Below the pieces are notes generated by a model. The model saw nothing but the letters and a program-made list of their open reading frames with translations, ran no database searches and had not been told where the DNA came from. Shown one piece after another: positions 1 through 64,000 of a stretch of DNA of 64,000 nucleotides. This DNA comes from Pseudomonas fragi (GTDB lineage: Bacteria > Pseudomonadota > Gammaproteobacteria > Pseudomonadales > Pseudomonadaceae): assembly GCF_002269505.1 (NCBI RefSeq), contig NZ_NQKQ01000021.1:1-64000 (forward strand). The letters are read 5' to 3'. How positions within the stretch are numbered: the stretch's first letter is position 1; each line of letters begins with the position of its first letter. Position numbers and translations under genes: made by a program.

Positions 1-76
1 GGCGCAGCGGACGGGACTCGAACCCGCGACCCCCGGCGTGACAGGCCGGTATTCTAACCGACTGAACTACCGCTGC
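1..76 (-). tRNA. tRNA-Asp (GTC), copy 3 of the array
   Basis: Reverse complement folds as a tRNA with a GCAGCGG/CCGCTGC acceptor stem, anticodon GTC in the CCTGTCACGCC context and the T-loop motif GGTTCGAGTCC. The final A of the encoded CCA end lies just beyond the window edge. The sequence is identical to the copies at 180-256 and 569-645. It is the last gene of a minus-strand tRNA array and is separated from the preceding Asp copy by about 100 bp with no clear promoter, so it is probably cut from a common precursor. Confidence 0.95.
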
Positions 77-119
77 GTATCGCTCGGACTTGCGTCCGTT
101 TGAAACTTTTAAAACCTGT

Positions 120-147
120 GATTGAAGAGCTTCGGTGCTTTTCAATC
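120..147. repeat. Inverted repeat between tRNA-Asp copies
   Basis: GATTGAA and TTCAATC arms flank an AGC-TTCG-GTGCT hairpin in the spacer between the last two Asp tRNA genes. A stem with a TTCG tetraloop-like centre could be a processing signal in the precursor. There is no long T run on either strand, so it is not a convincing terminator. Confidence 0.4.
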
Positions 148-179
148 GCAAACCAGGCGAGCCTGATTTGTTCAGAATA

Positions 180-256
180 TGGCGCAGCGGACGGGACTCG
201 AACCCGCGACCCCCGGCGTGACAGGCCGGTATTCTAACCGACTGAACTACCGCTGC
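180..256 (-). tRNA. tRNA-Asp (GTC), copy 2
   Basis: Complete 77-nt tRNA with encoded CCA, GTC anticodon and cloverleaf arms identical to the other two Asp copies in the window. It lies 19 bp downstream, in the transcription sense, of a tRNA-Val gene. The Val-Asp unit is duplicated at 569-740. Confidence 0.97.
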
Positions 257-275
257 GCGTAACATTGAAAGTAAG

Positions 276-351
276 TGGTGGGTGATGACGGGATCGAACC
301 GCCGACCCTCTGCTTGTAAGGCAGATGCTCTCCCAGCTGAGCTAATCACCC
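276..351 (-). tRNA. tRNA-Val (TAC), copy 2
   Basis: 76-nt tRNA with encoded CCA, GGGTGAT/ATCACCC acceptor stem and anticodon TAC (CCTTACAAG context), reading GTA and, by wobble, other valine codons. It is identical to the copy at 665-740. Upstream (plus positions about 375-390) there is a GAGAAT-GCGCC element resembling the -10/discriminator of the first promoter, but no good -35 box, so a second promoter is uncertain. Confidence 0.97.
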
Positions 352-568
352 TTTTACTTCACTTTCGTTGCGGGGCGCATTCTCTCACACTATTTGTGTA
401 AGTGGTTGTTTTTATTTAAGTTTTTTCAAACCTGATAAAAACATCCGTTTCCAGCGCCCTGCATCTTTGATTTCGCAGCGAACTGCCAAACCGAAGCCTT
501 TCGGTCAAACCAGCATTTAGCAGGCTTATACCAACCACAAGCGTTCAATGGGCTTATGGTATTAAAAA

Positions 569-645
569 TGGCGCAGCGGACGGGACTCGAACCCGCGACC
601 CCCGGCGTGACAGGCCGGTATTCTAACCGACTGAACTACCGCTGC
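569..645 (-). tRNA. tRNA-Asp (GTC), copy 1
   Basis: Complete tRNA-Asp with encoded CCA, identical to the other Asp copies. It sits 19 bp downstream of the first tRNA-Val gene in a minus-strand precursor. Confidence 0.97.
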
Positions 646-664
646 GCGTAACACTGTGAGCGAA

Positions 665-740
665 TGGTGGGTGATGACGGGATCGAACCGCCGACCCTCT
701 GCTTGTAAGGCAGATGCTCTCCCAGCTGAGCTAATCACCC
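665..740 (-). tRNA. tRNA-Val (TAC), copy 1
   Basis: Complete 76-nt tRNA-Val with encoded CCA and TAC anticodon. It is the promoter-proximal gene of the array: a sigma-70-type promoter lies 23-51 bp upstream. Confidence 0.97.
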
Positions 741-762
741 TTTCACTCTCGGTGTGGCGCGC

Positions 763-791
763 ATTCTACGTAGCGACCTAAAGTCTGGCAA
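763..791 (-). promoter_or_regulatory. Sigma-70 promoter of the tRNA array
   Basis: Read on the minus strand, a -35 TTGCCA and a -10 TAGAAT are separated by exactly 17 bp and followed by a GCGC discriminator. GC-rich discriminators are typical of stringently controlled stable-RNA promoters. It is placed correctly for the Val-Asp-Val-Asp-Asp transcript. Confidence 0.75.
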
Positions 792-900
792 GCACTTTTT
801 AAAATAATTTTTCTAACGATGACAAAGGCTTAGCGCAGGGTTGGCCTATTAAGGTTATCAGGCGAATAATGCGTCTTTGTATATAGGAGTGATTCACCCC

Positions 901-1821
901 ATGTGGTTCAAAAACCTGCTTATCTATCGCCTGACCCAAGATCTGCCTTTTGATGCACAGGTGCTGGAAACTGCACTGGCCACCAAACTGGCCCGCCCGT
1001 GTTCAAGCCAGGAAGTAGCCACCTACGGTTTCGTTGCCCCGTTCGGCAAAGGCGAAGACGCACCGCTGGTTCACGTCAGCCAGGACTTCCTACTGATTGC
1101 CGCCCGCAAGGAAGAACGCATCCTGCCAAGCAGCGTTGTGCGTGACGCATTGAAGGAGAAGGTCGAAGAGATCGAAGCCGAGCAAATGCGCAAGGTCTAC
1201 AAGAAGGAGCGCGATCAGCTCAAGGATGAAATCATCCAGGCCTTCCTGCCGCGGGCCTTTATCCGCCGCTCGGCGACCTTTGCCGCCATCGCGCCAAAAC
1301 AGGGCCTGATCCTGGTTAACGCCTCCAGCCCGAAACGCGCCGAAGACTTGCTGTCCACCCTGCGCGAAGTGATCGGCTCGCTGCCGGTTCGCCCATTGGC
1401 CGTCAAGATTGCGCCAAGCGCAGTGATGACCGAATGGGTCAAGACCCAGAAAGCCGCCGACAACTTCTTCGTCCTCGACGAATGCGAGCTGCGCGACACC
1501 CACGAAGACGGCGGCATTATTCGCTGCAAGCGTCAAGACCTGACCAGCGACGAAATCCAGCTGCACCTGAGCACTGGCAAAGTCGTGACCCAGCTGTCGC
1601 TGGCCTGGCAGGACAAACTGTCGTTCGTGCTGGACGACAAACTGGTGGTCAAGCGCCTGAAGTTTGAAGACCTGCTGCAAGACCAGGCGGAACAGGACGG
1701 CGGAGACGACGATCTGGGCCAGCAGGATGCCAGCTTCACCCTGATGATGCTGACCTTCGGCGAGTTCTTGCCGCAGCTGTTTGAAGCGCTAGGCGGCGAA
1801 GAGATTCCGCAAGGCATCTAA
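901..1821 (+). CDS. rdgC: Recombination-associated protein RdgC
   Basis: 306-residue protein beginning [11 protein letters not shown], the usual RdgC N-terminus and length. RdgC forms a ring-shaped dimer that binds double-stranded DNA without sequence specificity and limits RecA action; it is nucleoid-associated. An in-frame extension reaches back to a TTG at 877, but the ATG at 901 gives the family N-terminus and has AGGAG at 886-890 upstream. The gene stands alone between the tRNA array and a REP element. Family assignment is by recognition of the whole sequence; the function is known from E. coli and Neisseria homologues. Confidence 0.95.
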
Positions 1822-1842
1822 ACGCCCGCTGCAATCTTTTTT

Positions 1843-1916
1843 TGTGGGAGCGAGCCTGCTCGCGAAGGTAGCGCCACGGCGCTCACGAGATCTTCGCGAG
1901 CAGGCTCGCTCCCACA
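1843..1916. repeat. REP/REPIN palindrome, GGGAGCGAGC family
   Basis: Arms of the type TGTGGGAGCGAGCCTGCTCG are inverted around a 25-bp centre in the rdgC/BASS intergenic space. It is the first of seven members in the window and could fold into a long hairpin in the 3' end of the rdgC transcript. Confidence 0.9.
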
Positions 1917-1952
1917 ATCATATCCACCAGAATAACCACAATAAGGACCACC

Positions 1953-2918
1953 ATGCGCGCACTCGCTGCTTTAAGCCGCTTTGTCGGTAATACCTTTGCC
2001 TACTGGGTGCTGATTTTCGCCGTGCTGGCGTTTCTGGAGCCCGGCTGGTTTGTCGGCCTCAAAGGCTACATCGTGCCGCTGCTGGGCGTGGTGATGTTCG
2101 GCATGGGCCTGACCCTCAAACTCGATGACTTCGCCGAAGTCGCACGCCATCCGTGGCGCGTGGCACTGGGCGTGGTTGCTCATTTCGTAATCATGCCCGG
2201 CGTGGCGTGGTTGCTCTGCCAGGTGTTCCACCTGCCGCCCGAAATCGCCGTGGGCGTGATCCTGGTCGGCTGCTGCCCAAGTGGCACCTCGTCCAATGTC
2301 ATGACCTGGCTGGCTCGCGGTGATCTGGCGCTGTCGGTGGCCATTGCCGCCGTGACCACCCTCCTCGCCCCCTTGCTGACCCCGGCCCTGATCTGGTTGC
2401 TCGCCTCGGCCTGGCTACCGGTTTCGTTTATGGAACTGTTCTGGTCGATCCTGCAGGTTGTGTTGCTACCCATTGTGCTAGGCGTACTGGCCCAGCGCCT
2501 GCTTGGCGCACGGGTGCGCTTTGCCGTCGATGTGCTGCCGTTGGTGTCGGTGGTCAGCATCGTGATTATCGTCGCCGCCGTGGTGGCGGCCAGCCAGGCG
2601 CAAATCGCCAAATCCGGTCTGCTGATCATGGCCGTGGTAATACTGCACAACAGCTTCGGCTATTTGCTCGGCTACTTTACCGGTCGTCTGTTCAAGCTGC
2701 CGCTGGCCCAGCGTAAATCCCTGGCCCTGGAAGTCGGCATGCAGAATTCGGGGCTGGGCGCAGCACTGGCCAGCGCACACTTCTCGCCGCTGGCAGCCGT
2801 ACCCAGTGCACTCTTCAGCGTCTGGCACAATATTTCGGGGGCTCTGCTGTCGACGTATTTCCGGCGCATGAGCGAAAAAGAAGATCGTCTGGCAGCAGCC
2901 AAGGCGGCAACTGAGTGA
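1953..2918 (+). CDS. BASS-family (bile acid:sodium symporter-like) transporter
   Basis: 321-residue, strongly hydrophobic protein with about nine to ten membrane segments. It shows family signatures GMGLTLKLDDF (about residues 50-60), GCCPSGTSSNVMTWLARGD (about 107-126) and EVGMQNSGLGAALA near residues 263-276. BASS carriers move organic anions such as bile acids, pantoate or keto acids with sodium across the inner membrane; the substrate here cannot be told from sequence. ATG at 1953 is preceded by AAGGA. It stands alone between a REP element and the sugE riboswitch. Confidence 0.88.
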   Translation: MRALAALSRFVGNTFAYWVLIFAVLAFLEPGWFVGLKGYIVPLLGVVMFGMGLTLKLDDFAEVARHPWRVALGVVAHFVIMPGVAWLLCQVFHLPPEIAVGVILVGCCPSGTSSNVMTWLARGDLALSVAIAAVTTLLAPLLTPALIWLLASAWLPVSFMELFWSILQVVLLPIVLGVLAQRLLGARVRFAVDVLPLVSVVSIVIIVAAVVAASQAQIAKSGLLIMAVVILHNSFGYLLGYFTGRLFKLPLAQRKSLALEVGMQNSGLGAALASAHFSPLAAVPSALFSVWHNISGALLSTYFRRMSEKEDRLAAAKAATE

Positions 2919-2954
2919 AATTTCGGGGTTGCCTGTCGGAATAATCATGTGCAA

Positions 2955-2960
2955 TATACT
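2955..2960 (+). promoter_or_regulatory. Probable -10 box of the sugE transcript
   Basis: TATACT lies 7 bp before the first riboswitch hairpin, so transcription would begin near 2966-2968, right at the base of the aptamer. The -35 is unclear: TTGCCT at 2929-2934 is 20 bp away, longer than ideal. Confidence 0.45.
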
Positions 2961-2965
2961 GCGCA

Positions 2966-3030
2966 CTGCGAGGACGACCTCGCGACTCATCGAGTGATTA
3001 TTCCGGGGACGACCCCATCAGTTGATGGAG
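2966..3030 (+). promoter_or_regulatory. Guanidine-II (mini-ykkC) riboswitch upstream of sugE
   Basis: Two small GC-rich hairpins, each with an ACGA tetraloop: GCGAGG-ACGA-CCTCGC at 2968-2983 and GGGG-ACGA-CCCC at 3005-3016, joined by a 21-nt linker. This is the defining architecture of mini-ykkC, whose loops pair and bind guanidinium. The second hairpin ends 10 nt before the GGAG ribosome-binding site (3027-3030), consistent with translational control. The downstream gene is the guanidinium exporter, the usual partner. Confidence 0.92.
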
Positions 3031-3036
3031 ATGAAG

Positions 3037-3351
3037 ATGTCCTGGATCATTCTGTTTTTCGCTGGCCTGTTTGAAGTTGGCTGGGCTGTTGGCCTGAAAT
3101 ACACCGACGGCTTCAGCCGCCCGCTGCCGACGGCCCTGACCGTTGGCGCCATGGTCATCAGCCTCGGCTTGCTCGGCCTGGCCATGAAAGAACTGCCGCT
3201 GGGCACTGCCTACGCAATCTGGACGGGTGTTGGCGCGGTGGGCACGGTCATCGCCGGGATCATTCTGTTTGGTGAATCCATGGCACTGTTCCGCCTGGCC
3301 AGCGTTGCACTGATCATTGCCGGCCTGGTGGGCCTGAAGATCAGCGCTTAA
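3037..3351 (+). CDS. sugE: Guanidinium exporter SugE/Gdx (SMR family)
   Basis: 104-residue four-helix small multidrug resistance protein beginning [20 protein letters not shown]. It carries the conserved membrane glutamate (about residue 13, in LFEVGWA) that binds guanidinium/protons in this family, plus the WTGVGAVGT signature near residues 63-71. SugE/Gdx works as an antiparallel dimer exporting guanidinium in exchange for protons at the inner membrane. The ATG at 3037 was chosen because GGAG (3027-3030) is 6 nt away; in-frame starts at 3022, 3025 and 3031 would overlap the ribosome-binding site. The riboswitch upstream fixes the substrate as guanidinium rather than general quaternary ammonium compounds. 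Confidence 0.95.
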
Positions 3352-3363
3352 CGCAATAAAACT

Positions 3364-3436
3364 GTGGGAGCGGGCTTGCTCGCGATTGGGCCGACCGGGT
3401 ATTCGAGTCCCCCTTCGCGAGCAAGCCCGCTCCCAC
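3364..3436. repeat. REP/REPIN palindrome, GGGAGCGGGC variant
   Basis: Inverted arms GTGGGAGCGGGCTTGCTCGC sit between the convergent ends of sugE and the MFS-acyltransferase gene, where the hairpin could act on both 3' ends. Confidence 0.9.
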
Positions 3437-3448
3437 TTTGCCTTTGAT

Positions 3449-5323
3449 TTACTGCACAGCCCCGCGCAATTCCATCACCCGCTCACGCAGCAGCTCTTGC
3501 GTAGCCTCATCAGCCGCTATCGGCGCTCCAGCAACCAGCGTTACCCGTGACCACAAGCGACGCAAAAAACCCTTGTTTGGATCACGACTGAAAAAACTGC
3601 CCCACAACCCCTGCAACGCCATCGGAATCACCGGCACTGGCGTGCGCTCCAGTATCCGGGTAACCCCCGCCTTGAACTCGTCAATCTGCCCGTCCGTGGT
3701 GAGCTTACCCTCGGGGAAAATGCACACCAATTCGCCATCATCCAAATACCGGGCAATCCTGTCGAATGCCTGCTCATAGATCGCTTCGTCTTCAGCACGT
3801 CCTGCAATAGGAATCGTGCCCGCAGTGCGAAAGATAAAGTTGAGCACCGGCAAGTTGTAGATTTTGTAATACATCACAAACCGAACCGGACGACGCACCG
3901 CGCCGCCTATCAGCAAGGCATCCACAAATGACACATGGTTGCACACCAACAACGCCGCCCCTTCATCGGGGATCAGCTCCAGGTGCTTGTGCTGCACGCG
4001 GTACATGGAATGGCTGAGCAGCCAGATCATAAAGCGCATGCTGAATTCAGGCACGATTTTAAAGATGTAGGTGTTGACCGCGATATTCATCAACGACACC
4101 ACCAGAAACAACTCGGGAATCGTCACCTTGGCAACGCTGAGCAGCAGGATGGTGACGAGCGCCGATACCACCATAAACAGCGCATTAAGGATGTTGTTGG
4201 CGGCAATGACCCTTGCACGCTCGCTCTCTGCAGTACGCGACTGAATCAGTGCGTACAGCGGCACTATATAAAAGCCGCCAAACACGCCCAGGCCAAGAAT
4301 ATCGAACAGCACCCACCAGGCCTGACTGAACCCCAGCACGCCCAGCCAGTCATGGGTCTGGAGGGTGTGCGGCATCTGCCCCGAATGCCACCACAGCAAC
4401 AGGCCAAAAACTGTCAGGCCAAACGAGCCAAACGGAACCAGACCGATTTCCACCTTACGCCCCGACAGCTTCTCGCACAGCAGCGACCCCAGTGCGATGC
4501 CCACTGAGAACACGGTGAGAATCAATGTCACCACGGTCTCGTCGCCATACAGCCAGTCTTTGGCATAGGCCGGGATCTGCGTCAGGTAAATCGCACCGAC
4601 AAACCAGAACCACGAGTTACCGACTACGGAACGGGACACCGCAGGTGTCTGATTAAGCCCCATGCGTAAGGTGGCCCAGGATTCGCTGAAAATATTCCAG
4701 TTCAGCCGCAGCTGTGGCGTATCGGCCGGCGCAGGCGGAATGGCACGGCTGGCCAGGTATCCCAGCACGGCGACCGCGATAATCACCACCGAGACAATAA
4801 CCGAGTAATTGCCGGACGAGAGCATGATCCCGGCGCCAATGGTGCCCGCCAGAATCGCCAGAAACGTGCCCATCTCCACCAGACCATTGCCACCGACCAG
4901 CTCTTCTGGCCGCAAGGTTTGCGGCAGGATCGAGTATTTCACCGGCCCGAACAGTGCCGAATGGGTGCCCATCGCAAACAGCGCCACCAGCATCAACGCC
5001 AGATGATCAAAGGCAAAGCCAATGGCTGCGACCACCATGATCGCGATTTCGCCCAGCTTGATCAGGCGAATCAAACGGTCCTTGTCGTACTTTTCGCCGA
5101 ACTGACCGGCCAGAGCCGAAAACAAAAAGAAAGGCACGATAAACAGCAACGCACACAGGTTGACCCAAATCCCCCGGTCACCCTCGATATTCAGCTTATA
5201 AAGGATGGCCAGAATCAGCGATTGCTTGAACAGGTTGTCATTGAGCGCGCCCAGGGCCTGGGTCACGAAAAAAGGCAGGAAACGGCGCTTGCCGAGCAAG
5301 CTGAACTGCGAGGGGTGACTCAT
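3449..5323 (-). CDS. MFS transporter fused to a 1-acylglycerol-3-phosphate acyltransferase-type domain
   Basis: 624-residue fusion. Residues about 1-400 are a 12-helix major facilitator region resembling the lysophospholipid flippase LplT (FFVTQALGALNDNLFKQ near the N-terminus). The C-terminal ~200 residues form a PlsC-type acyltransferase with the HX4D motif in CNHVSFVDALL and the substrate motif FPEGKLTTDG. In E. coli the related pair LplT and Aas flip and reacylate lysophospholipids; here the two activities appear joined, without the acyl-ACP synthetase domain of Aas. An in-frame extension reaches 5380, but the ATG at 5323 (MSHPSQFSLL) matches the usual start of Pseudomonas homologues. Remodelling of lysophospholipid at the inner membrane is inferred. 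Confidence 0.87.
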   Translation of the reverse strand: MSHPSQFSLLGKRRFLPFFVTQALGALNDNLFKQSLILAILYKLNIEGDRGIWVNLCALLFIVPFFLFSALAGQFGEKYDKDRLIRLIKLGEIAIMVVAAIGFAFDHLALMLVALFAMGTHSALFGPVKYSILPQTLRPEELVGGNGLVEMGTFLAILAGTIGAGIMLSSGNYSVIVSVVIIAVAVLGYLASRAIPPAPADTPQLRLNWNIFSESWATLRMGLNQTPAVSRSVVGNSWFWFVGAIYLTQIPAYAKDWLYGDETVVTLILTVFSVGIALGSLLCEKLSGRKVEIGLVPFGSFGLTVFGLLLWWHSGQMPHTLQTHDWLGVLGFSQAWWVLFDILGLGVFGGFYIVPLYALIQSRTAESERARVIAANNILNALFMVVSALVTILLLSVAKVTIPELFLVVSLMNIAVNTYIFKIVPEFSMRFMIWLLSHSMYRVQHKHLELIPDEGAALLVCNHVSFVDALLIGGAVRRPVRFVMYYKIYNLPVLNFIFRTAGTIPIAGRAEDEAIYEQAFDRIARYLDDGELVCIFPEGKLTTDGQIDEFKAGVTRILERTPVPVIPMALQGLWGSFFSRDPNKGFLRRLWSRVTLVAGAPIAADEATQELLRERVMELRGAVQ

Positions 5324-5438
5324 CATCCATGTACTCACGTTGCGCTGATGGGCTTTCTCTTTGGAGGGCCGTTGTATCACTCAGGGCACAACCTTGCTCG
5401 GGTTCTGTGTGTGAGCGCACAGAACCCGAGCCAATAAC

Positions 5439-6590
5439 TTACTTCTTCAACCCGGCAATACAAGGCGATACAAACAGCTCGCCGCGATAGGCCCCTTGCA
5501 CGGTGCGGGTGCCCACCAGCAGCCACATCATCGCCAGCGCCAGTACCAGTACACAACCGGCCACATCAAAGAAGCTGAGGTGCAGCATGCTGCCCAGGCG
5601 CAAGGTTGCCAGCGAATACACGCCCAGCGGGAAGGTGAAGCCCCACCAGCCGAGGTTGAACGGAATGCCCGAGCGGAAATAGCGAATGGTGATCAGCGCC
5701 GCCATCACAATCCACCACAAACCAACACCCCACAAGATAACCCCAGAGATCAGCCCCAGACCCTCAACGATCTCACCGATTCGTGCCAGGCCATTGGCCG
5801 CAAAGATCGCCGGAGCATCGGCGCCCAGCAACAGCAGACCCAGGGCACCGGTGCCGATAGGGCCCAACGCCAGCCAGCTGGAGGCTGCCATGCTCTCGTG
5901 GGGCAGTTTGTGCAGTGCCATGCGCAAAATCAGAATGGTCAGGATGCTGAAGGCCACCGGCACCGAAAACGCCCACAGTACATAGCTGGTAATCAACACA
6001 TGGAACTGCATGACGGTATCGCTCAGATACGGTGCCAATAGACCGCCACTGGCTGCCGCGACCTCAGCCGCCACCACCGGCAGCAGCCAGACAGCCGTCA
6101 TCTGGTCAATACTGTGGTCCTGACGGGTAAACATCAGGTAGGGGATCAGCACGCCGCAGCCCAGCGCCATGGCCACATCGATCCACCACAGCACCTCGGC
6201 CACCTGCACCATGCCTTCGCCCCAGCGCGGCACGCCAAACACCAGAAAACCGTTAATGATGGTGGCCAGGCCCATAGGGATGGTGCCAAAGAACATCGAC
6301 ACGGTGGAGTGCCCGAAAATGCGCCGTGCCTCATCGAAATACAGCACCCAGCGCGCGCCATAGAGCACGCTGAACAGAATGAACAAACCGATATTGAACA
6401 GCCACAGCCCCTCGGCAAAGGCATGCACACCCGGGATATGCACCGGCAATTGAGCCAGGGCCAAGGCCAGCACACCTGTACCCATGGTCGCGGCAAACCA
6501 GTTCGGGGTGAACTGGCGGATCACTTCACGGGGGTGCTGCAAGTGGCTAAAAGGCCGAAAACCGGCTTTGGCATTAGTTGGGCAAGTCAT
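5439..6590 (-). CDS. TDT-family (TehA/SLAC1/Mae1-like) transporter
   Basis: 383-residue integral membrane protein with about ten helices and the family opening FTPNWFAATMGTGVLALAL (about residues 28-46). The TDT family includes tellurite-resistance protein TehA, dicarboxylate carrier Mae1, sulfite exporter SSU1 and anion channel SLAC1, so the likely cargo is a small anion, but it cannot be named. A strong AGGAGG ribosome-binding site lies 6 nt before the ATG. It is divergent from the downstream sensor kinase across a 240-bp gap. Confidence 0.82.
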   Translation of the reverse strand: MTCPTNAKAGFRPFSHLQHPREVIRQFTPNWFAATMGTGVLALALAQLPVHIPGVHAFAEGLWLFNIGLFILFSVLYGARWVLYFDEARRIFGHSTVSMFFGTIPMGLATIINGFLVFGVPRWGEGMVQVAEVLWWIDVAMALGCGVLIPYLMFTRQDHSIDQMTAVWLLPVVAAEVAAASGGLLAPYLSDTVMQFHVLITSYVLWAFSVPVAFSILTILILRMALHKLPHESMAASSWLALGPIGTGALGLLLLGADAPAIFAANGLARIGEIVEGLGLISGVILWGVGLWWIVMAALITIRYFRSGIPFNLGWWGFTFPLGVYSLATLRLGSMLHLSFFDVAGCVLVLALAMMWLLVGTRTVQGAYRGELFVSPCIAGLKK

Positions 6591-6831
6591 GGGTTCCTCC
6601 TGTTCCTCATATGAGGTGCAAATAGAGTAGAACCAAATCGCATATCTATATAACGGGTAATTTCTCTAACTGTTATCTACTACACCTATATAAGATCATA
6701 TCCACCGACTTCAAACCCTGCGACACCAGGCCGCGCTCAGACCATGGTCGACACTGACGTGTTTCGAACATCATGCGAGACTAGCTGCCCCAAGCGGGAT
6801 TGCTTGCGGCCTTATACCTTCAGGAGTGTCC

Positions 6832-9800
6832 ATGTCGTTGTCCAGCGGGCTGATTGCCGCCGTTGCCCTGGCCTATATGGCCATTATGTTCGCCATTGCC
6901 TTTTATGGTGACCGGCGCAGCAAACCGCTGCCGCCGCGGGTTCGCGCATGGGTCTATAGCCTGTCGCTGGCGGTGTACTGCACCAGCTGGACCTTCTTCG
7001 GCGCCGTTGGTCAGGCCGCCGAACAACTCTGGGCATTCCTGCCGATTTACCTGGGCCCGGTGCTGCTGCTGGTATGTGCTCCCTGGGTGCTGCAAAAGAT
7101 GGTGATGATCAGCAAACAGGAGAACATCACTTCGATTGCCGACTTTATCGCCGCCCGCTACGGCAAGTCCCAGTCACTGGCCATTGTCGTGGCGCTGATC
7201 TGCCTGGTGGGCGTACTGCCTTATATTGCATTGCAGCTCAAGGGAATCGTGCTGGGGGTAAACCTGCTGATCGGGGCCGGGGCCGACGCAACCGGCTCGC
7301 GGGTCGAGGACACCGCGCTGATTGTGACGCTGGTACTGGCACTGTTTACCATCCTGTTCGGTACCCGCAACCTCGACGCCACCGAACACCACCGGGGCAT
7401 GGTGCTGGCCATTGCCTTTGAGTCGCTGGTCAAGCTCTTCGCCTTCCTCGCGGTGGGCGCCTTTGTGACCTTTGGCCTGTATGACGGTTTCGACGATCTG
7501 TTCAATCAGGCCATGCTCGCACCGCGGCTTGAGGAGTACTGGAAAGAAACCGTCAATTGGCCATCGATGATCGTGCAGACCGGTGTGGCGATGATGGCAA
7601 TCATCTGCCTGCCCCGTCAGTTCCACGTCACGGTGGTCGAAAACATCGACCCCCAGGACCTGCAACTGGCCAAATGGGTGTTCCCGGCCTATCTGATACT
7701 GGCCGGGCTGTTTGTGGTGCCGATTGCACTGGCTGGGCAAATGTTGCTGCCAAGCTCGGTACTGCCTGACTCCTTCGTGATCAGCCTGCCACTGGCCCAG
7801 GCCCATCCGGCCCTGGCCTTGCTGGCCTTTATCGGCGGCGCGTCGGCAGCCACCGGCATGGTGATCGTGGCCAGCGTGGCACTGTCGACCATGGTCTCCA
7901 ACGACATGCTGCTGCCGTGGCTGCTGCGCCACAAAAACGCCGAGCGCCCGTTCGAGGTGTTCCGTCACTGGATGCTTTCGGTGCGGCGCGTGTCGATTGT
8001 GGTGATTCTGCTGCTGGCTTATGTCAGCTACCGTCTGCTGGGCTCGACCGCCAGCCTGGCCACCATTGGCCAGATTGCCTTCGCTGCCGTCACCCAACTT
8101 GCGCCAGCCATGCTCGGTGCCCTGTACTGGAAACAGGCCAACCGCCGAGGGGTTTTTGCCGGATTGGCGACGGGCACCTTTATCTGGTTTTACACCCTGG
8201 TACTGCCGATCATCGCCCACAGCTTTGGCTGGCACTTGAGCCACTTCCCGGGGCTGGCATGGCTGCACAGCAACCCGCTGGGCCTGTCGATCACCCCGCT
8301 GACCCAAGGCGTGGTGCTATCTCTGGCAGGCAACTTCACCCTGTTTGCCTGGGTCTCGGTGCTGTCGCGCACCCGCGTATCAGAACACTGGCAGGCCGGG
8401 CGCTTTATCGGCCAGGAGTTGAGCAGCCACCCCAGCGGCCGTTCGATGCTGTCGGTACAGATCAATGACCTACTGGCCCTCGCCGCACGCTTCGTCGGCG
8501 AAGAACGCGCCCACCAGAGCTTTATTCGCTTCGCCTACCGTCAAGGCAAGGGCTTTAACCCCAACCAGAACGCCAATGGCGAATGGATCGCCCACACCGA
8601 ACGGCTACTGGCCGGCGTGCTCGGCGCATCCTCTACCCGCGCCGTAGTTAAAGCAGCTATTGAAGGCCGGGAAATGCAGTTGGAAGACGTGGTACGCATC
8701 GCCGATGAGGCGTCGGAAGTACTGCAGTTCAATCGCGCCTTGCTCCAGGGCGCGATTGAGAACATCACCCAGGGCATCAGCGTGGTCGACCAGTCGCTCA
8801 AGCTGGTGGCCTGGAACCGCCGTTACCTTGAGCTGTTCGACTACCCCGACGGGCTGATCAGCGTCGGCCGGCCGATTGCCGACATCATCCGCCACAATGC
8901 CGAGCGCGGCCTGTGCGGCCCCGGTGAGGCCGAAGTGCATGTGGCCAGACGCCTGCACTGGATGCGTCAGGGCCGGGCGCATACCTCAGAGCGACTGTTC
9001 CCCAATGGCCGCGTGATCGAACTGATCGGCAATCCAATGCCGGGTGGCGGTTTCGTCATGAGTTTCACCGACATCACCGCGTTCCGTGAAGCCGAACAGG
9101 CCCTCACCGAGGCCAATGAAGGCCTGGAGCAGAGGGTTGCCGAGCGTACCCATGAACTGTCGCAACTGAACCAGGCGCTGACCGAAGCCAAAGGCGTGGC
9201 AGAAACGGCCAGTCAGTCGAAAACCCGCTTCCTGGCAGCAGTAAGCCATGACCTGATGCAGCCAATGAACGCGGCACGCCTGTTCTCGTCCGCCCTCTCC
9301 CACCAGGAAGAAGGCCTGAGCGCCGAAGCCCAGAAGCTGGTGCAGCATCTGGACAGCTCCCTGCGCTCTGCTGAAGACCTGATCAGCGACCTGCTGGATA
9401 TATCCCGCCTGGAAAACGGCAAGATCACTCCCGACATCAAGCCTTTTGCCATTAATGACCTGTTCGAAACCCTGGGCAATGAATTCACGGCCCAAGCCCA
9501 GGAACAGGGCTTGAACTTCAGGGTTCGCGGCAGCCGTGTGCGGGTCAACAGTGATATCAAGTTGCTGCGCCGGATTTTGCAAAACTTTCTCACCAATGCC
9601 TTTCGCTACGCCAAAGGCCCGGTATTGCTGGGCGTGCGCCGACGCGGCGGTGAACTGTGCCTTGAGGTGTGGGACCGAGGGCCGGGCATTCCGGAAGACA
9701 AGCTGCAGGTGATTTTTGAAGAGTTCAAGCGCCTCGACAGCCACCAGACCCGCGCCGAGAAAGGCCTGGGCCTGGGCCTGGCGATAGCCGACGGCTTGTG

Positions 9801-10302
9801 CCATGTGTTGGGTCACACCCTGCAAGTGCGTTCATGGCAGGGCTTTGGCAGCGTGTTCAGTGTGCGTGTGCCAATGGCCAAGAGCCAGGCCGCACCGCAG
9901 CCTGTGGTTGTTGAACAGAATGGTCAGCCCCTGACAGGCGCCAGGGTGCTGTGCATCGATAACGAAGACAGCATTCTGATCGGCATGCAAAGCCTGCTGA
10001 CGCGCTGGGGCTGTCAGGTGTGGACAGCGCGCAACCGCGAAGAATGCGCGGCATTGCTCAATGAAGGCGTGCGACCGCAGCTGGTACTGGTTGACTACCA
10101 TCTGGACGATGGCGAAGTGGGGACAGAATTGATGGGCTGGCTGCGCGCACAACTGGGTGAACCGGTGCCGGGCGTGGTGATCAGCGCCGATGGTCGCCCG
10201 GAGATGATTGCCCAGGTGCATGCAGCAGGCCTCGAGTACCTGCCCAAGCCGGTCAAGCCTGCGGTTTTGCGAGCGCTGCTGAGCAGGCATGTGCCGCTTT
10301 GA
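6832..10302 (+). CDS. mxtR: Sodium/solute symporter-hybrid histidine kinase (MxtR/CrbS type)
   Basis: 1156 residues. A SLC5-type sodium/solute symporter region of about 13 membrane segments (residues ~1-500) is followed by a linker, a PAS domain (~635-760), a coiled coil, a HisKA domain with His806 in AAVSHDLMQPMN, an ATPase domain with the GLGLGLAIADG G-box, and a C-terminal receiver whose phospho-acceptor is Asp1088 (LVLVDYHLDD). This layout and length match MxtR of P. aeruginosa and CrbS, which with the unlinked regulator ErdR/CrbR control acetate use. CbrA is similar but lacks the receiver. ATG 6832 has AGGAG at 6822-6826. No response-regulator gene is adjacent. Confidence 0.85.
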   Translation: MSLSSGLIAAVALAYMAIMFAIAFYGDRRSKPLPPRVRAWVYSLSLAVYCTSWTFFGAVGQAAEQLWAFLPIYLGPVLLLVCAPWVLQKMVMISKQENITSIADFIAARYGKSQSLAIVVALICLVGVLPYIALQLKGIVLGVNLLIGAGADATGSRVEDTALIVTLVLALFTILFGTRNLDATEHHRGMVLAIAFESLVKLFAFLAVGAFVTFGLYDGFDDLFNQAMLAPRLEEYWKETVNWPSMIVQTGVAMMAIICLPRQFHVTVVENIDPQDLQLAKWVFPAYLILAGLFVVPIALAGQMLLPSSVLPDSFVISLPLAQAHPALALLAFIGGASAATGMVIVASVALSTMVSNDMLLPWLLRHKNAERPFEVFRHWMLSVRRVSIVVILLLAYVSYRLLGSTASLATIGQIAFAAVTQLAPAMLGALYWKQANRRGVFAGLATGTFIWFYTLVLPIIAHSFGWHLSHFPGLAWLHSNPLGLSITPLTQGVVLSLAGNFTLFAWVSVLSRTRVSEHWQAGRFIGQELSSHPSGRSMLSVQINDLLALAARFVGEERAHQSFIRFAYRQGKGFNPNQNANGEWIAHTERLLAGVLGASSTRAVVKAAIEGREMQLEDVVRIADEASEVLQFNRALLQGAIENITQGISVVDQSLKLVAWNRRYLELFDYPDGLISVGRPIADIIRHNAERGLCGPGEAEVHVARRLHWMRQGRAHTSERLFPNGRVIELIGNPMPGGGFVMSFTDITAFREAEQALTEANEGLEQRVAERTHELSQLNQALTEAKGVAETASQSKTRFLAAVSHDLMQPMNAARLFSSALSHQEEGLSAEAQKLVQHLDSSLRSAEDLISDLLDISRLENGKITPDIKPFAINDLFETLGNEFTAQAQEQGLNFRVRGSRVRVNSDIKLLRRILQNFLTNAFRYAKGPVLLGVRRRGGELCLEVWDRGPGIPEDKLQVIFEEFKRLDSHQTRAEKGLGLGLAIADGLCHVLGHTLQVRSWQGFGSVFSVRVPMAKSQAAPQPVVVEQNGQPLTGARVLCIDNEDSILIGMQSLLTRWGCQVWTARNREECAALLNEGVRPQLVLVDYHLDDGEVGTELMGWLRAQLGEPVPGVVISADGRPEMIAQVHAAGLEYLPKPVKPAVLRALLSRHVPL

Positions 10303-10323
10303 TTCAAAATGCTGTAAATGCTG

Positions 10324-10404
10324 GCGCAGGCTGCGATTGGGTCTGCGGGAATTTCGAGAAAACGGGTTGCGGAGCAACCCTTCGCAGCCTGCGGCAGCGA
10401 CTAC
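10324..10404. repeat. Degenerate repeat of the TGTAGTCGCTGCC family
   Basis: The right arm (CGCAGCCTGCGGCAGCGACTAC) is intact, but the left arm keeps only GCGCAGGCTGCGAT. The centre contains a perfect GGGTTGC-GGA-GCAACCC hairpin (10364-10380). It lies between the convergent mxtR and rmuC genes. Confidence 0.7.
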
Positions 10405-10416
10405 GGACGTCAGGCG

Positions 10417-11895
10417 TTATTCCGCCGGGTGGGCCACACCCTCTTCGTCGGTCATGGCCCGCTCCAGCAGGTCGGCCGGCAGGCTCTTGCTGGCCCGCGC
10501 GCCCAGCAGCTTGAGCTGCTCGCTGCGGCTGACAAGGTTGCCTCGTCCTTCTGTCAGTTTGTTACGCGCCGAACTGTAGGCTTTATCCAGTTGCTGAAGG
10601 CGGTTGCCCACTTCATCCAGATCCTGAATAAACAGCACGAACTTGTCGTAGAGCCAACCCGCGCGCTCGGCAATTTCACGGGCATTCTGACCTTGGCGCT
10701 CCTGCTTCCACAGGCTGTCAATTACCCGCAAGGTGGCCAGCAACGTGGTCGGGCTGACAATCACGATATGGCGATCGAATGCCTCCTGAAACAGGTTTGG
10801 CTCGGCTTGCAACGCTGCCGAAAAAGCCGCCTCGATCGGCACGAACAGCAATACGAAATCCAGGCTGTGCAAGCCTTCCAGGCGCTTGTAGTCCTTGCTC
10901 GCCAGACCCTTCACATGATTACGCAGCGACAGTACGTGCTGCTTGAGCGCCGCTTGCCCGATCACGTCGTCATCGGCACCCACATATTGCTGGTAGGCCG
11001 TCAGGCTGACTTTAGAGTCGACCACCACCTGCTTGTCGCCCGGCAACATGATCAACACGTCCGGCTGGAAGCGCTCGCCGTCAGGGCCCTTGAGGCTGAC
11101 CTGAGTCTGGTACTCGCGGCCTTTCTCTAGCCCCGCATGCTCAAGCACCCGCTCCAGAATCAGCTCTCCCCAGTTGCCCTGGGTCTTCTGCCCTTTCAAG
11201 GCACGGGTCAGGTTGGTGGCCTCATCGCTCAGGCGCAAGTTCAACTGCTGCAAGCGCTCCAGCTCTTTGCCAAGGGAGAAGCGCTCCCGCGATTCCTGCT
11301 GATAGCTTTCTTCGACGCGCTTCTCAAACGATTGAATGCGCTCTTTGAGCGGGTCAAGCAACTGGCCTAGACGCTCATTGCTGGTTTCGGCGAAACGCTG
11401 CTCGCGCTCATCGAAAATCTTCCCCGCCAGCTCGGCAAACTGCGCCCGCAGTTCGTCGCGTGAGCCTTGCAGGTCATTCAGACGCTGCTGGTGACTGTCC
11501 TGCTGCTCGCGCAGCTCGGCAGACAAGGCCGAGGCATGGGCATCCAGACGGCGCAGCTCGACTTCTTTCTGATTGCGTTCCAGGTTCCAGGCGTGGGCGG
11601 CATCGCGCCCGTTGTCGCGCTCAACCTGCAACAACTCGACCTCACGACTCAGCGCAGCCAGCTCTGCTTGCTTGGCCGCATTGGCCTGGCCCAGGTCACT
11701 GACCTCATCGCGACAGGCGTCCAGCTGGGCACTCAGGCCTTCCTGGGCCAACTGCGCCGTACTCAGGCGCTCGTTGAGCAGTGCACGTTCAGCGGGCTGG
11801 CCGGCGAGCTTGCGTTGCAACTGCCAGATTAACGCCAGCAACGGCACACACGCTGCTGCCAGGCCAAGCAACAGGCTGCTCAGATCCAGGGCCAT
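10417..11895 (-). CDS. rmuC: DNA recombination protein RmuC
   Basis: 492 residues. An N-terminal membrane anchor (residues ~5-25) is followed by a long coiled coil rich in Glu, Gln and Leu (~30-200) and the nuclease-like RmuC domain (~210-430) containing QVVVDSKVSLTAYQQY and a TTLLATLRVI stretch. RmuC limits inversions at short inverted repeats in E. coli and is predicted to have a PD-(D/E)XK-type fold. GGAGGGGTT precedes the ATG. The gene lies downstream of a small Sel1-like gene on the same strand with a 58-bp gap. Confidence 0.93.
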   Translation of the reverse strand: MALDLSSLLLGLAAACVPLLALIWQLQRKLAGQPAERALLNERLSTAQLAQEGLSAQLDACRDEVSDLGQANAAKQAELAALSREVELLQVERDNGRDAAHAWNLERNQKEVELRRLDAHASALSAELREQQDSHQQRLNDLQGSRDELRAQFAELAGKIFDEREQRFAETSNERLGQLLDPLKERIQSFEKRVEESYQQESRERFSLGKELERLQQLNLRLSDEATNLTRALKGQKTQGNWGELILERVLEHAGLEKGREYQTQVSLKGPDGERFQPDVLIMLPGDKQVVVDSKVSLTAYQQYVGADDDVIGQAALKQHVLSLRNHVKGLASKDYKRLEGLHSLDFVLLFVPIEAAFSAALQAEPNLFQEAFDRHIVIVSPTTLLATLRVIDSLWKQERQGQNAREIAERAGWLYDKFVLFIQDLDEVGNRLQQLDKAYSSARNKLTEGRGNLVSRSEQLKLLGARASKSLPADLLERAMTDEEGVAHPAE

Positions 11896-11953
11896 AACCC
11901 CTCCGCACGAGGTAAAAGAACAAGATTAACCAACAGTCAGCGCCGAAGACAGT

Positions 11954-12277
11954 TCAGTCTTCGGTCTTGTTCAGTTCCTGCTGTGCCAGACGGTCACCGG
12001 CGCGAGCGGCCTGGCGCAACAGTTCGTGGCCGATACGCTGATCGCGGGCGCTGCCACATTCACGACACATCAACTGGCCCAAACGGCTTTGGGCCAGCAC
12101 CACACCCTGGCGGGCGGGTTGCTTGAGCAAATGCCCGGCCACATGCTTGACGCTGGGGCTGGCGCTCAGGCGCGGGTTATCCAGCAGCCAGATAGCCACC
12201 CGCAAAGAAAAGCGCTTGGGTGCTTCAGTGGGTGTGTTGGAACGAGTAACAGAGGAAGTAGCTGTGCGGAACTTCAT
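11954..12277 (-). CDS. Small Sel1-like repeat protein, function unknown
   Basis: 107 residues starting MKFRTATSSVTRSN. An in-frame extension upstream to 12436 looks non-coding, so the ATG at 12277 is preferred. The C-terminal two thirds holds two Sel1/TPR-like helical units (GVVLAQSRLGQLMC and QRIGHELLRQAARAGDRLAQQEL), with two cysteines (MCREC) between them. Such repeats mediate protein-protein contacts. Similar short proteins occur in other Pseudomonas, but no function is known to me. It is followed by rmuC. Confidence 0.72.
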   Translation of the reverse strand: MKFRTATSSVTRSNTPTEAPKRFSLRVAIWLLDNPRLSASPSVKHVAGHLLKQPARQGVVLAQSRLGQLMCRECGSARDQRIGHELLRQAARAGDRLAQQELNKTED

Positions 12278-12381
12278 ACGACACTGTAGGGCAGAACAGA
12301 AGGCGCGCCACTCTACTCCTTTTTTCGTCTGGGTAAAGTCGAAAAAAGTCGATACCCTTGATCTAGAGCAAGCGCTTGGGA

Positions 12382-12417
12382 CAATCCACAGATCCTGTGG
12401 ATAAGTCAGTGGACAAC
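12382..12417. promoter_or_regulatory. Candidate DnaA-box cluster
   Basis: One perfect TTATCCACA on the minus strand (plus 12396-12404) forms part of an ATCCACAG-ATC-CTGTGGAT inverted repeat (12384-12402). Degenerate partners lie on either side (CAATCCACA at 12382-12390; TTGTCCACT on the minus strand at about 12409-12417). It could bind DnaA, but may be chance. Confidence 0.35.
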
Positions 12418-13205
12418 CCCGCTTTAACCCCCGCAAAGGCCCACCCTGCGCGGCCTCAGGTCAAACTGTCGATTTTTTCACCAATTAAAAAAAACGATGT
12501 TTTTCATTGACTTAAATTTACAGCACAGGCTAGGAAGACTCAAACACGGGTATCTGCGCCGATTTTGGCTACAGCACTGTAAATGTGCACAAGTTCACAT
12601 TCAGAGCAGCGGGCCGGGCCTTTAACGCGCAAATCTTGTAGGCAAGCGCACCGCTACAGCGCGCTGTTCAAGGGCTTTTTTACCGACCGGATGCACGTGC
12701 GAGCAGACTGGCGAAATGCCAAAAATGGTCTAGGCAGCCAGCCCCGCCAGCCACGTTCATGGCGAGGCTACATAAAGTATTTTTGCTAGCACACTTGCGT
12801 TTAAAAATTCAACCCGTTAGTATCCGCAGCGTTAGTACCAAGCTGAAAGTCAATTCGGGCCGAACAAATCCCTCCAGCACTTCGCTAAAAGCGCAAGCAA
12901 GCTGAATAAACGGGATCGTCCCCCTCGATGGTTTCCAGGTAAATCTTGCGACGATACGGCCTTTGCACAAACGCACAGGGTATCGCGAAGCTCTCTTACT
13001 CTGACCGAACCAACCTGCAAATTGATCAGGATCTTCACCCGGAGCACGGAACCTTAGCTCCTGTTGTGACTGCCTGCCCTCCTAAGTACCTACCTGCCAG
13101 CCCAAGCGCCACATACTTAATGCGCTCCAACTGGCGGCTTTGTTCCAGTCAGGTTCTTCGTCCAGCCAAAGAATGGCTCGACGTCACTGGAACGTTTTAA
13201 TGCAG

Positions 13206-13228
13206 CACGGATCGAATCCGTGTCTTTT
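13206..13228 (+). terminator. Hairpin with T-rich tail upstream of 13248 gene
   Basis: CACGGAT-CGA-ATCCGTG is a perfect 7-bp stem followed by TCTTTT. It could end an unannotated transcript from the gene-poor region or be a leader hairpin of the small gene that starts 20 nt later. Confidence 0.4.
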
Positions 13229-13247
13229 GTAGGAACACCTAATAACT

Positions 13248-13472
13248 ATGTCTACTCAAATCCATACTCAGGATGCCATTCGCACCCTAACCAACGCCTT
13301 TGCTCCAATGAACTGCCTGATTATGGCCGCTCGCAAAGGATGCTTCAGCTTCACTCTGGTCAACGAACACGGTATCGCTCGTCACAGCGAACGCCTGTAC
13401 CCCGATCAATACTCCAGCGCAGAACCTCTGCAAGCTGTGATCGAGCGTACTCGTCAGGCCCTGATTGCCTGA
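13248..13472 (+). CDS. Small uncharacterised protein, DUF3509-like
   Basis: 74 residues, MSTQIHTQDAIRTLTNAF..., with a central strand-rich part (CFSFTLVNEHGIARHSERL) and a C-terminal helix (LQAVIERTRQALIA). Length and layout resemble the DUF3509 family of small Pseudomonas proteins; I make that assignment tentatively. The ATG is preceded by AGGA about 14 nt upstream. It has its own hairpin leader and a strong terminator, suggesting an independent monocistronic unit. Confidence 0.65.
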   Translation: MSTQIHTQDAIRTLTNAFAPMNCLIMAARKGCFSFTLVNEHGIARHSERLYPDQYSSAEPLQAVIERTRQALIA

Positions 13473-13492
13473 TAGCTTGAGCGCTGCACACC

Positions 13493-13520
13493 AAGCCCTG
13501 CCTGATTAGCAGGGCTTTTT
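13493..13520 (+). terminator. Rho-independent terminator
   Basis: AAGCCCTGC and GCAGGGCTT form a perfect 9-bp stem with a 7-nt loop, followed by a T run. It lies 20 bp after the small gene ending at 13472. Confidence 0.9.
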
Positions 13521-13736
13521 ATTGGCCGCAATTCAAGAAACATTCGGCATTGCTTAAGTACTTGCGGATATATAGCTAACAGTTCGATGCTTTAAATGAT
13601 TTAAAAACAGACCTTTACAGCAAAGATATGACACTACACTTCAACTCAAGCGGCACCACCCGCTTCCAGCGAACCCTTTCGATCCATGCTGCCAAGCTCT
13701 GGGTATCGCTGGTCATTTTCAGGCCTCGAGGACTAT

Positions 13737-14216
13737 ATGGGTATCGCTGCCAGGGAGTTGAACCTTTACGTAATTCGGCCAACGCTTCTTTATCTGGGGC
13801 AAGACAACCCGGACGCAGAAGCTTTGTTGCTGGGTATTGCGGCCAGCCAGTCGAATTTGGGCTCTGCCCTGCACGATCGTCGCGGTCACGGCCTCTATTG
13901 CATACGCGAACCTCAACATGCCGCCCTGTGGGATCAATACCTGGCCCACGACCCGGATCTGGCGAGCCTGGTACGCGGGCTGGCCAGCCAGCATGCTTTC
14001 CTGTGCAGCCCTCATCTGGAACTAACGGTCAATTTGCGTTACGCCACAGCCATTGCCTGGTTATTGGTCGAGCAGCAAAAAATAGTCATTCCTGCAGCCG
14101 ACGACCTGCTTGGCATGGCAAGAATCTGGCGCCAAGCCTTTGAACCACATGGGCGTTTACGTGATTTCGCCCATGCCTGGCGCACCTGCGTTTCACCCCT
14201 CAACCAAGTTGCTTGA
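13737..14216 (+). CDS. Uncharacterised Pseudomonas protein
   Basis: 159 residues, MGIAARELNLYVIRPTLLYLG..., apparently alpha-helical and soluble. I recognise no domain, though sequences with the same opening occur in other Pseudomonas. The upstream in-frame ATG at 13686 is rejected because GAGGA (13728-13732) lies 4 nt before the ATG at 13737. The C-terminal part has many Trp, His and Arg residues (MARIWRQAFEPHGRLRDFAH). It lies alone between a terminator and fadL. Confidence 0.72.
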   Translation: MGIAARELNLYVIRPTLLYLGQDNPDAEALLLGIAASQSNLGSALHDRRGHGLYCIREPQHAALWDQYLAHDPDLASLVRGLASQHAFLCSPHLELTVNLRYATAIAWLLVEQQKIVIPAADDLLGMARIWRQAFEPHGRLRDFAHAWRTCVSPLNQVA

Positions 14217-14363
14217 AATTTCAAACAACTGTAATGATCTTCAAACAGCCTGAAATCCGGTCGGATTGTCCTACAAAACATCGCTATCTTCTGCGATTTA
14301 GCCTATAGCGCTTCAACAAAAATGTTGGTAGTTTTCGTCCGGTGATCATAAGGAGTTCTAATA

Positions 14364-15647
14364 ATGAAAAAAGTAATGCTCAAGACCACACTTGGCCTCG
14401 CCGTCACTTTGGCTTCCAGCCAGATTTTCGCTAGCGGCTTCGCACTCAACGAACAAAGCGTAAGCGGTATGGGGACCGGTTTCGCGGGTCGTTCATCTTC
14501 TGCCGACGATGCCAGTACCGTTTTCGGTAACCCTGCCGGTATGTCCCGTCTCAGCGGCCAGCAAGTGACTGGCGGTATCGCCGTCATCGATGCTTCGACT
14601 GATATCAAGGACGCAAGCGGAAAATACCCTGGCACCAACAAAGGTGACATGGTTCCGTTCACTGGCGTTCCGATGGGCTTCTACACCAACAAGCTCAATG
14701 ACCAATGGGCTGTAGGTTTTGGTGTTTACGCACCTTTCGGCCTGGTTACCGACTATGAAGGCGGCTTCCAGGGCCGTGCATTCGGCAAAAAAAGTGAAGT
14801 TAAGGTTGTCACCCTGCAACCGACCGTCAGCTACGCATTCAACGACAAGGTTTCGGTGGGCTTCGGTCCAACCTTCAACCGCATCAGCGGCACCCTGGAA
14901 TCAGACCTGACCGTTCTGAACCCTGCTTATGGCGACACCAACGTAAAAGTAAAAGGTGACGATACCGCCCTGGGCTTCAACGCCGGTATTTTGGTACAAG
15001 CAACCGACACCACACGTCTTGGCCTTACCTACCACTCCAAGGTGAGCTACAAACTCGAAGGCCATACCAATGTGACCGCAGGGGCCAATACCCCTCCGCA
15101 ATTGATGAGAAGCAACCGTTATGACGCATCGCTGAAAATCGATACGCCAGAGTCCTGGGACCTGTCCGTTACACAAGACCTGTCCGACGCCTGGAAACTC
15201 TACGCCGGTACCACCTGGACCCGCTGGAGCCGTTTGAAAGACATCACCATCAATAACGACGGTGTCAGCCAGGCTGCCTCCGGCGGCGTCGGCGCGCAAC
15301 TGTTCGGCACCATCAAGGAAGAGCAAAACTGGCACGATACCTGGGCTTATGCCATTGGTACCTCTTACCAGTTGAACAAACAGTGGGTACTGCGTACTGG
15401 CCTGACCTGGGACCAGTCGCCTACCAACAACGAAAATCGCTCGCCACGTATTCCTACCGGCGACCGTACGATCTTCAGCCTGGGTGCCGGTTATGCCGTC
15501 AACGAGAACCTGACAATCGATGCTGCCTATTCCTATCTGAAGGAAGAGTCGGTCAAGGTTCACGACAAGAACCAGTTGAACGAATACAGCGCCAAGTACG
15601 AAAACAGTGCTAACGGTTTCGCTGTAGGTGCAACCTACAAGTTCTGA
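14364..15647 (+). CDS. fadL: FadL-family outer-membrane long-chain fatty acid/hydrocarbon porin
   Basis: 427 residues with a cleavable signal peptide (MKKVMLKTTLGLAVTLASSQIFAS) followed by GFALNEQSVSGMGTGFAG and a NPAG motif, which mark the N-terminal plug of FadL/TodX-type proteins. The rest alternates like a 14-strand beta barrel and ends GFAVGATYKF, with the terminal Phe recognised by the Bam complex. These channels admit long-chain fatty acids or aromatic hydrocarbons through the outer membrane. Pseudomonas often has several paralogues, so the exact substrate is open. AAGGAG lies upstream of the ATG, and a bidirectional terminator follows. Confidence 0.9.
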   Translation: MKKVMLKTTLGLAVTLASSQIFASGFALNEQSVSGMGTGFAGRSSSADDASTVFGNPAGMSRLSGQQVTGGIAVIDASTDIKDASGKYPGTNKGDMVPFTGVPMGFYTNKLNDQWAVGFGVYAPFGLVTDYEGGFQGRAFGKKSEVKVVTLQPTVSYAFNDKVSVGFGPTFNRISGTLESDLTVLNPAYGDTNVKVKGDDTALGFNAGILVQATDTTRLGLTYHSKVSYKLEGHTNVTAGANTPPQLMRSNRYDASLKIDTPESWDLSVTQDLSDAWKLYAGTTWTRWSRLKDITINNDGVSQAASGGVGAQLFGTIKEEQNWHDTWAYAIGTSYQLNKQWVLRTGLTWDQSPTNNENRSPRIPTGDRTIFSLGAGYAVNENLTIDAAYSYLKEESVKVHDKNQLNEYSAKYENSANGFAVGATYKF

Positions 15648-15682
15648 TTCGCTGCGAGGCTGACCGCCTCGCCTGCTGAATC

Positions 15683-15722
15683 AAAAAAATCCCCGCTCTC
15701 GTTACCGAGGCGGGGATTTTTA
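15683..15722. terminator. Bidirectional terminator between fadL and the GPx-like gene
   Basis: A-run, AATCCCCGC...GCGGGGATT stem and T-run are symmetric, so it can serve both convergent genes. Confidence 0.88.
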
Positions 15723-15733
15723 ATGGGCGCTTT

Positions 15734-16288
15734 TCAGGGTTTTGACGCGATGGCTCTGTCGATCGCCTCAAGCAAGTCCGGGCTATCAGGCTTGGTCAGG
15801 CTGGAAAAGTTGGCAATTACATTGCCCTGGCGATCCACCACATACTTGTAGAAGTTCCACTTCGGCGCACTGCTCTGCTCCGCCAGCACCTTGAACAGGT
15901 GTGCCGCGTCAGGGCCGCGTACATGCTGCGGGTCGATCATGGTGAAGGTCACGCCGTAATTGACGTAGCAGACCTTGGCCGTCTCCTCACCATCCTTGGC
16001 CTCTTGCTTGAAGTCGTCCGAAGGCACGCCAATCAACTCCAGCCCCTGAGCCTTGTAGCGCTGATTTAACGCCTCAAGCCCCTTGAACTGCGGGGCAAAG
16101 CCGCAAAAGCTCGCCGTGTTGACGATCAACAGCGGTTTACCGGCGAAGCGCTGGCACAGATCGATCGATTCCTTGGCCCGCAATTTGGGTAGCGAGCCCT
16201 CCAGCAAGGGCGGGCAATCCGCGGCCCACACCGAACCGACGCAGGCCAACAGCAGTACAGGCATCGCAATCCAGCGCTTAAGCATCAT
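15734..16288 (-). CDS. Exported glutathione peroxidase-like protein
   Basis: 184 residues with a signal peptide ([22 protein letters not shown]) and a thioredoxin-fold GPx domain. The peroxidatic cysteine is in [11 protein letters not shown] and the WNF motif is present ([11 protein letters not shown]). The catalytic glutamine usually found in a PSNQF motif is replaced: the sequence reads PSDDF. Peroxide reduction in the periplasm is likely from the family, but the substitution leaves activity and electron donor uncertain. The start may be the first or second Met. It is convergent with fadL and lies downstream of the MFS/short-peptide pair. Confidence 0.85.
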
Positions 16289-16339
16289 TGGTGTCCTTGA
16301 GAAAGAGGCAATCTCAGAACTTACTCATCCGCCGCCACA

Positions 16340-16462
16340 CTAGCAAGCACCCAGACCCAACTGCATCAAGGCCAGCCCACCCTGATGCCAGCCCCACCAG
16401 GCCAGGGCCAGCAACAAGGCACCGACACTGATTGTTCCCAAACGGATCCAGGTTGAATTCAC
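16340..16462 (-). CDS. 40-residue membrane peptide coupled to the MFS gene
   Basis: A GTG start overlaps the TGA stop of the MFS gene in a GTGA arrangement, with GGGGAG 6 nt upstream. The product is 40 residues: an N-terminal MNSTWIRLG, one hydrophobic helix (ISVGALLLALAWWGWHQGG) and a LMQLGLGAC end. The tight overlap, good ribosome-binding site and single membrane helix argue that it is translated. A small accessory subunit of the transporter is one possibility; the function is unknown. Confidence 0.62.
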   Translation of the reverse strand: MNSTWIRLGTISVGALLLALAWWGWHQGGLALMQLGLGAC

Positions 16463-17667
16463 CCCAAACTCCCCTGCGCCTGTAAACGAGCCACCGGGCG
16501 CTCACGCACCGGCCAGTTCAAGGCTGCCGCCAACAGGCTCAATAGAATTGATACTTGCCAGATCAAATCGTAGCTACCGGTCTGATCATAGACCACGCCA
16601 CCCAACCAACCGCCCAGGAATGCACCCAGTTGATGGAACAGGAACACAATCCCGCCCAACATCGACAGGTTACGCACGCCAAACATGGTCGCCACGGTGC
16701 CATTGGTCAGCGGCACCGTCGACAGCCACAAAAAGCCCATGGCCATACCGAACAGGTACGCGCTGAACTGCGTCACAGGTGCCCACAGGAACACCACGAT
16801 AACCACCGCCCGCGCCAGGTATAACCCGGTCAGCAAGCGCGGCTTGGACATGCGCCCGCCCAGCCAGCCTGCGGTATAAGTACCGAAAATATTGAACAGG
16901 CCAATCAGTGCAAGCACCGTGGTACCCACCGTCGCGGGCAGGTGCTGGTCCACCAGGTACGCTGGCAGGTGAATACCGATAAAAACCACCTGAAAGCCGC
17001 AGACAAAAAAGCCAAACGCCAACAACCAGAAGCCCGAGTGCGAGCACGCCTCGTGCAGTGCTTGCTTGAGGGTCTGATCCGCGCCCAGGCTCGGCAACGG
17101 CCGATCCTTGAGCATACTGACCAATGGCACGATCAGCGCGACCAGCAACCCCAGCACCAGAAGCGCCGTCGACCAGCCGAGCCAGCCAATCAGGCCCAGC
17201 GTACCGGGCAGCATGGCAAATTGACCGAAGGAGCCGGCAGCGCTGGCGATCCCCATGCCCATGCTGCGTTTTTCCGCCGGCAGGGCACGGCCTACTACCC
17301 CCAGAATCACCGAAAACGACGTACCGGACAGGCCGATACCGATCAGCAGCCCTGCGCTCAATGACAGCGACAGGGGCGAGTCCGACAGACCCATCAGCAA
17401 CAGTCCCACGGCATACAGCACGCCACCGACGATCACCACCTTCGCTGCGCCAAAGCGATCGGCCAAAGCCCCGGTAAAGGGCTGGGCCAGACCCCAGATC
17501 AGGTTTTGCAGGGCGATGGCAAATGCAAACACCTCACGCCCCCAGCCAAACTGCGCACTCATGGGCGGCAGAAACAGCCCGAAACCATGCCTGACACCCA
17601 ACGACAGTGCCAAAATAAGCGCACTGCCAAGAAGGACCCAACCGCTGTTACGCCACACCGATGTCAT
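16459..17667 (-). CDS. MFS transporter, probably controlled by the adjacent MarR regulator
   Basis: 402 residues, about twelve membrane helices, with the loop 2-3 motif GALADRFGAAKV and RHGFGLFLPPMSAQFGW near the N-terminus, as in OFA/monocarboxylate-like MFS carriers. The substrate is unknown. The ATG at 17667 (MTSVWRNSG) has GGAG upstream; an in-frame extension to 17778 would run through the marR stop and the operator. A perfect palindrome GGGTATATACCC lies 18 bp upstream. It appears co-transcribed with marR and with the 40-residue peptide. Confidence 0.86.
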   Translation of the reverse strand: MTSVWRNSGWVLLGSALILALSLGVRHGFGLFLPPMSAQFGWGREVFAFAIALQNLIWGLAQPFTGALADRFGAAKVVIVGGVLYAVGLLLMGLSDSPLSLSLSAGLLIGIGLSGTSFSVILGVVGRALPAEKRSMGMGIASAAGSFGQFAMLPGTLGLIGWLGWSTALLVLGLLVALIVPLVSMLKDRPLPSLGADQTLKQALHEACSHSGFWLLAFGFFVCGFQVVFIGIHLPAYLVDQHLPATVGTTVLALIGLFNIFGTYTAGWLGGRMSKPRLLTGLYLARAVVIVVFLWAPVTQFSAYLFGMAMGFLWLSTVPLTNGTVATMFGVRNLSMLGGIVFLFHQLGAFLGGWLGGVVYDQTGSYDLIWQVSILLSLLAAALNWPVRERPVARLQAQGSLG

Positions 17668-17684
17668 TGTTGTTCTCCGGGAGC

Positions 17685-17696
17685 GGGTATATACCC
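17685..17696. promoter_or_regulatory. Palindromic operator candidate ahead of the MFS gene
   Basis: GGGTATATACCC is a perfect 12-bp palindrome in the 52-bp gap between marR and the MFS gene. The same core, GCGGGTATATAC, occurs just before the marR start, so a shared MarR-type binding site is likely. Confidence 0.6.
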
Positions 17697-17719
17697 ATTT
17701 ATAATCGCGCGACTGACCC

Positions 17720-18133
17720 TCAGTCAGTACCCGCCAACTCATCCAATAGTTGTAGCAATTGCGCAGGCTTGGCTTCACCCAAACGGTCCATCAAACGCTG
17801 CTGTGCCGCTTCCCAAGCCGGCAAGGCGGCCTTGAGGCACTCTTCACCGGCCTGCGTCAGGCACACCAGCCGATTACGCTGGTCCGCGCCCTCTGTCATC
17901 TTCACCAACCCGGCTCCTTCAAGCACCCGTACGTTACGCCCCAACGTACTGCGATCCAGGCCCATGGCCTCAGCCAGGCTGGAAATACTCGGTTGATCGA
18001 GCCGCTTGAGATTGCATAGCAAGGAATACTGGGCGACGTTGATCCCGAAGCCGTCGAGAGCGCCGTCGTAATGCCTGCTCACGCCACGTGCAGCACGTCG
18101 CAGATTGGTACATAAACACTGGGTTGGTAACAT
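17720..18133 (-). CDS. MarR-family transcriptional regulator
   Basis: 137 residues from the ATG at 18133 (MLPTQCLCTNLRRAARG...). The winged helix-turn-helix spans about residues 40-100 (SISSLAEAMGLDRSTLGRNVRVLEGAGLV, then a wing DQRNRLVCLTQAG). MarR proteins are dimeric repressors released by small phenolic or oxidant ligands. A possible TTG start at 18154 would place the operator inside the gene, so the ATG is preferred. Two copies of a GCGGGTATATAC element, one upstream of each gene, suggest it represses itself and the MFS gene. Confidence 0.88.
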   Translation of the reverse strand: MLPTQCLCTNLRRAARGVSRHYDGALDGFGINVAQYSLLCNLKRLDQPSISSLAEAMGLDRSTLGRNVRVLEGAGLVKMTEGADQRNRLVCLTQAGEECLKAALPAWEAAQQRLMDRLGEAKPAQLLQLLDELAGTD

Positions 18134-18138
18134 TTTGT

Positions 18139-18152
18139 ATGTATATACCCGC
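18139..18152. promoter_or_regulatory. Operator candidate at the marR start
   Basis: On the minus strand GCGGGTATATACAT lies directly upstream of the marR ATG. It shares GCGGGTATATAC with the palindrome before the MFS gene. Confidence 0.55.
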
Positions 18153-18215
18153 AATAGAAGAGAATCAAGATTTATGCAGCGCCGCCTGCCCGGTTTTTTG
18201 TGGGAGCGGGCACCG

Positions 18216-18950
18216 TCAGATCAGCGCCAATCCTACCAGCACCAGCACTTCGAGCAATTCCAGCAACGCCCCGGCGGTATCACCGGTGGTGCCGCCCAAA
18301 CGACGGATCATCACCCTGCGCAGCCACACGAACCCCAGCGCTGCCAGGCCAAGCGCCCACCAACCTGGATAACCTGCCAACAGCACACAAACAAGGGCAC
18401 TAAGCCCCAGCACCCACCACCCTGCCTTACGTGGCAGATGGTCAGCCAGCGCCTGCCCCAAGCCACCCGCGCGCACATAGGGCGTAGTCAGGAATACTGC
18501 CAGCAAAGCACTGCGCCCGATCAAAGGGACAATCAGCAAGGCAGTACCGTTGCCCTGCTCAAGCAAGGCCAGCAGCGCACAAAACTTGAGCAACAGCACC
18601 AGCACCAGCACAACCACCGCGATAGGCCCGCTGCGCGGGTCTTTCATGATGGTCAAGGTGCGTTCGCGATCACCAAAACCGCCCAGCCAGGCATCCGCAC
18701 TGTCAGCCAGGCCGTCCAGATGCAACCCGCCACTGAGCAACACCCAAAGGGTCAACAACAAGGCTGCGTGCAACATCAACGGCGCATCGGCCAGCAGCCC
18801 GCTAACGCCGTACAACAGCAGGCCGAACAACACTCCCACCAGCGGGTAAAACAACAAAGAGCGCCCCAGCTCTTGAGGCTGCGGCATCCCGGGCAAGCGA
18901 ACCGGCAAGCTGCTTAAAAACTGCAGGGCAATCCAGAACGGCAACATCAC
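18216..18950 (-). CDS. cobS: Adenosylcobinamide-GDP ribazoletransferase (cobalamin synthase)
   Basis: 244-residue polytopic membrane protein, called CobV in the P. denitrificans/P. aeruginosa naming. It has the family motif GGLHLDGLADSADAWLGG (about residues 74-91) and joins adenosylcobinamide-GDP with alpha-ribazole (phosphate) in the inner membrane, completing the nucleotide loop. The start overlaps the cobC stop by 4 bp (ATGA). It is the last gene of the cob operon; a single half-REP arm (TGTGGGAGCGGGC, about 18199-18211) lies just beyond. Confidence 0.95.
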   Translation of the reverse strand: MMLPFWIALQFLSSLPVRLPGMPQPQELGRSLLFYPLVGVLFGLLLYGVSGLLADAPLMLHAALLLTLWVLLSGGLHLDGLADSADAWLGGFGDRERTLTIMKDPRSGPIAVVVLVLVLLLKFCALLALLEQGNGTALLIVPLIGRSALLAVFLTTPYVRAGGLGQALADHLPRKAGWWVLGLSALVCVLLAGYPGWWALGLAALGFVWLRRVMIRRLGGTTGDTAGALLELLEVLVLVGLALI

Positions 18951-19525
18951 TCGCCAACCTCGATCAACTGACCATCCACGCCGACCCGCAAACCAAACAG
19001 TGCGCCATGGCTGACCGGTACTTGCAACAGATGCTCACGGGGCAAGCCACGAGCCCGGGCCAGCAACAGTTTCATTACCCCACCATGGCATACCACCAGC
19101 AAACGCTCACCGGCGAACTGTTGCTGCAAACGACTGACGGCAGCCAACACCCGCTCCGAAAACGCCAGCACTGGCTCACCGTCTGGCGGAGTGAAGGCAT
19201 AGGGATCAGCCCAGAACAGGCCCAGGGCCTGCTCATCGGTTTCCATCAGCGCCACGGCACTGAGCCCTTCCCACGCGCCGAAATGCAGTTCTTGCAGGTC
19301 TTTGTCGAAAGACACTGGGATATCGAGTTGCGCGCTCAATTCCCGGGCAAACAACCCGCAACGCTGCAGCGGCGAGCTGACGATACGGTCCCACGGACCT
19401 TTGCCCTGGACCGCATCGCGCATTTGCGTCCAGCCCGTCGCCGTCAAGGCATCATCCAGGCTACCGCGCAAGCCGCCACCCAGTTCGGTTTCACCATGAC
19501 GCAGCAAATCCAGCTGCACGGTCAT
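18947..19525 (-). CDS. cobC: Alpha-ribazole phosphatase (histidine phosphatase family)
   Basis: 192 residues with the phosphoglycerate-mutase-like motif [11 protein letters not shown] near the N-terminus (catalytic His) and the second histidine in [12 protein letters not shown]. By family it dephosphorylates alpha-ribazole 5'-phosphate, or adenosylcobalamin 5'-phosphate, late in lower-ligand assembly. Overlaps both neighbours, cobT and cobS, by 4 bp. The name follows Salmonella; it must not be confused with P. denitrificans cobC, the decarboxylase. Confidence 0.92.
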
Positions 19526-20577
19526 GCCGGGCGATCTGCCACTGCGGCTTGCGCAAACGTCGCCATCTGCCCGTGCAGGTCACAAGCCAGACGCATCAAG
19601 GGTACCGCCAACGCAGCACCACTGCCCTCGCCCAGGCGCAGGCCCAGGTCAAGCAGCGGCTCGGCCTGCAGACTCTCGAGCACATGGCGATGGCCCTGCT
19701 CTGCCCCACGATGGCTGAACACCAGCCACTCACGACACTGCGGGTTCAAGCGCACGGCGACCATGGCCGCGACGGTGCAGATAAACCCGTCGACCACTGC
19801 CACGATACCTTCCTGCGCGCAGGCCACATAAGCGCCGACCAGCGCTGCAATTTCAAAACCACCGAGACGAAATAGCGTTTGCAGCGGATCGTCGAGATGC
19901 CCTTCATGAAACGCCAGCGCCCGCTCAATCACCCGCGCCTTGTGGCTGACACCGGCTGCATCCAGCCCGGTACCGGGCCCGGTCAACAGCGAGGCCGGGC
20001 ACGCAAGCAATGCGCTGGCCAGCGCGCTGGCGGACGCCGTGTTGCCGATGCCCATTTCGCCGCCGATAAATACTTCACTGCCTGCAGCCTGCGCCCGCAA
20101 CACGCTGTCACGCCCGGCCTGCAGGGCTTTAAGCCCCTGGCTGTCGGACATCGCCGGGCCTGTGGCAAAGTTGGCCGTCCCCGCACCCAACTGCAGGTGC
20201 CGCACACCCGCCAGCTCCAGCATCGGCGTGACGGTGCCCAGGTCCACCACATCCAGTTGCGCGCCCAACTGACGGGCCAACACGCTGATCGCCGCGCCGC
20301 CGCTGACAAAGTTATGCAGCATTTGCCCGGTTACCGCCTGCGGATAAGCCGAGACACCTTCGGCAACCACGCCGTGATCGCCGGCAAAAATGCCGATCCA
20401 CAGTTGATCAACACGGGGCTTGAGCCGCCCTTGCAGCCCGGCCAGTTGCACTGCCAGCGCCTCAAGCTGACCCAGCGAGCCTGCCGGCTTGGTCAGTTGT
20501 TGCTGACGCTCGCCAGCTGCAGCTTGCATGACGCGATCAACCGGTTTGCAGGGTTTCAGCCACCAAGGGGTGCTCAT
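19522..20577 (-). CDS. cobT: Nicotinate-nucleotide:dimethylbenzimidazole phosphoribosyltransferase
   Basis: 351 residues from ATG 20577 ([10 protein letters not shown]). Shows [18 protein letters not shown] (about residues 62-79), [19 protein letters not shown] and a C-terminal [11 protein letters not shown] that carries the catalytic glutamate in the family. It activates DMB to alpha-ribazole 5'-phosphate using nicotinate mononucleotide. An in-frame extension to 20664 is rejected because the internal ATG overlaps the cobU stop by 4 bp, the pattern throughout this operon. Confidence 0.95.
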
Positions 20578-21095
20578 AGTGCAGTTCCTTTCAACGTCAG
20601 GGGCAGGCCTGCCACTGTCAGCACGACTCGCTGACAGCGCTCGGCCAGGGCTTGATGCAACCAACCGGCTTCATCGACATAGCGGCGAGTCAATTCGCCC
20701 AGCGGTACGACACCCATTCCGGTTTCGTTGCTGACAAACACAATTTCACCCGGCAGATCGGCCAGGCATTCGAGTAGCGCGTCACGCTCGGCGACCAGGC
20801 GCTGCGGGTCTTCAAGCATCAGCAGGTTGGTCAGCCACAGCGTCAGGCAGTCAACCAGCAGGCAAACATCGGCGCGAGCGTTGTCGCGCAGTACGCGGGC
20901 CAATTCGATTGGTTCCTCAATCAACGCCCAATGCTCGGGGCGACGTTCGCGATGATGACGCACGCGCTCACTCATCTCGCCGTCCAGCGGCTGACTGGTG
21001 GCAATGTAGGTCACGGCGCAGCCGGATTCGGCCGCCAGGTTTTCAGCCAGACGACTCTTGCCCGAGCGGGCACCGCCCAAAATCAGTTGCAGCAT
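20574..21095 (-). CDS. cobU: Adenosylcobinamide kinase / adenosylcobinamide-phosphate guanylyltransferase
   Basis: 173 residues from ATG 21095 ([14 protein letters not shown]), with the P-loop GGARSGKS near the N-terminus. The histidine that is guanylylated in CobU lies in the [10 protein letters not shown] segment, and the family motif [11 protein letters not shown] is at about 119-129. The bifunctional enzyme phosphorylates adenosylcobinamide and attaches GMP. Called CobP in P. denitrificans. A REP element separates it from the upstream cobQ, the only sizeable gap in the operon. Confidence 0.94.
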
Positions 21096-21128
21096 GTCAA
21101 TAAACCTCTGGAAATGCGGCAAATCCAC

Positions 21129-21185
21129 TGTGGGCGCGAGCCTGCTCGCGAAGTGGCATTGTTCGCGAGCAGGCTCGCTCCCACA
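21129..21185. repeat. REP/REPIN palindrome inside the cob operon
   Basis: Inverted arms of the GAGCCTGCTCGCGAA type lie between cobQ and cobU. The left arm carries a variant (TGTGGGCGCGAGCC). A hairpin here could alter the ratio of upstream to downstream mRNA. Confidence 0.9.
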
Positions 21186-21189
21186 AGAT

Positions 21190-22641
21190 TCAAATGCCGC
21201 ACAGCTCGCGTAAATAAACGGTGTCCAGGTGATTTTCCACCAGATCGGCCAGCCGTTCGATATCCCGCTCGCGCAGGGCGTGGTAGTCCACGGCCTGTAC
21301 ATCCTGCAAACCGGCCCAGCGCAGCATCGCGCTGCATGCGGCAGGTGATTCGAACAGGCCGTGCAGGTATGTGCCAAAAATCTGCCCGTCAGCGCTTTGC
21401 GCACCGTCGCAGCGACCGTCATCCAGATATACCGCTGGCTGTTCCAGCGCCGCACCCGATGTCACGCCCGCGTGGATTTCGTAACCCGAGACTACGGCGT
21501 TTTCCAGGGCCAGATGCCCACGCACGTTGCGCAACTGCTTTTCGGCAGCCAGCTCGGTGCTGAAGGCCAGCAAGCCCAACCCGGCGCTGCTGCCCGCAGC
21601 GCCTTCCAGGCCCAACGGGTCGTGGACCTGTTCGCCAAGCATCTGCAAACCGCCGCAAATCCCCAATAGCTTGCCGCCATAGCGCAAGTGCCGGCTGATG
21701 GCCGTGTCCCAGCCATTGGCGCGCAGATAGGCCAGATCACTGCGTACGCTTTTGGAGCCGGGTAGAATGATCAGGTCGGCGGGCGGGATCGCCTGCCCCG
21801 GGCCAACGAACTGCAAGTCGACCTGCGGGTGCAGGCGCAGCGGGTCGAAGTCGGTGTGGTTGCTGATACGCGGCAACACCGGCACCACCACTTTGAGCAC
21901 CCGGTCGGCCTTGTCGGTCTGGCGCTGATCGATGCCGTCTTCGGCCTCCAGGTGCAAGTCCATCACATACGGCAATACGCCGATCACCGGCTTGCCGGTG
22001 CGCTGCTCAAGCCAGTCAAGACCCGGCTGAAGCAAGGCGATGTCACCGCGAAAACGGTTGATGATAAAGCCCTTGACCCGCGCCTGTTCGGTCTCGGACA
22101 GCAACTCCAGAGTACCCACCAGATGAGCAAACACCCCGCCCCGGTTGATATCGGCAATCAGCACCACCGGGCAGTCCACCGCTTCGGCAAAGCCCATGTT
22201 GGCGATATCACCGGCGCGCAGATTGATCTCGGCCGGCGAGCCTGCGCCCTCGACCATCACCACCGGGTACGCGGCGCTCAAGCGCTGGTGCGAGGCCAGG
22301 ACTGCCTGCATGGCGATGGCCTTGTAATCGTGATACGCCACTGCATTCATGCTGGTAACGGCACGACCATGGATGATCACCTGGGCACCGGTGTCACTGT
22401 TGGGCTTGAGCAGCACCGGATTCATGTCCGTGTGCGGCGCCAGCCCGGCTGCCTGCGCCTGAACGGCCTGGGCGCGACCGATTTCACCGCCTTCGGCAGT
22501 GACGGCACTGTTGAGCGCCATGTTTTGCGGTTTGAACGGCACCACCGCCACGCCCTGACGGGTCAGCCAGCGGCACAGGGCCGTCACCAGGGTGCTTTTA
22601 CCGGCATCGGATGTGGTGCCCTGCACCATCAACGTACTCAT
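21190..22641 (-). CDS. cobQ: Cobyric acid synthase (glutamine-hydrolysing)
   Basis: 483 residues. An N-terminal ATP-binding dethiobiotin-synthetase-like domain begins [18 protein letters not shown]; the C-terminal class I glutamine amidotransferase domain has the nucleophile in [10 protein letters not shown] (about residues 327-336) and the GYEIHAG motif. It amidates four peripheral carboxylates of adenosylcobyrinate a,c-diamide. The start overlaps the cobD stop by 4 bp. Confidence 0.96.
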
Positions 22642-23630
22642 GTGGTTTCCTTGGTGTACGCCGCCAGCGCCAGCTCCAGGCGCTGCCAGTCGGCCTCATC
22701 GGCGGGCAGGCCAAAACGCACGCTGCTGTTGTGGGTAAACAGGCGCAGCAAAATGCCGCGGTGCGCCATAAATTCGTAAAGCCGCTCGGCATGGGGTGTG
22801 ATCAGCCACTGGAACAACGCACAGCCGCCTTGCGGCGGCAGATCATGCAAGCCCAGCAGACGCTCCAGGCGCCCGCTGGCCAGCTCACTGCGCTCGCGCT
22901 GAAGGGCGTGGCCCCGGGTGTCGAGCAGGCAGGCCTGGCCAACAACCCGCGTCGGCCCGCTGACCGCCCAGGGACCGACTTGTTCGGCCAGCAGCTTGAG
23001 CAACTTGAGTTCGGCCAGCACAAAGCCCAGCCGAACGCCTGCCAGGCCAAAAAACTTGCCGAAAGAGCGCAAAACGATCAACCCGCAACGCTGGGTATGC
23101 GCGGCCAGGCTCAGCTCGGGGGTGTTGTCCATAAAGGCTTCGTCCACCACCAGCCAGCCGCCGCGCTGAGCCAGCCTTGCATGCCACTCCAGCAAGCGTT
23201 CCGGGGTCAAGCTCAAGCCCGTGGGGTTGTTGGGGTTGACCACCACCAGCACGTCCAGCGTGTCGATGTAGAAGTCGATTTCCTGCTCCAGGATTTCACG
23301 CACGATATGCCCGTTGCTGCGCCACGCATGGGCATGCTCGGCGTAACACGGCGACAGCACGCCAACCTTGCCACTGCGACGCAAACGCGGCAGCAATTGA
23401 ATGGCGCATTGCGAGCCTGGCACCGCCAGCACATTCAGCGCGCCGTAATAGGCGCACGCTGCTTGCTCAAGGCCATCATCGGTTTCAGGCAAGCGTGCCC
23501 AAGCGCGCTCGGGCACCTCTGGAATAGCAAACGGCCATGGCGCCAGACCGGTGGACAGATCCAGCCAGTCCGCTTCGCCAATGCCATAGTGCAACGCCGC
23601 CTTACGTAAACGTCCGCCGTGCTCAAGCAT
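22638..23630 (-). CDS. cobD: Threonine-phosphate decarboxylase
   Basis: 330 residues from ATG 23630 ([16 protein letters not shown]). A fold type I PLP enzyme related to histidinol-phosphate aminotransferase: NPNNPTG binds the cofactor and the Schiff-base lysine is in [15 protein letters not shown]. It makes (R)-1-amino-2-propanol O-phosphate for the aminopropanol linker. Named cobC in P. denitrificans/P. aeruginosa. Overlaps cbiB by 8 bp and cobQ by 4 bp, so an upstream in-frame extension to 23834 is not used. Confidence 0.93.
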
Positions 23631-24531
23631 AGAATTCACTCCACACACACAGAACCAGTAGCCACAACCACACCCCACGCTGCACCAGTTGCCAGCCACG
23701 GCCGATCGAGTCGGCGTCCGCCGGCGCACCTTCGCCCAATTGCGGGCGTTCATGCAGTTCGCCGTGGTAAATCGCCGGGCCGCCCAGCTCGACGCCCAGC
23801 GCCCCGGCTCCCGCGGCCATAACCGGGCCGGCATTGGGGCTGTCCCACAACGGGGCCTGTTTGCGCCAGCACTTCAAGGCCAGTCGGGTTTTACCCAAAA
23901 CGGCGTAGGTCAACGCAACCAGCCTTGCAGGAATATAGTTAAGAACATCGTCGATCCGCGCTGCAGCCCAGCCAAAACGTTCAAAGCGCTCGTTGCGATA
24001 GCCCCACATCGCGTCCAGGGTATTACTCAAACGATAGAGCACTACGCCCGGCGCACCGGCCACCACAAACCAGAAAATCGCGGCAAATACCGCATCGCTG
24101 CCGTTTTCCAGCACCGACTCGGTGGCGGCGCGGGCCACTTCAGTAGAATCCAGCTCGCTGGTCTGACGGCTGACCAGATAGCCAACCCGCGTGCGCGCCT
24201 CATCCAGGTTATTGGCGCGCAATGCCTCGGCTACCGGTTGCACGTGCTCACCCAGGCTGCGCATGCCCAGTGCGCAATACAGCGCCACAATGTCCACCAG
24301 CCAGCCGATATAGGGCAACCATGACAGCGCAGTGGCCAGGATCGTCAGCGGCAACACCGCCAGCACCCAGGCCGTGACGCCATGACTGCGCCAGCCACGG
24401 CCGCCGGAATTGAAACGCTGCTCAATACGCTCGGCCATACGGCCAAAGGCAACCAGCGGATGCCAGCGCTTGGGCTCGCCGAGCAACGCATCCAGCGCCA
24501 CCCCGGCGACGCACAGCAACGCCACACTCAT
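23623..24531 (-). CDS. cbiB: Adenosylcobinamide-phosphate synthase
   Basis: 302-residue membrane protein (CobD in P. denitrificans naming), starting [20 protein letters not shown]. The family motif [17 protein letters not shown] is followed by several hydrophobic helices and [14 protein letters not shown]. It attaches the aminopropanol (phosphate) linker to adenosylcobyrate. The ATG at 24531 is chosen over a start 15 bp upstream because it gives the 4-bp ATGA overlap with bluB. Confidence 0.94.
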
Positions 24532-25178
24532 GGACTCACTCCCCAATAATTCTCATACACCAGTTCACTGAGCGGACGCGCTTGCGCCCACCCTTCCAGC
24601 ACCAGCATCGGCGCCGGATAAAACGCCTCGACCGGGCCCAGGCACAGCACCGCGAGCGGCTTGGCCCCTGCAGGCAACCCCAGCAGATCAGCCAGTGCCT
24701 GCGGTTCGAACAATGATACCCAGCCCATGCCCAGCCCTTCGACGCGGGCGGCCAGCCACAGGTTTTGAATGGCACAGGACAAGGACGCCATATCCATTTC
24801 CGGCAGCGTACGTCGACCAAAAATGTGCTTTTCGCGGTCATCCATCAAGGCTGCCACCAGCACCTCGGCGCAGTCATTGATGCCTTCGACCTTAAGCGTC
24901 ATGAATTCATCGGAGCGCTGGCCCAGGGCATCCGCAGTGCGTACCCGCTCTTCTTCCACCAGGCCCTGAATCTTGCCGCGCAGCTCGCGGTCAGTGATGC
25001 GGATAAACCGCCACGGCTGCATCAGCCCCACACTCGGGGCCTGGTGCGCCGCTTCCAGCAAACGCGACAACAACTCGGGTGCCACACTGCCACCACTGAA
25101 GTGACGCATATCACGGCGCTCAGCGATCGCGCGGTACACGGCTGCGCGTTCTTGCGGGCTAAATGCGTTATCGCTCAT
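24528..25178 (-). CDS. bluB: 5,6-dimethylbenzimidazole synthase BluB
   Basis: 216 residues of the nitroreductase-like flavin fold: [19 protein letters not shown] near the N-terminus and [14 protein letters not shown] at about 53-66 are typical. BluB cannibalises reduced FMN with oxygen to give DMB, so this organism can make its own lower ligand aerobically. It lies between cobB and cbiB with 4-bp overlaps at both ends. Confidence 0.93.
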
Positions 25179-26488
25179 GGCACCTTCACAGCACTTGGCG
25201 CAAACAACGCGGCAATGGCCTGAGGATTGGACGGGAAGTAAAAGTGCACATAAGAAGCGGTCATCCGCCCTTCGCGATACACCGCTTCGGCGCCGCGCCC
25301 GCCATTGGGGCTCAGGCCGCGAGCGATGGGCTCAAGCGCGGTGCTGGTCAGCGAATGATGGTAAGTGTGCCCGCGCAACAGCCCTTCAGGCATGTCCACG
25401 GCTTGCAGCGCCAGGGCTGCCAGACGCTTTTGCATCGTCGCCTCCCCTGCCAGCAGCCCCACCAGTTCGGCGCGCTGACCGTCAACATCGGTCAGGGCAT
25501 CGAGCAGGTAAAGCATGCCGCCGCACTCGGCCAGCAGTGGTTTGCCGGCACCGTGGTGCGCGCGAATTGCCGCAAGCATCGGCGCGTTGCGCGACAGCTC
25601 AAGGTGATGCAACTCAGGGTAACCGCCAGGCAAATACAGGCTGTGCGCTTCAGGTAACTGGCTGTCACGGATCGGCGAGAAAAACACCAGCTCGGCGCCC
25701 ATCTCACGTAATAACGCGAGGCTGGCGCCATAAGTGAAGGCAAAAGCTTCGTCGCGGGCCACGGCAATTCGCACACCTGCCAGCAGCGGCTCGACGGCCA
25801 CCGGCTCAGGCGCAGCGAACTCAACCGGCGGTGGCAGCGCTACCTCACAGGTGCTGGCCAAGGCATTGGCTGCGGCATCCAGACGTGCATCCAGGTCATT
25901 CAGCTCGCTGGCCTGCACCAGTCCCAGATGACGGCTTGGCAGTTCGATGCCGGTTTCGCGGGACAGCGCGCCGTACCAACGCAAGCCTTCGGTCAGGCTG
26001 CCTTCGAGCAACTGTGCATGGCGCACGGTGCCAACCCGATTGGCCAGCACCCCGGCAAAAGGCAAGTCCGGCTGATACCGCGCCAGCCCCAGGGCTAACG
26101 CACCAAAGGTCTGCGCCATGGCAGTGCCATCAATCACACCCAGGACCGGCACGCCAAAATGCCGCGCCAGATCGGCGCTGGAAGGGGTGCCGTCAAACAG
26201 CCCCATCACACCTTCAATCAAAATCAGATCCGCCTCACCGGCGGCTTCCCACAGCAGGCGACGACTTTCCTCGGCGCCCACCATCCACAAGTCCACCTGA
26301 TACACCGGCGCCCCGCTGGCGCGCTCCAGGATCATGGGGTCGAGAAAGTCCGGACCGCACTTGAACACCCGCACCTTGCGCCCCTGATTGCGATGCAACC
26401 GGGCCAAAGCAGCCGTAACTGTGGTCTTGCCCTGACCGGAAGCCGGCGCGGCGATCAAAACCGCCGGACAATGACGTGACGCTCTCAT
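25175..26488 (-). CDS. cobB: Cobyrinate a,c-diamide synthase
   Basis: 437 residues. N-terminal P-loop in APASGQGKTTVTAAL, then KCGPDFLDP, and a C-terminal glutamine amidotransferase domain with the cysteine in ECGGMLYLLD (about residues 334-343). It amidates the a and c side chains of (hydrogeno)cobyrinate, preparing the corrin ring for adenosylation. Only 10 bp separate it from cobO upstream, and 4 bp overlap bluB. Confidence 0.95.
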   Translation of the reverse strand: MRASRHCPAVLIAAPASGQGKTTVTAALARLHRNQGRKVRVFKCGPDFLDPMILERASGAPVYQVDLWMVGAEESRRLLWEAAGEADLILIEGVMGLFDGTPSSADLARHFGVPVLGVIDGTAMAQTFGALALGLARYQPDLPFAGVLANRVGTVRHAQLLEGSLTEGLRWYGALSRETGIELPSRHLGLVQASELNDLDARLDAAANALASTCEVALPPPVEFAAPEPVAVEPLLAGVRIAVARDEAFAFTYGASLALLREMGAELVFFSPIRDSQLPEAHSLYLPGGYPELHHLELSRNAPMLAAIRAHHGAGKPLLAECGGMLYLLDALTDVDGQRAELVGLLAGEATMQKRLAALALQAVDMPEGLLRGHTYHHSLTSTALEPIARGLSPNGGRGAEAVYREGRMTASYVHFYFPSNPQAIAALFAPSAVKVP

Positions 26489-26498
26489 ACTTCAACAC

Positions 26499-27110
26499 TC
26501 ACAATTCGATGCCTTTCTGGGCTTTGATCCCGGCCTGGAAAGCGTGTTTGACCACCGCCATTTCAGTCACGGTATCAGCCAGATCAATCAGTTCAGGTTT
26601 GGCGCCACGGCCGGTGACCAGCACATGCTGCATGGGCGGGCGGGCTTGCAGGTCGGCGAGCACCTGCTCCAGGTCGAGGTAGCCGTGCTTGAGCGCGATG
26701 TTCAGCTCATCCAGCACCACCAAACCAATGGACGGGTCGCGCAGCATCTCGCGGGACACTTCCCACGCTGCTTCGGCGGCAGCGATATCGCGCTGACGGT
26801 CCTGAGTTTCCCAGGTAAAGCCTTCGCCCATCACGTGGTAACGCACCTGCTCGGGGAAGCGGCGGAAAAACAGCTCTTCGCCGGTGCTGTTGCGGCCCTT
26901 GATGAACTGCACCACACCGCACTGCATACCGTGGCCCATGGCCCGGGCCAGCATGCCAAAAGCGGAGCTGCTCTTGCCTTTGCCATTGCCGGTCAATACC
27001 AGCAGCAGCCCGCACTCATTGGGCGAGCTGGCAATGCGCTCATCCATGATGGCTTTTTTGCGCAGCATGCGCGCCTGATGGCGTTCGTCGCGTTCGGGGG
27101 ATTCGTTCAT
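26499..27110 (-). CDS. cobO: Cob(I)yrinic acid a,c-diamide adenosyltransferase
   Basis: 203 residues from ATG 27110 (MNESPERDERHQ). P-loop GNGKGKSSSAFGMLARAMG at about 41-59, VVLDELNIAL and VTGRGAKPELIDLAD identify the CobA/CobO type of corrinoid adenosyltransferase. It transfers the adenosyl group of ATP to Co(I). It is the first gene of the operon, with a GGAG ribosome-binding site downstream of a cobalamin riboswitch; a longer in-frame frame into the leader (to 27278) is rejected for that reason. Confidence 0.95.
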   Translation of the reverse strand: MNESPERDERHQARMLRKKAIMDERIASSPNECGLLLVLTGNGKGKSSSAFGMLARAMGHGMQCGVVQFIKGRNSTGEELFFRRFPEQVRYHVMGEGFTWETQDRQRDIAAAEAAWEVSREMLRDPSIGLVVLDELNIALKHGYLDLEQVLADLQARPPMQHVLVTGRGAKPELIDLADTVTEMAVVKHAFQAGIKAQKGIEL

Positions 27111-27199
27111 GGCAGCTCTCCGTTGGGGCTCGATGATGCAAACGGGAGGCGGGGGGAATTCTTGAAAAACACACTGCATCGCCCGCCGCGAGAGTGGTG

Positions 27200-27420
27200 G
27201 ATGGATCAGGCCGGTCTCCGGGCTCACAAGCGGGCGGCTCTGTACGGAGCACCCTTGACCACGCGCCTTCCCGTGCAAAACACAGTGGCACTGAGCGTGA
27301 CTTTGACTCGTTTACCGTTGCGGGGGCAGCGCCGGGATCGTGGCAGTTGTGTGGGTCCAACACGCCCTCACCGGCTTCCCTGTTTCACTCTGTCGACCAA
27401 TGGCCACAGAGCACCTGAAA
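27200..27420 (-). promoter_or_regulatory. Cobalamin (adenosylcobalamin) riboswitch
   Basis: On the minus strand the leader contains, in order, AACAGGGAAGCCGGTG (about 27371-27386), GCTGCCCCCGCAACGGTAA (about 27317-27336) and the B12-box-like GCCCGGAGACCGGCCTGATCC (27202-27223). These are the conserved segments of the cobalamin riboswitch core. It ends about 90 nt before the cobO ATG, leaving room for an expression platform over the ribosome-binding site. It should repress the whole cob operon when cobalamin is plentiful. Confidence 0.93.
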
Positions 27421-27555
27421 CAAGCCGCGAAGGTTAGAGGGTTGGGGGTGGAGCGTCAATTAAAGCTGGCGCCAAAAGGCTATATCCGGCGCCCGGGCTG
27501 AACCTTTAAACAGCTACGCTTCTCTACTACCAGACAAGACCTTATGGAGAATCAC

Positions 27556-28863
27556 ATGCTCAAGCCCCAGCACGCTGTTGTTATCGTACTTGCGGCCGGG
27601 CTGGCTGCCTGCGGCGAGAGTTCAACCCTGCAAGTGGTGGACGGCACCGGGCCTTCGCCGAAACTGCCTGAACCCAACAAGACGCTGATCCCCACCGTCA
27701 ATATCGCCCCGGCGATCGGCTGGGCCAATGGCGCCACACCCACCGCCGCCCAGAGCCTGAAGGTGACAGCCTTCGCCGAAGACCTCGACCATCCGCGCTG
27801 GCTCTATGTCTTGCCCAATGGCGATGTGCTGGTGGCAGAAACCAACGCACCGGCCAAACCGGATGACAGCAAGGGCATCAAGGGCTGGATCGCGGACAAG
27901 GTGATGGCCCGCGCCGGGGCCGGTGTACCTAGCGCGAACCGGATTACCTTACTGCGCGATACCGACCACGACGGCGTGGCCGAAACCCGCACGGCGTTTA
28001 TCGAGAATCTGAACTCGCCCTTTGGTATGACCCTGGTGGGTAACGATCTGTATGTTGCTGACGCCGACAAGCTGTTGCGCTTCCCCTATCAGGCGGGCGA
28101 AAACCACATCAGCGCCAAACCGGTCAAAGTCGTCGACCTGCCGGGCGGGCCGCTGAATCATCACTGGACCAAAAACGTGATCGCCAGCAAGGACGGCAGC
28201 AAGTTGTATGTAACTGTCGGCTCCAACAGCAATGTGGGCGAAAACGGAATGGACAAGGAGCAAGGTCGCGCGGCGATCTGGGAAGTCGACCCCGCCACCG
28301 GCAGCCACCGTATTTTTGCGTCGGGACTGCGCAACCCTAATGGTATGGACTGGGAGCCCACCACCGGCAAGCTTTGGACGGCGGTTAATGAGCGTGACGA
28401 AATCGGCAGTGATCTGGTACCCGACTACATCACATCAGTACAGGATGGCGGCTTCTATGGATGGCCCTACAGCTATTACGGCCAGCATGTGGATGTGCGG
28501 GTCAACCCGCAAAACCCCGAACTGGTAGCCAAAGCCATTGCCCCGGATTACGCCGTTGGGCCACACACTGCGTCTCTGGGCTTGAGCTTTGCCGACGGCA
28601 GCACATTACCAGGCTTTGCTGAAGGCGCCTTTATCGGCCAGCACGGTTCCTGGAACCGCAAGCCGCACAGTGGTTACAAAGTGATTTTCGTGCCCTTTGC
28701 GGCCGGTAAACCTGCGGGCATGCCGATCGACGTGCTGACCGGCTTTCTCAACGCCGACGAAAAAGCCATGGGCCGGCCGGTGGGCGTGGTGATCGACAAG
28801 CAGGGGGATTTGTTGGTGGCTGATGATGTAGGCAACAAGGTTTGGCGGGTGTCGGGAAAATAG
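27556..28863 (+). CDS. PQQ-dependent sugar (L-sorbosone) dehydrogenase-like lipoprotein
   Basis: 435 residues from ATG 27556, which has GGAG 6 nt upstream (an ATG at 27544 overlaps that site). The signal peptide ends in a lipobox, [15 protein letters not shown], so the protein is probably a periplasmic lipoprotein. The rest is a six-bladed propeller of the soluble glucose/sorbosone dehydrogenase family, with [46 protein letters not shown] and [16 protein letters not shown]. Oxidation of a sugar or aldose in a PQQ-dependent way is inferred from family; the substrate is unknown. It is transcribed divergently from the cob operon. Confidence 0.86.
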
Positions 28864-28879
28864 GCCTTCTAATCAAGAG

Positions 28880-28923
28880 CCGCCCTCACCCTCTCCCTAC
28901 GCAGAGGCTTGCGGTGAGGGGCT
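28880..28923. repeat. CCCTCACC-type intergenic repeat, degenerate
   Basis: GCCCTCACCCTCTCCC followed after a short centre by GCGGTGAGGGGC. Related to the better preserved element at 50405-50512. It lies between convergent genes. Confidence 0.6.
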
Positions 28924-28929
28924 CTTGCC

Positions 28930-29469
28930 TTACGGCAACCGTGCCAGATGCTGCTCGTTCGGCAGCACCCGCTTGGCATTCAAATAGGCTTTTTGCCAGT
29001 AGGCCTTGTTCAGGCTGTCCAGCTTGACCGTACCGCCCGTGGCCGGCGCATGTACAAAGCGACCTTCGCCTACGTAAATACCGGCGTGGCTGACCTGAGA
29101 GCCACCATTGGTGGCAAAGAACAGCAGGTCACCGGTTTGCAGCTTGTCCTGGCCGATGTTCTGCGCCTGCATCACGATCATCTCGCGCGTGGTGCGCGGC
29201 AACGAAATGCCCGCAGCGTCGTTGTACACGTACTTGATCAGGCCACTGCAATCAAAGCCTGAGTCCGGGGTGTTGCCGCCCCAACGATAAGGCGTGCCGA
29301 CCAGCCCCAGGGCGCGAAACAGTACGTCTGCGGCGATCGGCGAAGTTTCTTCGGGGTGGCTAATAAATACGACCGGCTTTTGCGCCACAGGAGCTGGCGG
29401 GGTGCGGCTGGCGCAGGCACTGAGCAGTGCTGCTAAGGTGAGGAGAGCAACGCGGGCCATGGTCGACAT
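28930..29469 (-). CDS. NlpC/P60-family lipoprotein (cell-wall peptidase), copy 1
   Basis: 179 residues with a lipoprotein signal (VALLTLAALLSACAS). The NlpC/P60 papain-like domain has the catalytic Cys in DSGFDCSGLIKYVY (about residues 78-91), the His in VSHAGIYVGEGRFVHAP, and the SLPRTTREM segment. Such enzymes cut the gamma-D-Glu to diaminopimelate bond or nearby bonds in peptidoglycan stems. The start may be the first Met or the fourth residue. It is adjacent to a second related gene on the same strand. Confidence 0.88.
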   Translation of the reverse strand: MSTMARVALLTLAALLSACASRTPPAPVAQKPVVFISHPEETSPIAADVLFRALGLVGTPYRWGGNTPDSGFDCSGLIKYVYNDAAGISLPRTTREMIVMQAQNIGQDKLQTGDLLFFATNGGSQVSHAGIYVGEGRFVHAPATGGTVKLDSLNKAYWQKAYLNAKRVLPNEQHLARLP

Positions 29470-29614
29470 AAACAGAATGTTCCTGATTCTGGATACGGCA
29501 ACTCAGGCCGCGAAACCCAAAGCCGCGACAGGGAGGACCCTCGCGGCTTCAGGAATTTAACAATGCGACTGAATTCTAGCTCTTAGCAGCCAAACTTCAA
29601 GTAAGACATTAACT

Positions 29615-30241
29615 TTACTTGCGGGCGACTACGCTCGCAGGAGCCATCGCCAGGGCGCGCTTGGCTTCAATAAAGGTCTTGCTCCAGTAGCTGTCACCCA
29701 GGTTATCAATCCGCACACCACCGCTGCGGCGGCTGCTGGAGTGAATAAACTGGTCATCACCCAGGTAAATCCCGGCATGGCTCACACGGCCACGACCATT
29801 GGTGCTGAAGAACAGCAGATCACCTGGTTTCAAATTATTTCGTGCGACCAGCGGTGCTTTAACGTTGATCATTTCACGGGTCGAACGCGGCAATTGCATG
29901 CCGGCTTCTTCCTTGAACAGATAGCCGATAAAGCCGCTGCAATCGAAGCCAGCTTCAGAGGTGCCGCCAAAACGGTAACGGGTACCGATCAAGGACATGC
30001 CGCGCTCAAGAATGCTGTCAGCCAGAGCTGGCAATTCGTAAGGCTTGCTGTTGGCAGAAAACTCAGCCAGTTCTTTTTCGGTTGCCAGTTCTTCCTGATA
30101 AAGAGCGGAAGTTTGCGAGACCGAAGATGACTTTTGAACCTGAGCCTGGACTACTTGCTGCGACACTGGCGTGTGGGCAGCGCAACCAAACAACAGGGTA
30201 ACGAGTGCGAGGGGCACGAGGGGTGCGAAGCGCTTTAGCAT
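29615..30241 (-). CDS. NlpC/P60-family lipoprotein (cell-wall peptidase), copy 2
   Basis: 208 residues from ATG 30241 (MLKRFAPLVPLALVTLLFGCAAH), with a lipobox LFGC. Its catalytic part parallels copy 1: EAGFDCSGFIGYLFKEEAG, QLPRSTREM and VSHAGIYLGDDQFIHSS. It differs by about 35 extra residues between the lipobox and the catalytic domain, rich in Ser, Gln and Glu, which may be a spacer toward the wall. A GTG 6 bp upstream is an alternative start. A 145-bp gap separates it from copy 1. Confidence 0.88.
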   Translation of the reverse strand: MLKRFAPLVPLALVTLLFGCAAHTPVSQQVVQAQVQKSSSVSQTSALYQEELATEKELAEFSANSKPYELPALADSILERGMSLIGTRYRFGGTSEAGFDCSGFIGYLFKEEAGMQLPRSTREMINVKAPLVARNNLKPGDLLFFSTNGRGRVSHAGIYLGDDQFIHSSSRRSGGVRIDNLGDSYWSKTFIEAKRALAMAPASVVARK

Positions 30242-30465
30242 GGGCACGACCGTGGCTTATTAGAAAAAGTAGCCGCGACTATGCCTTCTATGATCCTCAT
30301 TTGCAAATTCAATCGATCTAAATGTGACTTGAGGGTTTTGTCGTGACATCTAAGGCTTTACACCCTTGACGATAGATTTTGCGTAAACAGCCCTTGGGCC
30401 GCGCAGGATTTCTGGCGCCTGAAAACCGCCAAAAAGGCTGCAGACCGCTGTTTTAAAAGGGGAAG

Positions 30466-31170
30466 TTACCAGCCCAGGGTTTCTTTTAGAAAGGGAATGG
30501 TCAACTTGCGCTGCGCCTGCAAGGACGCCTGATCAAGCCGCTCGAGCAAATCAAACAATGCACTCATGCTACGGGTGCCGCGCGTGAGAATGAAATGCCC
30601 GACTTCGTCGGTCAGGTGCAGGCCACGGCGTGATGCACGCAGTTGCAGGGCACGCAGTTTGTCTTCATCAGACAGGGGGCGCATCTGGAAAACCAGCGCC
30701 ATGGTTAGCCGGGACTTGAGGTCCGCCAGCTTGATCGGCAATTCACGGGGCGAGGTAGAAGCTGCAATCAGCAGGCGCCTACCACTGTCACGCAACCGAT
30801 TGAACAGGTGGAACAGCGCCTCTTCCCAGTCAGCACGCCCGGCTACGGCCTGAAGGTCATCCAGGCAGACCAGTTCGTACTGCTCAAGGTTATCGAGGAT
30901 TTCAATGCCGCGATCCAGCAACTCGGCCAGAGGCAGATAAACCGCCGGCTCGCCCATCTGCTCAAAACGCAGGCAAGCGGCCTGCAGCAGATGCGTACGC
31001 CCCACGCCATGCTTGCCCCACAGGTAAATCAGGCTTTCGGTCCAGCCGGCGTCGGCTTCGCACAGACGTTCGACATAGCCGAGTGCAGCGGCATTGGCGC
31101 CTGGATAGTAATTTATGAAGGTAGCGTCATCACGCAGACGCACACCTAGGGGCAGCTGAATCGGTTTCAT
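30466..31170 (-). CDS. hda: DnaA regulatory inactivator Hda
   Basis: 234 residues from ATG 31170 (MKPIQLPLGVRLRDDATF), short for a DnaA homologue and lacking the DNA-binding domain. It begins with a QLPLGVRL clamp-binding-type motif (residues ~4-11), then a P-loop variant GKHGVGRTHLL and a Walker B VCLDDLQ. Hda with the beta clamp stimulates ATP hydrolysis by DnaA after initiation. The longer in-frame frame to 31248 is rejected because the clamp motif belongs at the N-terminus. The gene has its own 5' region, as a terminator lies between it and perM. Confidence 0.92.
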   Translation of the reverse strand: MKPIQLPLGVRLRDDATFINYYPGANAAALGYVERLCEADAGWTESLIYLWGKHGVGRTHLLQAACLRFEQMGEPAVYLPLAELLDRGIEILDNLEQYELVCLDDLQAVAGRADWEEALFHLFNRLRDSGRRLLIAASTSPRELPIKLADLKSRLTMALVFQMRPLSDEDKLRALQLRASRRGLHLTDEVGHFILTRGTRSMSALFDLLERLDQASLQAQRKLTIPFLKETLGW

Positions 31171-31343
31171 GCTGACTGAACAGTTCAAACGAACCGTTAG
31201 TGGCCTCTGTGTAAGGTTTGAAAAGTTTATACCCGTGTCGCCGGGCACACAATGTAACAGACCACGAGCAAAATCAAAGGTTTGCGTTAAGGTCTTGGAT
31301 TGATTGGGCTTTTTATCACGACTGCAAGCGGCCTCGTCTGCAC

Positions 31344-31377
31344 AAAAAAGGCGGGATCGCCTCGCGACGACCCCGCC
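31344..31377 (-). terminator. Terminator downstream of perM
   Basis: On the minus strand GGCGGG...CCCGCC encloses an additional GTCG/CGAT arm and is followed by TTTTTT, 18 bp after the perM stop. Confidence 0.85.
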
Positions 31378-31394
31378 CCGTCACAGCACCCGAC

Positions 31395-32468
31395 CTACAG
31401 CTGCGGGTCTTCACTGCCTTTATAGACCTGGGAATCCTTGTACATATCCTGCACATGACGTACCAGCACCATGATCACCGCCGCCACCGGCAGCGCCAGC
31501 AACACACCGGTAAAGCCGAACAGCTCACCGCCGGCCAGAATCGCGAAGATCACCGCCACCGGGTGCATACCGATCTTGTCACCCACCAGCAAGGGTGTAA
31601 GCACCGTCCCCTCCAGCGCCTGACCGACCATAAATACCGCCACGATGCCGAGCATCGGGTACAGATCCCCGCCAAACTGGAACAAACCGGCGACCAACGC
31701 CGCACCGATACCGACAATAAAGCCCATATACGGCACGATGGCCGCCACACCCGCCATCAGGCCGATCAACAGCCCCAGCTCAAGGCCGACCAGCATCAGG
31801 CCCGCCGAGTAGATCACCCCCAGCGCCAGCATCACCAGCAACTGCCCGCGCACAAACGCGCCGAGCACGTCGTGACACTCCTTGGCCAGCGACACGATCT
31901 GATCTGCCCGGGCCCGTGGCAACAAGCCGCGAATCTTGGCCATCATGATGTTCCAGTCACGCAACAGGTAGAACGCCACCACCGGAATCAGCACCAGATT
32001 GGCAAGGAATCCGATCAAAGCCAGGCTGGATGCCGTCGCCTGGGACAAGACAATTCCGACAATGTCAGTGGCCTGCCCCATATGCTCGGTGATCGCTGCC
32101 TTGATCTTGTCGAACTTCCAGAAACTGTCACTCAAACCGAACTTGGCCTGCACCCACGGCATTGCCGTGTGCTGCAACCAGTCGAGTATCTGCGGTGCCA
32201 ACTGATAGAGCTTCAACAGCTGCTTGGCCAGCAGCGGTACCAGCACCAGCAACAATGTCATCAAAATGACAGTGAACACGGTAAAGACCGCAACCACGCC
32301 CCAGGTTCTTGAAAGCCCGAACCTTTCCAGCCGGTCGACCACAGGGTCGAACATATAGGCCAGGACGATTGCGACCAGAAAAGGCGTGAGTATCGGATGC
32401 AGGAAATACACAAAAAGGGCGAACCCCAGCGCCACGCCCCACCACACCCACCGTCGCGAATCAGCCAT
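31395..32468 (-). CDS. AI-2E/PerM-family membrane transporter
   Basis: 357 residues from ATG 32468 (MADSRRWVWWGV), with about seven to eight membrane helices: FFLHPILTPF-like opening (here YFLHPILTPFLVAIV), a soluble amphipathic segment (~60-150), and the family signature AIVPYMGFIVGIGAALVAGL followed by GDKIGMHPVAVIFAILAGGELFG. PerM/TqsA family members have been linked to export of small molecules; the substrate here is unknown. An in-frame ATG 12 bp upstream is less likely. It lies 35 bp after the DUF2066 gene on the same strand. Confidence 0.88.
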   Translation of the reverse strand: MADSRRWVWWGVALGFALFVYFLHPILTPFLVAIVLAYMFDPVVDRLERFGLSRTWGVVAVFTVFTVILMTLLLVLVPLLAKQLLKLYQLAPQILDWLQHTAMPWVQAKFGLSDSFWKFDKIKAAITEHMGQATDIVGIVLSQATASSLALIGFLANLVLIPVVAFYLLRDWNIMMAKIRGLLPRARADQIVSLAKECHDVLGAFVRGQLLVMLALGVIYSAGLMLVGLELGLLIGLMAGVAAIVPYMGFIVGIGAALVAGLFQFGGDLYPMLGIVAVFMVGQALEGTVLTPLLVGDKIGMHPVAVIFAILAGGELFGFTGVLLALPVAAVIMVLVRHVQDMYKDSQVYKGSEDPQL

Positions 32469-32503
32469 GAGCCACCCCATCCTTATATAAAGAAGACATC
32501 AAC

Positions 32504-33538
32504 CTACCAGCGGAACCGCAACTGTGCGGCCGGTGCAGCAGCAACGCCAGGCGCTTGTCCTGCATCAGTCACGGCGGAGACCTGCTCCGCCGGTACTTCC
32601 TGCAACTGCGCCAGCCCCAGTTGCGAACGCAACTGCTCGGCGCTGCCGTTCACCTGATACACAATACGATCACCGTCGACACGCTTAAGTTGCGCGCCAA
32701 ACGGCTCAAGTAAGTGCCCCAACTGGGCGTAGCGCTGCAGCGTCATGCCCTGCACCTCCAGCAACTGCTCCGAGGACACCCCCGGTTTGACCGCATAACG
32801 TGGGGCCAGACGCTCGCTCACGGCCAACATCACGGCATCTGCCAGGGCTGCCTGATCCGGTGCCTGAGCGCTGCCCTGCTCCTGCTGGTCACCGACCCAC
32901 AGGCGCCACGTTGCAGTCCACTTGCCATCATCTTCACGGGCATGCACGGCCAGCAGGGCATCAGCCCCGTAACGCTCGGAAGCGTCCTTCAATGGAGCAG
33001 GGTTGCTGCCCTCAAGGTTTTCCGCCGTACCTACCAGTTGTTCACTCAAATCTGCCAGCGGCAAGCGCAATGGCAAGCCACGATGCTGCGCTGCGCGACG
33101 CAAAGGTTCGGCCACGGACTGACCATCGCCGACCAGACTCGAACCCTCGACCGAGTCATTCAGCCACCAGCCGAGCAACGCTGGACGATTGCTGCCCCAC
33201 AGTGACAAACCAGCCTGGCGCAAGGCGCGATCAGTGCTGACCGGATCGAAATCGACCTGCAGGCTTTCCGGCGGGCCGGCGTCATAGCCAAACCGGCTGA
33301 TGATTTGCTGCGGGTCCTTGCGAATCGCCTCAAGCCCGGGGCTTTGCAGCGCCTTGGCATCCCCGGTCAAACGCAGCACCAGGGTCTCCAGGGCTTTTTG
33401 CGTGGCCTGGGTACGCTCATCCGGCGACTGGCTGGCGACCGGCTCGCGCACCTGATACAGACCCGTCAGAATTTCGGCATGACTGGCCAGGCTAAAAAAA
33501 GATAAACAGCCGACAGCTAAAAATTGGCTAAGACGCAT
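32504..33538 (-). CDS. DUF2066 domain exported protein, function unknown
   Basis: 344 residues with a signal peptide (MRLSQFLAVGCLSFFSLASHA) and a DUF2066 domain: LTGLYQVREPVASQSPDERTQA near the N-terminus and ALETLVLRLTGD after it. Members are periplasmic or envelope proteins of unknown role found next to hda and purM in gammaproteobacteria. It heads a DUF2066-perM unit and is divergent from purM. Confidence 0.85.
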   Translation of the reverse strand: MRLSQFLAVGCLSFFSLASHAEILTGLYQVREPVASQSPDERTQATQKALETLVLRLTGDAKALQSPGLEAIRKDPQQIISRFGYDAGPPESLQVDFDPVSTDRALRQAGLSLWGSNRPALLGWWLNDSVEGSSLVGDGQSVAEPLRRAAQHRGLPLRLPLADLSEQLVGTAENLEGSNPAPLKDASERYGADALLAVHAREDDGKWTATWRLWVGDQQEQGSAQAPDQAALADAVMLAVSERLAPRYAVKPGVSSEQLLEVQGMTLQRYAQLGHLLEPFGAQLKRVDGDRIVYQVNGSAEQLRSQLGLAQLQEVPAEQVSAVTDAGQAPGVAAAPAAQLRFRW

Positions 33539-33921
33539 GAAAGATTCCCGATGACAAAAAGCAGCCTGATTAAGGACGCCATAAAAACACTCGAACAGAC
33601 TTCAGACACGGCCACAGCCAAATCATTCACGTCTGAATCGCGTTTTCACGCGGTCATAAAAACTCAAAACATATTGGCTATACCTTATACAGGCCCGCGC
33701 CCGGACCCAAGTACGACTAAAAAAGGTTTTTTTCGACAGATATAACCCTGCCTGTCGGCCCGAGGATGGCCGCTGCCCTTCAAGCCTGATAAAATCGCGC
33801 GCCTTCGCAGACCGGCAACAGCCGGGCACCGTGCAAATGCTCTGCAGCACTCAAAGAGCACTGGCAAGCCTGCCCCCTGAACTCGGTCGATACCCCCGAA
33901 CCCCCCCTAAAGGCCTGGATT
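33539..33921. other. 383-bp divergent region between DUF2066 gene and purM
   Basis: Should hold both promoters and the purM leader. It is AT-richer than its surroundings (33580-33750). An open frame from 33551 (about 64 codons, Lys/Thr/Ser-rich) lacks a ribosome-binding site and is not called. I see no riboswitch and no clear terminator. Confidence 0.5.
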
Positions 33922-34980
33922 ATGAGCAAGCAACCATCCCTGAGCTACAAAGACGCCGGTGTAGACATCGACGCCGGTGAAGCATTGGTCGAACGCATCA
34001 AGAGCGTGGCCAAGCGCACTGCACGCCCGGAAGTGATGGGCGGCCTCGGCGGTTTTGGCGCCCTCTGCGAAATTCCGGCTGGCTACAAGCAGCCTGTTCT
34101 GGTTTCCGGCACTGACGGCGTCGGCACCAAGCTGCGCCTGGCCCTGAACCTGAACAAGCACGACAGCATCGGTATCGACCTGGTTGCCATGTGCGTCAAT
34201 GACCTGATCGTATGCGGCGCCGAGCCTCTGTTCTTCCTTGACTACTACGCCACCGGCAAGCTCAACGTTGAAACCGCAACCCAAGTGGTTACCGGTATCG
34301 GCGCTGGCTGCGAACTGTCCGGTTGCTCGCTGGTTGGCGGCGAAACCGCTGAAATGCCAGGCATGTACGAAGGCGAAGACTACGACCTGGCCGGCTTCTG
34401 CGTTGGCGTTGTAGAAAAATCCGAAATCATCGACGGCTCCAAGGTAGCTGCCGGTGATGCCCTGCTCGCCTTGCCGTCCTCGGGCCCGCACTCCAACGGC
34501 TACTCGCTGATCCGCAAGATCATCGAAGTGTCGGGTGCCGACATCGAAAACATCCAGCTCGACGGCAAGCCACTGACCGACCTGCTGATGGCGCCGACCC
34601 GCATCTACGTCAAGCCGCTGCTCAAGCTGATCAAGGAAACCGGCGTGGTCAAGGCCATGGCCCACATCACCGGTGGCGGCCTGCTCGACAACATCCCGCG
34701 CGTGCTGCCAAAAGGTGCACAAGCGGTGGTTGACGTTGCCAGCTGGCAGCGCCCTGCCGTCTTCGACTGGCTGCAAGAAAAAGGCAACGTGGACGAGCAC
34801 GAAATGCACCGCGTGCTGAACTGCGGTGTGGGCATGGTGATCTGCGTGGCTCAGGCCGACGTTGAAACCGCGCTGAACGTACTGCGTGAAGCGGGCGAGC
34901 AGCCTTGGGTTATCGGCCAGATCGCAACCGCCGCTGAAGGCGCTGCGCAAGTTGAGCTGCAAAACATCAAGGCGCACTAA
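33922..34980 (+). CDS. purM: Phosphoribosylformylglycinamidine cyclo-ligase
   Basis: 352 residues, [19 protein letters not shown]..., with [14 protein letters not shown] (about 70-83), [16 protein letters not shown] and [16 protein letters not shown] typical of PurM. It closes the imidazole ring to aminoimidazole ribonucleotide in the fifth step of purine synthesis. AAAGG lies 8 nt before the ATG. Its stop overlaps the purN start by one base (TAATG). Confidence 0.97.
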
Positions 34981-35630
34981 TGCCTGATACCTGTGATGTA
35001 GTGGTGCTGCTTTCCGGCACCGGCAGCAACTTGCAGGCCTTGATCGACAGCGATGACGTCAAGGCCAGCCCGGCAACAATCCGCGCGGTGATCTCCAACC
35101 GCGCTGATGCCTACGGCCTGCAACGCGCCAAAGACGCGGGTATCGATACCCGCGTACTGGATCACAAGGCATTCGAGGGCCGCGAGGCCTTCGATGCTGC
35201 ACTGATCGAAGTCATCGACGAATTCAAACCGCAACTGGTGGTTCTGGCCGGCTTCATGCGCATCCTCAGCGCAGATTTCGTGCGTCACTATCAGGGTCGC
35301 CTGCTCAATATCCACCCTTCGCTGTTGCCCAAATACAAAGGCTTGCACACGCATCAACGGGCGCTGGAAGCGGGCGATGGCGAACACGGCTGCAGCGTTC
35401 ACTTTGTGACCGAGGAACTCGATGGCGGGCCTCTGGTCGTACAGGCAGTGATACCGGTAGAGTCCGATGACTCGCCGCACAGTCTGGCGCAACGGGTTCA
35501 CGCCCAGGAACACCGGATTTATCCGCTTGCAGTGCGCTGGTTTGCCGAAGGTCGCTTGTCACTTGACGAGCAAGGCGCATTATTGGACGGTCAATTACTT
35601 GCGGCCAGCGGCCACTTGATACGAACCTAG
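34980..35630 (+). CDS. purN: Phosphoribosylglycinamide formyltransferase
   Basis: 216 residues, VVVLLSGTGSNLQALI near the N-terminus and the catalytic region LAGFMRILSADFVRHYQGRLLNIHPSLLP, with the conserved Asp in VTEELDGGPLVVQ. PurN transfers a formyl group from 10-formyltetrahydrofolate to GAR, the third step of purine synthesis. One-base overlap with purM implies coupled translation. Confidence 0.97.
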   Translation: MPDTCDVVVLLSGTGSNLQALIDSDDVKASPATIRAVISNRADAYGLQRAKDAGIDTRVLDHKAFEGREAFDAALIEVIDEFKPQLVVLAGFMRILSADFVRHYQGRLLNIHPSLLPKYKGLHTHQRALEAGDGEHGCSVHFVTEELDGGPLVVQAVIPVESDDSPHSLAQRVHAQEHRIYPLAVRWFAEGRLSLDEQGALLDGQLLAASGHLIRT

Positions 35631-35638
35631 GAGAACTT

Positions 35639-36352
35639 ATGCGTCGTGCCCTGCTTCTTGCCCTTAGCCTGCTGGCTATACCAGCAGTCCAAGCGGCCGA
35701 TCTTCAGCCTTTCAAGGCCAGCTACACCGCCGACTGGAAACAGTTGCCCATGAGCGGTTCAGCCGAGCGCAGCCTGACCAAGAGCGACAATGGCATCTGG
35801 ACCTTGAACTTCAAGGCATCGATGCTGGTGGCCAGCCTGAACGAAGAAAGCACCCTCAAGATCGAGAAAAACACGCTGATCCCGCTCACCTACCACTTTG
35901 AACGTGGCGGCCTGGGCAAAGCGAAAAAGATCGATCTTGATTTCGACTGGGCGGCCAAAATGGTCACCGGCACTGATCAGGGCGACGCAGTCAAAGTGCC
36001 TTTGCTCAGCGGCATGCTCGACAAGTCTACCTATCAGCTGGCACTGCAGCGTGACGTAGAAACCGGAAAGAAGTCCATGAGCTATCAGGTCGTTGATGGT
36101 AACGACGTGGACACCTATGACTTCCGCGTGATCGGCCCTGAAGTGGTTGAAACCAAGGCAGGCAAGGTCGACGCGATCAAGGTTGAGCGCGTACGCGATC
36201 CAACACAGAACAAGCGCATCACCGAAATGTGGTTCGCCAAGAACTGGGGTTCGCTGCTGGTCAAGCTGCGTCAGGTCGAAAAAGACGGCAAGGAATACAA
36301 CATCATGCTGCTGGACGGCACGGTGGATGGCAAACCGGTCAAGGGCAACTAA
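35639..36352 (+). CDS. DUF3108 domain exported protein, function unknown
   Basis: 237 residues with a signal peptide (MRRALLLALSLLAIPAVQA) and a DUF3108 beta-rich domain (FKASYTADWKQLPMSGSAERSL at about 25-46; KVERVRDPTQNKRITEMWFAK near 180-200). The family is periplasmic and uncharacterised; it resembles lipid-binding beta-clam folds, which is only a suggestion. The gene is 8 bp after purN, a conserved position in Pseudomonas, and ends in a strong terminator. Confidence 0.86.
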   Translation: MRRALLLALSLLAIPAVQAADLQPFKASYTADWKQLPMSGSAERSLTKSDNGIWTLNFKASMLVASLNEESTLKIEKNTLIPLTYHFERGGLGKAKKIDLDFDWAAKMVTGTDQGDAVKVPLLSGMLDKSTYQLALQRDVETGKKSMSYQVVDGNDVDTYDFRVIGPEVVETKAGKVDAIKVERVRDPTQNKRITEMWFAKNWGSLLVKLRQVEKDGKEYNIMLLDGTVDGKPVKGN

Positions 36353-36378
36353 GCGACACGCCTTTAGCAGCCAGCCTC

Positions 36379-36407
36379 AAAAAACCTCGCTTCGGCGAGG
36401 TTTTTTT
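36379..36407 (+). terminator. Terminator after the purMN-DUF3108 unit
   Basis: AACCTCGC-TTCG-GCGAGGTT hairpin with a stable tetraloop, preceded by an A run and followed by seven T. Confidence 0.95.
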
Positions 36408-36615
36408 GGTTTTGAGCCCTAAAAACATGAAACTTTTGTCATAAAACTATCAGCCAGATCCGTAAACACCCCGGTTTTCAAGGGCTGCAGGGTTTTGGAC
36501 TTTTTAACAAGATGACAGCGCGACAATCAGCTATTTACTTAGGAAGCTAACAAATTCTATAAAGAAGTCCTGCGACGCCTTGCCGCAGGCCCTCATCAGA
36601 ATTTGGAGCAAGCAG

Positions 36616-36798
36616 ATGACTATCAAAGTAACTGAGCGCGACGATTCACGTATGTTCCACCAGCTGGTAGCCCATGGTGTTCACCTGTGGGATGTGCATC
36701 AAGAAGACATACTGGTTGGCATGTTCCACCGCGAGAGCGACGCTCACAGCTACAAGGCTGAGCTGGAAAAGCTGGAAGCGCAGAAACGCCAGGCCTGA
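36616..36798 (+). CDS. Small uncharacterised protein
   Basis: 60 residues, MTIKVTERDDSRMFHQLVAHGVHLWDVHQEDILVG... then a charged helix (YKAELEKLEAQKRQA). GGAG lies 7 nt before the ATG at 36616; the upstream in-frame start at 36580 overlaps it. There is no signal peptide or membrane helix. It resembles small conserved Pseudomonas proteins without known role. Isolated between a terminator and a REP-like repeat. Confidence 0.72.
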   Translation: MTIKVTERDDSRMFHQLVAHGVHLWDVHQEDILVGMFHRESDAHSYKAELEKLEAQKRQA

Positions 36799-36808
36799 TT
36801 GACAGAAA

Positions 36809-36898
36809 CTGTAGTCGCTGCCGAGGTACGCAGGCTGCGAGGGGCCATACAACTTCCCCCAAGAGCTCGCAGCCTGCGTGCCTCGGCAGCGACTACAG
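36809..36898. repeat. Palindromic repeat, TGTAGTCGCTGCC family
   Basis: Arms CTGTAGTCGCTGCCGAGGTA and their complement are inverted over 90 bp between convergent genes. This family is unrelated in sequence to the GGGAGCGAGC family. Confidence 0.9.
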
Positions 36899-36924
36899 AT
36901 CACACCATTACAAGGAGGACGCGG

Positions 36925-37470
36925 TTACCACATCAGGTCATCAGGAATCTGATAGGCCGCGTACGGATCGTCTTCTTCCGGGGTTTTCGGCTCGACCAGG
37001 ATGTTCAACTGCACAATCCGGCGCGGATCGCGCTCCTGGATCTTCAGCGCAGCTTCACGCGGGATGACTTCGTAGCCACCCTGGTGCTGCACGATCGCCA
37101 GCGAGCCATTGGCCAGCTTGTTGCGCATCAATGTGTTGACCGACAGGCGCTTGACCTTTTTGTCATCAACGAAGTTGTAGTAGTCCTCAGTGGTCAGCTT
37201 GGGCAGACGCGACACTTCGATCAATTGCTTGATCTGCGCAGCACGGGCTTTTTGCTCGACCTTCTCCTGCTGCTGACGGTTCAGCTCCTGGTCGCGCTTG
37301 ACCTTCTCGGCCTTGGCTTCGGCAGCCAGACGCTGCTGGGTGTCATCCAGCTCGATCTGCCCCTTGTGGGCCAGACGCTGCTGCTTCTGTTTTTCTTTGC
37401 CGGCCTGCTTGGCCTGCTTCTCGTTGACCAGTCCGGCTTTGAGCAACTGGTCGCGTAGGGAAATGCTCAT
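36925..37470 (-). CDS. DUF2058 (YaiL-like) protein
   Basis: 181 residues, MSISLRDQLLKAGLVNEKQAKQ..., with a long lysine/glutamine-rich coiled coil (about 20-80) and a folded C-terminal part (LTTEDYYNFVDDKKVKRLSV; GSLAIVQHQGGYEVIPREAA). It matches the DUF2058 family, nucleoprotein/polysomal-associated proteins of unknown role. It lies 22 bp after mazG on the same strand. Confidence 0.88.
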   Translation of the reverse strand: MSISLRDQLLKAGLVNEKQAKQAGKEKQKQQRLAHKGQIELDDTQQRLAAEAKAEKVKRDQELNRQQQEKVEQKARAAQIKQLIEVSRLPKLTTEDYYNFVDDKKVKRLSVNTLMRNKLANGSLAIVQHQGGYEVIPREAALKIQERDPRRIVQLNILVEPKTPEEDDPYAAYQIPDDLMW

Positions 37471-37492
37471 CTACTTACTCACTTAGGCAAAC

Positions 37493-38326
37493 TCAGCCGC
37501 AGCTGGGCAAATTCTTTTCCTGGCGCTTGGCTTCGCCCCACAGGGCGTCCAGGTCTTCAAGGGTGCAACTTTCAATGGGACGCAGGGTATCGCGCAATGC
37601 CTGCTCGATAAACCGGAAACGTCGATCAAATTTTGCATTGGCGCTACGCAAGGCGGTTTCAGGGTCCACTTCAAGATGACGGGCCAGGTTGACCACGGAA
37701 AACAACAGGTCACCGATTTCGTCGCGGATGGCTGCCGAATCGTTATCGGCCATGGCCTCAAGTACTTCATCCAGCTCTTCGCGCACCTTGTCCAGCACCG
37801 GCAAGGCTGCTGGCCAGTCAAAACCGACCTGAGCCGCGCGCTTTTGCAGCTTGGCCGCCCGCGACAATGCCGGCAGGGCTACTGGTACATCATCAAGCAA
37901 GGACAACTGCTCGGGGGCTGCAGATTTTTCTGCACGCTCTTCGGCCTTGATCTGGTCCCAGCGCAGCTTTACCTGCTCTTCGCTCAAGCGCGGTACATCC
38001 AGCGGCGCATACAGATCACCGGTAGGGAACACATGGGGATGACGGCGGATCAGCTTGCGGGTGATGCTGTCGATCACCCCGGCAAACTCAAAACGGCCTT
38101 CTTCACGGGCCAGTTGGCTGTAATACACCACCTGGAACAGCAAATCGCCGAGCTCGCCCTGCAGGTGCTCGAAGTCGCCCTGCTCGATCGCGTCTGCGAC
38201 TTCGTAGGCTTCCTCAAGGGTATAAGGCACGAGGCTGGCATATGTCTGCTTGATATCCCACGGGCAGCCGTACTGCGGGTCACGCAGGCGGGCCATGAGG
38301 TGAAGCAAGTCGTCGAGGTTGTACAT
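37493..38326 (-). CDS. mazG: Nucleoside triphosphate pyrophosphohydrolase MazG
   Basis: 277 residues of two MazG helical domains. The N-terminal domain shows LMARLRDPQYGCPWDIKQTYASLVPYTLEEAYEVADAI with acidic EEAYE-type metal ligands; a second copy follows (~150-260, LDEVLEAMADND and EIGDLLFSVVNLARHL). MazG hydrolyses NTPs to NMP and pyrophosphate and in E. coli lowers ppGpp. Here it is directly downstream of relA on the same strand, separated by a 107-bp palindromic repeat. Confidence 0.94.
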   Translation of the reverse strand: MYNLDDLLHLMARLRDPQYGCPWDIKQTYASLVPYTLEEAYEVADAIEQGDFEHLQGELGDLLFQVVYYSQLAREEGRFEFAGVIDSITRKLIRRHPHVFPTGDLYAPLDVPRLSEEQVKLRWDQIKAEERAEKSAAPEQLSLLDDVPVALPALSRAAKLQKRAAQVGFDWPAALPVLDKVREELDEVLEAMADNDSAAIRDEIGDLLFSVVNLARHLEVDPETALRSANAKFDRRFRFIEQALRDTLRPIESCTLEDLDALWGEAKRQEKNLPSCG

Positions 38327-38346
38327 CTGTAATCCTTTGGCCGAAA

Positions 38347-38454
38347 CCTGTAGTCGCTGCCGCAGGCTGCGATGGGTTGCGTAGCGACCCCGCTTTACAA
38401 AGCGAAGGTCCTTCGGCCCTTATCGCAGCCTCGTACCTCGTCAGCGACTACAGG
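38347..38454. repeat. Palindromic repeat between mazG and relA
   Basis: Arms CCTGTAGTCGCTGCCGCAGG and ...GTCAGCGACTACAGG of the TGTAGTCGCTGCC family; the right end abuts the relA stop codon. Confidence 0.88.
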
Positions 38455-40710
38455 TTATCTTGCTTCACTGCGCCCGATCCGGCGGGTTTCAATAATGTTC
38501 GGCAGTTGCGAAATACGCCCCAGCAAACGCCCCAGCGCGTCCAGGCCCGGGATCTCGATGGTCAAGGTCATCAACGCCGTGTTGTTTTCCTTGTTCGAGC
38601 GGGTATTGACCGCCAGTACGTTGATCCGCTCGTTGAGCAGCACCTGGGAAACGTCACGCAGCAAGCCCGAACGATCGTAGGCACGGATCTCGATATCGAC
38701 CGGATACGTCGAGACCGGGATCGGCCCCCAGTTGACCTGAATCATCCGCTCCGGCTCGCGGCTGCCCAGTTGCAGCACCGAGGCGCAATCCTGACGGTGA
38801 ATGCTTACGCCACGGCCCTGGGTGATGTAACCGACAATCGCATCGCCCGGCAGCGGCTGGCAGCACCCGGCCATCTGGGTCAGCAGGTTGCCGACGCCTT
38901 CTATCTGGATGTCCCCGCGCTTGCCGGGCTTGTAGCCCGTGGCCTTGCGCGGTATCAACTCCATCTGCTCGCTGCCGCGCTCGGGCTCGACCTGCTGCTG
39001 CGCCAGATTGATCAGTTGCGCCAGACGCAAGTCACCCGCACCGAGCGCCGCGTACATGTCCTCGGCGGTGCGCATGTTGGCCTTATCGGCGAGCTTCTCG
39101 TAATCCACCGCAGGCAGGCCCAAACGGCCGAGTTCGCGCTCAAGCATGGTTTTGCCGGCAGCAACGTTCTGATCACGCGCCTGCAACTTGAACCAGTGGA
39201 CGATCTTCGCCCGCGCCCGCGAGGTGGTGACATAGCCCAGATTCGGGTTCAGCCAGTCGCGGCTCGGCGTACCGTGCTTGCTGGTGATGATCTCGACCTG
39301 CTCACCGGTCTGCAGGCTGTAGTTGAGCGGTACGATGCGCCCGTTGATCTTTGCACCACGGCAGTTGTGGCCGATTTCGGTGTGCACCCGGTAGGCGAAG
39401 TCCAGCGGCGTCGCGCCTTTGGGCAAGTCGATGGCATGCCCGTCCGGGGTGAAGATGTAAACCCGGTCCGGCTCGATATCGACGCGCAACTGATCGGCCA
39501 ACCCGCCGATATCGCCCAGTTCTTCATGCCATTCCAGCACCTGGCGCAGCCACGAAATTTTCTCTTCGTACTGGTTGGACCCGGCCTTGACGTCGGTGCC
39601 CTTGTAGCGCCAGTGCGCACAAACCCCCAGCTCGGCCTCTTCGTGCATGGCGTGGGTGCGGATCTGCACCTCAAGCACCTTGCCTTCGGGCCCGATCACG
39701 GCGGTGTGCAGCGAGCGGTAGCCGTTCTCCTTGGGGTTGGCAATATAGTCGTCGAATTCCTTCGGGATATGCCGCCACAGCGTGTGAACGATACCCAGCG
39801 CGGTGTAGCAATCGCGCATCTCCGGAACCAGCACCCGTACCGCACGCACGTCATAGATCTGGCTGAAGGCCAGGCCCTTGCGCTGCATTTTGCGCCAGAT
39901 CGAGTAGATGTGCTTGGCCCGGCCGCTGATATCGGCGTCCGTTACCCCGGTGGCTTCCAGCTCGGTACGCAGCTGGTTCATCACATCGCTGATAAAACGC
40001 TCGCGGTCGAGGCGGCGCTCATGCAGCAAGGTGGCAATCTGTTTGTACTGCTCGGGCTCCAGATAGCGGAAGGACAAGTCCTCCAGCTCCCACTTGATGT
40101 GGCCGATGCCCAGGCGGTGCGCCAGTGGCGCATAAATATCGAATACCTCGCGGGCGACGCGGTTGCGTTTTTCGTCCGGGGCATTTTTGACCGCGCGAAT
40201 CGCGCAGGTACGCTCAGCCAGCTTGATCAGTGCCACGCGCACGTCATCAACCATGGCAACCAGCATCTTGCGCAGGTTCTCGACCTGGCCCTGGGTGCCC
40301 AGTACCATCGATTGGCGCGGGCTGAGGCTGGCGCTGATGGCGGCCATGCGCAACACGCCATCAATCAGCTTGGCCACCACCGGACCGAAGCGTTGGCTGA
40401 CGGCAGGCAACAGCACCTGCCCTTCGCGCACGCAACGATAAAGAATCGCGGCAACCAGAGAGTCCTGATCCAGTTTCAGATCGGCCAATATTTCGGCGAT
40501 TTCCAACCCGGTACGAAAGCTCGAAGTGCCTTCAGCCCACAGGTTTTTCGCCGCATTGGCTTGTTGTTCAGCCTCGCGCGCAAATTCGCACGCTTCTTTC
40601 AAGGCTTCACGGTCAAGCGCCACATCGACACTCACCGCATGATCGAGCCATGCCTCGAGGTTGAGACTGCCGTCGGTGTTGATCGGCTGGTGTGCTCTGA
40701 CCTGTACCAT
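38455..40710 (-). CDS. relA: (p)ppGpp synthetase RelA
   Basis: 751 residues. The N-terminal hydrolase-like domain lacks the HD catalytic pair (LVAAILYRCVREGQ where SpoT has HDVVEDT), so it should be hydrolase-inactive. The synthetase domain contains EFDDYIANPKENGYRSLHT, whose EFDD matches the acidic motif of synthetase-only RelA. Then come a TGS domain (DRVYIFTPDGHAIDLPKGAT, about 415-475), a zinc-finger-type region with MAGCCQPLPGD and a C-terminal ACT domain. RelA makes (p)ppGpp on stalled ribosomes during amino-acid starvation. It sits between rlmD and mazG. Confidence 0.96.
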   Translation of the reverse strand: MVQVRAHQPINTDGSLNLEAWLDHAVSVDVALDREALKEACEFAREAEQQANAAKNLWAEGTSSFRTGLEIAEILADLKLDQDSLVAAILYRCVREGQVLLPAVSQRFGPVVAKLIDGVLRMAAISASLSPRQSMVLGTQGQVENLRKMLVAMVDDVRVALIKLAERTCAIRAVKNAPDEKRNRVAREVFDIYAPLAHRLGIGHIKWELEDLSFRYLEPEQYKQIATLLHERRLDRERFISDVMNQLRTELEATGVTDADISGRAKHIYSIWRKMQRKGLAFSQIYDVRAVRVLVPEMRDCYTALGIVHTLWRHIPKEFDDYIANPKENGYRSLHTAVIGPEGKVLEVQIRTHAMHEEAELGVCAHWRYKGTDVKAGSNQYEEKISWLRQVLEWHEELGDIGGLADQLRVDIEPDRVYIFTPDGHAIDLPKGATPLDFAYRVHTEIGHNCRGAKINGRIVPLNYSLQTGEQVEIITSKHGTPSRDWLNPNLGYVTTSRARAKIVHWFKLQARDQNVAAGKTMLERELGRLGLPAVDYEKLADKANMRTAEDMYAALGAGDLRLAQLINLAQQQVEPERGSEQMELIPRKATGYKPGKRGDIQIEGVGNLLTQMAGCCQPLPGDAIVGYITQGRGVSIHRQDCASVLQLGSREPERMIQVNWGPIPVSTYPVDIEIRAYDRSGLLRDVSQVLLNERINVLAVNTRSNKENNTALMTLTIEIPGLDALGRLLGRISQLPNIIETRRIGRSEAR

Positions 40711-40828
40711 CTTGCTTACCTTCCCTACAGCGCAGGTTCAATGCGCCGAAATCACAGGCCCTGATCCCAACCGCGCGCTACAGGGCATAGCGGCGCGGGT
40801 TGCGGGCCCGTCGAAATAGACAGACATC

Positions 40829-42181
40829 CTAGTCTGCTTCAAATAACGCCATCGCCTCGACATGCGCTGTTTGCGGGAACATGTCGAGGATTGCGGCACG
40901 TTTTAACCGGTAACCCTGTTTCATCAATTCAACCGTGTCACGCGCCAGCGTGGCCGGGTTGCACGACACATACACCAAACGTTTGGCACCCAGGCCAGAC
41001 AACTTGCGCACCACTTCATAAGCACCGTCGCGAGGCGGGTCGAGCAGTACGGCATTGAAGCCGGCTTTGGCCCAGGTCGCATCCACCAATGGCTGCGACA
41101 GGTCGGCCTGAAAAAACACTGCATTATGCAGGCTGTTACTGACCGCGTTTTGCGCTGCGCGTTCGACCATGGTCGCAACACCTTCTACAGCCACAACTTC
41201 TCGAGCTTTTTGTGCCAGTGGTAAAGCGAAGTTACCCAGCCCACAGAACAAGTCAAGAATCCGTTCGTCAGCTTGTGGCGCAAGCCACTTTATGGCTTGA
41301 GCAACCATCGCTTCGTTGACGCCAGCATTGACCTGGACAAAATCCCCGGGGCGATACGCCAGTTTCAAACCCCAGGTTTCCAGACGATAGCCCAAGCTCT
41401 GAGTCAAATCGACCGGCTGTGGCTCACCTTCACCCTGCAGCCACAATTGGGCGTTATGGGTGATGCAAAAATCCTGCAGGACCTTCATGTCGGCATCGCT
41501 GAGCGGCGCCATATGACGCAGCAACACCGCGATGGCCGAGCCACTGAACAACTCGACATGGCCAAGAGCCTTGGGGTTGCCCAGTTGACGCAACATGGCG
41601 GGCAGCCCCGTCATGATAGGTTGCAAGGCCTGTACCAGAACCAAACAGTGATCAATGGCGACGATATCCTGGCTACCCGCAGCCCGAAAACCCACTTCCA
41701 GATGCTTGGCCCGCGCATCCCAACGCACCGCGATGCGCGCCCGGCGGCGATAGCCGAACTCGGGGCCGGTCAAAGGTGCTGCCCACTCTTGAGGTTCGAC
41801 ACCCGCCACGCGGGACAGTTGCTCGGCCAACATGCGCTGTTTCAGTGCAAGCTGCTCTTCATGGGGCAAATGCTGCACGCTGCAACCGCCGCACTTGCTT
41901 GCATGGACACAGGGTGCCTCGCGACGGATCTCGCTGGCCTTGAAAACACGCTCGGTACGCGCCTCAACGACTTTGCCGTGGGCGCCCAGCACCCGCGCTT
42001 CAACTTCTTCACCCGCCAACGCACCCGCGACAAACCAGGTACGCCCTTCAATAAAGGCAATACCGCGGCCGTCATTGGCCAGGCGCTCGATATTCAAACG
42101 CTGTTTCTTGCCCGTGGGCACTTGCGCAGCCTTGGTGCCGCCAGCAGGCTGGAAGCGCAGGCCTCTCTCTTGCTTGGCCAT
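40829..42181 (-). CDS. rlmD: 23S rRNA (uracil-1939-C5) methyltransferase RlmD
   Basis: 450 residues with an N-terminal TRAM domain ([17 protein letters not shown], about 30-46), an iron-sulfur cluster cysteine set ([13 protein letters not shown] at about 91-103) and an SAM methyltransferase domain with [24 protein letters not shown] and the nucleophile in [11 protein letters not shown]. RlmD (RumA) makes m5U1939 in 23S rRNA. The start overlaps the cysM stop by one base, and relA lies downstream, the order found in other Pseudomonas. Confidence 0.95.
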
Positions 42182-43083
42182 CAGTTGGGCGCGTCGTAGA
42201 TGCCGGTCGACAGATAACGGTCGCCCCGGTCACAAATGATCGCGACCATCACCGCGTTTTCGACTTCCTGGTTCAGACGCAGCATGGCTGCTACCGCCCC
42301 GCCCGAGGACACACCACAGAAAATGCCTTCTTCACGGGCCAGGCGGCGGGTGACGTCTTCGGCTTCGCGCTGGGCCATGTCGACGATGCGATCTACGCGG
42401 TCAGCCTGGTAAATCTTGGGCAGATACTCGGTCGGCCAGCGACGGATACCCGGAATGGCAGAGCCTTCCATCGGTTGCAAACCGACGATCTGCACCCCCG
42501 GATTTTGCTCCTTGAGGTAGCGCGACACGCCCATGATGGTGCCAGTGGTGCCCATCGAACTGATGAAGTGGGTGATCGTACCGTCGGTCTGACGCCAGAT
42601 TTCAGGGCCGGTGCCGGTGTAGTGCGCCTCGGGGTTGTCACCGTTGGCGAACTGGTCGAGCACCTTGCCCAGGCCCTTGGCCTGCATCTGGTCGGCCAGG
42701 TCACGAGCACCTTCCATGCCCTCTTCCTGGCTGACCAGGATCAGCTCGGCACCATAGGCAGTCATCGCCGCCTTGCGCTCGGCGCTGGAGTTGTCGGGCA
42801 TGATCAGGATCATCTTGTAGCCCTTGATCGCAGCGGCCATGGCCAGGGCAATCCCGGTATTGCCCGAGGTGGCTTCGATCAGGGTATCGCCGGGCTGGAT
42901 CTGGCCGCGCGCTTCGGCGCGGGCAATCATCGACAGAGCCGGACGGTCCTTGACCGAGCCTGCAGGATTATTCCCTTCGAGCTTGAGCAACAAGGTGTTG
43001 GTGGTGTTTCCAGCCAGGCGCTGCAAGCGCACCAGCGGAGTGTTGCCGACGCAATCGGCGATAGTTGGGTACTGCAATGTCAT
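42181..43083 (-). CDS. cysM: Cysteine synthase B
   Basis: 300 residues from ATG 43083 ([20 protein letters not shown]). The PLP lysine is in [11 protein letters not shown] (about residue 41); [13 protein letters not shown] and the C-terminal [14 protein letters not shown] bind substrate and cofactor. CysM uses O-acetylserine with sulfide or thiosulfate. The length (~300), [10 protein letters not shown] and [10 protein letters not shown] fit CysM better than CysK. An in-frame extension to 43149 is not used because the family N-terminus begins at MTLQYP. Confidence 0.95.
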
Positions 43084-43207
43084 GGCGTATTCGCAATCCA
43101 GACCGCGGGGCCGCACATCATACCGACAAACGCCCGGAGCCCATATCACGCAAAGTACGGTGCTTATGGTTAAAGGCTATAAGCGCCGCAAGCCCATCAC
43201 AATAATT

Positions 43208-43298
43208 CCTGTGGGAGCCGGGCTTGCCCGCGATGCTGACACCGCGGTCTGTCAGGTAAACGGGCTGATGCCCTCGTGGGCAAGCCCGCTCCCACAGG
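43208..43298. repeat. REP/REPIN palindrome, variant with GCCGGGCTTGCCC arms
   Basis: CCTGTGGGAGCCGGGCTTGCCCGCG and its complement CGTGGGCAAGCCCGCTCCCACAGG flank a 40-bp centre upstream of cysM. Related to the GGGAGCGAGC family but with TTGCCCGCG rather than CTGCTCGCG. Confidence 0.88.
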
Positions 43299-43326
43299 GA
43301 TGTATAAACAGCGGCGGCCTGAGCGT

Positions 43327-44688
43327 TTACGCGATATGTCCTGCCGGCAGGCGAACATGCACCCGCAACCCGCCCCCATGGTTCTCGGCCCATAAACTGC
43401 CACCCTGCAGACGCAGGGCATTGCGCGCAATGCTCAACCCCAGACCGAAACCGCCATCACCCGGCCGCGAACCGTCGAGCCGGGTAAAGGGCGCAAAAAT
43501 CCGCTCCAGTTCTTCAGGGGCCACGCCACCGCCCTGATCGTCGAGCCATAAATGCCACATGTCGCCTTCGCGCTGGCCGCTGAGGCTGACGATGCCGTCT
43601 GGCGGTGAATGGCGGATGGCGTTGCGCAAAATGTTCTCCAGCGCCTGGGCCAGGCTGTTGAGGTGCCCGCGCACCCAGCAATGCTCATCCACCCGGCAAG
43701 GCAGCCGCGATTGCGGCCAGCCACTTTCAAAGCGGGCATTTTCGGTGAGCATCTCCCACAACGCCTGCACCTGGATATCTTCCACCGGCAGCGGCCCGCG
43801 CTCGGCGTCCAGCCAGGCCAATTGCAGGGTGTCCTCGACCAGCCGCTGCATGCCGTCGACTTCGCGACTCAAACGCTCGCGCAAGGCCTCAACTCCTTGC
43901 TCACTGTCACAAGCCACCCGCAAGCGGCTCAAGGGCGTGCGCAGCTCATGGGACAGATCACGAAGCAATTGCTGCTGTTGCGACACCGTGCTCTGCAAAC
44001 GCTCGGACATTTGATCGAACGCCCGCGCCAGCTCGCCCAGCTCATCCTGACGGCTGGTGGTCTGGCTCGACAGCCTTGCCCCCAACTGATCGGCCCGCCA
44101 GGCGTTGGCCTGCTCGCGCAGATGGTTGAGCGGCACGATCAGCACGCGGTACAGGCCCACGCACAGCAACAGCGTGAGCAAACCCGGAATCACGCCATTG
44201 GTAACAATGCGCCAGACCACCTGGGAGCGCCCCGGCATGAAGCGCTGCGGCAACTCGATGACCAGGCTGCCCATGGACGGGTCCCGGGGAAATGGCACCT
44301 TGATCCACGGCCGTGCCGTCTTGATATGGCTGATGGGCCAGTCCAGGCCGCGCAAAAAGGTCAGGCGCTCACTTTCACGATCACTCAGCGGGTAGCTGCT
44401 CAGTGATTGCAGGTCCTGGCCAATCACCCCGACCCAGCCGGGTTCCTTGTGGCCCATGGCTTGCAGCCACTGGTCGACCCCGGTTTGCTGGCCGGTCTCC
44501 CAGGCGCGCTCGGCTTCACCGGCATAGCGCACCAGCGTGCCATGGGCCTGTTCGGACAAGAACCCGGTGCGTTTGTCCATGTAACGGCCCCAGGACCAAC
44601 TGAGCCAGATCATCAACAAACAGAACACCACCAGCAAACAGGCCAGTTTCCAGAACACCGAGTTTTTGCCGGGCACCTTACAAGGCAT
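43327..44688 (-). CDS. PirS/PA0930-like sensor histidine kinase
   Basis: About 453 residues. Two membrane helices (about 11-33 and 164-185) bound a ~130-residue periplasmic sensor. A HAMP domain follows, then HisKA with the phospho-His in LLRDLSHELRTPLSRLR (about 245-261) and an ATPase domain (LGLSIARNALRLQGG). It overlaps the response-regulator gene by about 11 bp, showing co-expression. In P. aeruginosa the corresponding position next to cysM and gacS holds PirR-PirS, which control the enterobactin receptor PirA; here the receptor gene is missing, so the signal is uncertain. Confidence 0.82.
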   Translation of the reverse strand: MPCKVPGKNSVFWKLACLLVVFCLLMIWLSWSWGRYMDKRTGFLSEQAHGTLVRYAGEAERAWETGQQTGVDQWLQAMGHKEPGWVGVIGQDLQSLSSYPLSDRESERLTFLRGLDWPISHIKTARPWIKVPFPRDPSMGSLVIELPQRFMPGRSQVVWRIVTNGVIPGLLTLLLCVGLYRVLIVPLNHLREQANAWRADQLGARLSSQTTSRQDELGELARAFDQMSERLQSTVSQQQQLLRDLSHELRTPLSRLRVACDSEQGVEALRERLSREVDGMQRLVEDTLQLAWLDAERGPLPVEDIQVQALWEMLTENARFESGWPQSRLPCRVDEHCWVRGHLNSLAQALENILRNAIRHSPPDGIVSLSGQREGDMWHLWLDDQGGGVAPEELERIFAPFTRLDGSRPGDGGFGLGLSIARNALRLQGGSLWAENHGGGLRVHVRLPAGHIA

Positions 44689-45403
44689 CACTGGCGCTCA
44701 GCACATAGCCCTTGCCCCACACCGTGCGCACTTCGCGCTGGTGGTAGCCGATGGTCTTGAGTTTGCGCCGGATCTGGCTGATATGCATGTCCAGGCTACG
44801 ATCGTGGGCGGCATAGCCGCGTTGCAAGACCTGCTGATAGAGGAACGCCTTGCTCAGCACCTCGTCGGCATTACGCTGCAAGGTGTCGAGCAGGCGGAAT
44901 TCGCTACGGGTCAAGCCGGCCCATTGCTCGCCACAGCGCACATCACTGCTGTCTTCATCAAACAACAAACCGCTTTCGGGCGCTGGCAGCTGTGCGATAC
45001 CGGCACCCGGCATGCGATCCAGAGCCACGCGACGCAAGATGGCCTGAATGCGCACCCGCAGCTCGGCCATGCTGAAGGGCTTGGGCAGGTAATCATCGGC
45101 GCCCAGCTGGAACCCGCTGATGCGGTCGGCCTCGGCGCCCAGCGCCGACATCAGAATCACCGGCAAAGCGTGGGTCTGGCGCAGTTGCGTAAGTACCTGC
45201 AAGCCGTTCATGCCGGGCAGCAGGATATCCATCAGGACCACGTCGAAGTGTTCCTGCCGGGCCCGGGCCAGACCCTCCTGGCCATTCTGGCACCAGATCA
45301 CGTCGAAGCCGCAGCGCACCAGTTGCTCGTGCAGGTAGGCGCCCAGAACAGGATCGTCTTCGATGGTCAAAAGGCGCGAAGGGCTAACAGCTACGGGATT
45401 CAT
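44678..45403 (-). CDS. PirR/PA0929-like OmpR-type response regulator
   Basis: 241 residues from ATG 45403 (MNPVAVSPSRLLTIEDDP). Receiver with the phospho-Asp in DVVLMDILLPGMNG (about residue 58), Lys in DDYLPKPFSMAEL and a C-terminal winged helix (LTRSEFRLLDTL... DMHISQIRRKLKTIG... VRTVWGKGYVLS). Function follows its adjacent kinase. A TTG 12 bp upstream is an alternative but weaker start. Divergent from gacS. Confidence 0.85.
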   Translation of the reverse strand: MNPVAVSPSRLLTIEDDPVLGAYLHEQLVRCGFDVIWCQNGQEGLARARQEHFDVVLMDILLPGMNGLQVLTQLRQTHALPVILMSALGAEADRISGFQLGADDYLPKPFSMAELRVRIQAILRRVALDRMPGAGIAQLPAPESGLLFDEDSSDVRCGEQWAGLTRSEFRLLDTLQRNADEVLSKAFLYQQVLQRGYAAHDRSLDMHISQIRRKLKTIGYHQREVRTVWGKGYVLSASDAL

Positions 45404-45605
45404 TAGCGTCTGCAAGTAATTCTCAATCGTTGATTATTCAAGATTGAGCCCCTGCGGGCAACCGGCATGGGCTTTACCCGGTCTGATAAACAGAAATTGA
45501 GGGCAAATTTTCAAAGATTTGCCGGGCAGCATATGGCTACACTGCCACCTGATCCCGGCGGGATGCCCGGACCACTCTTAAAAGAATGCAGGGCTGGAGA
45601 GTTGC

Positions 45606-48371
45606 GTGCTTAAAAACCTCGGTATCAAAGGCCGCGTATTGCTGCTTACGTTATTGCCCGTCAGCTTGATGGCAAGCGTGCTCGGCGGCTATTTCACCTG
45701 GCTGCAACAGTCCGAGCTGCAATCACAACTGTTGCAACGCGGCGAAATGATTGCCGAACAACTCGCCCCGCTGGTGGCCCCCGCCATGGGCCGCCACGAC
45801 ACCGCTCTGCTGGCCCGTATCGCCACCGAATCCCTTGAACAACAGGATGTGCGCGCCGTCGCTTTCCTCAACGCCAACCACGAACCGCTGGCCCATGCCG
45901 GGCCGACCATGCTCAATCAGGCTCCGCTGGGCAGCAGTACCCATCTGCAGCAGCGCACCGACAACGATGCCACGCGCTATTTATTGCCAGTGTTTGGCCG
46001 CCATCGCAATCTGGCCGGGGATGTGATCCCCAACGAAGCCCATCGGCTGCTGGGCTGGGTCGAGCTGGAGCTGTCCCATAACGGCATGCTGCTGCGCAGC
46101 TATCGCAATCTGTTTGCCAGCCTGCTGTTGATCGTCACCGGGCTGGTGCTGACCACCCTGCTGGCCTTGCGCATGAGCCGCACCATCAATGCACCGCTGG
46201 GGCAGATCAAGCAAGCCGTGGCCCAGCTCAAGGACGGGCATCTGGAAACCCGCTTGCCGCCCCTGGGCAGCCACGAGCTGGACGAACTGGCCTCGGGCAT
46301 CAACCGCATGGCCGAAACCCTGCACAATGCCCAGGAAGAACTGCAGCACAGCGTCGACCAGGCCACCGAAGACGTGCGCCAGAACCTCGAAACCATCGAA
46401 ATCCAGAATCTGGAACTCGACCTGGCGCGCAAGGAAGCCCTGGAGGCCAGCCGTATAAAGTCCGAATTTTTGGCCAATATGAGCCACGAAATCCGCACTC
46501 CGCTCAACGGCATCCTCGGCTTTACCCACCTGCTGCAAAAAAGCGAGCTGACTGCGCGCCAGTTCGACTACCTGAACACCATTGAAAAATCGGCCGACAA
46601 CCTGCTGGGCATCATCAACGAGATCCTCGATTTTTCGAAGATCGAGGCCGGCAAGCTGGTGCTCGATACCATCCCGTTCAATTTGCGCGACCTGCTGCAA
46701 GACACCCTGACCATTCTTGCCCCTTCGGCCCACGACAAGGGCCTGGAACTGGTCAGCCTGGTGTATCGCGACACCCCGCTGTCGCTGATAGGTGACCCGC
46801 TGCGGCTCAAGCAGATTCTCACCAACCTGATCAACAACGCGATCAAGTTCACCCGCGAAGGCACCATTGCGGTACGCGCAATGCTTGAAGACCAGGATGA
46901 AAACGAAACCGACGGCAGCGTGCAGCTACGTATCAGTGTGCAGGACACCGGCATCGGCCTCACCGCCCAGGATATCCGCGCCCTGTTCCAGGCCTTCAGC
47001 CAGGCCGACAACTCGCTGTCTCGCCAGCCCGGCGGCACCGGCTTGGGCCTGGTGATTTCCAAGCGACTGGTGGAGCAGATGGGCGGCGAAATCGGCGTTG
47101 AAAGCACGCCCGGCGAAGGCTCGGTATTCTGGATCAGCGTCCGGTTGCCCAAAGCCCGCGATGATATCGAAGACTTGCCCGGTGCACCGTTGCTGGGCCG
47201 GCGCGTGGCGATCCTGGAGAAACACGATCTGGCCCGCCAGGCCCTGCACCATCAGCTGGAAGACTGCGGCCTGGAAGTCACGCCTTGCACCACCCTGGAA
47301 AACCTCACCAACTGCGTGACCGGCGCCCACCAGACTGCCCAGGCAATCGACCTCGCCGTACTCGGGGTGACGGCCAATGACACCCCGCCCGAACGCCTCA
47401 ACCAGCATATCTGGGACCTTGAGCACCTGGGCTGCAAAGTCCTGGTCCTGTGCCCGACCACTGAACAGGGGCTGTTCAACACGGTGGTGGACAACCCCCA
47501 CAGCCAGTTGCAGGCCAAACCTGCCTGTACCCGTAAATTGCGCCGGGCCCTGGCCGATCTGATCAGCCCGCGACAAACCCGCAGCGAGCCGGGTGAGCCA
47601 CTGGCCAGCCGCGCGCCGCGCATCCTGTGTGTCGATGACAACCCGGCCAACCTGCTGCTGGTGCAAACCCTGCTTGAAGGCATGGGCGCCAAGGTAACGG
47701 CGGCGGACAGCGGTTATGCCGCCATTGATGCGGTCAAGACGCAAGACTTCGATCTGGTGCTGATGGATGTGCAAATGCCCGGCATGGACGGGCGCGAGAC
47801 CACGGAAGTCCTGCGCCAGTGGGAAAGCGAGCGCCACTGTACGCCGCTGCCGATTGTTGCGCTGACGGCCCACGCCATGGCCAACGAAAAACGCGCCCTG
47901 CTGCAAAGCGGCATGGATGACTACCTGACCAAGCCGATCAGCGAGCGGCAACTGGCTCAGGTGGTATTGAAGTGGACCGGGCTGGCCTTGCGCAATCAGG
48001 CCAGCGATCACCACCACGAACCGCCGCGCCACACCACACAACTGCCCGTACTCGATCACGATGAAGGGCTGCGCCTGGCGGCAGGCAAGGCGGATCTGGC
48101 CATCGACATGCTGGCCATGCTGCTGGCCTCGCTGGAGGCTGACCGTGATGCCATCCGCCAGGCCCGTGAAGCCAGGGACAACAACGCGCTGATCGAACGC
48201 GTCCACCGCTTGCACGGCGCAACCCGCTACTGCGGCGTACCGCAATTGCGTGCGGCCTGCCAGCGCAGCGAGACCCTGCTTAAGCAGGCAAGCCCCAACG
48301 CCGTCGCCGCTCTCGACGAGCTGGACCAGGCCATCACCCGTTTGGCCAAAGAAGCACGCAGTACTGCATAA
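45606..48371 (+). CDS. gacS: Hybrid sensor kinase GacS
   Basis: 921 residues from a GTG start with GGAG 6 nt upstream, beginning MLKNLGIKGRVLLLTLLPV. Order: membrane helix, ~130-residue periplasmic loop, helix, HAMP (~190-240), HisKA with His294 (NMSHEIRTPLNG), ATPase (GGTGLGLVISKRL), receiver with Asp721 (LVLMDVQMPGMDG) and C-terminal HPt with His870 (VHRLHGATRYCG). GacS acts through GacA to turn on Rsm small RNAs and secondary metabolism, biofilm and secretion. Its position next to ldhA is the conserved Pseudomonas one. All three phosphotransfer residues are intact, so the gene looks functional. Confidence 0.96.
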   Translation: MLKNLGIKGRVLLLTLLPVSLMASVLGGYFTWLQQSELQSQLLQRGEMIAEQLAPLVAPAMGRHDTALLARIATESLEQQDVRAVAFLNANHEPLAHAGPTMLNQAPLGSSTHLQQRTDNDATRYLLPVFGRHRNLAGDVIPNEAHRLLGWVELELSHNGMLLRSYRNLFASLLLIVTGLVLTTLLALRMSRTINAPLGQIKQAVAQLKDGHLETRLPPLGSHELDELASGINRMAETLHNAQEELQHSVDQATEDVRQNLETIEIQNLELDLARKEALEASRIKSEFLANMSHEIRTPLNGILGFTHLLQKSELTARQFDYLNTIEKSADNLLGIINEILDFSKIEAGKLVLDTIPFNLRDLLQDTLTILAPSAHDKGLELVSLVYRDTPLSLIGDPLRLKQILTNLINNAIKFTREGTIAVRAMLEDQDENETDGSVQLRISVQDTGIGLTAQDIRALFQAFSQADNSLSRQPGGTGLGLVISKRLVEQMGGEIGVESTPGEGSVFWISVRLPKARDDIEDLPGAPLLGRRVAILEKHDLARQALHHQLEDCGLEVTPCTTLENLTNCVTGAHQTAQAIDLAVLGVTANDTPPERLNQHIWDLEHLGCKVLVLCPTTEQGLFNTVVDNPHSQLQAKPACTRKLRRALADLISPRQTRSEPGEPLASRAPRILCVDDNPANLLLVQTLLEGMGAKVTAADSGYAAIDAVKTQDFDLVLMDVQMPGMDGRETTEVLRQWESERHCTPLPIVALTAHAMANEKRALLQSGMDDYLTKPISERQLAQVVLKWTGLALRNQASDHHHEPPRHTTQLPVLDHDEGLRLAAGKADLAIDMLAMLLASLEADRDAIRQAREARDNNALIERVHRLHGATRYCGVPQLRAACQRSETLLKQASPNAVAALDELDQAITRLAKEARSTA

Positions 48372-48381
48372 CCCGTAATTT

Positions 48382-48485
48382 TGTAGTCGCTGCCGAGGCA
48401 CGAGGTTGCGATGGGCTGCAAAGCGGCCCCGCCCTTGAAGGTCCTGCGGCCCTTATCGCAGCCTCGTACCTCGTCAGCGACTACA
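48382..48485. repeat. Palindromic repeat, TGTAGTCGCTGCC family
   Basis: TGTAGTCGCTGCCGAGGCACGAGG and the complementary CCTCGTCAGCGACTACA enclose a GC-rich centre between gacS and ldhA, which run in the same direction. Confidence 0.9.
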
Positions 48486-48516
48486 TTGTTCAGGCTCACA
48501 CACCAAGGAAGACCCC

Positions 48517-49506
48517 ATGCGCACGATTCTATTCAGCAGCCAGACCTACGACCGCGACAGCTTTACCGCAGCGGCACAAGATGACGGCAACGAGCTGCAC
48601 TTCCAGCCGGCGCGCCTGACCCTGGACACCGCAGCGCTGGCCCATGACTACGAAGTGGTCTGCCCATTTATCAATGACGACCTCAGCGCCCCGGTACTGG
48701 AGCAACTCGCCGCCGGCAATACGCGGCTGATCGCCCTGCGTTCGGCCGGCTACAACCATGTCGACCTGCCCGCCGCCAAACGCCTGGGCCTGAGTGTGGT
48801 GCGCGTACCCGCATACTCGCCCCACGCCGTCGCGGAACATGCCGTGGCCCTTATCCTGGCGCTCAACCGCCGCTTGCACCGCGCCTACAATCGCACCCGC
48901 GAAGGCGACTTCACCCTGCACGGGCTGACCGGCTTTGACCTGGTGGGCAAAACCGTGGGGGTGGTCGGTACCGGCCAGATCGGCGCCACGTTCGGCAAGA
49001 TCATGGCCGGGTTCGGCTGCAAGCTCATGTGTTTTGACCCGTACCCAAACGCCGAACTGCTGGCACTCGGGGCTCAGTATGTCAGCCTGCCCGAGCTGCT
49101 GGCCGGTTCGCATATCATCTCCCTGCACTGCCCGCTGACCGCTGACAACAAGCACCTGATCAACGCCGCCAGCCTGGCCACCCTCAAGCATGGCGCCATG
49201 CTGATCAACACCGGACGCGGCGCACTGGTCGACACTCCGGCACTGATCGAAGCACTGAAAAACGGTCAACTGGGCTATCTGGGCCTGGACGTCTACGAGG
49301 AAGAAGCCCAGTTGTTTTTCGAGGACCGCTCCGATCTGCCTTTGCAGGATGATGTGCTGGCACGGCTGCTGACCTTCCCCAATGTGATCATTACCGCCCA
49401 TCAGGCGTTTCTGACCCGCGAGGCGTTGAATGCAATCGCCAGCACGACCCTGAGCAATATCGTGGCCTGGAAAAACGGCGTGGCGCAAAACCTGATCGAA
49501 GGTTGA
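48517..49506 (+). CDS. ldhA: D-lactate dehydrogenase (fermentative, NAD-dependent)
   Basis: 329 residues. NAD fold motif VGVVGTGQIGATFG (about 145-158), catalytic Arg in ALRSAGYNHVDL/INTGRGALVDT region, Glu in DVYEEEAQLFFED and His in ITAHQAFLTREAL. It reduces pyruvate to D-lactate and serves redox balance at low oxygen. The sequence is that of the E. coli LdhA type within the D-2-hydroxyacid dehydrogenase superfamily. Directly downstream of gacS but separated by a repeat. Confidence 0.93.
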   Translation: MRTILFSSQTYDRDSFTAAAQDDGNELHFQPARLTLDTAALAHDYEVVCPFINDDLSAPVLEQLAAGNTRLIALRSAGYNHVDLPAAKRLGLSVVRVPAYSPHAVAEHAVALILALNRRLHRAYNRTREGDFTLHGLTGFDLVGKTVGVVGTGQIGATFGKIMAGFGCKLMCFDPYPNAELLALGAQYVSLPELLAGSHIISLHCPLTADNKHLINAASLATLKHGAMLINTGRGALVDTPALIEALKNGQLGYLGLDVYEEEAQLFFEDRSDLPLQDDVLARLLTFPNVIITAHQAFLTREALNAIASTTLSNIVAWKNGVAQNLIEG

Positions 49507-49557
49507 GCCTGGACGTTGATGCCTGCGTGCTAGCATAGCGACTTACTTGGAGGACCC

Positions 49558-49995
49558 ATGGTCGAACACGATTTTCGCTACAGCCTGCTTAACCCGCAGC
49601 ACACCCTGATTGAATGCCGCGCTCTGGCGCCGGGCCTGTATCAAGTCACCGGCAACGGTGGTTCGATTCAAGCCGGTGACGTGCTGATTGTGTCCCTCAA
49701 AGGCAGCAAGACCTTGTCCATGCGCTTGAGCGTCGACAAGGTTCGTCACCTGATCAACCCGCGCGGCCAATGGGTTGCCGTGACCAAGGGGCCGGTTTTC
49801 GGCGAATTGGCGATTCATGAGTGGCAGGTCAACTGCGATGCTTGCGCCAAAGAACTGAAATTCGAGTTCGCGGTGGACGCCAAACTTGGCACCAAGGCCC
49901 AAAAGCCTGCAGCCACGGCGCGCATTGCCGAGCTGGGCTGGAGCACTGAAGGCAGCAAGCATGTGTGCCCGCAATGCCAAAAGGCCGCGCAATGA
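49558..49995 (+). CDS. Uncharacterised protein with two CxxC motifs
   Basis: 145 residues, MVEHDFRYSLLNPQHTLIEC.... The C-terminal half carries CDAC (about 96-99) and CPQC near the end (about 138-141), which could bind zinc as a split ribbon. There is no signal peptide. GGAGG lies 5-6 nt before the ATG. It overlaps the following lipoprotein gene by 4 bp (ATGA). Homologues next to ldhA exist in other Pseudomonas; the role is unknown to me. Confidence 0.8.
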   Translation: MVEHDFRYSLLNPQHTLIECRALAPGLYQVTGNGGSIQAGDVLIVSLKGSKTLSMRLSVDKVRHLINPRGQWVAVTKGPVFGELAIHEWQVNCDACAKELKFEFAVDAKLGTKAQKPAATARIAELGWSTEGSKHVCPQCQKAAQ

Positions 49996-50396
49996 AGCAG
50001 CTGATCCTGCTGGCCGTACTGGGCGCAAGCCTGGCGGGCTGTGCGGGTGACCCGGTGAAGTTGCAGCAGAACCACACCTACATGCTGGAGTGGATCGGCG
50101 AACGACCGCTGATCGACAACAGCCACCTGACCGTTACCCTGGACGATGCTGGCCGGGCCTATGGCAGTGGCGGTTGCAATCACTGGTTCGCGCCCTACAC
50201 CCTGGACGGCGACAAGCTGACCTTTGGTGGCGTGGGCAGCACCCGCAAGGCCTGTGCACCGGCGCTGATGGAGCAGGAACAGCGATTCTTCGAAGCCCTG
50301 CAAACCGTCCAGCGCTGGGACATTTCGCCGATCGAGCAGGTGCGCTTCTGGCCTGCCGAAGGCAAGCCGCTACGGCTTTGGTCTGAAGAAGGCTGA
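49992..50396 (+). CDS. META-domain (HslJ-like) lipoprotein
   Basis: 134 residues from ATG 49992, overlapping the previous stop. Signal peptide with lipobox LAVLGASLAGCAGD, then a META domain including YGSGGCNHWFAPYTLDGDKL and STRKACAPALMEQEQRFFEAL, as in HslJ and related envelope proteins. It may aid envelope stress or antibiotic tolerance; that rests only on the family. An in-frame extension to 49965 is not used. Confidence 0.85.
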   Translation: MKQLILLAVLGASLAGCAGDPVKLQQNHTYMLEWIGERPLIDNSHLTVTLDDAGRAYGSGGCNHWFAPYTLDGDKLTFGGVGSTRKACAPALMEQEQRFFEALQTVQRWDISPIEQVRFWPAEGKPLRLWSEEG

Positions 50397-50404
50397 TAGA
50401 CGCC

Positions 50405-50512
50405 GCCCTCACCCCAACCCTCTCCCAAAGGGAGAGGGGGCTGATTGTTGGTGATATTGAAACCAAGCACGGTCAGTCCCCTCTCCCTCCGGGAGAGGGC
50501 TAGGGTGAGGGT
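50405..50512. repeat. Large inverted intergenic repeat, CCCTCACC/CCTCTCCC family
   Basis: CCCTCACCCCAACCCTCTCCC at the left and GGGAGAGGGCTAGGGTGAGGG at the right form a ~108-bp palindrome. Each half contains its own small palindrome (CCCTCTCCC...GGGAGAGGG). It lies between convergent genes. Related pieces are at 28880-28923 and 63424-63460. Confidence 0.85.
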
Positions 50513-50530
50513 TGCTCTTGCTCTTGGTTC

Positions 50531-50995
50531 TCAGGCCCCCCTGAGTTCCTTGATCTTGGCCAGCACCCCGGCCGCCGTCTGTTCGCCCATCAACGTTGCC
50601 CGCACCTTGCCCTTCTCATCCAGGATGTAGGTCACTGGCAGTGCTTCGCTGCGCGGCAGATCGAACACTTCAGCCGGATCCTGCGCCAGCACGGTAAAGG
50701 TGATGCCCAGCGCAGCACTCGCGTCGCTCAGCTCCTTGCCCTGCAACCCATCGAAATTGACCCCAAAAACGCCTACCGACTGCCCCTGCAGCTGTTTTTC
50801 CAGCGAGTTCAGTTCAGGAATCTCGAGGCGGCACGGGCCACACCACTCAGCCCAGTAATTGATGACCTTCCATTGTTTGTCCAGACGCTCAGACGCGATC
50901 TTCTGTCCGTGTTGATCGACCCCATAATCATTTCCGCAACCAGCCAGCAGTAATGTGGCAGTGACGGCAGCTACTGCCATGAGTCGCTTTAACAT
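50531..50995 (-). CDS. TlpA-like thioredoxin-fold lipoprotein
   Basis: 154 residues from ATG 50995 (MLKRLMAVAAVTATLLLAGCGN), with a lipobox LLAGC and the redox motif WCGPC in VINYWAEWCGPCRLEIPEL; cis-proline in ALPVTYI. Membrane-tethered thiol-disulfide reductase in the periplasm, perhaps serving cytochrome or protein maturation. The start was chosen for the signal peptide, ten residues inside a longer frame. Confidence 0.88.
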   Translation of the reverse strand: MLKRLMAVAAVTATLLLAGCGNDYGVDQHGQKIASERLDKQWKVINYWAEWCGPCRLEIPELNSLEKQLQGQSVGVFGVNFDGLQGKELSDASAALGITFTVLAQDPAEVFDLPRSEALPVTYILDEKGKVRATLMGEQTAAGVLAKIKELRGA

Positions 50996-51121
50996 GTGTT
51001 GATCCTTCTCGGTGAATACAAACAAAAAGCCATTAGCGAGCGGCCATTTACCGCATACGGTTCAGGCGCGCCCGTCAGGCGGGTAGAATAGCCGCCACCT
51101 TACGCAAGATGCGACCCGCAC

Positions 51122-52477
<1,356 letters not shown>

Positions 52478-52487
52478 TGCAGCTGTT

Positions 52488-52538
52488 GTGGGAGCGGGCC
52501 TGCTCGCGAACGGCCTTCGCGAGCAGGCTCGCTCCCAC
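52488..52538. repeat. REP palindrome, compact
   Basis: GTGGGAGCGGGCCTGCTCGCGAA is followed after six bases by its near complement TTCGCGAGCAGGCTCGCTCCCAC between convergent genes. Confidence 0.92.
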
Positions 52539-52558
52539 GATTGAAGTTGCTCGGCGGC

Positions 52559-53230
52559 TTAGTGATTCACCGTAAACGCCAGCATCTGTGACAGCTGGCA
52601 CATTGGCCGGCCACTTTCGGCGTGCCACTGGTTGAATGCGTTCTGCACAATCGCCAGATCGCGCAGGCTGGTAGGGGCCTTGTCCACCAGCTTCTGCGCG
52701 TTCAGCGCGGCCACCACGTCATAGCTGGGCACAAAAGTGTCCTTGCCGACCATGCGCAAAAAGCGTGGAGCCGACAAACCACCCAACTGATGCCCATGCT
52801 TGGCCAGGTACTTCCACAACCCGACGATATCGGTCACAGGCCATTGGGCGATAAACGCGCCGAAGCTGCCGTGTTCATGGGTGATGTCGAGCACCATCTG
52901 GGCATTGCGCGGCACGCTTTTAAGCTTGCCCAGATGGCGGATGATCCGCGCATCCTGCATCAAACGCTCAAGGTGCTCGGCGCCCATCAGCACCACTTTT
53001 TCCGGGTCGAAACCAAAGAACACTTCTTCGAACACGGGCCACTTGGCATCGACCACGCTGTGCTTGAGGCCGGCGCGAAACACACGCAGGGCCAGGGTCG
53101 ACAGGTAGCGATCATCGCTGATCTGGCGCAATTGTTCCGCGGTTTTCGGGACGGGCAATTGGGCTTCAAGTGCGGCTGACGAACCGAAACGGTTCAAACA
53201 GTATTCGTGCAGCCATTTGTAGTCGCGCAT
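52559..53230 (-). CDS. TAG-like DNA-3-methyladenine glycosylase I family protein
   Basis: 223 residues from ATG 53230 (MRDYKWLHEYCLNRFG). The family traits are an all-helical fold with SDDRYLSTLALRVFRAGLKHSVVDAKWPVFEEVFFGFDPEKV and LSAPRFLRMVGKDTFVPSYDVVAAL. Compared with classical Tag, the N-terminal zinc-binding segment (CxW) is not evident, so it may be a divergent branch with altered substrate. Lies downstream of ttcA on the same strand, 18 bp away. Confidence 0.78.
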   Translation of the reverse strand: MRDYKWLHEYCLNRFGSSAALEAQLPVPKTAEQLRQISDDRYLSTLALRVFRAGLKHSVVDAKWPVFEEVFFGFDPEKVVLMGAEHLERLMQDARIIRHLGKLKSVPRNAQMVLDITHEHGSFGAFIAQWPVTDIVGLWKYLAKHGHQLGGLSAPRFLRMVGKDTFVPSYDVVAALNAQKLVDKAPTSLRDLAIVQNAFNQWHAESGRPMCQLSQMLAFTVNH

Positions 53231-53248
53231 GCCCTCTCCTCTTGGCAA

Positions 53249-54073
53249 TTACAGATTGAGCAGGTTGACGAAGCGCGGTGCGGCGCTTTCGTCGATCTTC
53301 AGGCTCGTAAAATCAAACAGGTTACGGTCGGCCAATTGCGACGGGATCACGTTCTGCAAGCTGCGAAAGATACTCTCGGTGCGGCCCGGCGTCTTGCGGT
53401 CCCACTCCTGGAGCATGTCCTTGACCACCTGACGCTGCAGGTTCTCCTGGGAACCACAGAGGTTGCACGGGATGATCGGGAACTGCTGCCAGTCGGAGTA
53501 AGCCTGGATGTCCTTCTCGTTGCAGTACGCCAGCGGGCGGATCACCACGTTGCGCCCGTCATCGGAGCGCAGCTTGGGCGGCATCGCCTTGAGCGTGCCG
53601 TTGAAGAACATATTGAGGAAGAAGGTTTCGACAATGTCATCACGATGATGCCCAAGGGCCATCTTGGTTGCGCCGATCTCATCGGCAAAGGTGTACAAGG
53701 TGCCACGGCGCAAGCGCGAACACAGCGAGCAGGTGGTCTTGCCTTCGGGGATCAGTTCCTTGACCACCGAGTAAGTATCTTTTTCAACGATGTGGTATTC
53801 CACACCCAGCGACTTGAGATAAGCCGGCAGCACGTCTTCGGGAAAACCCGGCTGTTTCTGGTCCATGTTCACGGCCACGATCTCGAACTGGATCGGCGCG
53901 ACTTTCTGCAGGTGCAGCAACACATCGAGCAGGGTGTAGCTGTCCTTGCCGCCCGACAGGCACACCATCACCTTGTCGCCGTGCTCAATCATGTTGAAGT
54001 CGGCTACAGCCTCACCGGTCAAGCGACGCAGGCGTTTCTGGAGTTTGATTTGAGAGACCGAGTGAGTGCCCAT
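53249..54073 (-). CDS. ttcA: tRNA 2-thiocytidine biosynthesis protein TtcA
   Basis: 274 residues with the PP-loop [10 protein letters not shown] (about 35-44), and two CxxC motifs, CSLC (about 117-120) and CNLC (about 208-211), which hold the iron-sulfur cluster. TtcA thiolates C32 in certain tRNAs. [17 protein letters not shown] is the conserved HxxDD-type motif of the family. Starts at ATG 54073. Confidence 0.96.
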
Positions 54074-54340
54074 AGCGCTTCAATTCCGCGAGTTAAGACC
54101 AAAAGCCGGGGATTTTACCGAAAAAAACCGACCAACCAACCCCTTGCCCGCCTAAAGACAGCAATGCGATAAGCCCGCATCTGACAGCACAATAAGCTCT
54201 AAGGAGGCGGATATAGGGGGCCCCAGGTTTCCTATACTTGTCACCAAGGCCGCACGCCTGTCTGCTTTCCAATACGTTATGGCTGCGCGACCGGCACGCG
54301 TCCCACTGGGGGCGATGCGTCTTAAACAGGAGCGACAGCC

Positions 54341-54943
54341 ATGATCCATCACGTTGTGGGCCTTTTCACCCACCCCGATAAAGAATGGCGCGAAATACGT
54401 GGCGATGCCGAAGAAAGCATCGGCCATATGTATTTCACGCACACGTTAATTCTGGCAGCGATTCCGGCCATCTCTGCGTTTATTGGCACTACCCAGGTAG
54501 GCTGGGTGATCGGTAACCGCGCGCCGGTGATGCTGACCATGGACAGCGCCTTGTGGATGACCCTGTTGTCCTACGCCGCCATGCTGGTGGGCGTGGCCGT
54601 GATGGGCGCATTCATTCACTGGATGGCCCGTACCTACGATGCACAACCCAGCCTGCAGCGTTGCGTGGCCTTCGCCACCTACACCGCGACCCCGCTGTTT
54701 ATCGGCGGGCTGGCGGCGCTGTATCCGCATATGTGGCTGGGCATGATGGTGGGCACTGCCGCCATTTGCTACACCGTGTACTTACTGTACGTGGGCCTGC
54801 CGACCTTTATGAATATCGACCCGGACGAAGGCTTCCTGTTTTCCAGCTCGGTGCTGGCAGTGGGCCTGGTGGTACTGGTGGCGATCATGGCCTTTACCGT
54901 GATTGTCTGGGGCCTGGGTGTCGGGCCCGTGTATACCAACTAG
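54341..54943 (+). CDS. Yip1-family membrane protein
   Basis: 200 residues: short soluble N-terminus MIHHVVGLFTHPDKEWREIRG, then five predicted helices, with a GVAVMGAFIHWMARTYDA loop and C-terminal ILVLVAIMAFTVIVWGLG-type helix. These traits fit the bacterial YIP1 family of inner-membrane proteins of unknown function. AGGAG is upstream of the ATG. Divergent from ttcA across a 267-bp spacer. Confidence 0.82.
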   Translation: MIHHVVGLFTHPDKEWREIRGDAEESIGHMYFTHTLILAAIPAISAFIGTTQVGWVIGNRAPVMLTMDSALWMTLLSYAAMLVGVAVMGAFIHWMARTYDAQPSLQRCVAFATYTATPLFIGGLAALYPHMWLGMMVGTAAICYTVYLLYVGLPTFMNIDPDEGFLFSSSVLAVGLVVLVAIMAFTVIVWGLGVGPVYTN

Positions 54944-54950
54944 GCCACAA

Positions 54951-55008
54951 CCCGTGGGAGCGAGCCTGCTAGCGATTGCTGTTCGCGAGCAGGCTCGCTC
55001 CCACCGGG
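54951..55008. repeat. REP palindrome, one arm mutated
   Basis: CCCGTGGGAGCGAGCCTGCTAGCGA pairs with TTCGCGAGCAGGCTCGCTCCCACCGGG; the left arm has CTAGCGA where others have CTCGCGA. Confidence 0.9.
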
Positions 55009-55089
55009 AGCATAAAGACCATTGGGCGCCAACAGGTTCGCAACCCCACCGCTTGCGGCATAATCGCCGGCTCTGGAGAACCGAACCGC

Positions 55090-55584
55090 ATGCCCGAGTT
55101 GCTCAATACCCGCGTCGAAGACTGTTTCCAACAGGCCGAAGTGTTTTTCAAACGCCCCTTCAAACGCCCCGTCGTCAGTTTCAAGCTGCGCGGGCAAAAA
55201 GCCGGGGTCGCCCATTTGCATGAAAACCTGCTGCGCTTCAACCCCCAGCTGTACCGTGAAAACAGCGAAGACTTCCTCAAGCAGACGGTCCCCCACGAAG
55301 TGGCACATCTGGTTGCCCATCAGTTGTTTGGCGAACGTATCGCGCCCCACGGCGAAGAATGGCAACTGATCATGCGCGGGGTGTACGAACTGCCGCCCAA
55401 TCGCTGCCATACCTATGCAATCAAACGGCGCAGCGCCACGCGTTATATCTACCGCTGCCCCTGCCCGGACAGCGACTTTGCCTTTTCTGCCCAGCGTCAC
55501 GCCCTGGTCAAGCAAGGCCGCGGTTATCTGTGCCGCCGCTGCCGTAATACGCTGGTGTTCAGCGGTCTGACCAGGGTCGAATAA
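55090..55584 (+). CDS. sprT: SprT-family zinc metalloprotease-like protein
   Basis: 164 residues from ATG 55090 (MPELLNTRVEDCFQQ). The zinc-binding HExxH is HEVAH (in VPHEVAHLVAHQLFG), with a second His and a C-terminal zinc ribbon (CHTYA... YRCPCPDSDF... YLCRRCRNTL). SprT relates to human Spartan, which removes DNA-protein crosslinks; the bacterial role is not settled. A longer in-frame frame runs back through a REP element and is not used. Confidence 0.9.
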   Translation: MPELLNTRVEDCFQQAEVFFKRPFKRPVVSFKLRGQKAGVAHLHENLLRFNPQLYRENSEDFLKQTVPHEVAHLVAHQLFGERIAPHGEEWQLIMRGVYELPPNRCHTYAIKRRSATRYIYRCPCPDSDFAFSAQRHALVKQGRGYLCRRCRNTLVFSGLTRVE

Positions 55585-55589
55585 ACAGG

Positions 55590-55624
55590 CATAAAAAAAC
55601 CCATCCGAAGATGGGTTTTTTATG
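55590..55624. terminator. Bidirectional terminator between sprT and dctA
   Basis: CATAAAAAAACCCATC-CGAA-GATGGGTTTTTTATG is nearly perfectly symmetric and serves both convergent genes. Confidence 0.95.
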
Positions 55625-55633
55625 CGCTCAGAC

Positions 55634-56968
55634 TTACTTGAGCAACACCGGGGCCGGGCCTTCAGCCACGCCCAGGTCGTCTTGCGGACGGGTGTCCTCC
55701 AGCGGGCGACCGCCAGAGTTCAGCTCGGTCTGCAGGGTGTCGGTGTCCAGTTCCTTGACCCACTTGGCCACCACCAGGGTTGCCACCGCGTTACCGATCA
55801 GGTTGGTCAGGGCACGGGCTTCGGACATGAAGCGGTCGATACCCAGGATCAGCGCCAGGCCTGCTACCGGCAAGTGGCCTACCGCCGACAGGGTTGCAGC
55901 CAGGACGATAAAGCCGCTACCGGTCACACCAGCAGCACCTTTGGACGACAGCAACAGCACCAGCAACAGGGTGATCTGATGGGTAATGTCCATGTGAGTG
56001 TCAGTCGCCTGGGCGATGAACACGGCGGCCATGGTCAGGTAGATCGAAGTGCCGTCGAGGTTGAACGAGTAACCGGTCGGGATCACCAGACCCACGACCG
56101 ATTTCTTCGCGCCCAGACGCTCCATTTTCACCAGCATGCGTGGCAGCGCCGATTCCGACGAGGACGTGCCCAGTACGATCAGCAGCTCCTCACGGATGTA
56201 GCGGATCAGCTTCAATACGCTGAAACCGTGAGCTCGGGCAATACCGCCCAGCACGATCAGCACGAACAGCACGCAAGTGATGTAGAAGCAGATCATCAGC
56301 TGACCCAGCTGAACCAGCGAGCCTACGCCGTAAGCGCCGATGGTGAAGGCCATCGCACCCAGCGCACCGAGTGGCGCCAGCTTCATGATCATGTTGATGA
56401 TGTTGAACATCACATGGGCGAAACGGTCGATGAAGTCCAGTACCGGCTTGCCGTAGGCACCCAGGCGATGCAGGGCGAAACCGAAGATCACCGAGAACAT
56501 CAGCACTTGCAGGATATCGCCATTGGCGAAGGCGCCAACAATGGTCGACGGGATCACGTTGAGGATAAAGCCTACGATGCTCTGGTCTGCGCCTGCCGAC
56601 ACGTAACCGGCAATTTTGCTGGCATCCAGGGTCGACACGTCAATGTGCATGCCAGCGCCAGGCTGAACCACGTTAACCACAATCAGACCGATCAACAGCG
56701 CGATAGTCGACACGACTTCGAAGTAGAGCAAGGCATAACCGCCGGTCTTGCCGACCGATTTCATGCTCTGCATGCCGGCAATACCGCTCACCACCGTACA
56801 GAAAATAATGGGCGCGATGACCATCTTGATCAGTTTGATAAATCCATCACCCAGCGGTTTCAGGGCAACACCGGTTTCCGGGTAGTAATGGCCCAGCAAG
56901 ATACCGATAGCGATCGCTACGATTACTTGCACATACAGGGATTTGTACAGTGGCTGACGAGTCGTCAT
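55634..56968 (-). CDS. dctA: C4-dicarboxylate transporter DctA
   Basis: 444 residues from ATG 56968 ([19 protein letters not shown]), with GAGGAA upstream. DAACS-family signatures: serine-rich hairpin [12 protein letters not shown] (about 268-279), [24 protein letters not shown] and [20 protein letters not shown]. It imports succinate, fumarate and malate with protons or sodium across the inner membrane. The 400-bp region upstream holds a sigma-54 promoter and paired upstream elements, in keeping with control by DctB/DctD encoded 3-6 kb away. Confidence 0.97.
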
Positions 56969-57099
56969 TGCAAAGTTCCTCAAGTGCATCACTCAATCAT
57001 CATTCCGTCTGAGACTGGTGACACCTAAAGCGCGAACCCTCCTGTACTTGGAGGGATTTGTTTTTGGGGCTGCTCTTACGGCAGACCTCTCGCACTTAT

Positions 57100-57115
57100 T
57101 GCAAGCCGTGGGCCA
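57100..57115 (-). promoter_or_regulatory. Sigma-54 (RpoN) promoter of dctA
   Basis: On the minus strand TGGCCC-ACGGC-TTGCA keeps GG (-24) and GC (-12) at the correct spacing, matching TGGCAC-N5-TTGCA at all but one position. Transcription would start near 57088, giving a 120-nt leader before the dctA ATG. Confidence 0.85.
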
Positions 57116-57194
57116 CATTGAGCAAAAGCTGCGCAATGGCCTGTGATGCCTAGGCTTGTAGGAATTTATTGATTGATTTTGTAGGACAGGATTT

Positions 57195-57217
57195 GGCGGG
57201 ATTCCGCCCATTGGCGG
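57195..57217. promoter_or_regulatory. Candidate DctD enhancer element, three arms
   Basis: GGCGG-GATT-CCGCC-CATT-GGCGG contains overlapping inverted pentamers. It lies about 80-100 bp upstream of the dctA sigma-54 promoter, the usual distance for activator sites. Confidence 0.6.
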
Positions 57218-57235
57218 TATTGAGGAGGGATAGAT

Positions 57236-57249
57236 GGCGGATATCCGCC
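57236..57249. promoter_or_regulatory. Candidate DctD enhancer element, palindrome
   Basis: GGCGGATATCCGCC is a perfect 14-bp palindrome. Its centre is 41 bp (about four helical turns) from that of the GGCGG-N4-CCGCC element at 57195-57208, so two activator dimers could bind on the same DNA face. Confidence 0.62.
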
Positions 57250-57297
57250 TGAATCCCACGTACTCCTGTAGATACACTGTTGCAGGTCAAGCCCTAT

Positions 57298-57350
57298 TGT
57301 GGGAGCGAGCCTGCTCGCGAACGACCTTCGCGAGCAGGCTCGCTCCCACA
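57298..57350. repeat. REP palindrome, compact
   Basis: TGTGGGAGCGAGCCTGCTCGCGAA and its complement separated by six bases, between the dctA control region and the phoQ 3' end. Confidence 0.92.
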
Positions 57351-57379
57351 GTTGCAGAGTCTCTACAGAGGTTCGTCGA

Positions 57380-58726
57380 TTACATCGCCGGGAAATGAAT
57401 CCGGAACGCCGCACCACCCAATGACGAATCATCCAGGGTCAAGGTGGCGTCATAACTCTCAATGATGTCCTTGACCACCGCCAGGCCAATACCCTGCCCC
57501 GGATGCTGGCGGTCAAGGCGCTCACCGCGCTGCAAGATGCGCGCACGCTGATCCGGCGGCACGCCCGGACCATCGTCTTCCACGCACACCTCTATGCCAT
57601 GAATATTACGGTGCAGGCTGACACGTACCTGGCTCAAACACAGCCGGTAGGCGTTTTCCAGCAGGTTGCCGAGCAACTCCAGCAAGGCGTTCTGCTCGAT
57701 CGGCAGATGGCTCAGTTCCGGGATGTCGTAGCTGACCTTGACCCCCTTGTCGCGGTACACCTTGTCCAGCGTGTTGCACAGGCTCTGCACCACGGGCAGC
57801 ACTTCGACCTGGTGACGCACCAGCCCGCTCTTGCGCAAGCTGGCACGCTGCAACTGATAGCCGATCTGCTGGTTCATGCGCTCGATCTGGCTTTGCAGCA
57901 CCCAGGCCTGTTCACGGTCGGCCGGGCGTTGGGCCATGCTTTCGCTCACGCCCTGCAACACCGCCAGCGGGGTCTTCAGGCTGTGGGCCAGATCATCAAG
58001 GGAATCGCGATAACGCGAACGCTGTTCACGCTCGCTTTGCAGCAAGCGGTTCAACGAGCCGGTCAGGCGCAGCAGCTCACGCGGGTGTTGCTCGCTGAGG
58101 CTCTGGCGCTCGCCGGTTTCGATTTCATCCAGTTCCTGACTCAAACGTCGCAAGGCACGTAACCCCCACGTCAGACCAATCCATAGCAATGCCAGCAGCA
58201 CAATCAAAGCTGCGCCGAACCCCAGATAAAGATTTTCCCGCAGCCCTTCGAGCGTCAGGTTGTACTCGCGCATCGGCTGCAAGGCGACAAAGCTGAAGGC
58301 CGCACTCTTGCCACCGAGCAACTTGACCTCGACGTCATAGACAAAAAACTCTTCGCCGTTGTCTTCGCGAATGCTCGCAAATTCGTTGCCGCGCCCGTCG
58401 TAGCGCGGCTTGTAGTTGATGTTTTCTTCTTGCGTGGCCCGCGAGCGCCAGACCAGATTGCCGTCGCGGTCATAGATGTAACCCAGCACACGGCTGTCCG
58501 GCAGGTCGAACTGCTCGTCCGGCAACAGCGCCGGCATTTTGAGACGGTTCTTTTCCATCTTTGCCGCTGAAATCAGCGTGGTCACATCCGACGCCAAACG
58601 CTGCTCGATGGCGTCCTTGAGCGCCAGACTGAACGCTCCCTGCATCGCTGGCAGTAACGCCAGCATAAACAACACGGCCAACAAGGTTGCCGCCAGCATC
58701 AATCGAACGCGAAGCGAACGAATCAT
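57380..58726 (-). CDS. phoQ: Sensor histidine kinase PhoQ
   Basis: 448 residues: membrane helices at about 9-30 and 168-188 around a PhoQ-like periplasmic domain (VLGYIYDRDGNLVWRS), a short HAMP, HisKA with the phospho-His in LDDLAHSLKTPLAVLQG (about 250-266), and an ATPase domain (GLAVVKDIIESYDA). PhoQ senses low divalent cations and cationic peptides. Overlaps phoP by 4 bp (ATGA). The oprH gene linked to phoPQ in P. aeruginosa is absent here. Confidence 0.9.
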   Translation of the reverse strand: MIRSLRVRLMLAATLLAVLFMLALLPAMQGAFSLALKDAIEQRLASDVTTLISAAKMEKNRLKMPALLPDEQFDLPDSRVLGYIYDRDGNLVWRSRATQEENINYKPRYDGRGNEFASIREDNGEEFFVYDVEVKLLGGKSAAFSFVALQPMREYNLTLEGLRENLYLGFGAALIVLLALLWIGLTWGLRALRRLSQELDEIETGERQSLSEQHPRELLRLTGSLNRLLQSEREQRSRYRDSLDDLAHSLKTPLAVLQGVSESMAQRPADREQAWVLQSQIERMNQQIGYQLQRASLRKSGLVRHQVEVLPVVQSLCNTLDKVYRDKGVKVSYDIPELSHLPIEQNALLELLGNLLENAYRLCLSQVRVSLHRNIHGIEVCVEDDGPGVPPDQRARILQRGERLDRQHPGQGIGLAVVKDIIESYDATLTLDDSSLGGAAFRIHFPAM

Positions 58727-59400
58727 CGGCAGCGCTCAGTAAACAAGTACCCCAGGCCGCGCACCGTATCGATTGGCTTAAAGCCGTTTGCCCCCTCAAG
58801 CTTGCGTCGCAGGCGCCCGACCAGCACCTCGATCACATTCGGATCACGCTCCTCGTCATCCGGGTACAGCTGTTCCATCAATCGGTCCTTGGCCACCACT
58901 TGCTGGTGATGGCGCATCAGGTATTCGAGAATCCGGTATTCATAAGCGGTCAGCGCCAGCGGCTCGCCGTCGAGCACCGCCTGTTTGCGGTTGATATCCA
59001 GCACCAGCGCACCGGCCACTATCGTCGGTTGGGTAAAGCCACTGGAGCGGCGCAGCAAGGCGTTAAGCCGCGCATCCAGCTCTTCGAACTGGAACGGCTT
59101 GACTACATAATCGTCTGCGCCCGCCGCCAGCCCTTCGACCTTGTCTTGCCAATTGCCACGCGCGGTGAGAATCAGGATCGGAAACGTCTTGCCCCGGGCA
59201 CGCAACTGGCGAATCAGTTCCAGCCCGCCAAGCCCCGGCAACCCCAGATCGATCATCGCCAGGTCGTGGTTGAACTGTTCGGTCTGGTACAAAGCCTCTT
59301 CGGCATTGGCGACCGCCTCGACCACATGACCACTTTCTGTCAGACGGGTTTGCAAGTGATGGCGCAGCAACGCCTCATCTTCAACCACCAGCAATTTCAT
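58723..59400 (-). CDS. phoP: Response regulator PhoP
   Basis: 225 residues from ATG 59400 (MKLLVVEDEALLRHH). Phospho-Asp in LAMIDLGLPGLGG (about residue 51), Lys in DDYVVKPFQFEEL, and an OmpR-type winged helix with LTAYEYRILEYLMRHHQQVV and VRGLGYLFT. Controls envelope adaptation genes with PhoQ. The short in-frame extension of six residues upstream has no advantage. It diverges from the phosphopantetheinyl transferase gene. Confidence 0.92.
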   Translation of the reverse strand: MKLLVVEDEALLRHHLQTRLTESGHVVEAVANAEEALYQTEQFNHDLAMIDLGLPGLGGLELIRQLRARGKTFPILILTARGNWQDKVEGLAAGADDYVVKPFQFEELDARLNALLRRSSGFTQPTIVAGALVLDINRKQAVLDGEPLALTAYEYRILEYLMRHHQQVVAKDRLMEQLYPDDEERDPNVIEVLVGRLRRKLEGANGFKPIDTVRGLGYLFTERCR

Positions 59401-59531
59401 CGCGCTCTCCCAAGCCAATCCGCGTCTCTAAGGACGTGTGTCCTATACAGCCTAGCTACACAGTAAGTTGTGTGCCCTGAACAGACTCTGAACAATTGCA
59501 CAGCCGGGCCAAGCCCCGGCACAATGCCGGT

Positions 59532-60257
59532 ATGAACCGACTTCCCGCCTTGCCTGCCTGCTGCACGCCATTGCGCGCCGACTGGCCCTTGCCAGAGGTC
59601 CTGCGCGCCAGTGTATGGCTGAGCACTGACTTTATCCCTGCTCAGCTCGAAGTTGACGACTTTGCCCGCTGCACCATCGAGATGCCAGCGAGTATTCAAC
59701 GCTCAGTAGCCAAACGCCAAGCCGAATTTCTGGCCGGGCGCCTGTGTGCCCGTGCAGCCATGCGGCGACTGGACGGCACGTGTGCGACCCCAGGCATGGC
59801 TGAAGACCGCGCGCCCGTATGGCCAGCCCATATCAGCGGGGCCATTACCCACAGCAAGGGCCGCGCAGCTGCACTGGTAGCCCTGAAGAGTGAATGGCAA
59901 GGCCTGGGCATCGATCTGGAAACCCTGCTCACCCCCGAACGCGCCCAGCGCCTGGCCAAGGAAATCCTCACCCCGGATGAGCTTGTGCGTATGGCGGCCG
60001 GCCCGGCCGAGCATATCGCGCTGCTGGTCACGCTGACGTTTTCAGTCAAGGAAAGCCTGTTCAAGGCGTTATATCCGCTGGTGCAAAAACGCTTCTACTT
60101 TGAGCACGCCGAAGTGCTTGACTGGACGCCCGAAGGTCATGTGCGCCTGCGCCTGCTCACCGACCTTTCAAGCGAATGGCAACACGGCAGCGAACTGGAT
60201 GCGCAGTTTGCTCTGGTTGACGGGCAATTGCTCAGCGTCGTGGCGATAAAAGCCTGA
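59532..60257 (+). CDS. pcpS: 4'-phosphopantetheinyl transferase (EntD/PcpS type)
   Basis: 241 residues from ATG 59532. Family motifs: SGAITHSKGRAAALVA (substrate binding), GIDLETLLTPERAQRLA with magnesium ligand Asp in GIDLE, and FSVKESLFKALYPL with the WxxKEA-type helix. It transfers phosphopantetheine from CoA to acyl- or peptidyl-carrier proteins. The length matches PcpS (about 240 residues), which serves both fatty-acid and siderophore enzymes. An in-frame extension to 59496 is not used. Lies between phoP and dctB. Confidence 0.9.
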   Translation: MNRLPALPACCTPLRADWPLPEVLRASVWLSTDFIPAQLEVDDFARCTIEMPASIQRSVAKRQAEFLAGRLCARAAMRRLDGTCATPGMAEDRAPVWPAHISGAITHSKGRAAALVALKSEWQGLGIDLETLLTPERAQRLAKEILTPDELVRMAAGPAEHIALLVTLTFSVKESLFKALYPLVQKRFYFEHAEVLDWTPEGHVRLRLLTDLSSEWQHGSELDAQFALVDGQLLSVVAIKA

Positions 60258-60330
60258 CCCCGCTGGCCGTTGGCCGCTTGATACGCCTGCCATGCTATCG
60301 TTCGCCCCCCTGTTTGAGCGGTTTGCCAGC

Positions 60331-62085
60331 ATGCCTGTGACATCTCGCGCCCTGCGTATGGCGCTGTATTGCCTGTTGATCCTGGCCGGCGCGGCTCTGG
60401 CTGGCGGCTGGGCGATGCGCCAGGCCGAACGGCATGCCCTTGAAGAAAGCGCCAGGCGCGGGCCCGAGCAACTGAGCCTGTATGCCAACTCGCTGCACAC
60501 CCTGATCGAACGCTACCGCGCGCTGCCCGCCGTACTGGCGCTGGACCCCGAACTGGTAACCGCCCTGGGCGGCCCCATGACGGCCCCCGTGCAGGCGGCG
60601 CTGAACCACAAACTTGAACGCATCAACGGCGCCGCGCAGTCCTCTACCCTGGAGCTGCTCGACAGCACAGGCCTGGCAGTGGCCGCCAGCAACTGGAACA
60701 CCTCCAACAGCTACGTTGGCCACAACTATGCCTTCAGGCCCTATTTCAGCCAGACCCGCAACAAGGGCAGTGGCAGCTTTTATGCCGTGGGCGTGACCAG
60801 CGGGATTCCGGGGTATTTTCTGTCCAGCGCGGTGCTCGATGCTGAGGGTCGCTTCCTCGGGGCGATGGTGGTCAAGCTCGAGTTCCCCCAGCTTGAGCGC
60901 GAATGGAGCCACGGCAACGACATCCTGCTGGTCAGCGATGCGCGGGGCATCGTGTTTATCGCCAATCAGCCCGGCTGGCGCTATCGCCTGTTACGGCCGC
61001 TGGATGACAGCGACCGCAGCGAAATCAGCGTTACCCGCCAATACCACAATCAACCGCTGACCTTGATGAACACCCACACCTTGCGCAGCTTCGCTGAAAA
61101 CAGCTCCCTGACCCGCGTCGATGGCCCGGACGGGCCAGCGGATTATTTGTGGGGCTCTCTGCCACTTAACCCCGAAGGCTGGACCCTGCACCTGTTGCGG
61201 CGCCCGGTAAGTGTTGCCGAAGACATCCGCAATGCAGCTCTGGCGGGGGCAGGCCTGTGGCTGACCGTGGTTTTTCTGGGCCTGTTTTTGCTTCAGCGCT
61301 GGCGCCTGGCACGTTTGCGCCAGCGTAATCGCGAAGAACTTGAACAACTGGTCGAGGCCCGGACCCGGGACTTGCGAACCGCCCAAGATGGCCTGGTGCA
61401 ATCAGCCAAACTGGCGGCGCTGGGGCAAATGTCGGCGGCGCTGGCCCATGAAATCAACCAGCCATTGACCGCCCAGCGCATGCAACTGGCGACCTTGCGC
61501 CTGTTGCTCGACCACGGCCGCATCGACGATGCCTATAAAGCCCTGGCGCCACTTGAACAGATGCTTACGCGGATGGCTGCCCTCACCGGCCATCTGAAAA
61601 CCTACGCCCGGCAAAGCCCCAGCGGCCTGCGCGAACGGCTTGATCTGGCGAATGTGGTAGATCAATCGCTACAACTGCTGGAGCCACGCCTGAAGGACGA
61701 GCAGATCGACCTGCAAGTCAGCCTGCAACGTCCGGCATGGGTACGGGGCGATGCGATTCGCCTGGAGCAGGTGCTGATCAATCTGCTGCGCAACGCGCTG
61801 GATGCCATGCGCGACAAACCGCGCAAGCACCTTGAGATCCGCATCGAAGCCGATCAGCAACTGTGGCGCCTGACCGTCACGGACAGCGGGGGCGGAATTG
61901 CCGAAGAACATTTGGGTAAAATTTTCGACCCGTTCTTCACCACCAAACCCGTGGGCGACGGACTGGGTTTGGGCCTGGCGGTGTCCTACGCCATTGTTCA
62001 CGAAATCGGTGGTCGCCTCACTGCTTGCAACCACGCGGATGGTGCGCAATTCACGCTCACGCTGCCCATCGCACAGGAATCTTGA
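60331..62085 (+). CDS. dctB: C4-dicarboxylate sensor histidine kinase DctB
   Basis: 584 residues from ATG 60331 ([16 protein letters not shown]); an ATG at 60292 gives 13 more residues and is possible, but neither has a strong ribosome-binding site. Two membrane helices bracket a large periplasmic double-PAS (dCACHE) sensor with [17 protein letters not shown] and [21 protein letters not shown], typical of C4-dicarboxylate binding. Then HisKA ([28 protein letters not shown], with the phospho-His in AHEINQP) and an ATPase domain ([17 protein letters not shown]). Acts with DctD, whose gene starts 3 bp after its stop. Confidence 0.93.
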
Positions 62086-62088
62086 AAC

Positions 62089-63423
62089 ATGCTCAATTCG
62101 GTGATCGTGGTCGATGACGAGGCCAGTATTCGCAATGCCGTGGAGCAATGGCTAAGCCTGAGCGGCTTTGACGTGCAGTTGTTCACCTGCGCCGAAGACT
62201 GTCTGAACCGGTTGCCTGCGCATTTTGCCGGGGTGATTGTCAGCGATGTGCGCATGCCGGGCATGGGTGGCCTGGCCCTGCTCAACCGCTTGCAGCAACT
62301 GGATGCAGATTTGCCGGTGATTTTGCTGACCGGCCACGGCGATGTGCCCATGGCAGTTGAGGCCATGCGTGAAGGCGCCTACGATTTTCTGGAAAAGCCC
62401 TTCAGCCCCGAAGCCCTGCTCGGCAGCCTGCGCCGCGCGCTGGAAAAACGTCAGTTGATATTGGAAAACCGCCGTTTGCATGAACAGGCTGGCCTGCGTG
62501 AACAGATCGACGGTCGCCTGCTGGGGGTATCGCGCAGCTTGCAAACCTTGCGCCGCCAGGTTCTGGAGCTGGCGCCGCTGCCGGTCAATGTGTTGATTCG
62601 CGGCGAGACCGGCAGCGGCAAGGAGCTGGTCGCCCGCTGCCTGCATGATTTTGGTCCACGTGCCGACAAGCCCTTCGTAGCCCTTAACTGCTCGGCAATC
62701 CCCGAGCAATTGTTTGAAGCCGAGTTGTTTGGCCACGAAAGCGGCGCCTTTACCGGCGCCCAGGGCAAGCGCATCGGCAAGCTGGAATACGCCGATGGTG
62801 GCACCTTGTTTCTGGATGAAATCGAAAGCATGCCACTGGCCCAGCAAGCCAAACTGTTACGAGTGCTGCAGGAGCAAAAACTCGAGCGCCTGGGCTCCAA
62901 CCAGAGTATCAGCGTGAATTTGCGGGTGGTTGCCGCCACCAAACCCGATCTGCTCGAAGAGGCCCGCGCCGGACGTTTTCGTGAGGACCTGGCCTATCGC
63001 CTGACCGTGGCCGAGTTACGTCTGGCGCCGCTGCGTGAGCGGCGCGAAGATATTGCCTTGCTCTACGACGCCTTTTCACGCCATGCCGCTGAACGCCTGG
63101 GGCGCAGCGCACAAGTACCGAGCGGCCCGCAGCTGTCGCGTTTGCTCAGCCACGCCTGGCCAGGCAACGTACGCGAGCTGGCCAACGTTGCCGAGCGGGA
63201 TGTGCTGGGCTTGGGCGAAACAGAACTGCCCGACACCGACGCGGGGCAATCGCTGGTGGCACAACAGGAAGCCTTCGAAGCGCAGTGCCTGCGCGCAGCG
63301 CTGACCCGGCATAAAGGCGATATCAAGGCCGTGCTCAATGAGCTGCAACTGCCGCGGCGTACCCTGAATGAAAAAATGCAACGCCACGGGTTGGTGCGTG
63401 AAACATTTTTGAGTACCGAATAA
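62089..63423 (+). CDS. dctD: Sigma-54-dependent response regulator DctD
   Basis: 444 residues: receiver (phospho-Asp in VIVSDVRMPGMGG, about residue 52), AAA+ domain with GETGSGKE (Walker A), GAFTGAQ (sigma-54 contact loop), GGTLFLDEIE (Walker B), and a C-terminal helix-turn-helix region (HKGDIKAVLNELQLPRRTLNEKM). It should activate the sigma-54 promoter of dctA. Adjacent to dctB in the same direction, so co-expressed. Confidence 0.95.
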   Translation: MLNSVIVVDDEASIRNAVEQWLSLSGFDVQLFTCAEDCLNRLPAHFAGVIVSDVRMPGMGGLALLNRLQQLDADLPVILLTGHGDVPMAVEAMREGAYDFLEKPFSPEALLGSLRRALEKRQLILENRRLHEQAGLREQIDGRLLGVSRSLQTLRRQVLELAPLPVNVLIRGETGSGKELVARCLHDFGPRADKPFVALNCSAIPEQLFEAELFGHESGAFTGAQGKRIGKLEYADGGTLFLDEIESMPLAQQAKLLRVLQEQKLERLGSNQSISVNLRVVAATKPDLLEEARAGRFREDLAYRLTVAELRLAPLRERREDIALLYDAFSRHAAERLGRSAQVPSGPQLSRLLSHAWPGNVRELANVAERDVLGLGETELPDTDAGQSLVAQQEAFEAQCLRAALTRHKGDIKAVLNELQLPRRTLNEKMQRHGLVRETFLSTE

Positions 63424-63460
63424 ACCACTCCCCCGGCCCTATGGGGAGAGGGCCGAGAGG
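63424..63460. repeat. CCTATGGGGAGAGGG-type short inverted repeat
   Basis: CCCCCGGCCCTATGGGGAGAGGGCC is a degenerate relative of the CCTCTCCC element, at the convergent junction of dctD and the exporter gene. Confidence 0.45.
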
Positions 63461-63473
63461 TTTTGGGTATGCC

Positions 63474-64000
63474 CTAGCCCGCCTTGTCCTCCCGCCCGCG
63501 CAGTACCTGGTTGGGCATCGCCAGCGCCGCCGCCAGCCCCAGCAACGATACCGCCGCGCTGATACTCAACAAGTGACGGAAGGTCACCAGCAGCTCTGCC
63601 CGCAGGCTTTGCAGCGCCGGGCCCTGAACCGCGCTCAGGCTGTCGAGCAGCACATTGCCCGAACTGCCTTCGCCAATCAGCGGCTGGCCCATGACCGGTG
63701 CCGGTAACGTATCGTGCAGCAATGCCAGCAACAGGGCCGACATCAACGCCACCCCCATCGCTCCGCCCAGCGCGCGAAACAGGTTGGTGGTACTGGTCGC
63801 CACGCCAATGTCGTGCTGTTGAACCGAGTTTTGCGCGCCCACCAGCGACGTCGGAAACTGCATGCCGCTAGCGATTCCGCTCAACAGCATAAACACGCCA
63901 CTCAACAGTTCGGCGCTCGGCGGGCTGAATGCCATGCCGAGAATGGACAACGGCATCAGCACCGCACCGCCCAGAATCATCGGTTTGTAGCGTCCGGTCA
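63474..64000 (-). CDS. MFS exporter of the EmrB/QacA (DHA2) family, C-terminal part
   Basis: Truncated by the window edge; the reading frame stays open to 64000 (TGRYKPMILGGA...). The visible ~174 residues hold four hydrophobic helices and TSLVGAQNSVQQHDIGVATSTTNLFRALGGAMGVALMSA, the conserved 14-TM DHA2 motif. It exports drugs or similar compounds. The substrate cannot be told. Confidence 0.85.
   Translation of the reverse strand, partial: TGRYKPMILGGAVLMPLSILGMAFSPPSAELLSGVFMLLSGIASGMQFPTSLVGAQNSVQQHDIGVATSTTNLFRALGGAMGVALMSALLLALLHDTLPAPVMGQPLIGEGSSGNVLLDSLSAVQGPALQSLRAELLVTFRHLLSISAAVSLLGLAAALAMPNQVLRGREDKAG

Follow-up and report, generated by a model that had tools for sequence, protein, structure and literature searches.

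A one-helix peptide encoded at the stop codon of an MCT-like MFS transporter gene in Pseudomonas and its relatives: a probable accessory subunit with a conserved terminal cysteine

Introduction

The closest described systems to the locus reported here are those in which a small membrane protein modulates a transporter, as AcrZ does for AcrB, MgtS for PitA and for MgtA, and WatS1 for WatABO (PMC10710835; PMC7267776). A 2023 review gives small-protein partners for PtsG, PitA, MgtA, MgtB, MntP, AcrAB-TolC, WatABO and FeoB, and the portion of its text available to us names no MFS carrier with such a partner (PMC10710835). A literature search for a pair of an MFS carrier and a small partner returned nothing relevant, which is not proof of absence, and the main text of a paper on P. 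stutzeri small proteins mentions neither an MFS carrier nor a WWGW motif (PMC10433244). The partner of an MCT is a single-TM protein, basigin or embigin (PMC7996999, PMC12894981), basigin having extracellular Ig domains and, in its helix, a Glu that meets TM6 of MCT1 (PMC7996999).

The locus described here lies in a window of 64,000 nucleotides of Pseudomonas fragi DNA (contig NZ_NQKQ01000021.1, positions 1 to 64,000), in which a reading frame of 40 residues directly follows an MFS transporter gene. Its product agrees with the small single-TM accessory proteins of the AcrZ/MgtS type, a class defined by function and not by sequence family, in being a short protein with one TM helix and in its link to one transporter. 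The likeness is one of description, and the partners differ, those of AcrZ, MgtS and WatS1 being RND pumps, phosphate or metal transporters and P-type ATPases, whereas here the partner would be an MFS carrier. KdpF of KdpABC and CydX of cytochrome bd are small subunits of ~30-40 aa with one helix, encoded beside their large subunits; size, helix and gene placement are alike, but again the partners differ and the comparison is descriptive.

The window carrier is distantly related to MCT1 and MCT2 and its candidate partner is likewise a single-TM protein, but the analogy to the pairs with basigin and embigin is one of role only, as the Ig domains and the acidic TM residue that characterize the MCT-basigin pair are absent from the 40-residue window peptide, which has neither Asp nor Glu and no further domains. 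Because MCTs pair with basigin or embigin, a one-helix partner for this type of carrier is less strange than it might appear. The closest solved relative of the window carrier by sequence is SfMCT (6g9x), although the carrier scores below the cut-off of that family, and SfMCT is not known to have a small partner. An MFS carrier is as a rule regarded as a machine made of one polypeptide, and to our knowledge no carrier of this MFS type has been described with a small partner that keeps a Cys at its end. Small transporter partners being already known, it is such a partner, for such a carrier, that would be new here.

Results

The small reading frame and its carrier

The features of the locus are as follows.
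16340..16462, minus strand: small ORF, GTG start, 40 aa, one TM helix, C-terminal Cys (conserved, selected, AF2 helix 3-38)
16459..16462, minus strand: GTGA start-stop overlap of the small ORF and the MFS gene (common to 152/168 relatives)
16469..16474, minus strand: GGGGAG, possible ribosome-binding site, 6 nt 5' of the GTG (absent in most relatives)
16388..16399, minus strand: WWGW, codons 22-25 (invariant in the 21-sequence alignment A1)
16343..16345, minus strand: codon 40, C-terminal Cys (also retained in divergent versions)
16459..17667, minus strand: MFS transporter gene, MCT/OFA-like, putative partner of the small ORF (Pfam MFS_1 6e-36; NCBIfam; PDB relatives)
15734..16288, minus strand: glutathione-peroxidase-like gene, next downstream (Pfam GSHPx 6.7e-21)
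17720..18154, minus strand: gene of a MarR-family regulator, in front of the MFS gene, with an uncertain start codon (Pfam MarR 3.4e-09)
14364..15647: FadL-type gene, in the opposite orientation to the small-ORF and MFS genes

The small ORF encodes MNSTWIRLGTISVGALLLALAWWGWHQGGLALMQLGLGAC on the minus strand; its GTG start is at 16462 and its TAG stop ends at 16340. The MFS gene stops with a TGA at 16461..16459, inside which the GTG of the small ORF begins, giving GTGA. A frame of 40 residues beginning inside the MFS stop codon, with this overlap, had been described in the initial annotation and is borne out, its strand being minus; the hydrophobic single helix, the adjacent Trp pair (residues 22 and 23, with further Trp residues at 5 and 25) and the terminal Cys described there are all present in the window peptide. 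The suggestion that annotation tools would miss the frame applies to part of the records: none is listed for P. aeruginosa or A. baumannii, in a gene table with known gaps, but it appears as a 'hypothetical protein' in records of Halomonas, Paracoccus zhejiangensis and Burkholderia stagnalis. No Pfam or NCBIfam family matched the window peptide at E<=1, and six divergent versions of it gave no match above cut-off in either collection. The peptide does not fit a lipoprotein: the Cys of a lipoprotein lipobox becomes the first residue of the mature chain, and a Cys that is last or near-last would leave no mature chain.

The MFS protein reached 124.5 bits against MFS_1 (PF07690), for which the gathering score is 33.4. 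Its best NCBIfam model was that of the SfMCT L-lactate transporter (NF049980, 5.8e-36), at 124 bits where the cut-off is 320. Solved relatives were SfMCT 6g9x (phmmer 1.1e-16), MCT2, OxlT and MCT1, the relation to MCT1 and MCT2 being distant (E 2e-06 to 1e-10), and our guess is that the substrate is an organic anion. AF2 run on the MFS protein alone, with a 32-row alignment of close relatives, gave a mean pLDDT of 54.3, a model of too low quality to search for related folds.

Start-stop overlap and reading frame

Among 168 relatives, the start of the small ORF lay at -3 relative to the MFS stop (ATGA or GTGA) in 152 and at 0 (TGATG) in 10; of the remaining starts, 2 lay at +2, 3 at +11 to +14 and 1 belonged to a fused case (locus L171). 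A start codon was found in 167/168 small ORFs (140 ATG, 27 GTG). The GGGGAG that the initial annotation had read as the frame's own ribosome-binding site does stand 6 nt before the GTG in the window, but a strict GGAG, GAGG or AGGA at -18..-4 occurred in only 36/168 relatives, and an SD site is therefore not general among them. With the stop-start overlap and the lack of an SD site in most relatives, we infer that translation of the two genes is coupled by termination and reinitiation.

One alternative is that ribosomes shift frame at the end of the MFS gene and add the small ORF to the C-terminus of the MFS protein, which would make a 13-helix carrier instead of a separate peptide. Among 167 distinct small ORFs adjoining an MFS gene, the frame relative to MFS was the same in 162, as such an extension would predict, different in 4 and the MFS frame itself in 1, the L171 genome, in which both lie in one frame. 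L171 may be a natural fusion or a sequencing error; relative to L185 it carries a single additional G within a G-run, and it was not counted as evidence of fusion. The near-universal start codon speaks against an extension, as do start positions that range from -13 to +25 where the MFS identity is 50.5-60%, and we consider frameshifting very unlikely.

Another reading accepts the peptide but has it regulate the turnover of the MFS protein, for example by acting as an FtsH adaptor through which the carrier is protected or delivered, instead of serving as a stoichiometric subunit. MgtS, MgtR and MgtU are precedents for such regulators (PMC10710835), and the divergent N-terminal part with a kept C-terminal end, described below, would suit a recognition tag. 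Against this, the start-stop overlap in 162/168 relatives would suggest constant co-synthesis and not a switch, and a turnover role appears unlikely.

Conservation and selection

With lenient settings (E<=1, at which some weak matches may be due to chance), the 40-residue query matched 383/398 genomes of the genus. A profile of 21 sequences matched 184/248 Pseudomonadaceae genomes in 15/19 genera (E<=0.01). The order-wide profile search (E<=0.01) matched 9/145 genomes, five within the family and four outside it (L192-L195); an MFS gene precedes the matching stretch in L194 and L195 but not in L192 and L193. Class-wide, 3/369 matched at E<=0.001, namely the genome of the window, a second genome of its family and a stretch interrupted by a stop. 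A plasmid search with the peptide as query gave no match. The WWGW motif was not kept outside the Pseudomonas-like versions of the peptide, nor was it present in all later relatives.

Nei-Gojobori counts without correction, for random pairs drawn from 121 versions of forty residues, gave a pN/pS of 0.216 over codons 16-40 and of 0.727 over codons 2-15, while the same DNA gave 0.87 and 1.48 in the two other frames and 0.98 in the antisense control. Changes in codons 16-40 concentrated at third positions (0.211 vs 0.135 and 0.057), and ungapped DNA identity was 0.70 within the ORF vs 0.37 over the 40 nt 3' of it. The small ORF evolves faster than its neighbour, with a pN/pS of 0.287 vs 0.089 for MFS (918 pairs). 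Since pN/pS is low in its own frame and not in the controls, the small ORF is under purifying selection as a protein, strong on the C-terminal part and weak on the N-terminal part. The initial annotation had put forward conservation of the frame and of its overlap as a check, and in the Pseudomonadaceae the frame and the overlap are both conserved.

High conservation of a short stretch right behind a long gene could equally point to an RNA element or translational device, the peptide being incidental. In codons 16-40, however, it is third-position changes that dominate, pN/pS is low in this frame only, and the amino-acid design outlasts both the DNA and the neighboring genes. An RNA element was rejected on the codon-position and frame controls and is hardly credible.

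In one locus (L152, ~6076-6252), a truncated MFS tail with a peptide fragment follows ~2 kb behind the first copy, before the peroxidase gene, and looks like a partial duplication.

Changing neighbors and the question of the peroxidase

A terminator-like hairpin with a T-run lies at 15697-15715 on the plus strand, 3' of the FadL-type gene; five such sites were found in 15600-18300, where 3.5 are expected from shuffles. From P. aeruginosa gene order and numbering, the MarR gene before this MFS gene is probably PA1285. According to a 2005 paper, PA1285 resisted deletion in PAO1 and was taken to be essential (PMC1173109). If that gene is indeed the MarR counterpart, its presumed essentiality leads us to speculate that unrestrained, derepressed expression of the MFS-peptide pair may be harmful or toxic to the cell.

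The gene next to the small ORF offers a further alternative, namely that the peptide is a real membrane protein that acts with the adjacent peroxidase, in a redox relay through its Cys, and not with the carrier. The window peroxidase-like protein has a hydrophobic N-terminus, and a peroxidase gene lay within 300 nt in 74/80 Pseudomonas loci (the best 80). In a table for P. putida KT2440, the major facilitator PP_1684 (+1.51) and the glutathione peroxidase PP_1686 (+2.11) are both induced under pressure plus oxygen (PMC3621253); these two genes would be the orthologs of the window MFS and peroxidase genes, and their induction also counts in favor of the carrier-subunit reading. In loci from across the family, however, a peroxidase gene lay within 300 nt in only 13/40, and there was no peroxidase match in the f109 stretches (~1.5 kb flanks) or in Halomonas, Acinetobacter and Paracoccus (3 kb flanks), which makes a peroxidase partnership quite improbable.

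None of the four window neighbors was present in 17/40 family-wide loci. Read by eye, the genes around the pair were parE and dapA in several loci of family f109, which we take for Burkholderiaceae by its gene content, with the pair between them, and uppP-like and rRNA-methyltransferase-like genes in another genus. The pair also occurs in plasmid records of P. aeruginosa, Halomonas, Acinetobacter baumannii, Paracoccus and Burkholderia. The peroxidase, MarR, FadL and CobS genes were each rejected as a constant partner, being absent from many loci, and in these gene orders the peptide accompanies the MFS gene and not the other neighbors. The range of the small ORF is far wider than the window alone could reveal.

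Co-occurrence with the MFS gene

As most loci with the pair had been found through the peptide, co-occurrence was measured on loci found through the MFS sequence; these include the own window, and 10/13 plasmid records were taken in. The automatic test asked whether a TM-like ORF follows the MFS gene, with or without a Cys. Such an ORF was present in 15/15 loci at an MFS identity of at least 60% and in 36/38 at 50.5-60%, where the ORF of L250 was seen separately and the sequence behind the MFS gene of L264 is masked and unreadable. A later set comprised 20 of 35 further MFS matches initially without a fetched locus, and here the ORF was found in 4/4 loci at 50.5% identity or more and in 3/16 below (L296, L298 and L304). 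In total, 56/57 loci at an MFS identity of at least 50.5% have the ORF, the 57th being the unreadable one.

Below 50.5%, the first set had 4/43 loci flagged, among which L272 (Burkholderia stagnalis) and L274 (Paracoccus aminophilus plasmid pAMI4) look real and L232 and L235 do not; with the later set, 5/59 carry credible peptides (L272, L274, L296, L298 and L304) and 54/59 are without. These five led us to reject 50.5% as a sharp border. As most MFS homologs below this identity do without a peptide, the MFS fold itself needs none. The L274 peptide has only 24 residues, little beyond a bare helix, yet ends in LLC.

The reverse comparison gave a similar picture. Among 30 genomes without a peptide match (all 15 of the genus set and 15/64 of the family set), 29 were also without MFS at E<=1e-60, and the 30th has an MFS relative of ~40% identity and no credible peptide. 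Loci with a match to the peptide profile contained MFS in 189/191 cases, the exceptions being L192 and L193, weak matches elsewhere in the order. As a baseline, 190 other long ORFs were taken from the window and 40 loci: 20 were followed by any ORF of 30-60 aa at -4..+15, and 2/190 met the hydrophobicity cut, both with a Cys near the end and neither peptide-like by eye.

In a tree of 101 MFS proteins, built before the later set, 55 peptide-bearing proteins group together in a single clade (support 0.996), which the B. stagnalis MFS and a peptide-less Cupriavidus MFS adjoin, though weakly supported. L285 and three Paracoccus proteins, all with peptides, fall among peptide-less ones in other parts of the tree. 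The pattern would fit loss in some lines and parallel gain alike, and the two cannot be told apart on it. In L271 (Cupriavidus metallidurans CH34 megaplasmid), the MFS protein is sister to a peptide-bearing one and there is no recognizable peptide, which is possibly a natural loss.

Type I toxin peptides, which are toxic on overexpression and have an antisense RNA as antitoxin, were considered for the size and helix of the small ORF product; the linkage to MFS speaks against them. The genomic association thus described indicates that the small ORF and the MFS gene form a functional pair, although gene linkage could instead reflect joint regulation rather than binding.

Divergent versions and the terminal Cys

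The peptide ends in ...LALAWWGWHQGGLALMQLGMGAC in Pseudomonas, ...LALVWWGWHQLDGALLLLGSRLC in Halomonas, ...LLAVFALYTRPEFLVTLADQIWACF in f109, ...SIVLWKQTPDLFEYFNQAFCAH in Acinetobacter and ...GLALWRAYGLPVALTSGGMLC in Paracoccus. These versions share a design, with an N-terminus that is usually basic, one hydrophobic helix, an aromatic residue then often followed by Pro or Gly, and a Cys near the end, and it is on position and design, not on sequence score, that we regard the distant ones as probably homologous.

Among 193 distinct peptides, 168 of which came from a set whose search pattern demanded a Cys near the end, the residues after the last Cys numbered 0 in 153, 1 in 34, 2 in 5 and 7 in L251. 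In a test blind to Cys, the peptide ended in C or Cx in 162/162 and 8/8 loci at an MFS identity of at least 62% and in 26/29 at 50.5-62%, the rest ending in CFG, CFS and CFGGSVR. In the later set a Cys stood 1 or 2 residues from the end in 7/7, and L152, L153 and L158, which have versions 1 to 3 residues shorter, retain the Cys end. By these counts across divergent versions, the terminal Cys is the most widely kept feature of the peptide.

No Cys of the MFS protein combines invariance with restriction to peptide-bearing carriers. Cys223 is the sole invariant one, present in 205/205 proteins on the peptide side and also in 32/32 counted as peptide-less (including L274, which has the 24-aa version). 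The MFS cysteines were accordingly rejected as disulfide partners, and a conserved disulfide between peptide and carrier is argued against.

Discussion

All of these observations suggest that the small ORF encodes a dedicated accessory subunit of the preceding MFS transporter, a reading to which we assign a probability of about 0.7. The initial annotation had raised this as a possibility, and it has gained support from the persistence of the pair as its neighbors change and from the lack of MFS in nearly all of the peptide-less genomes.

The pair could work as follows. Ribosomes finishing the MFS message would re-initiate at the overlapping start, so that the two products stay in proportion. 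The helix would insert with its N-terminus in, the usually basic N-terminal segment lying in the cytoplasm and the Cys end in the periplasm. K and R together average 1.27 in the first 12 residues vs 0.18 in the last 14 (n=168); topology is uncertain for the 14/168 peptides whose first 12 residues include neither K nor R. AF2 predicted the peptide as one helix (3-38) with a mean pLDDT of 82.7, block means of 86, 95, 82 and 68, and lower values in the last ten residues. This helix would pack against the 12-helix carrier. Mean-field DCA of MFS and peptide gave strong inter-protein scores at an effective sequence number of only 12-46 (12 at 80% identity), too few for these scores to be interpreted. 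The peptide may be needed for stability, assembly or activity of the carrier, somewhat like basigin for the MCTs and AcrZ for AcrB, and its C-terminal Cys probably has a specific role at the periplasmic face, be it redox response, contact with metal or substrate, or a disulfide.

A more specific form of this model is tentative and, in our judgment, has less than an even chance of being right. It is possible that a clade of MCT-like carriers, spanning Gammaproteobacteria (in the wide sense, including the former Betaproteobacteria) and some Alphaproteobacteria, has a micropeptide subunit whose C-terminal Cys at the periplasmic face acts as a redox or metal switch or as a gate residue controlling transport; the peptide would then be a cysteine-tipped 13th helix and the pair a bacterial counterpart of MCT-basigin.

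In summary, a conserved one-helix peptide accompanies a clade of MCT-like MFS carriers and is probably their accessory subunit. If this is true, transporters of this clade that were studied or expressed alone would have lacked a subunit, and the stretches right behind transporter stop codons may yield missing subunits.
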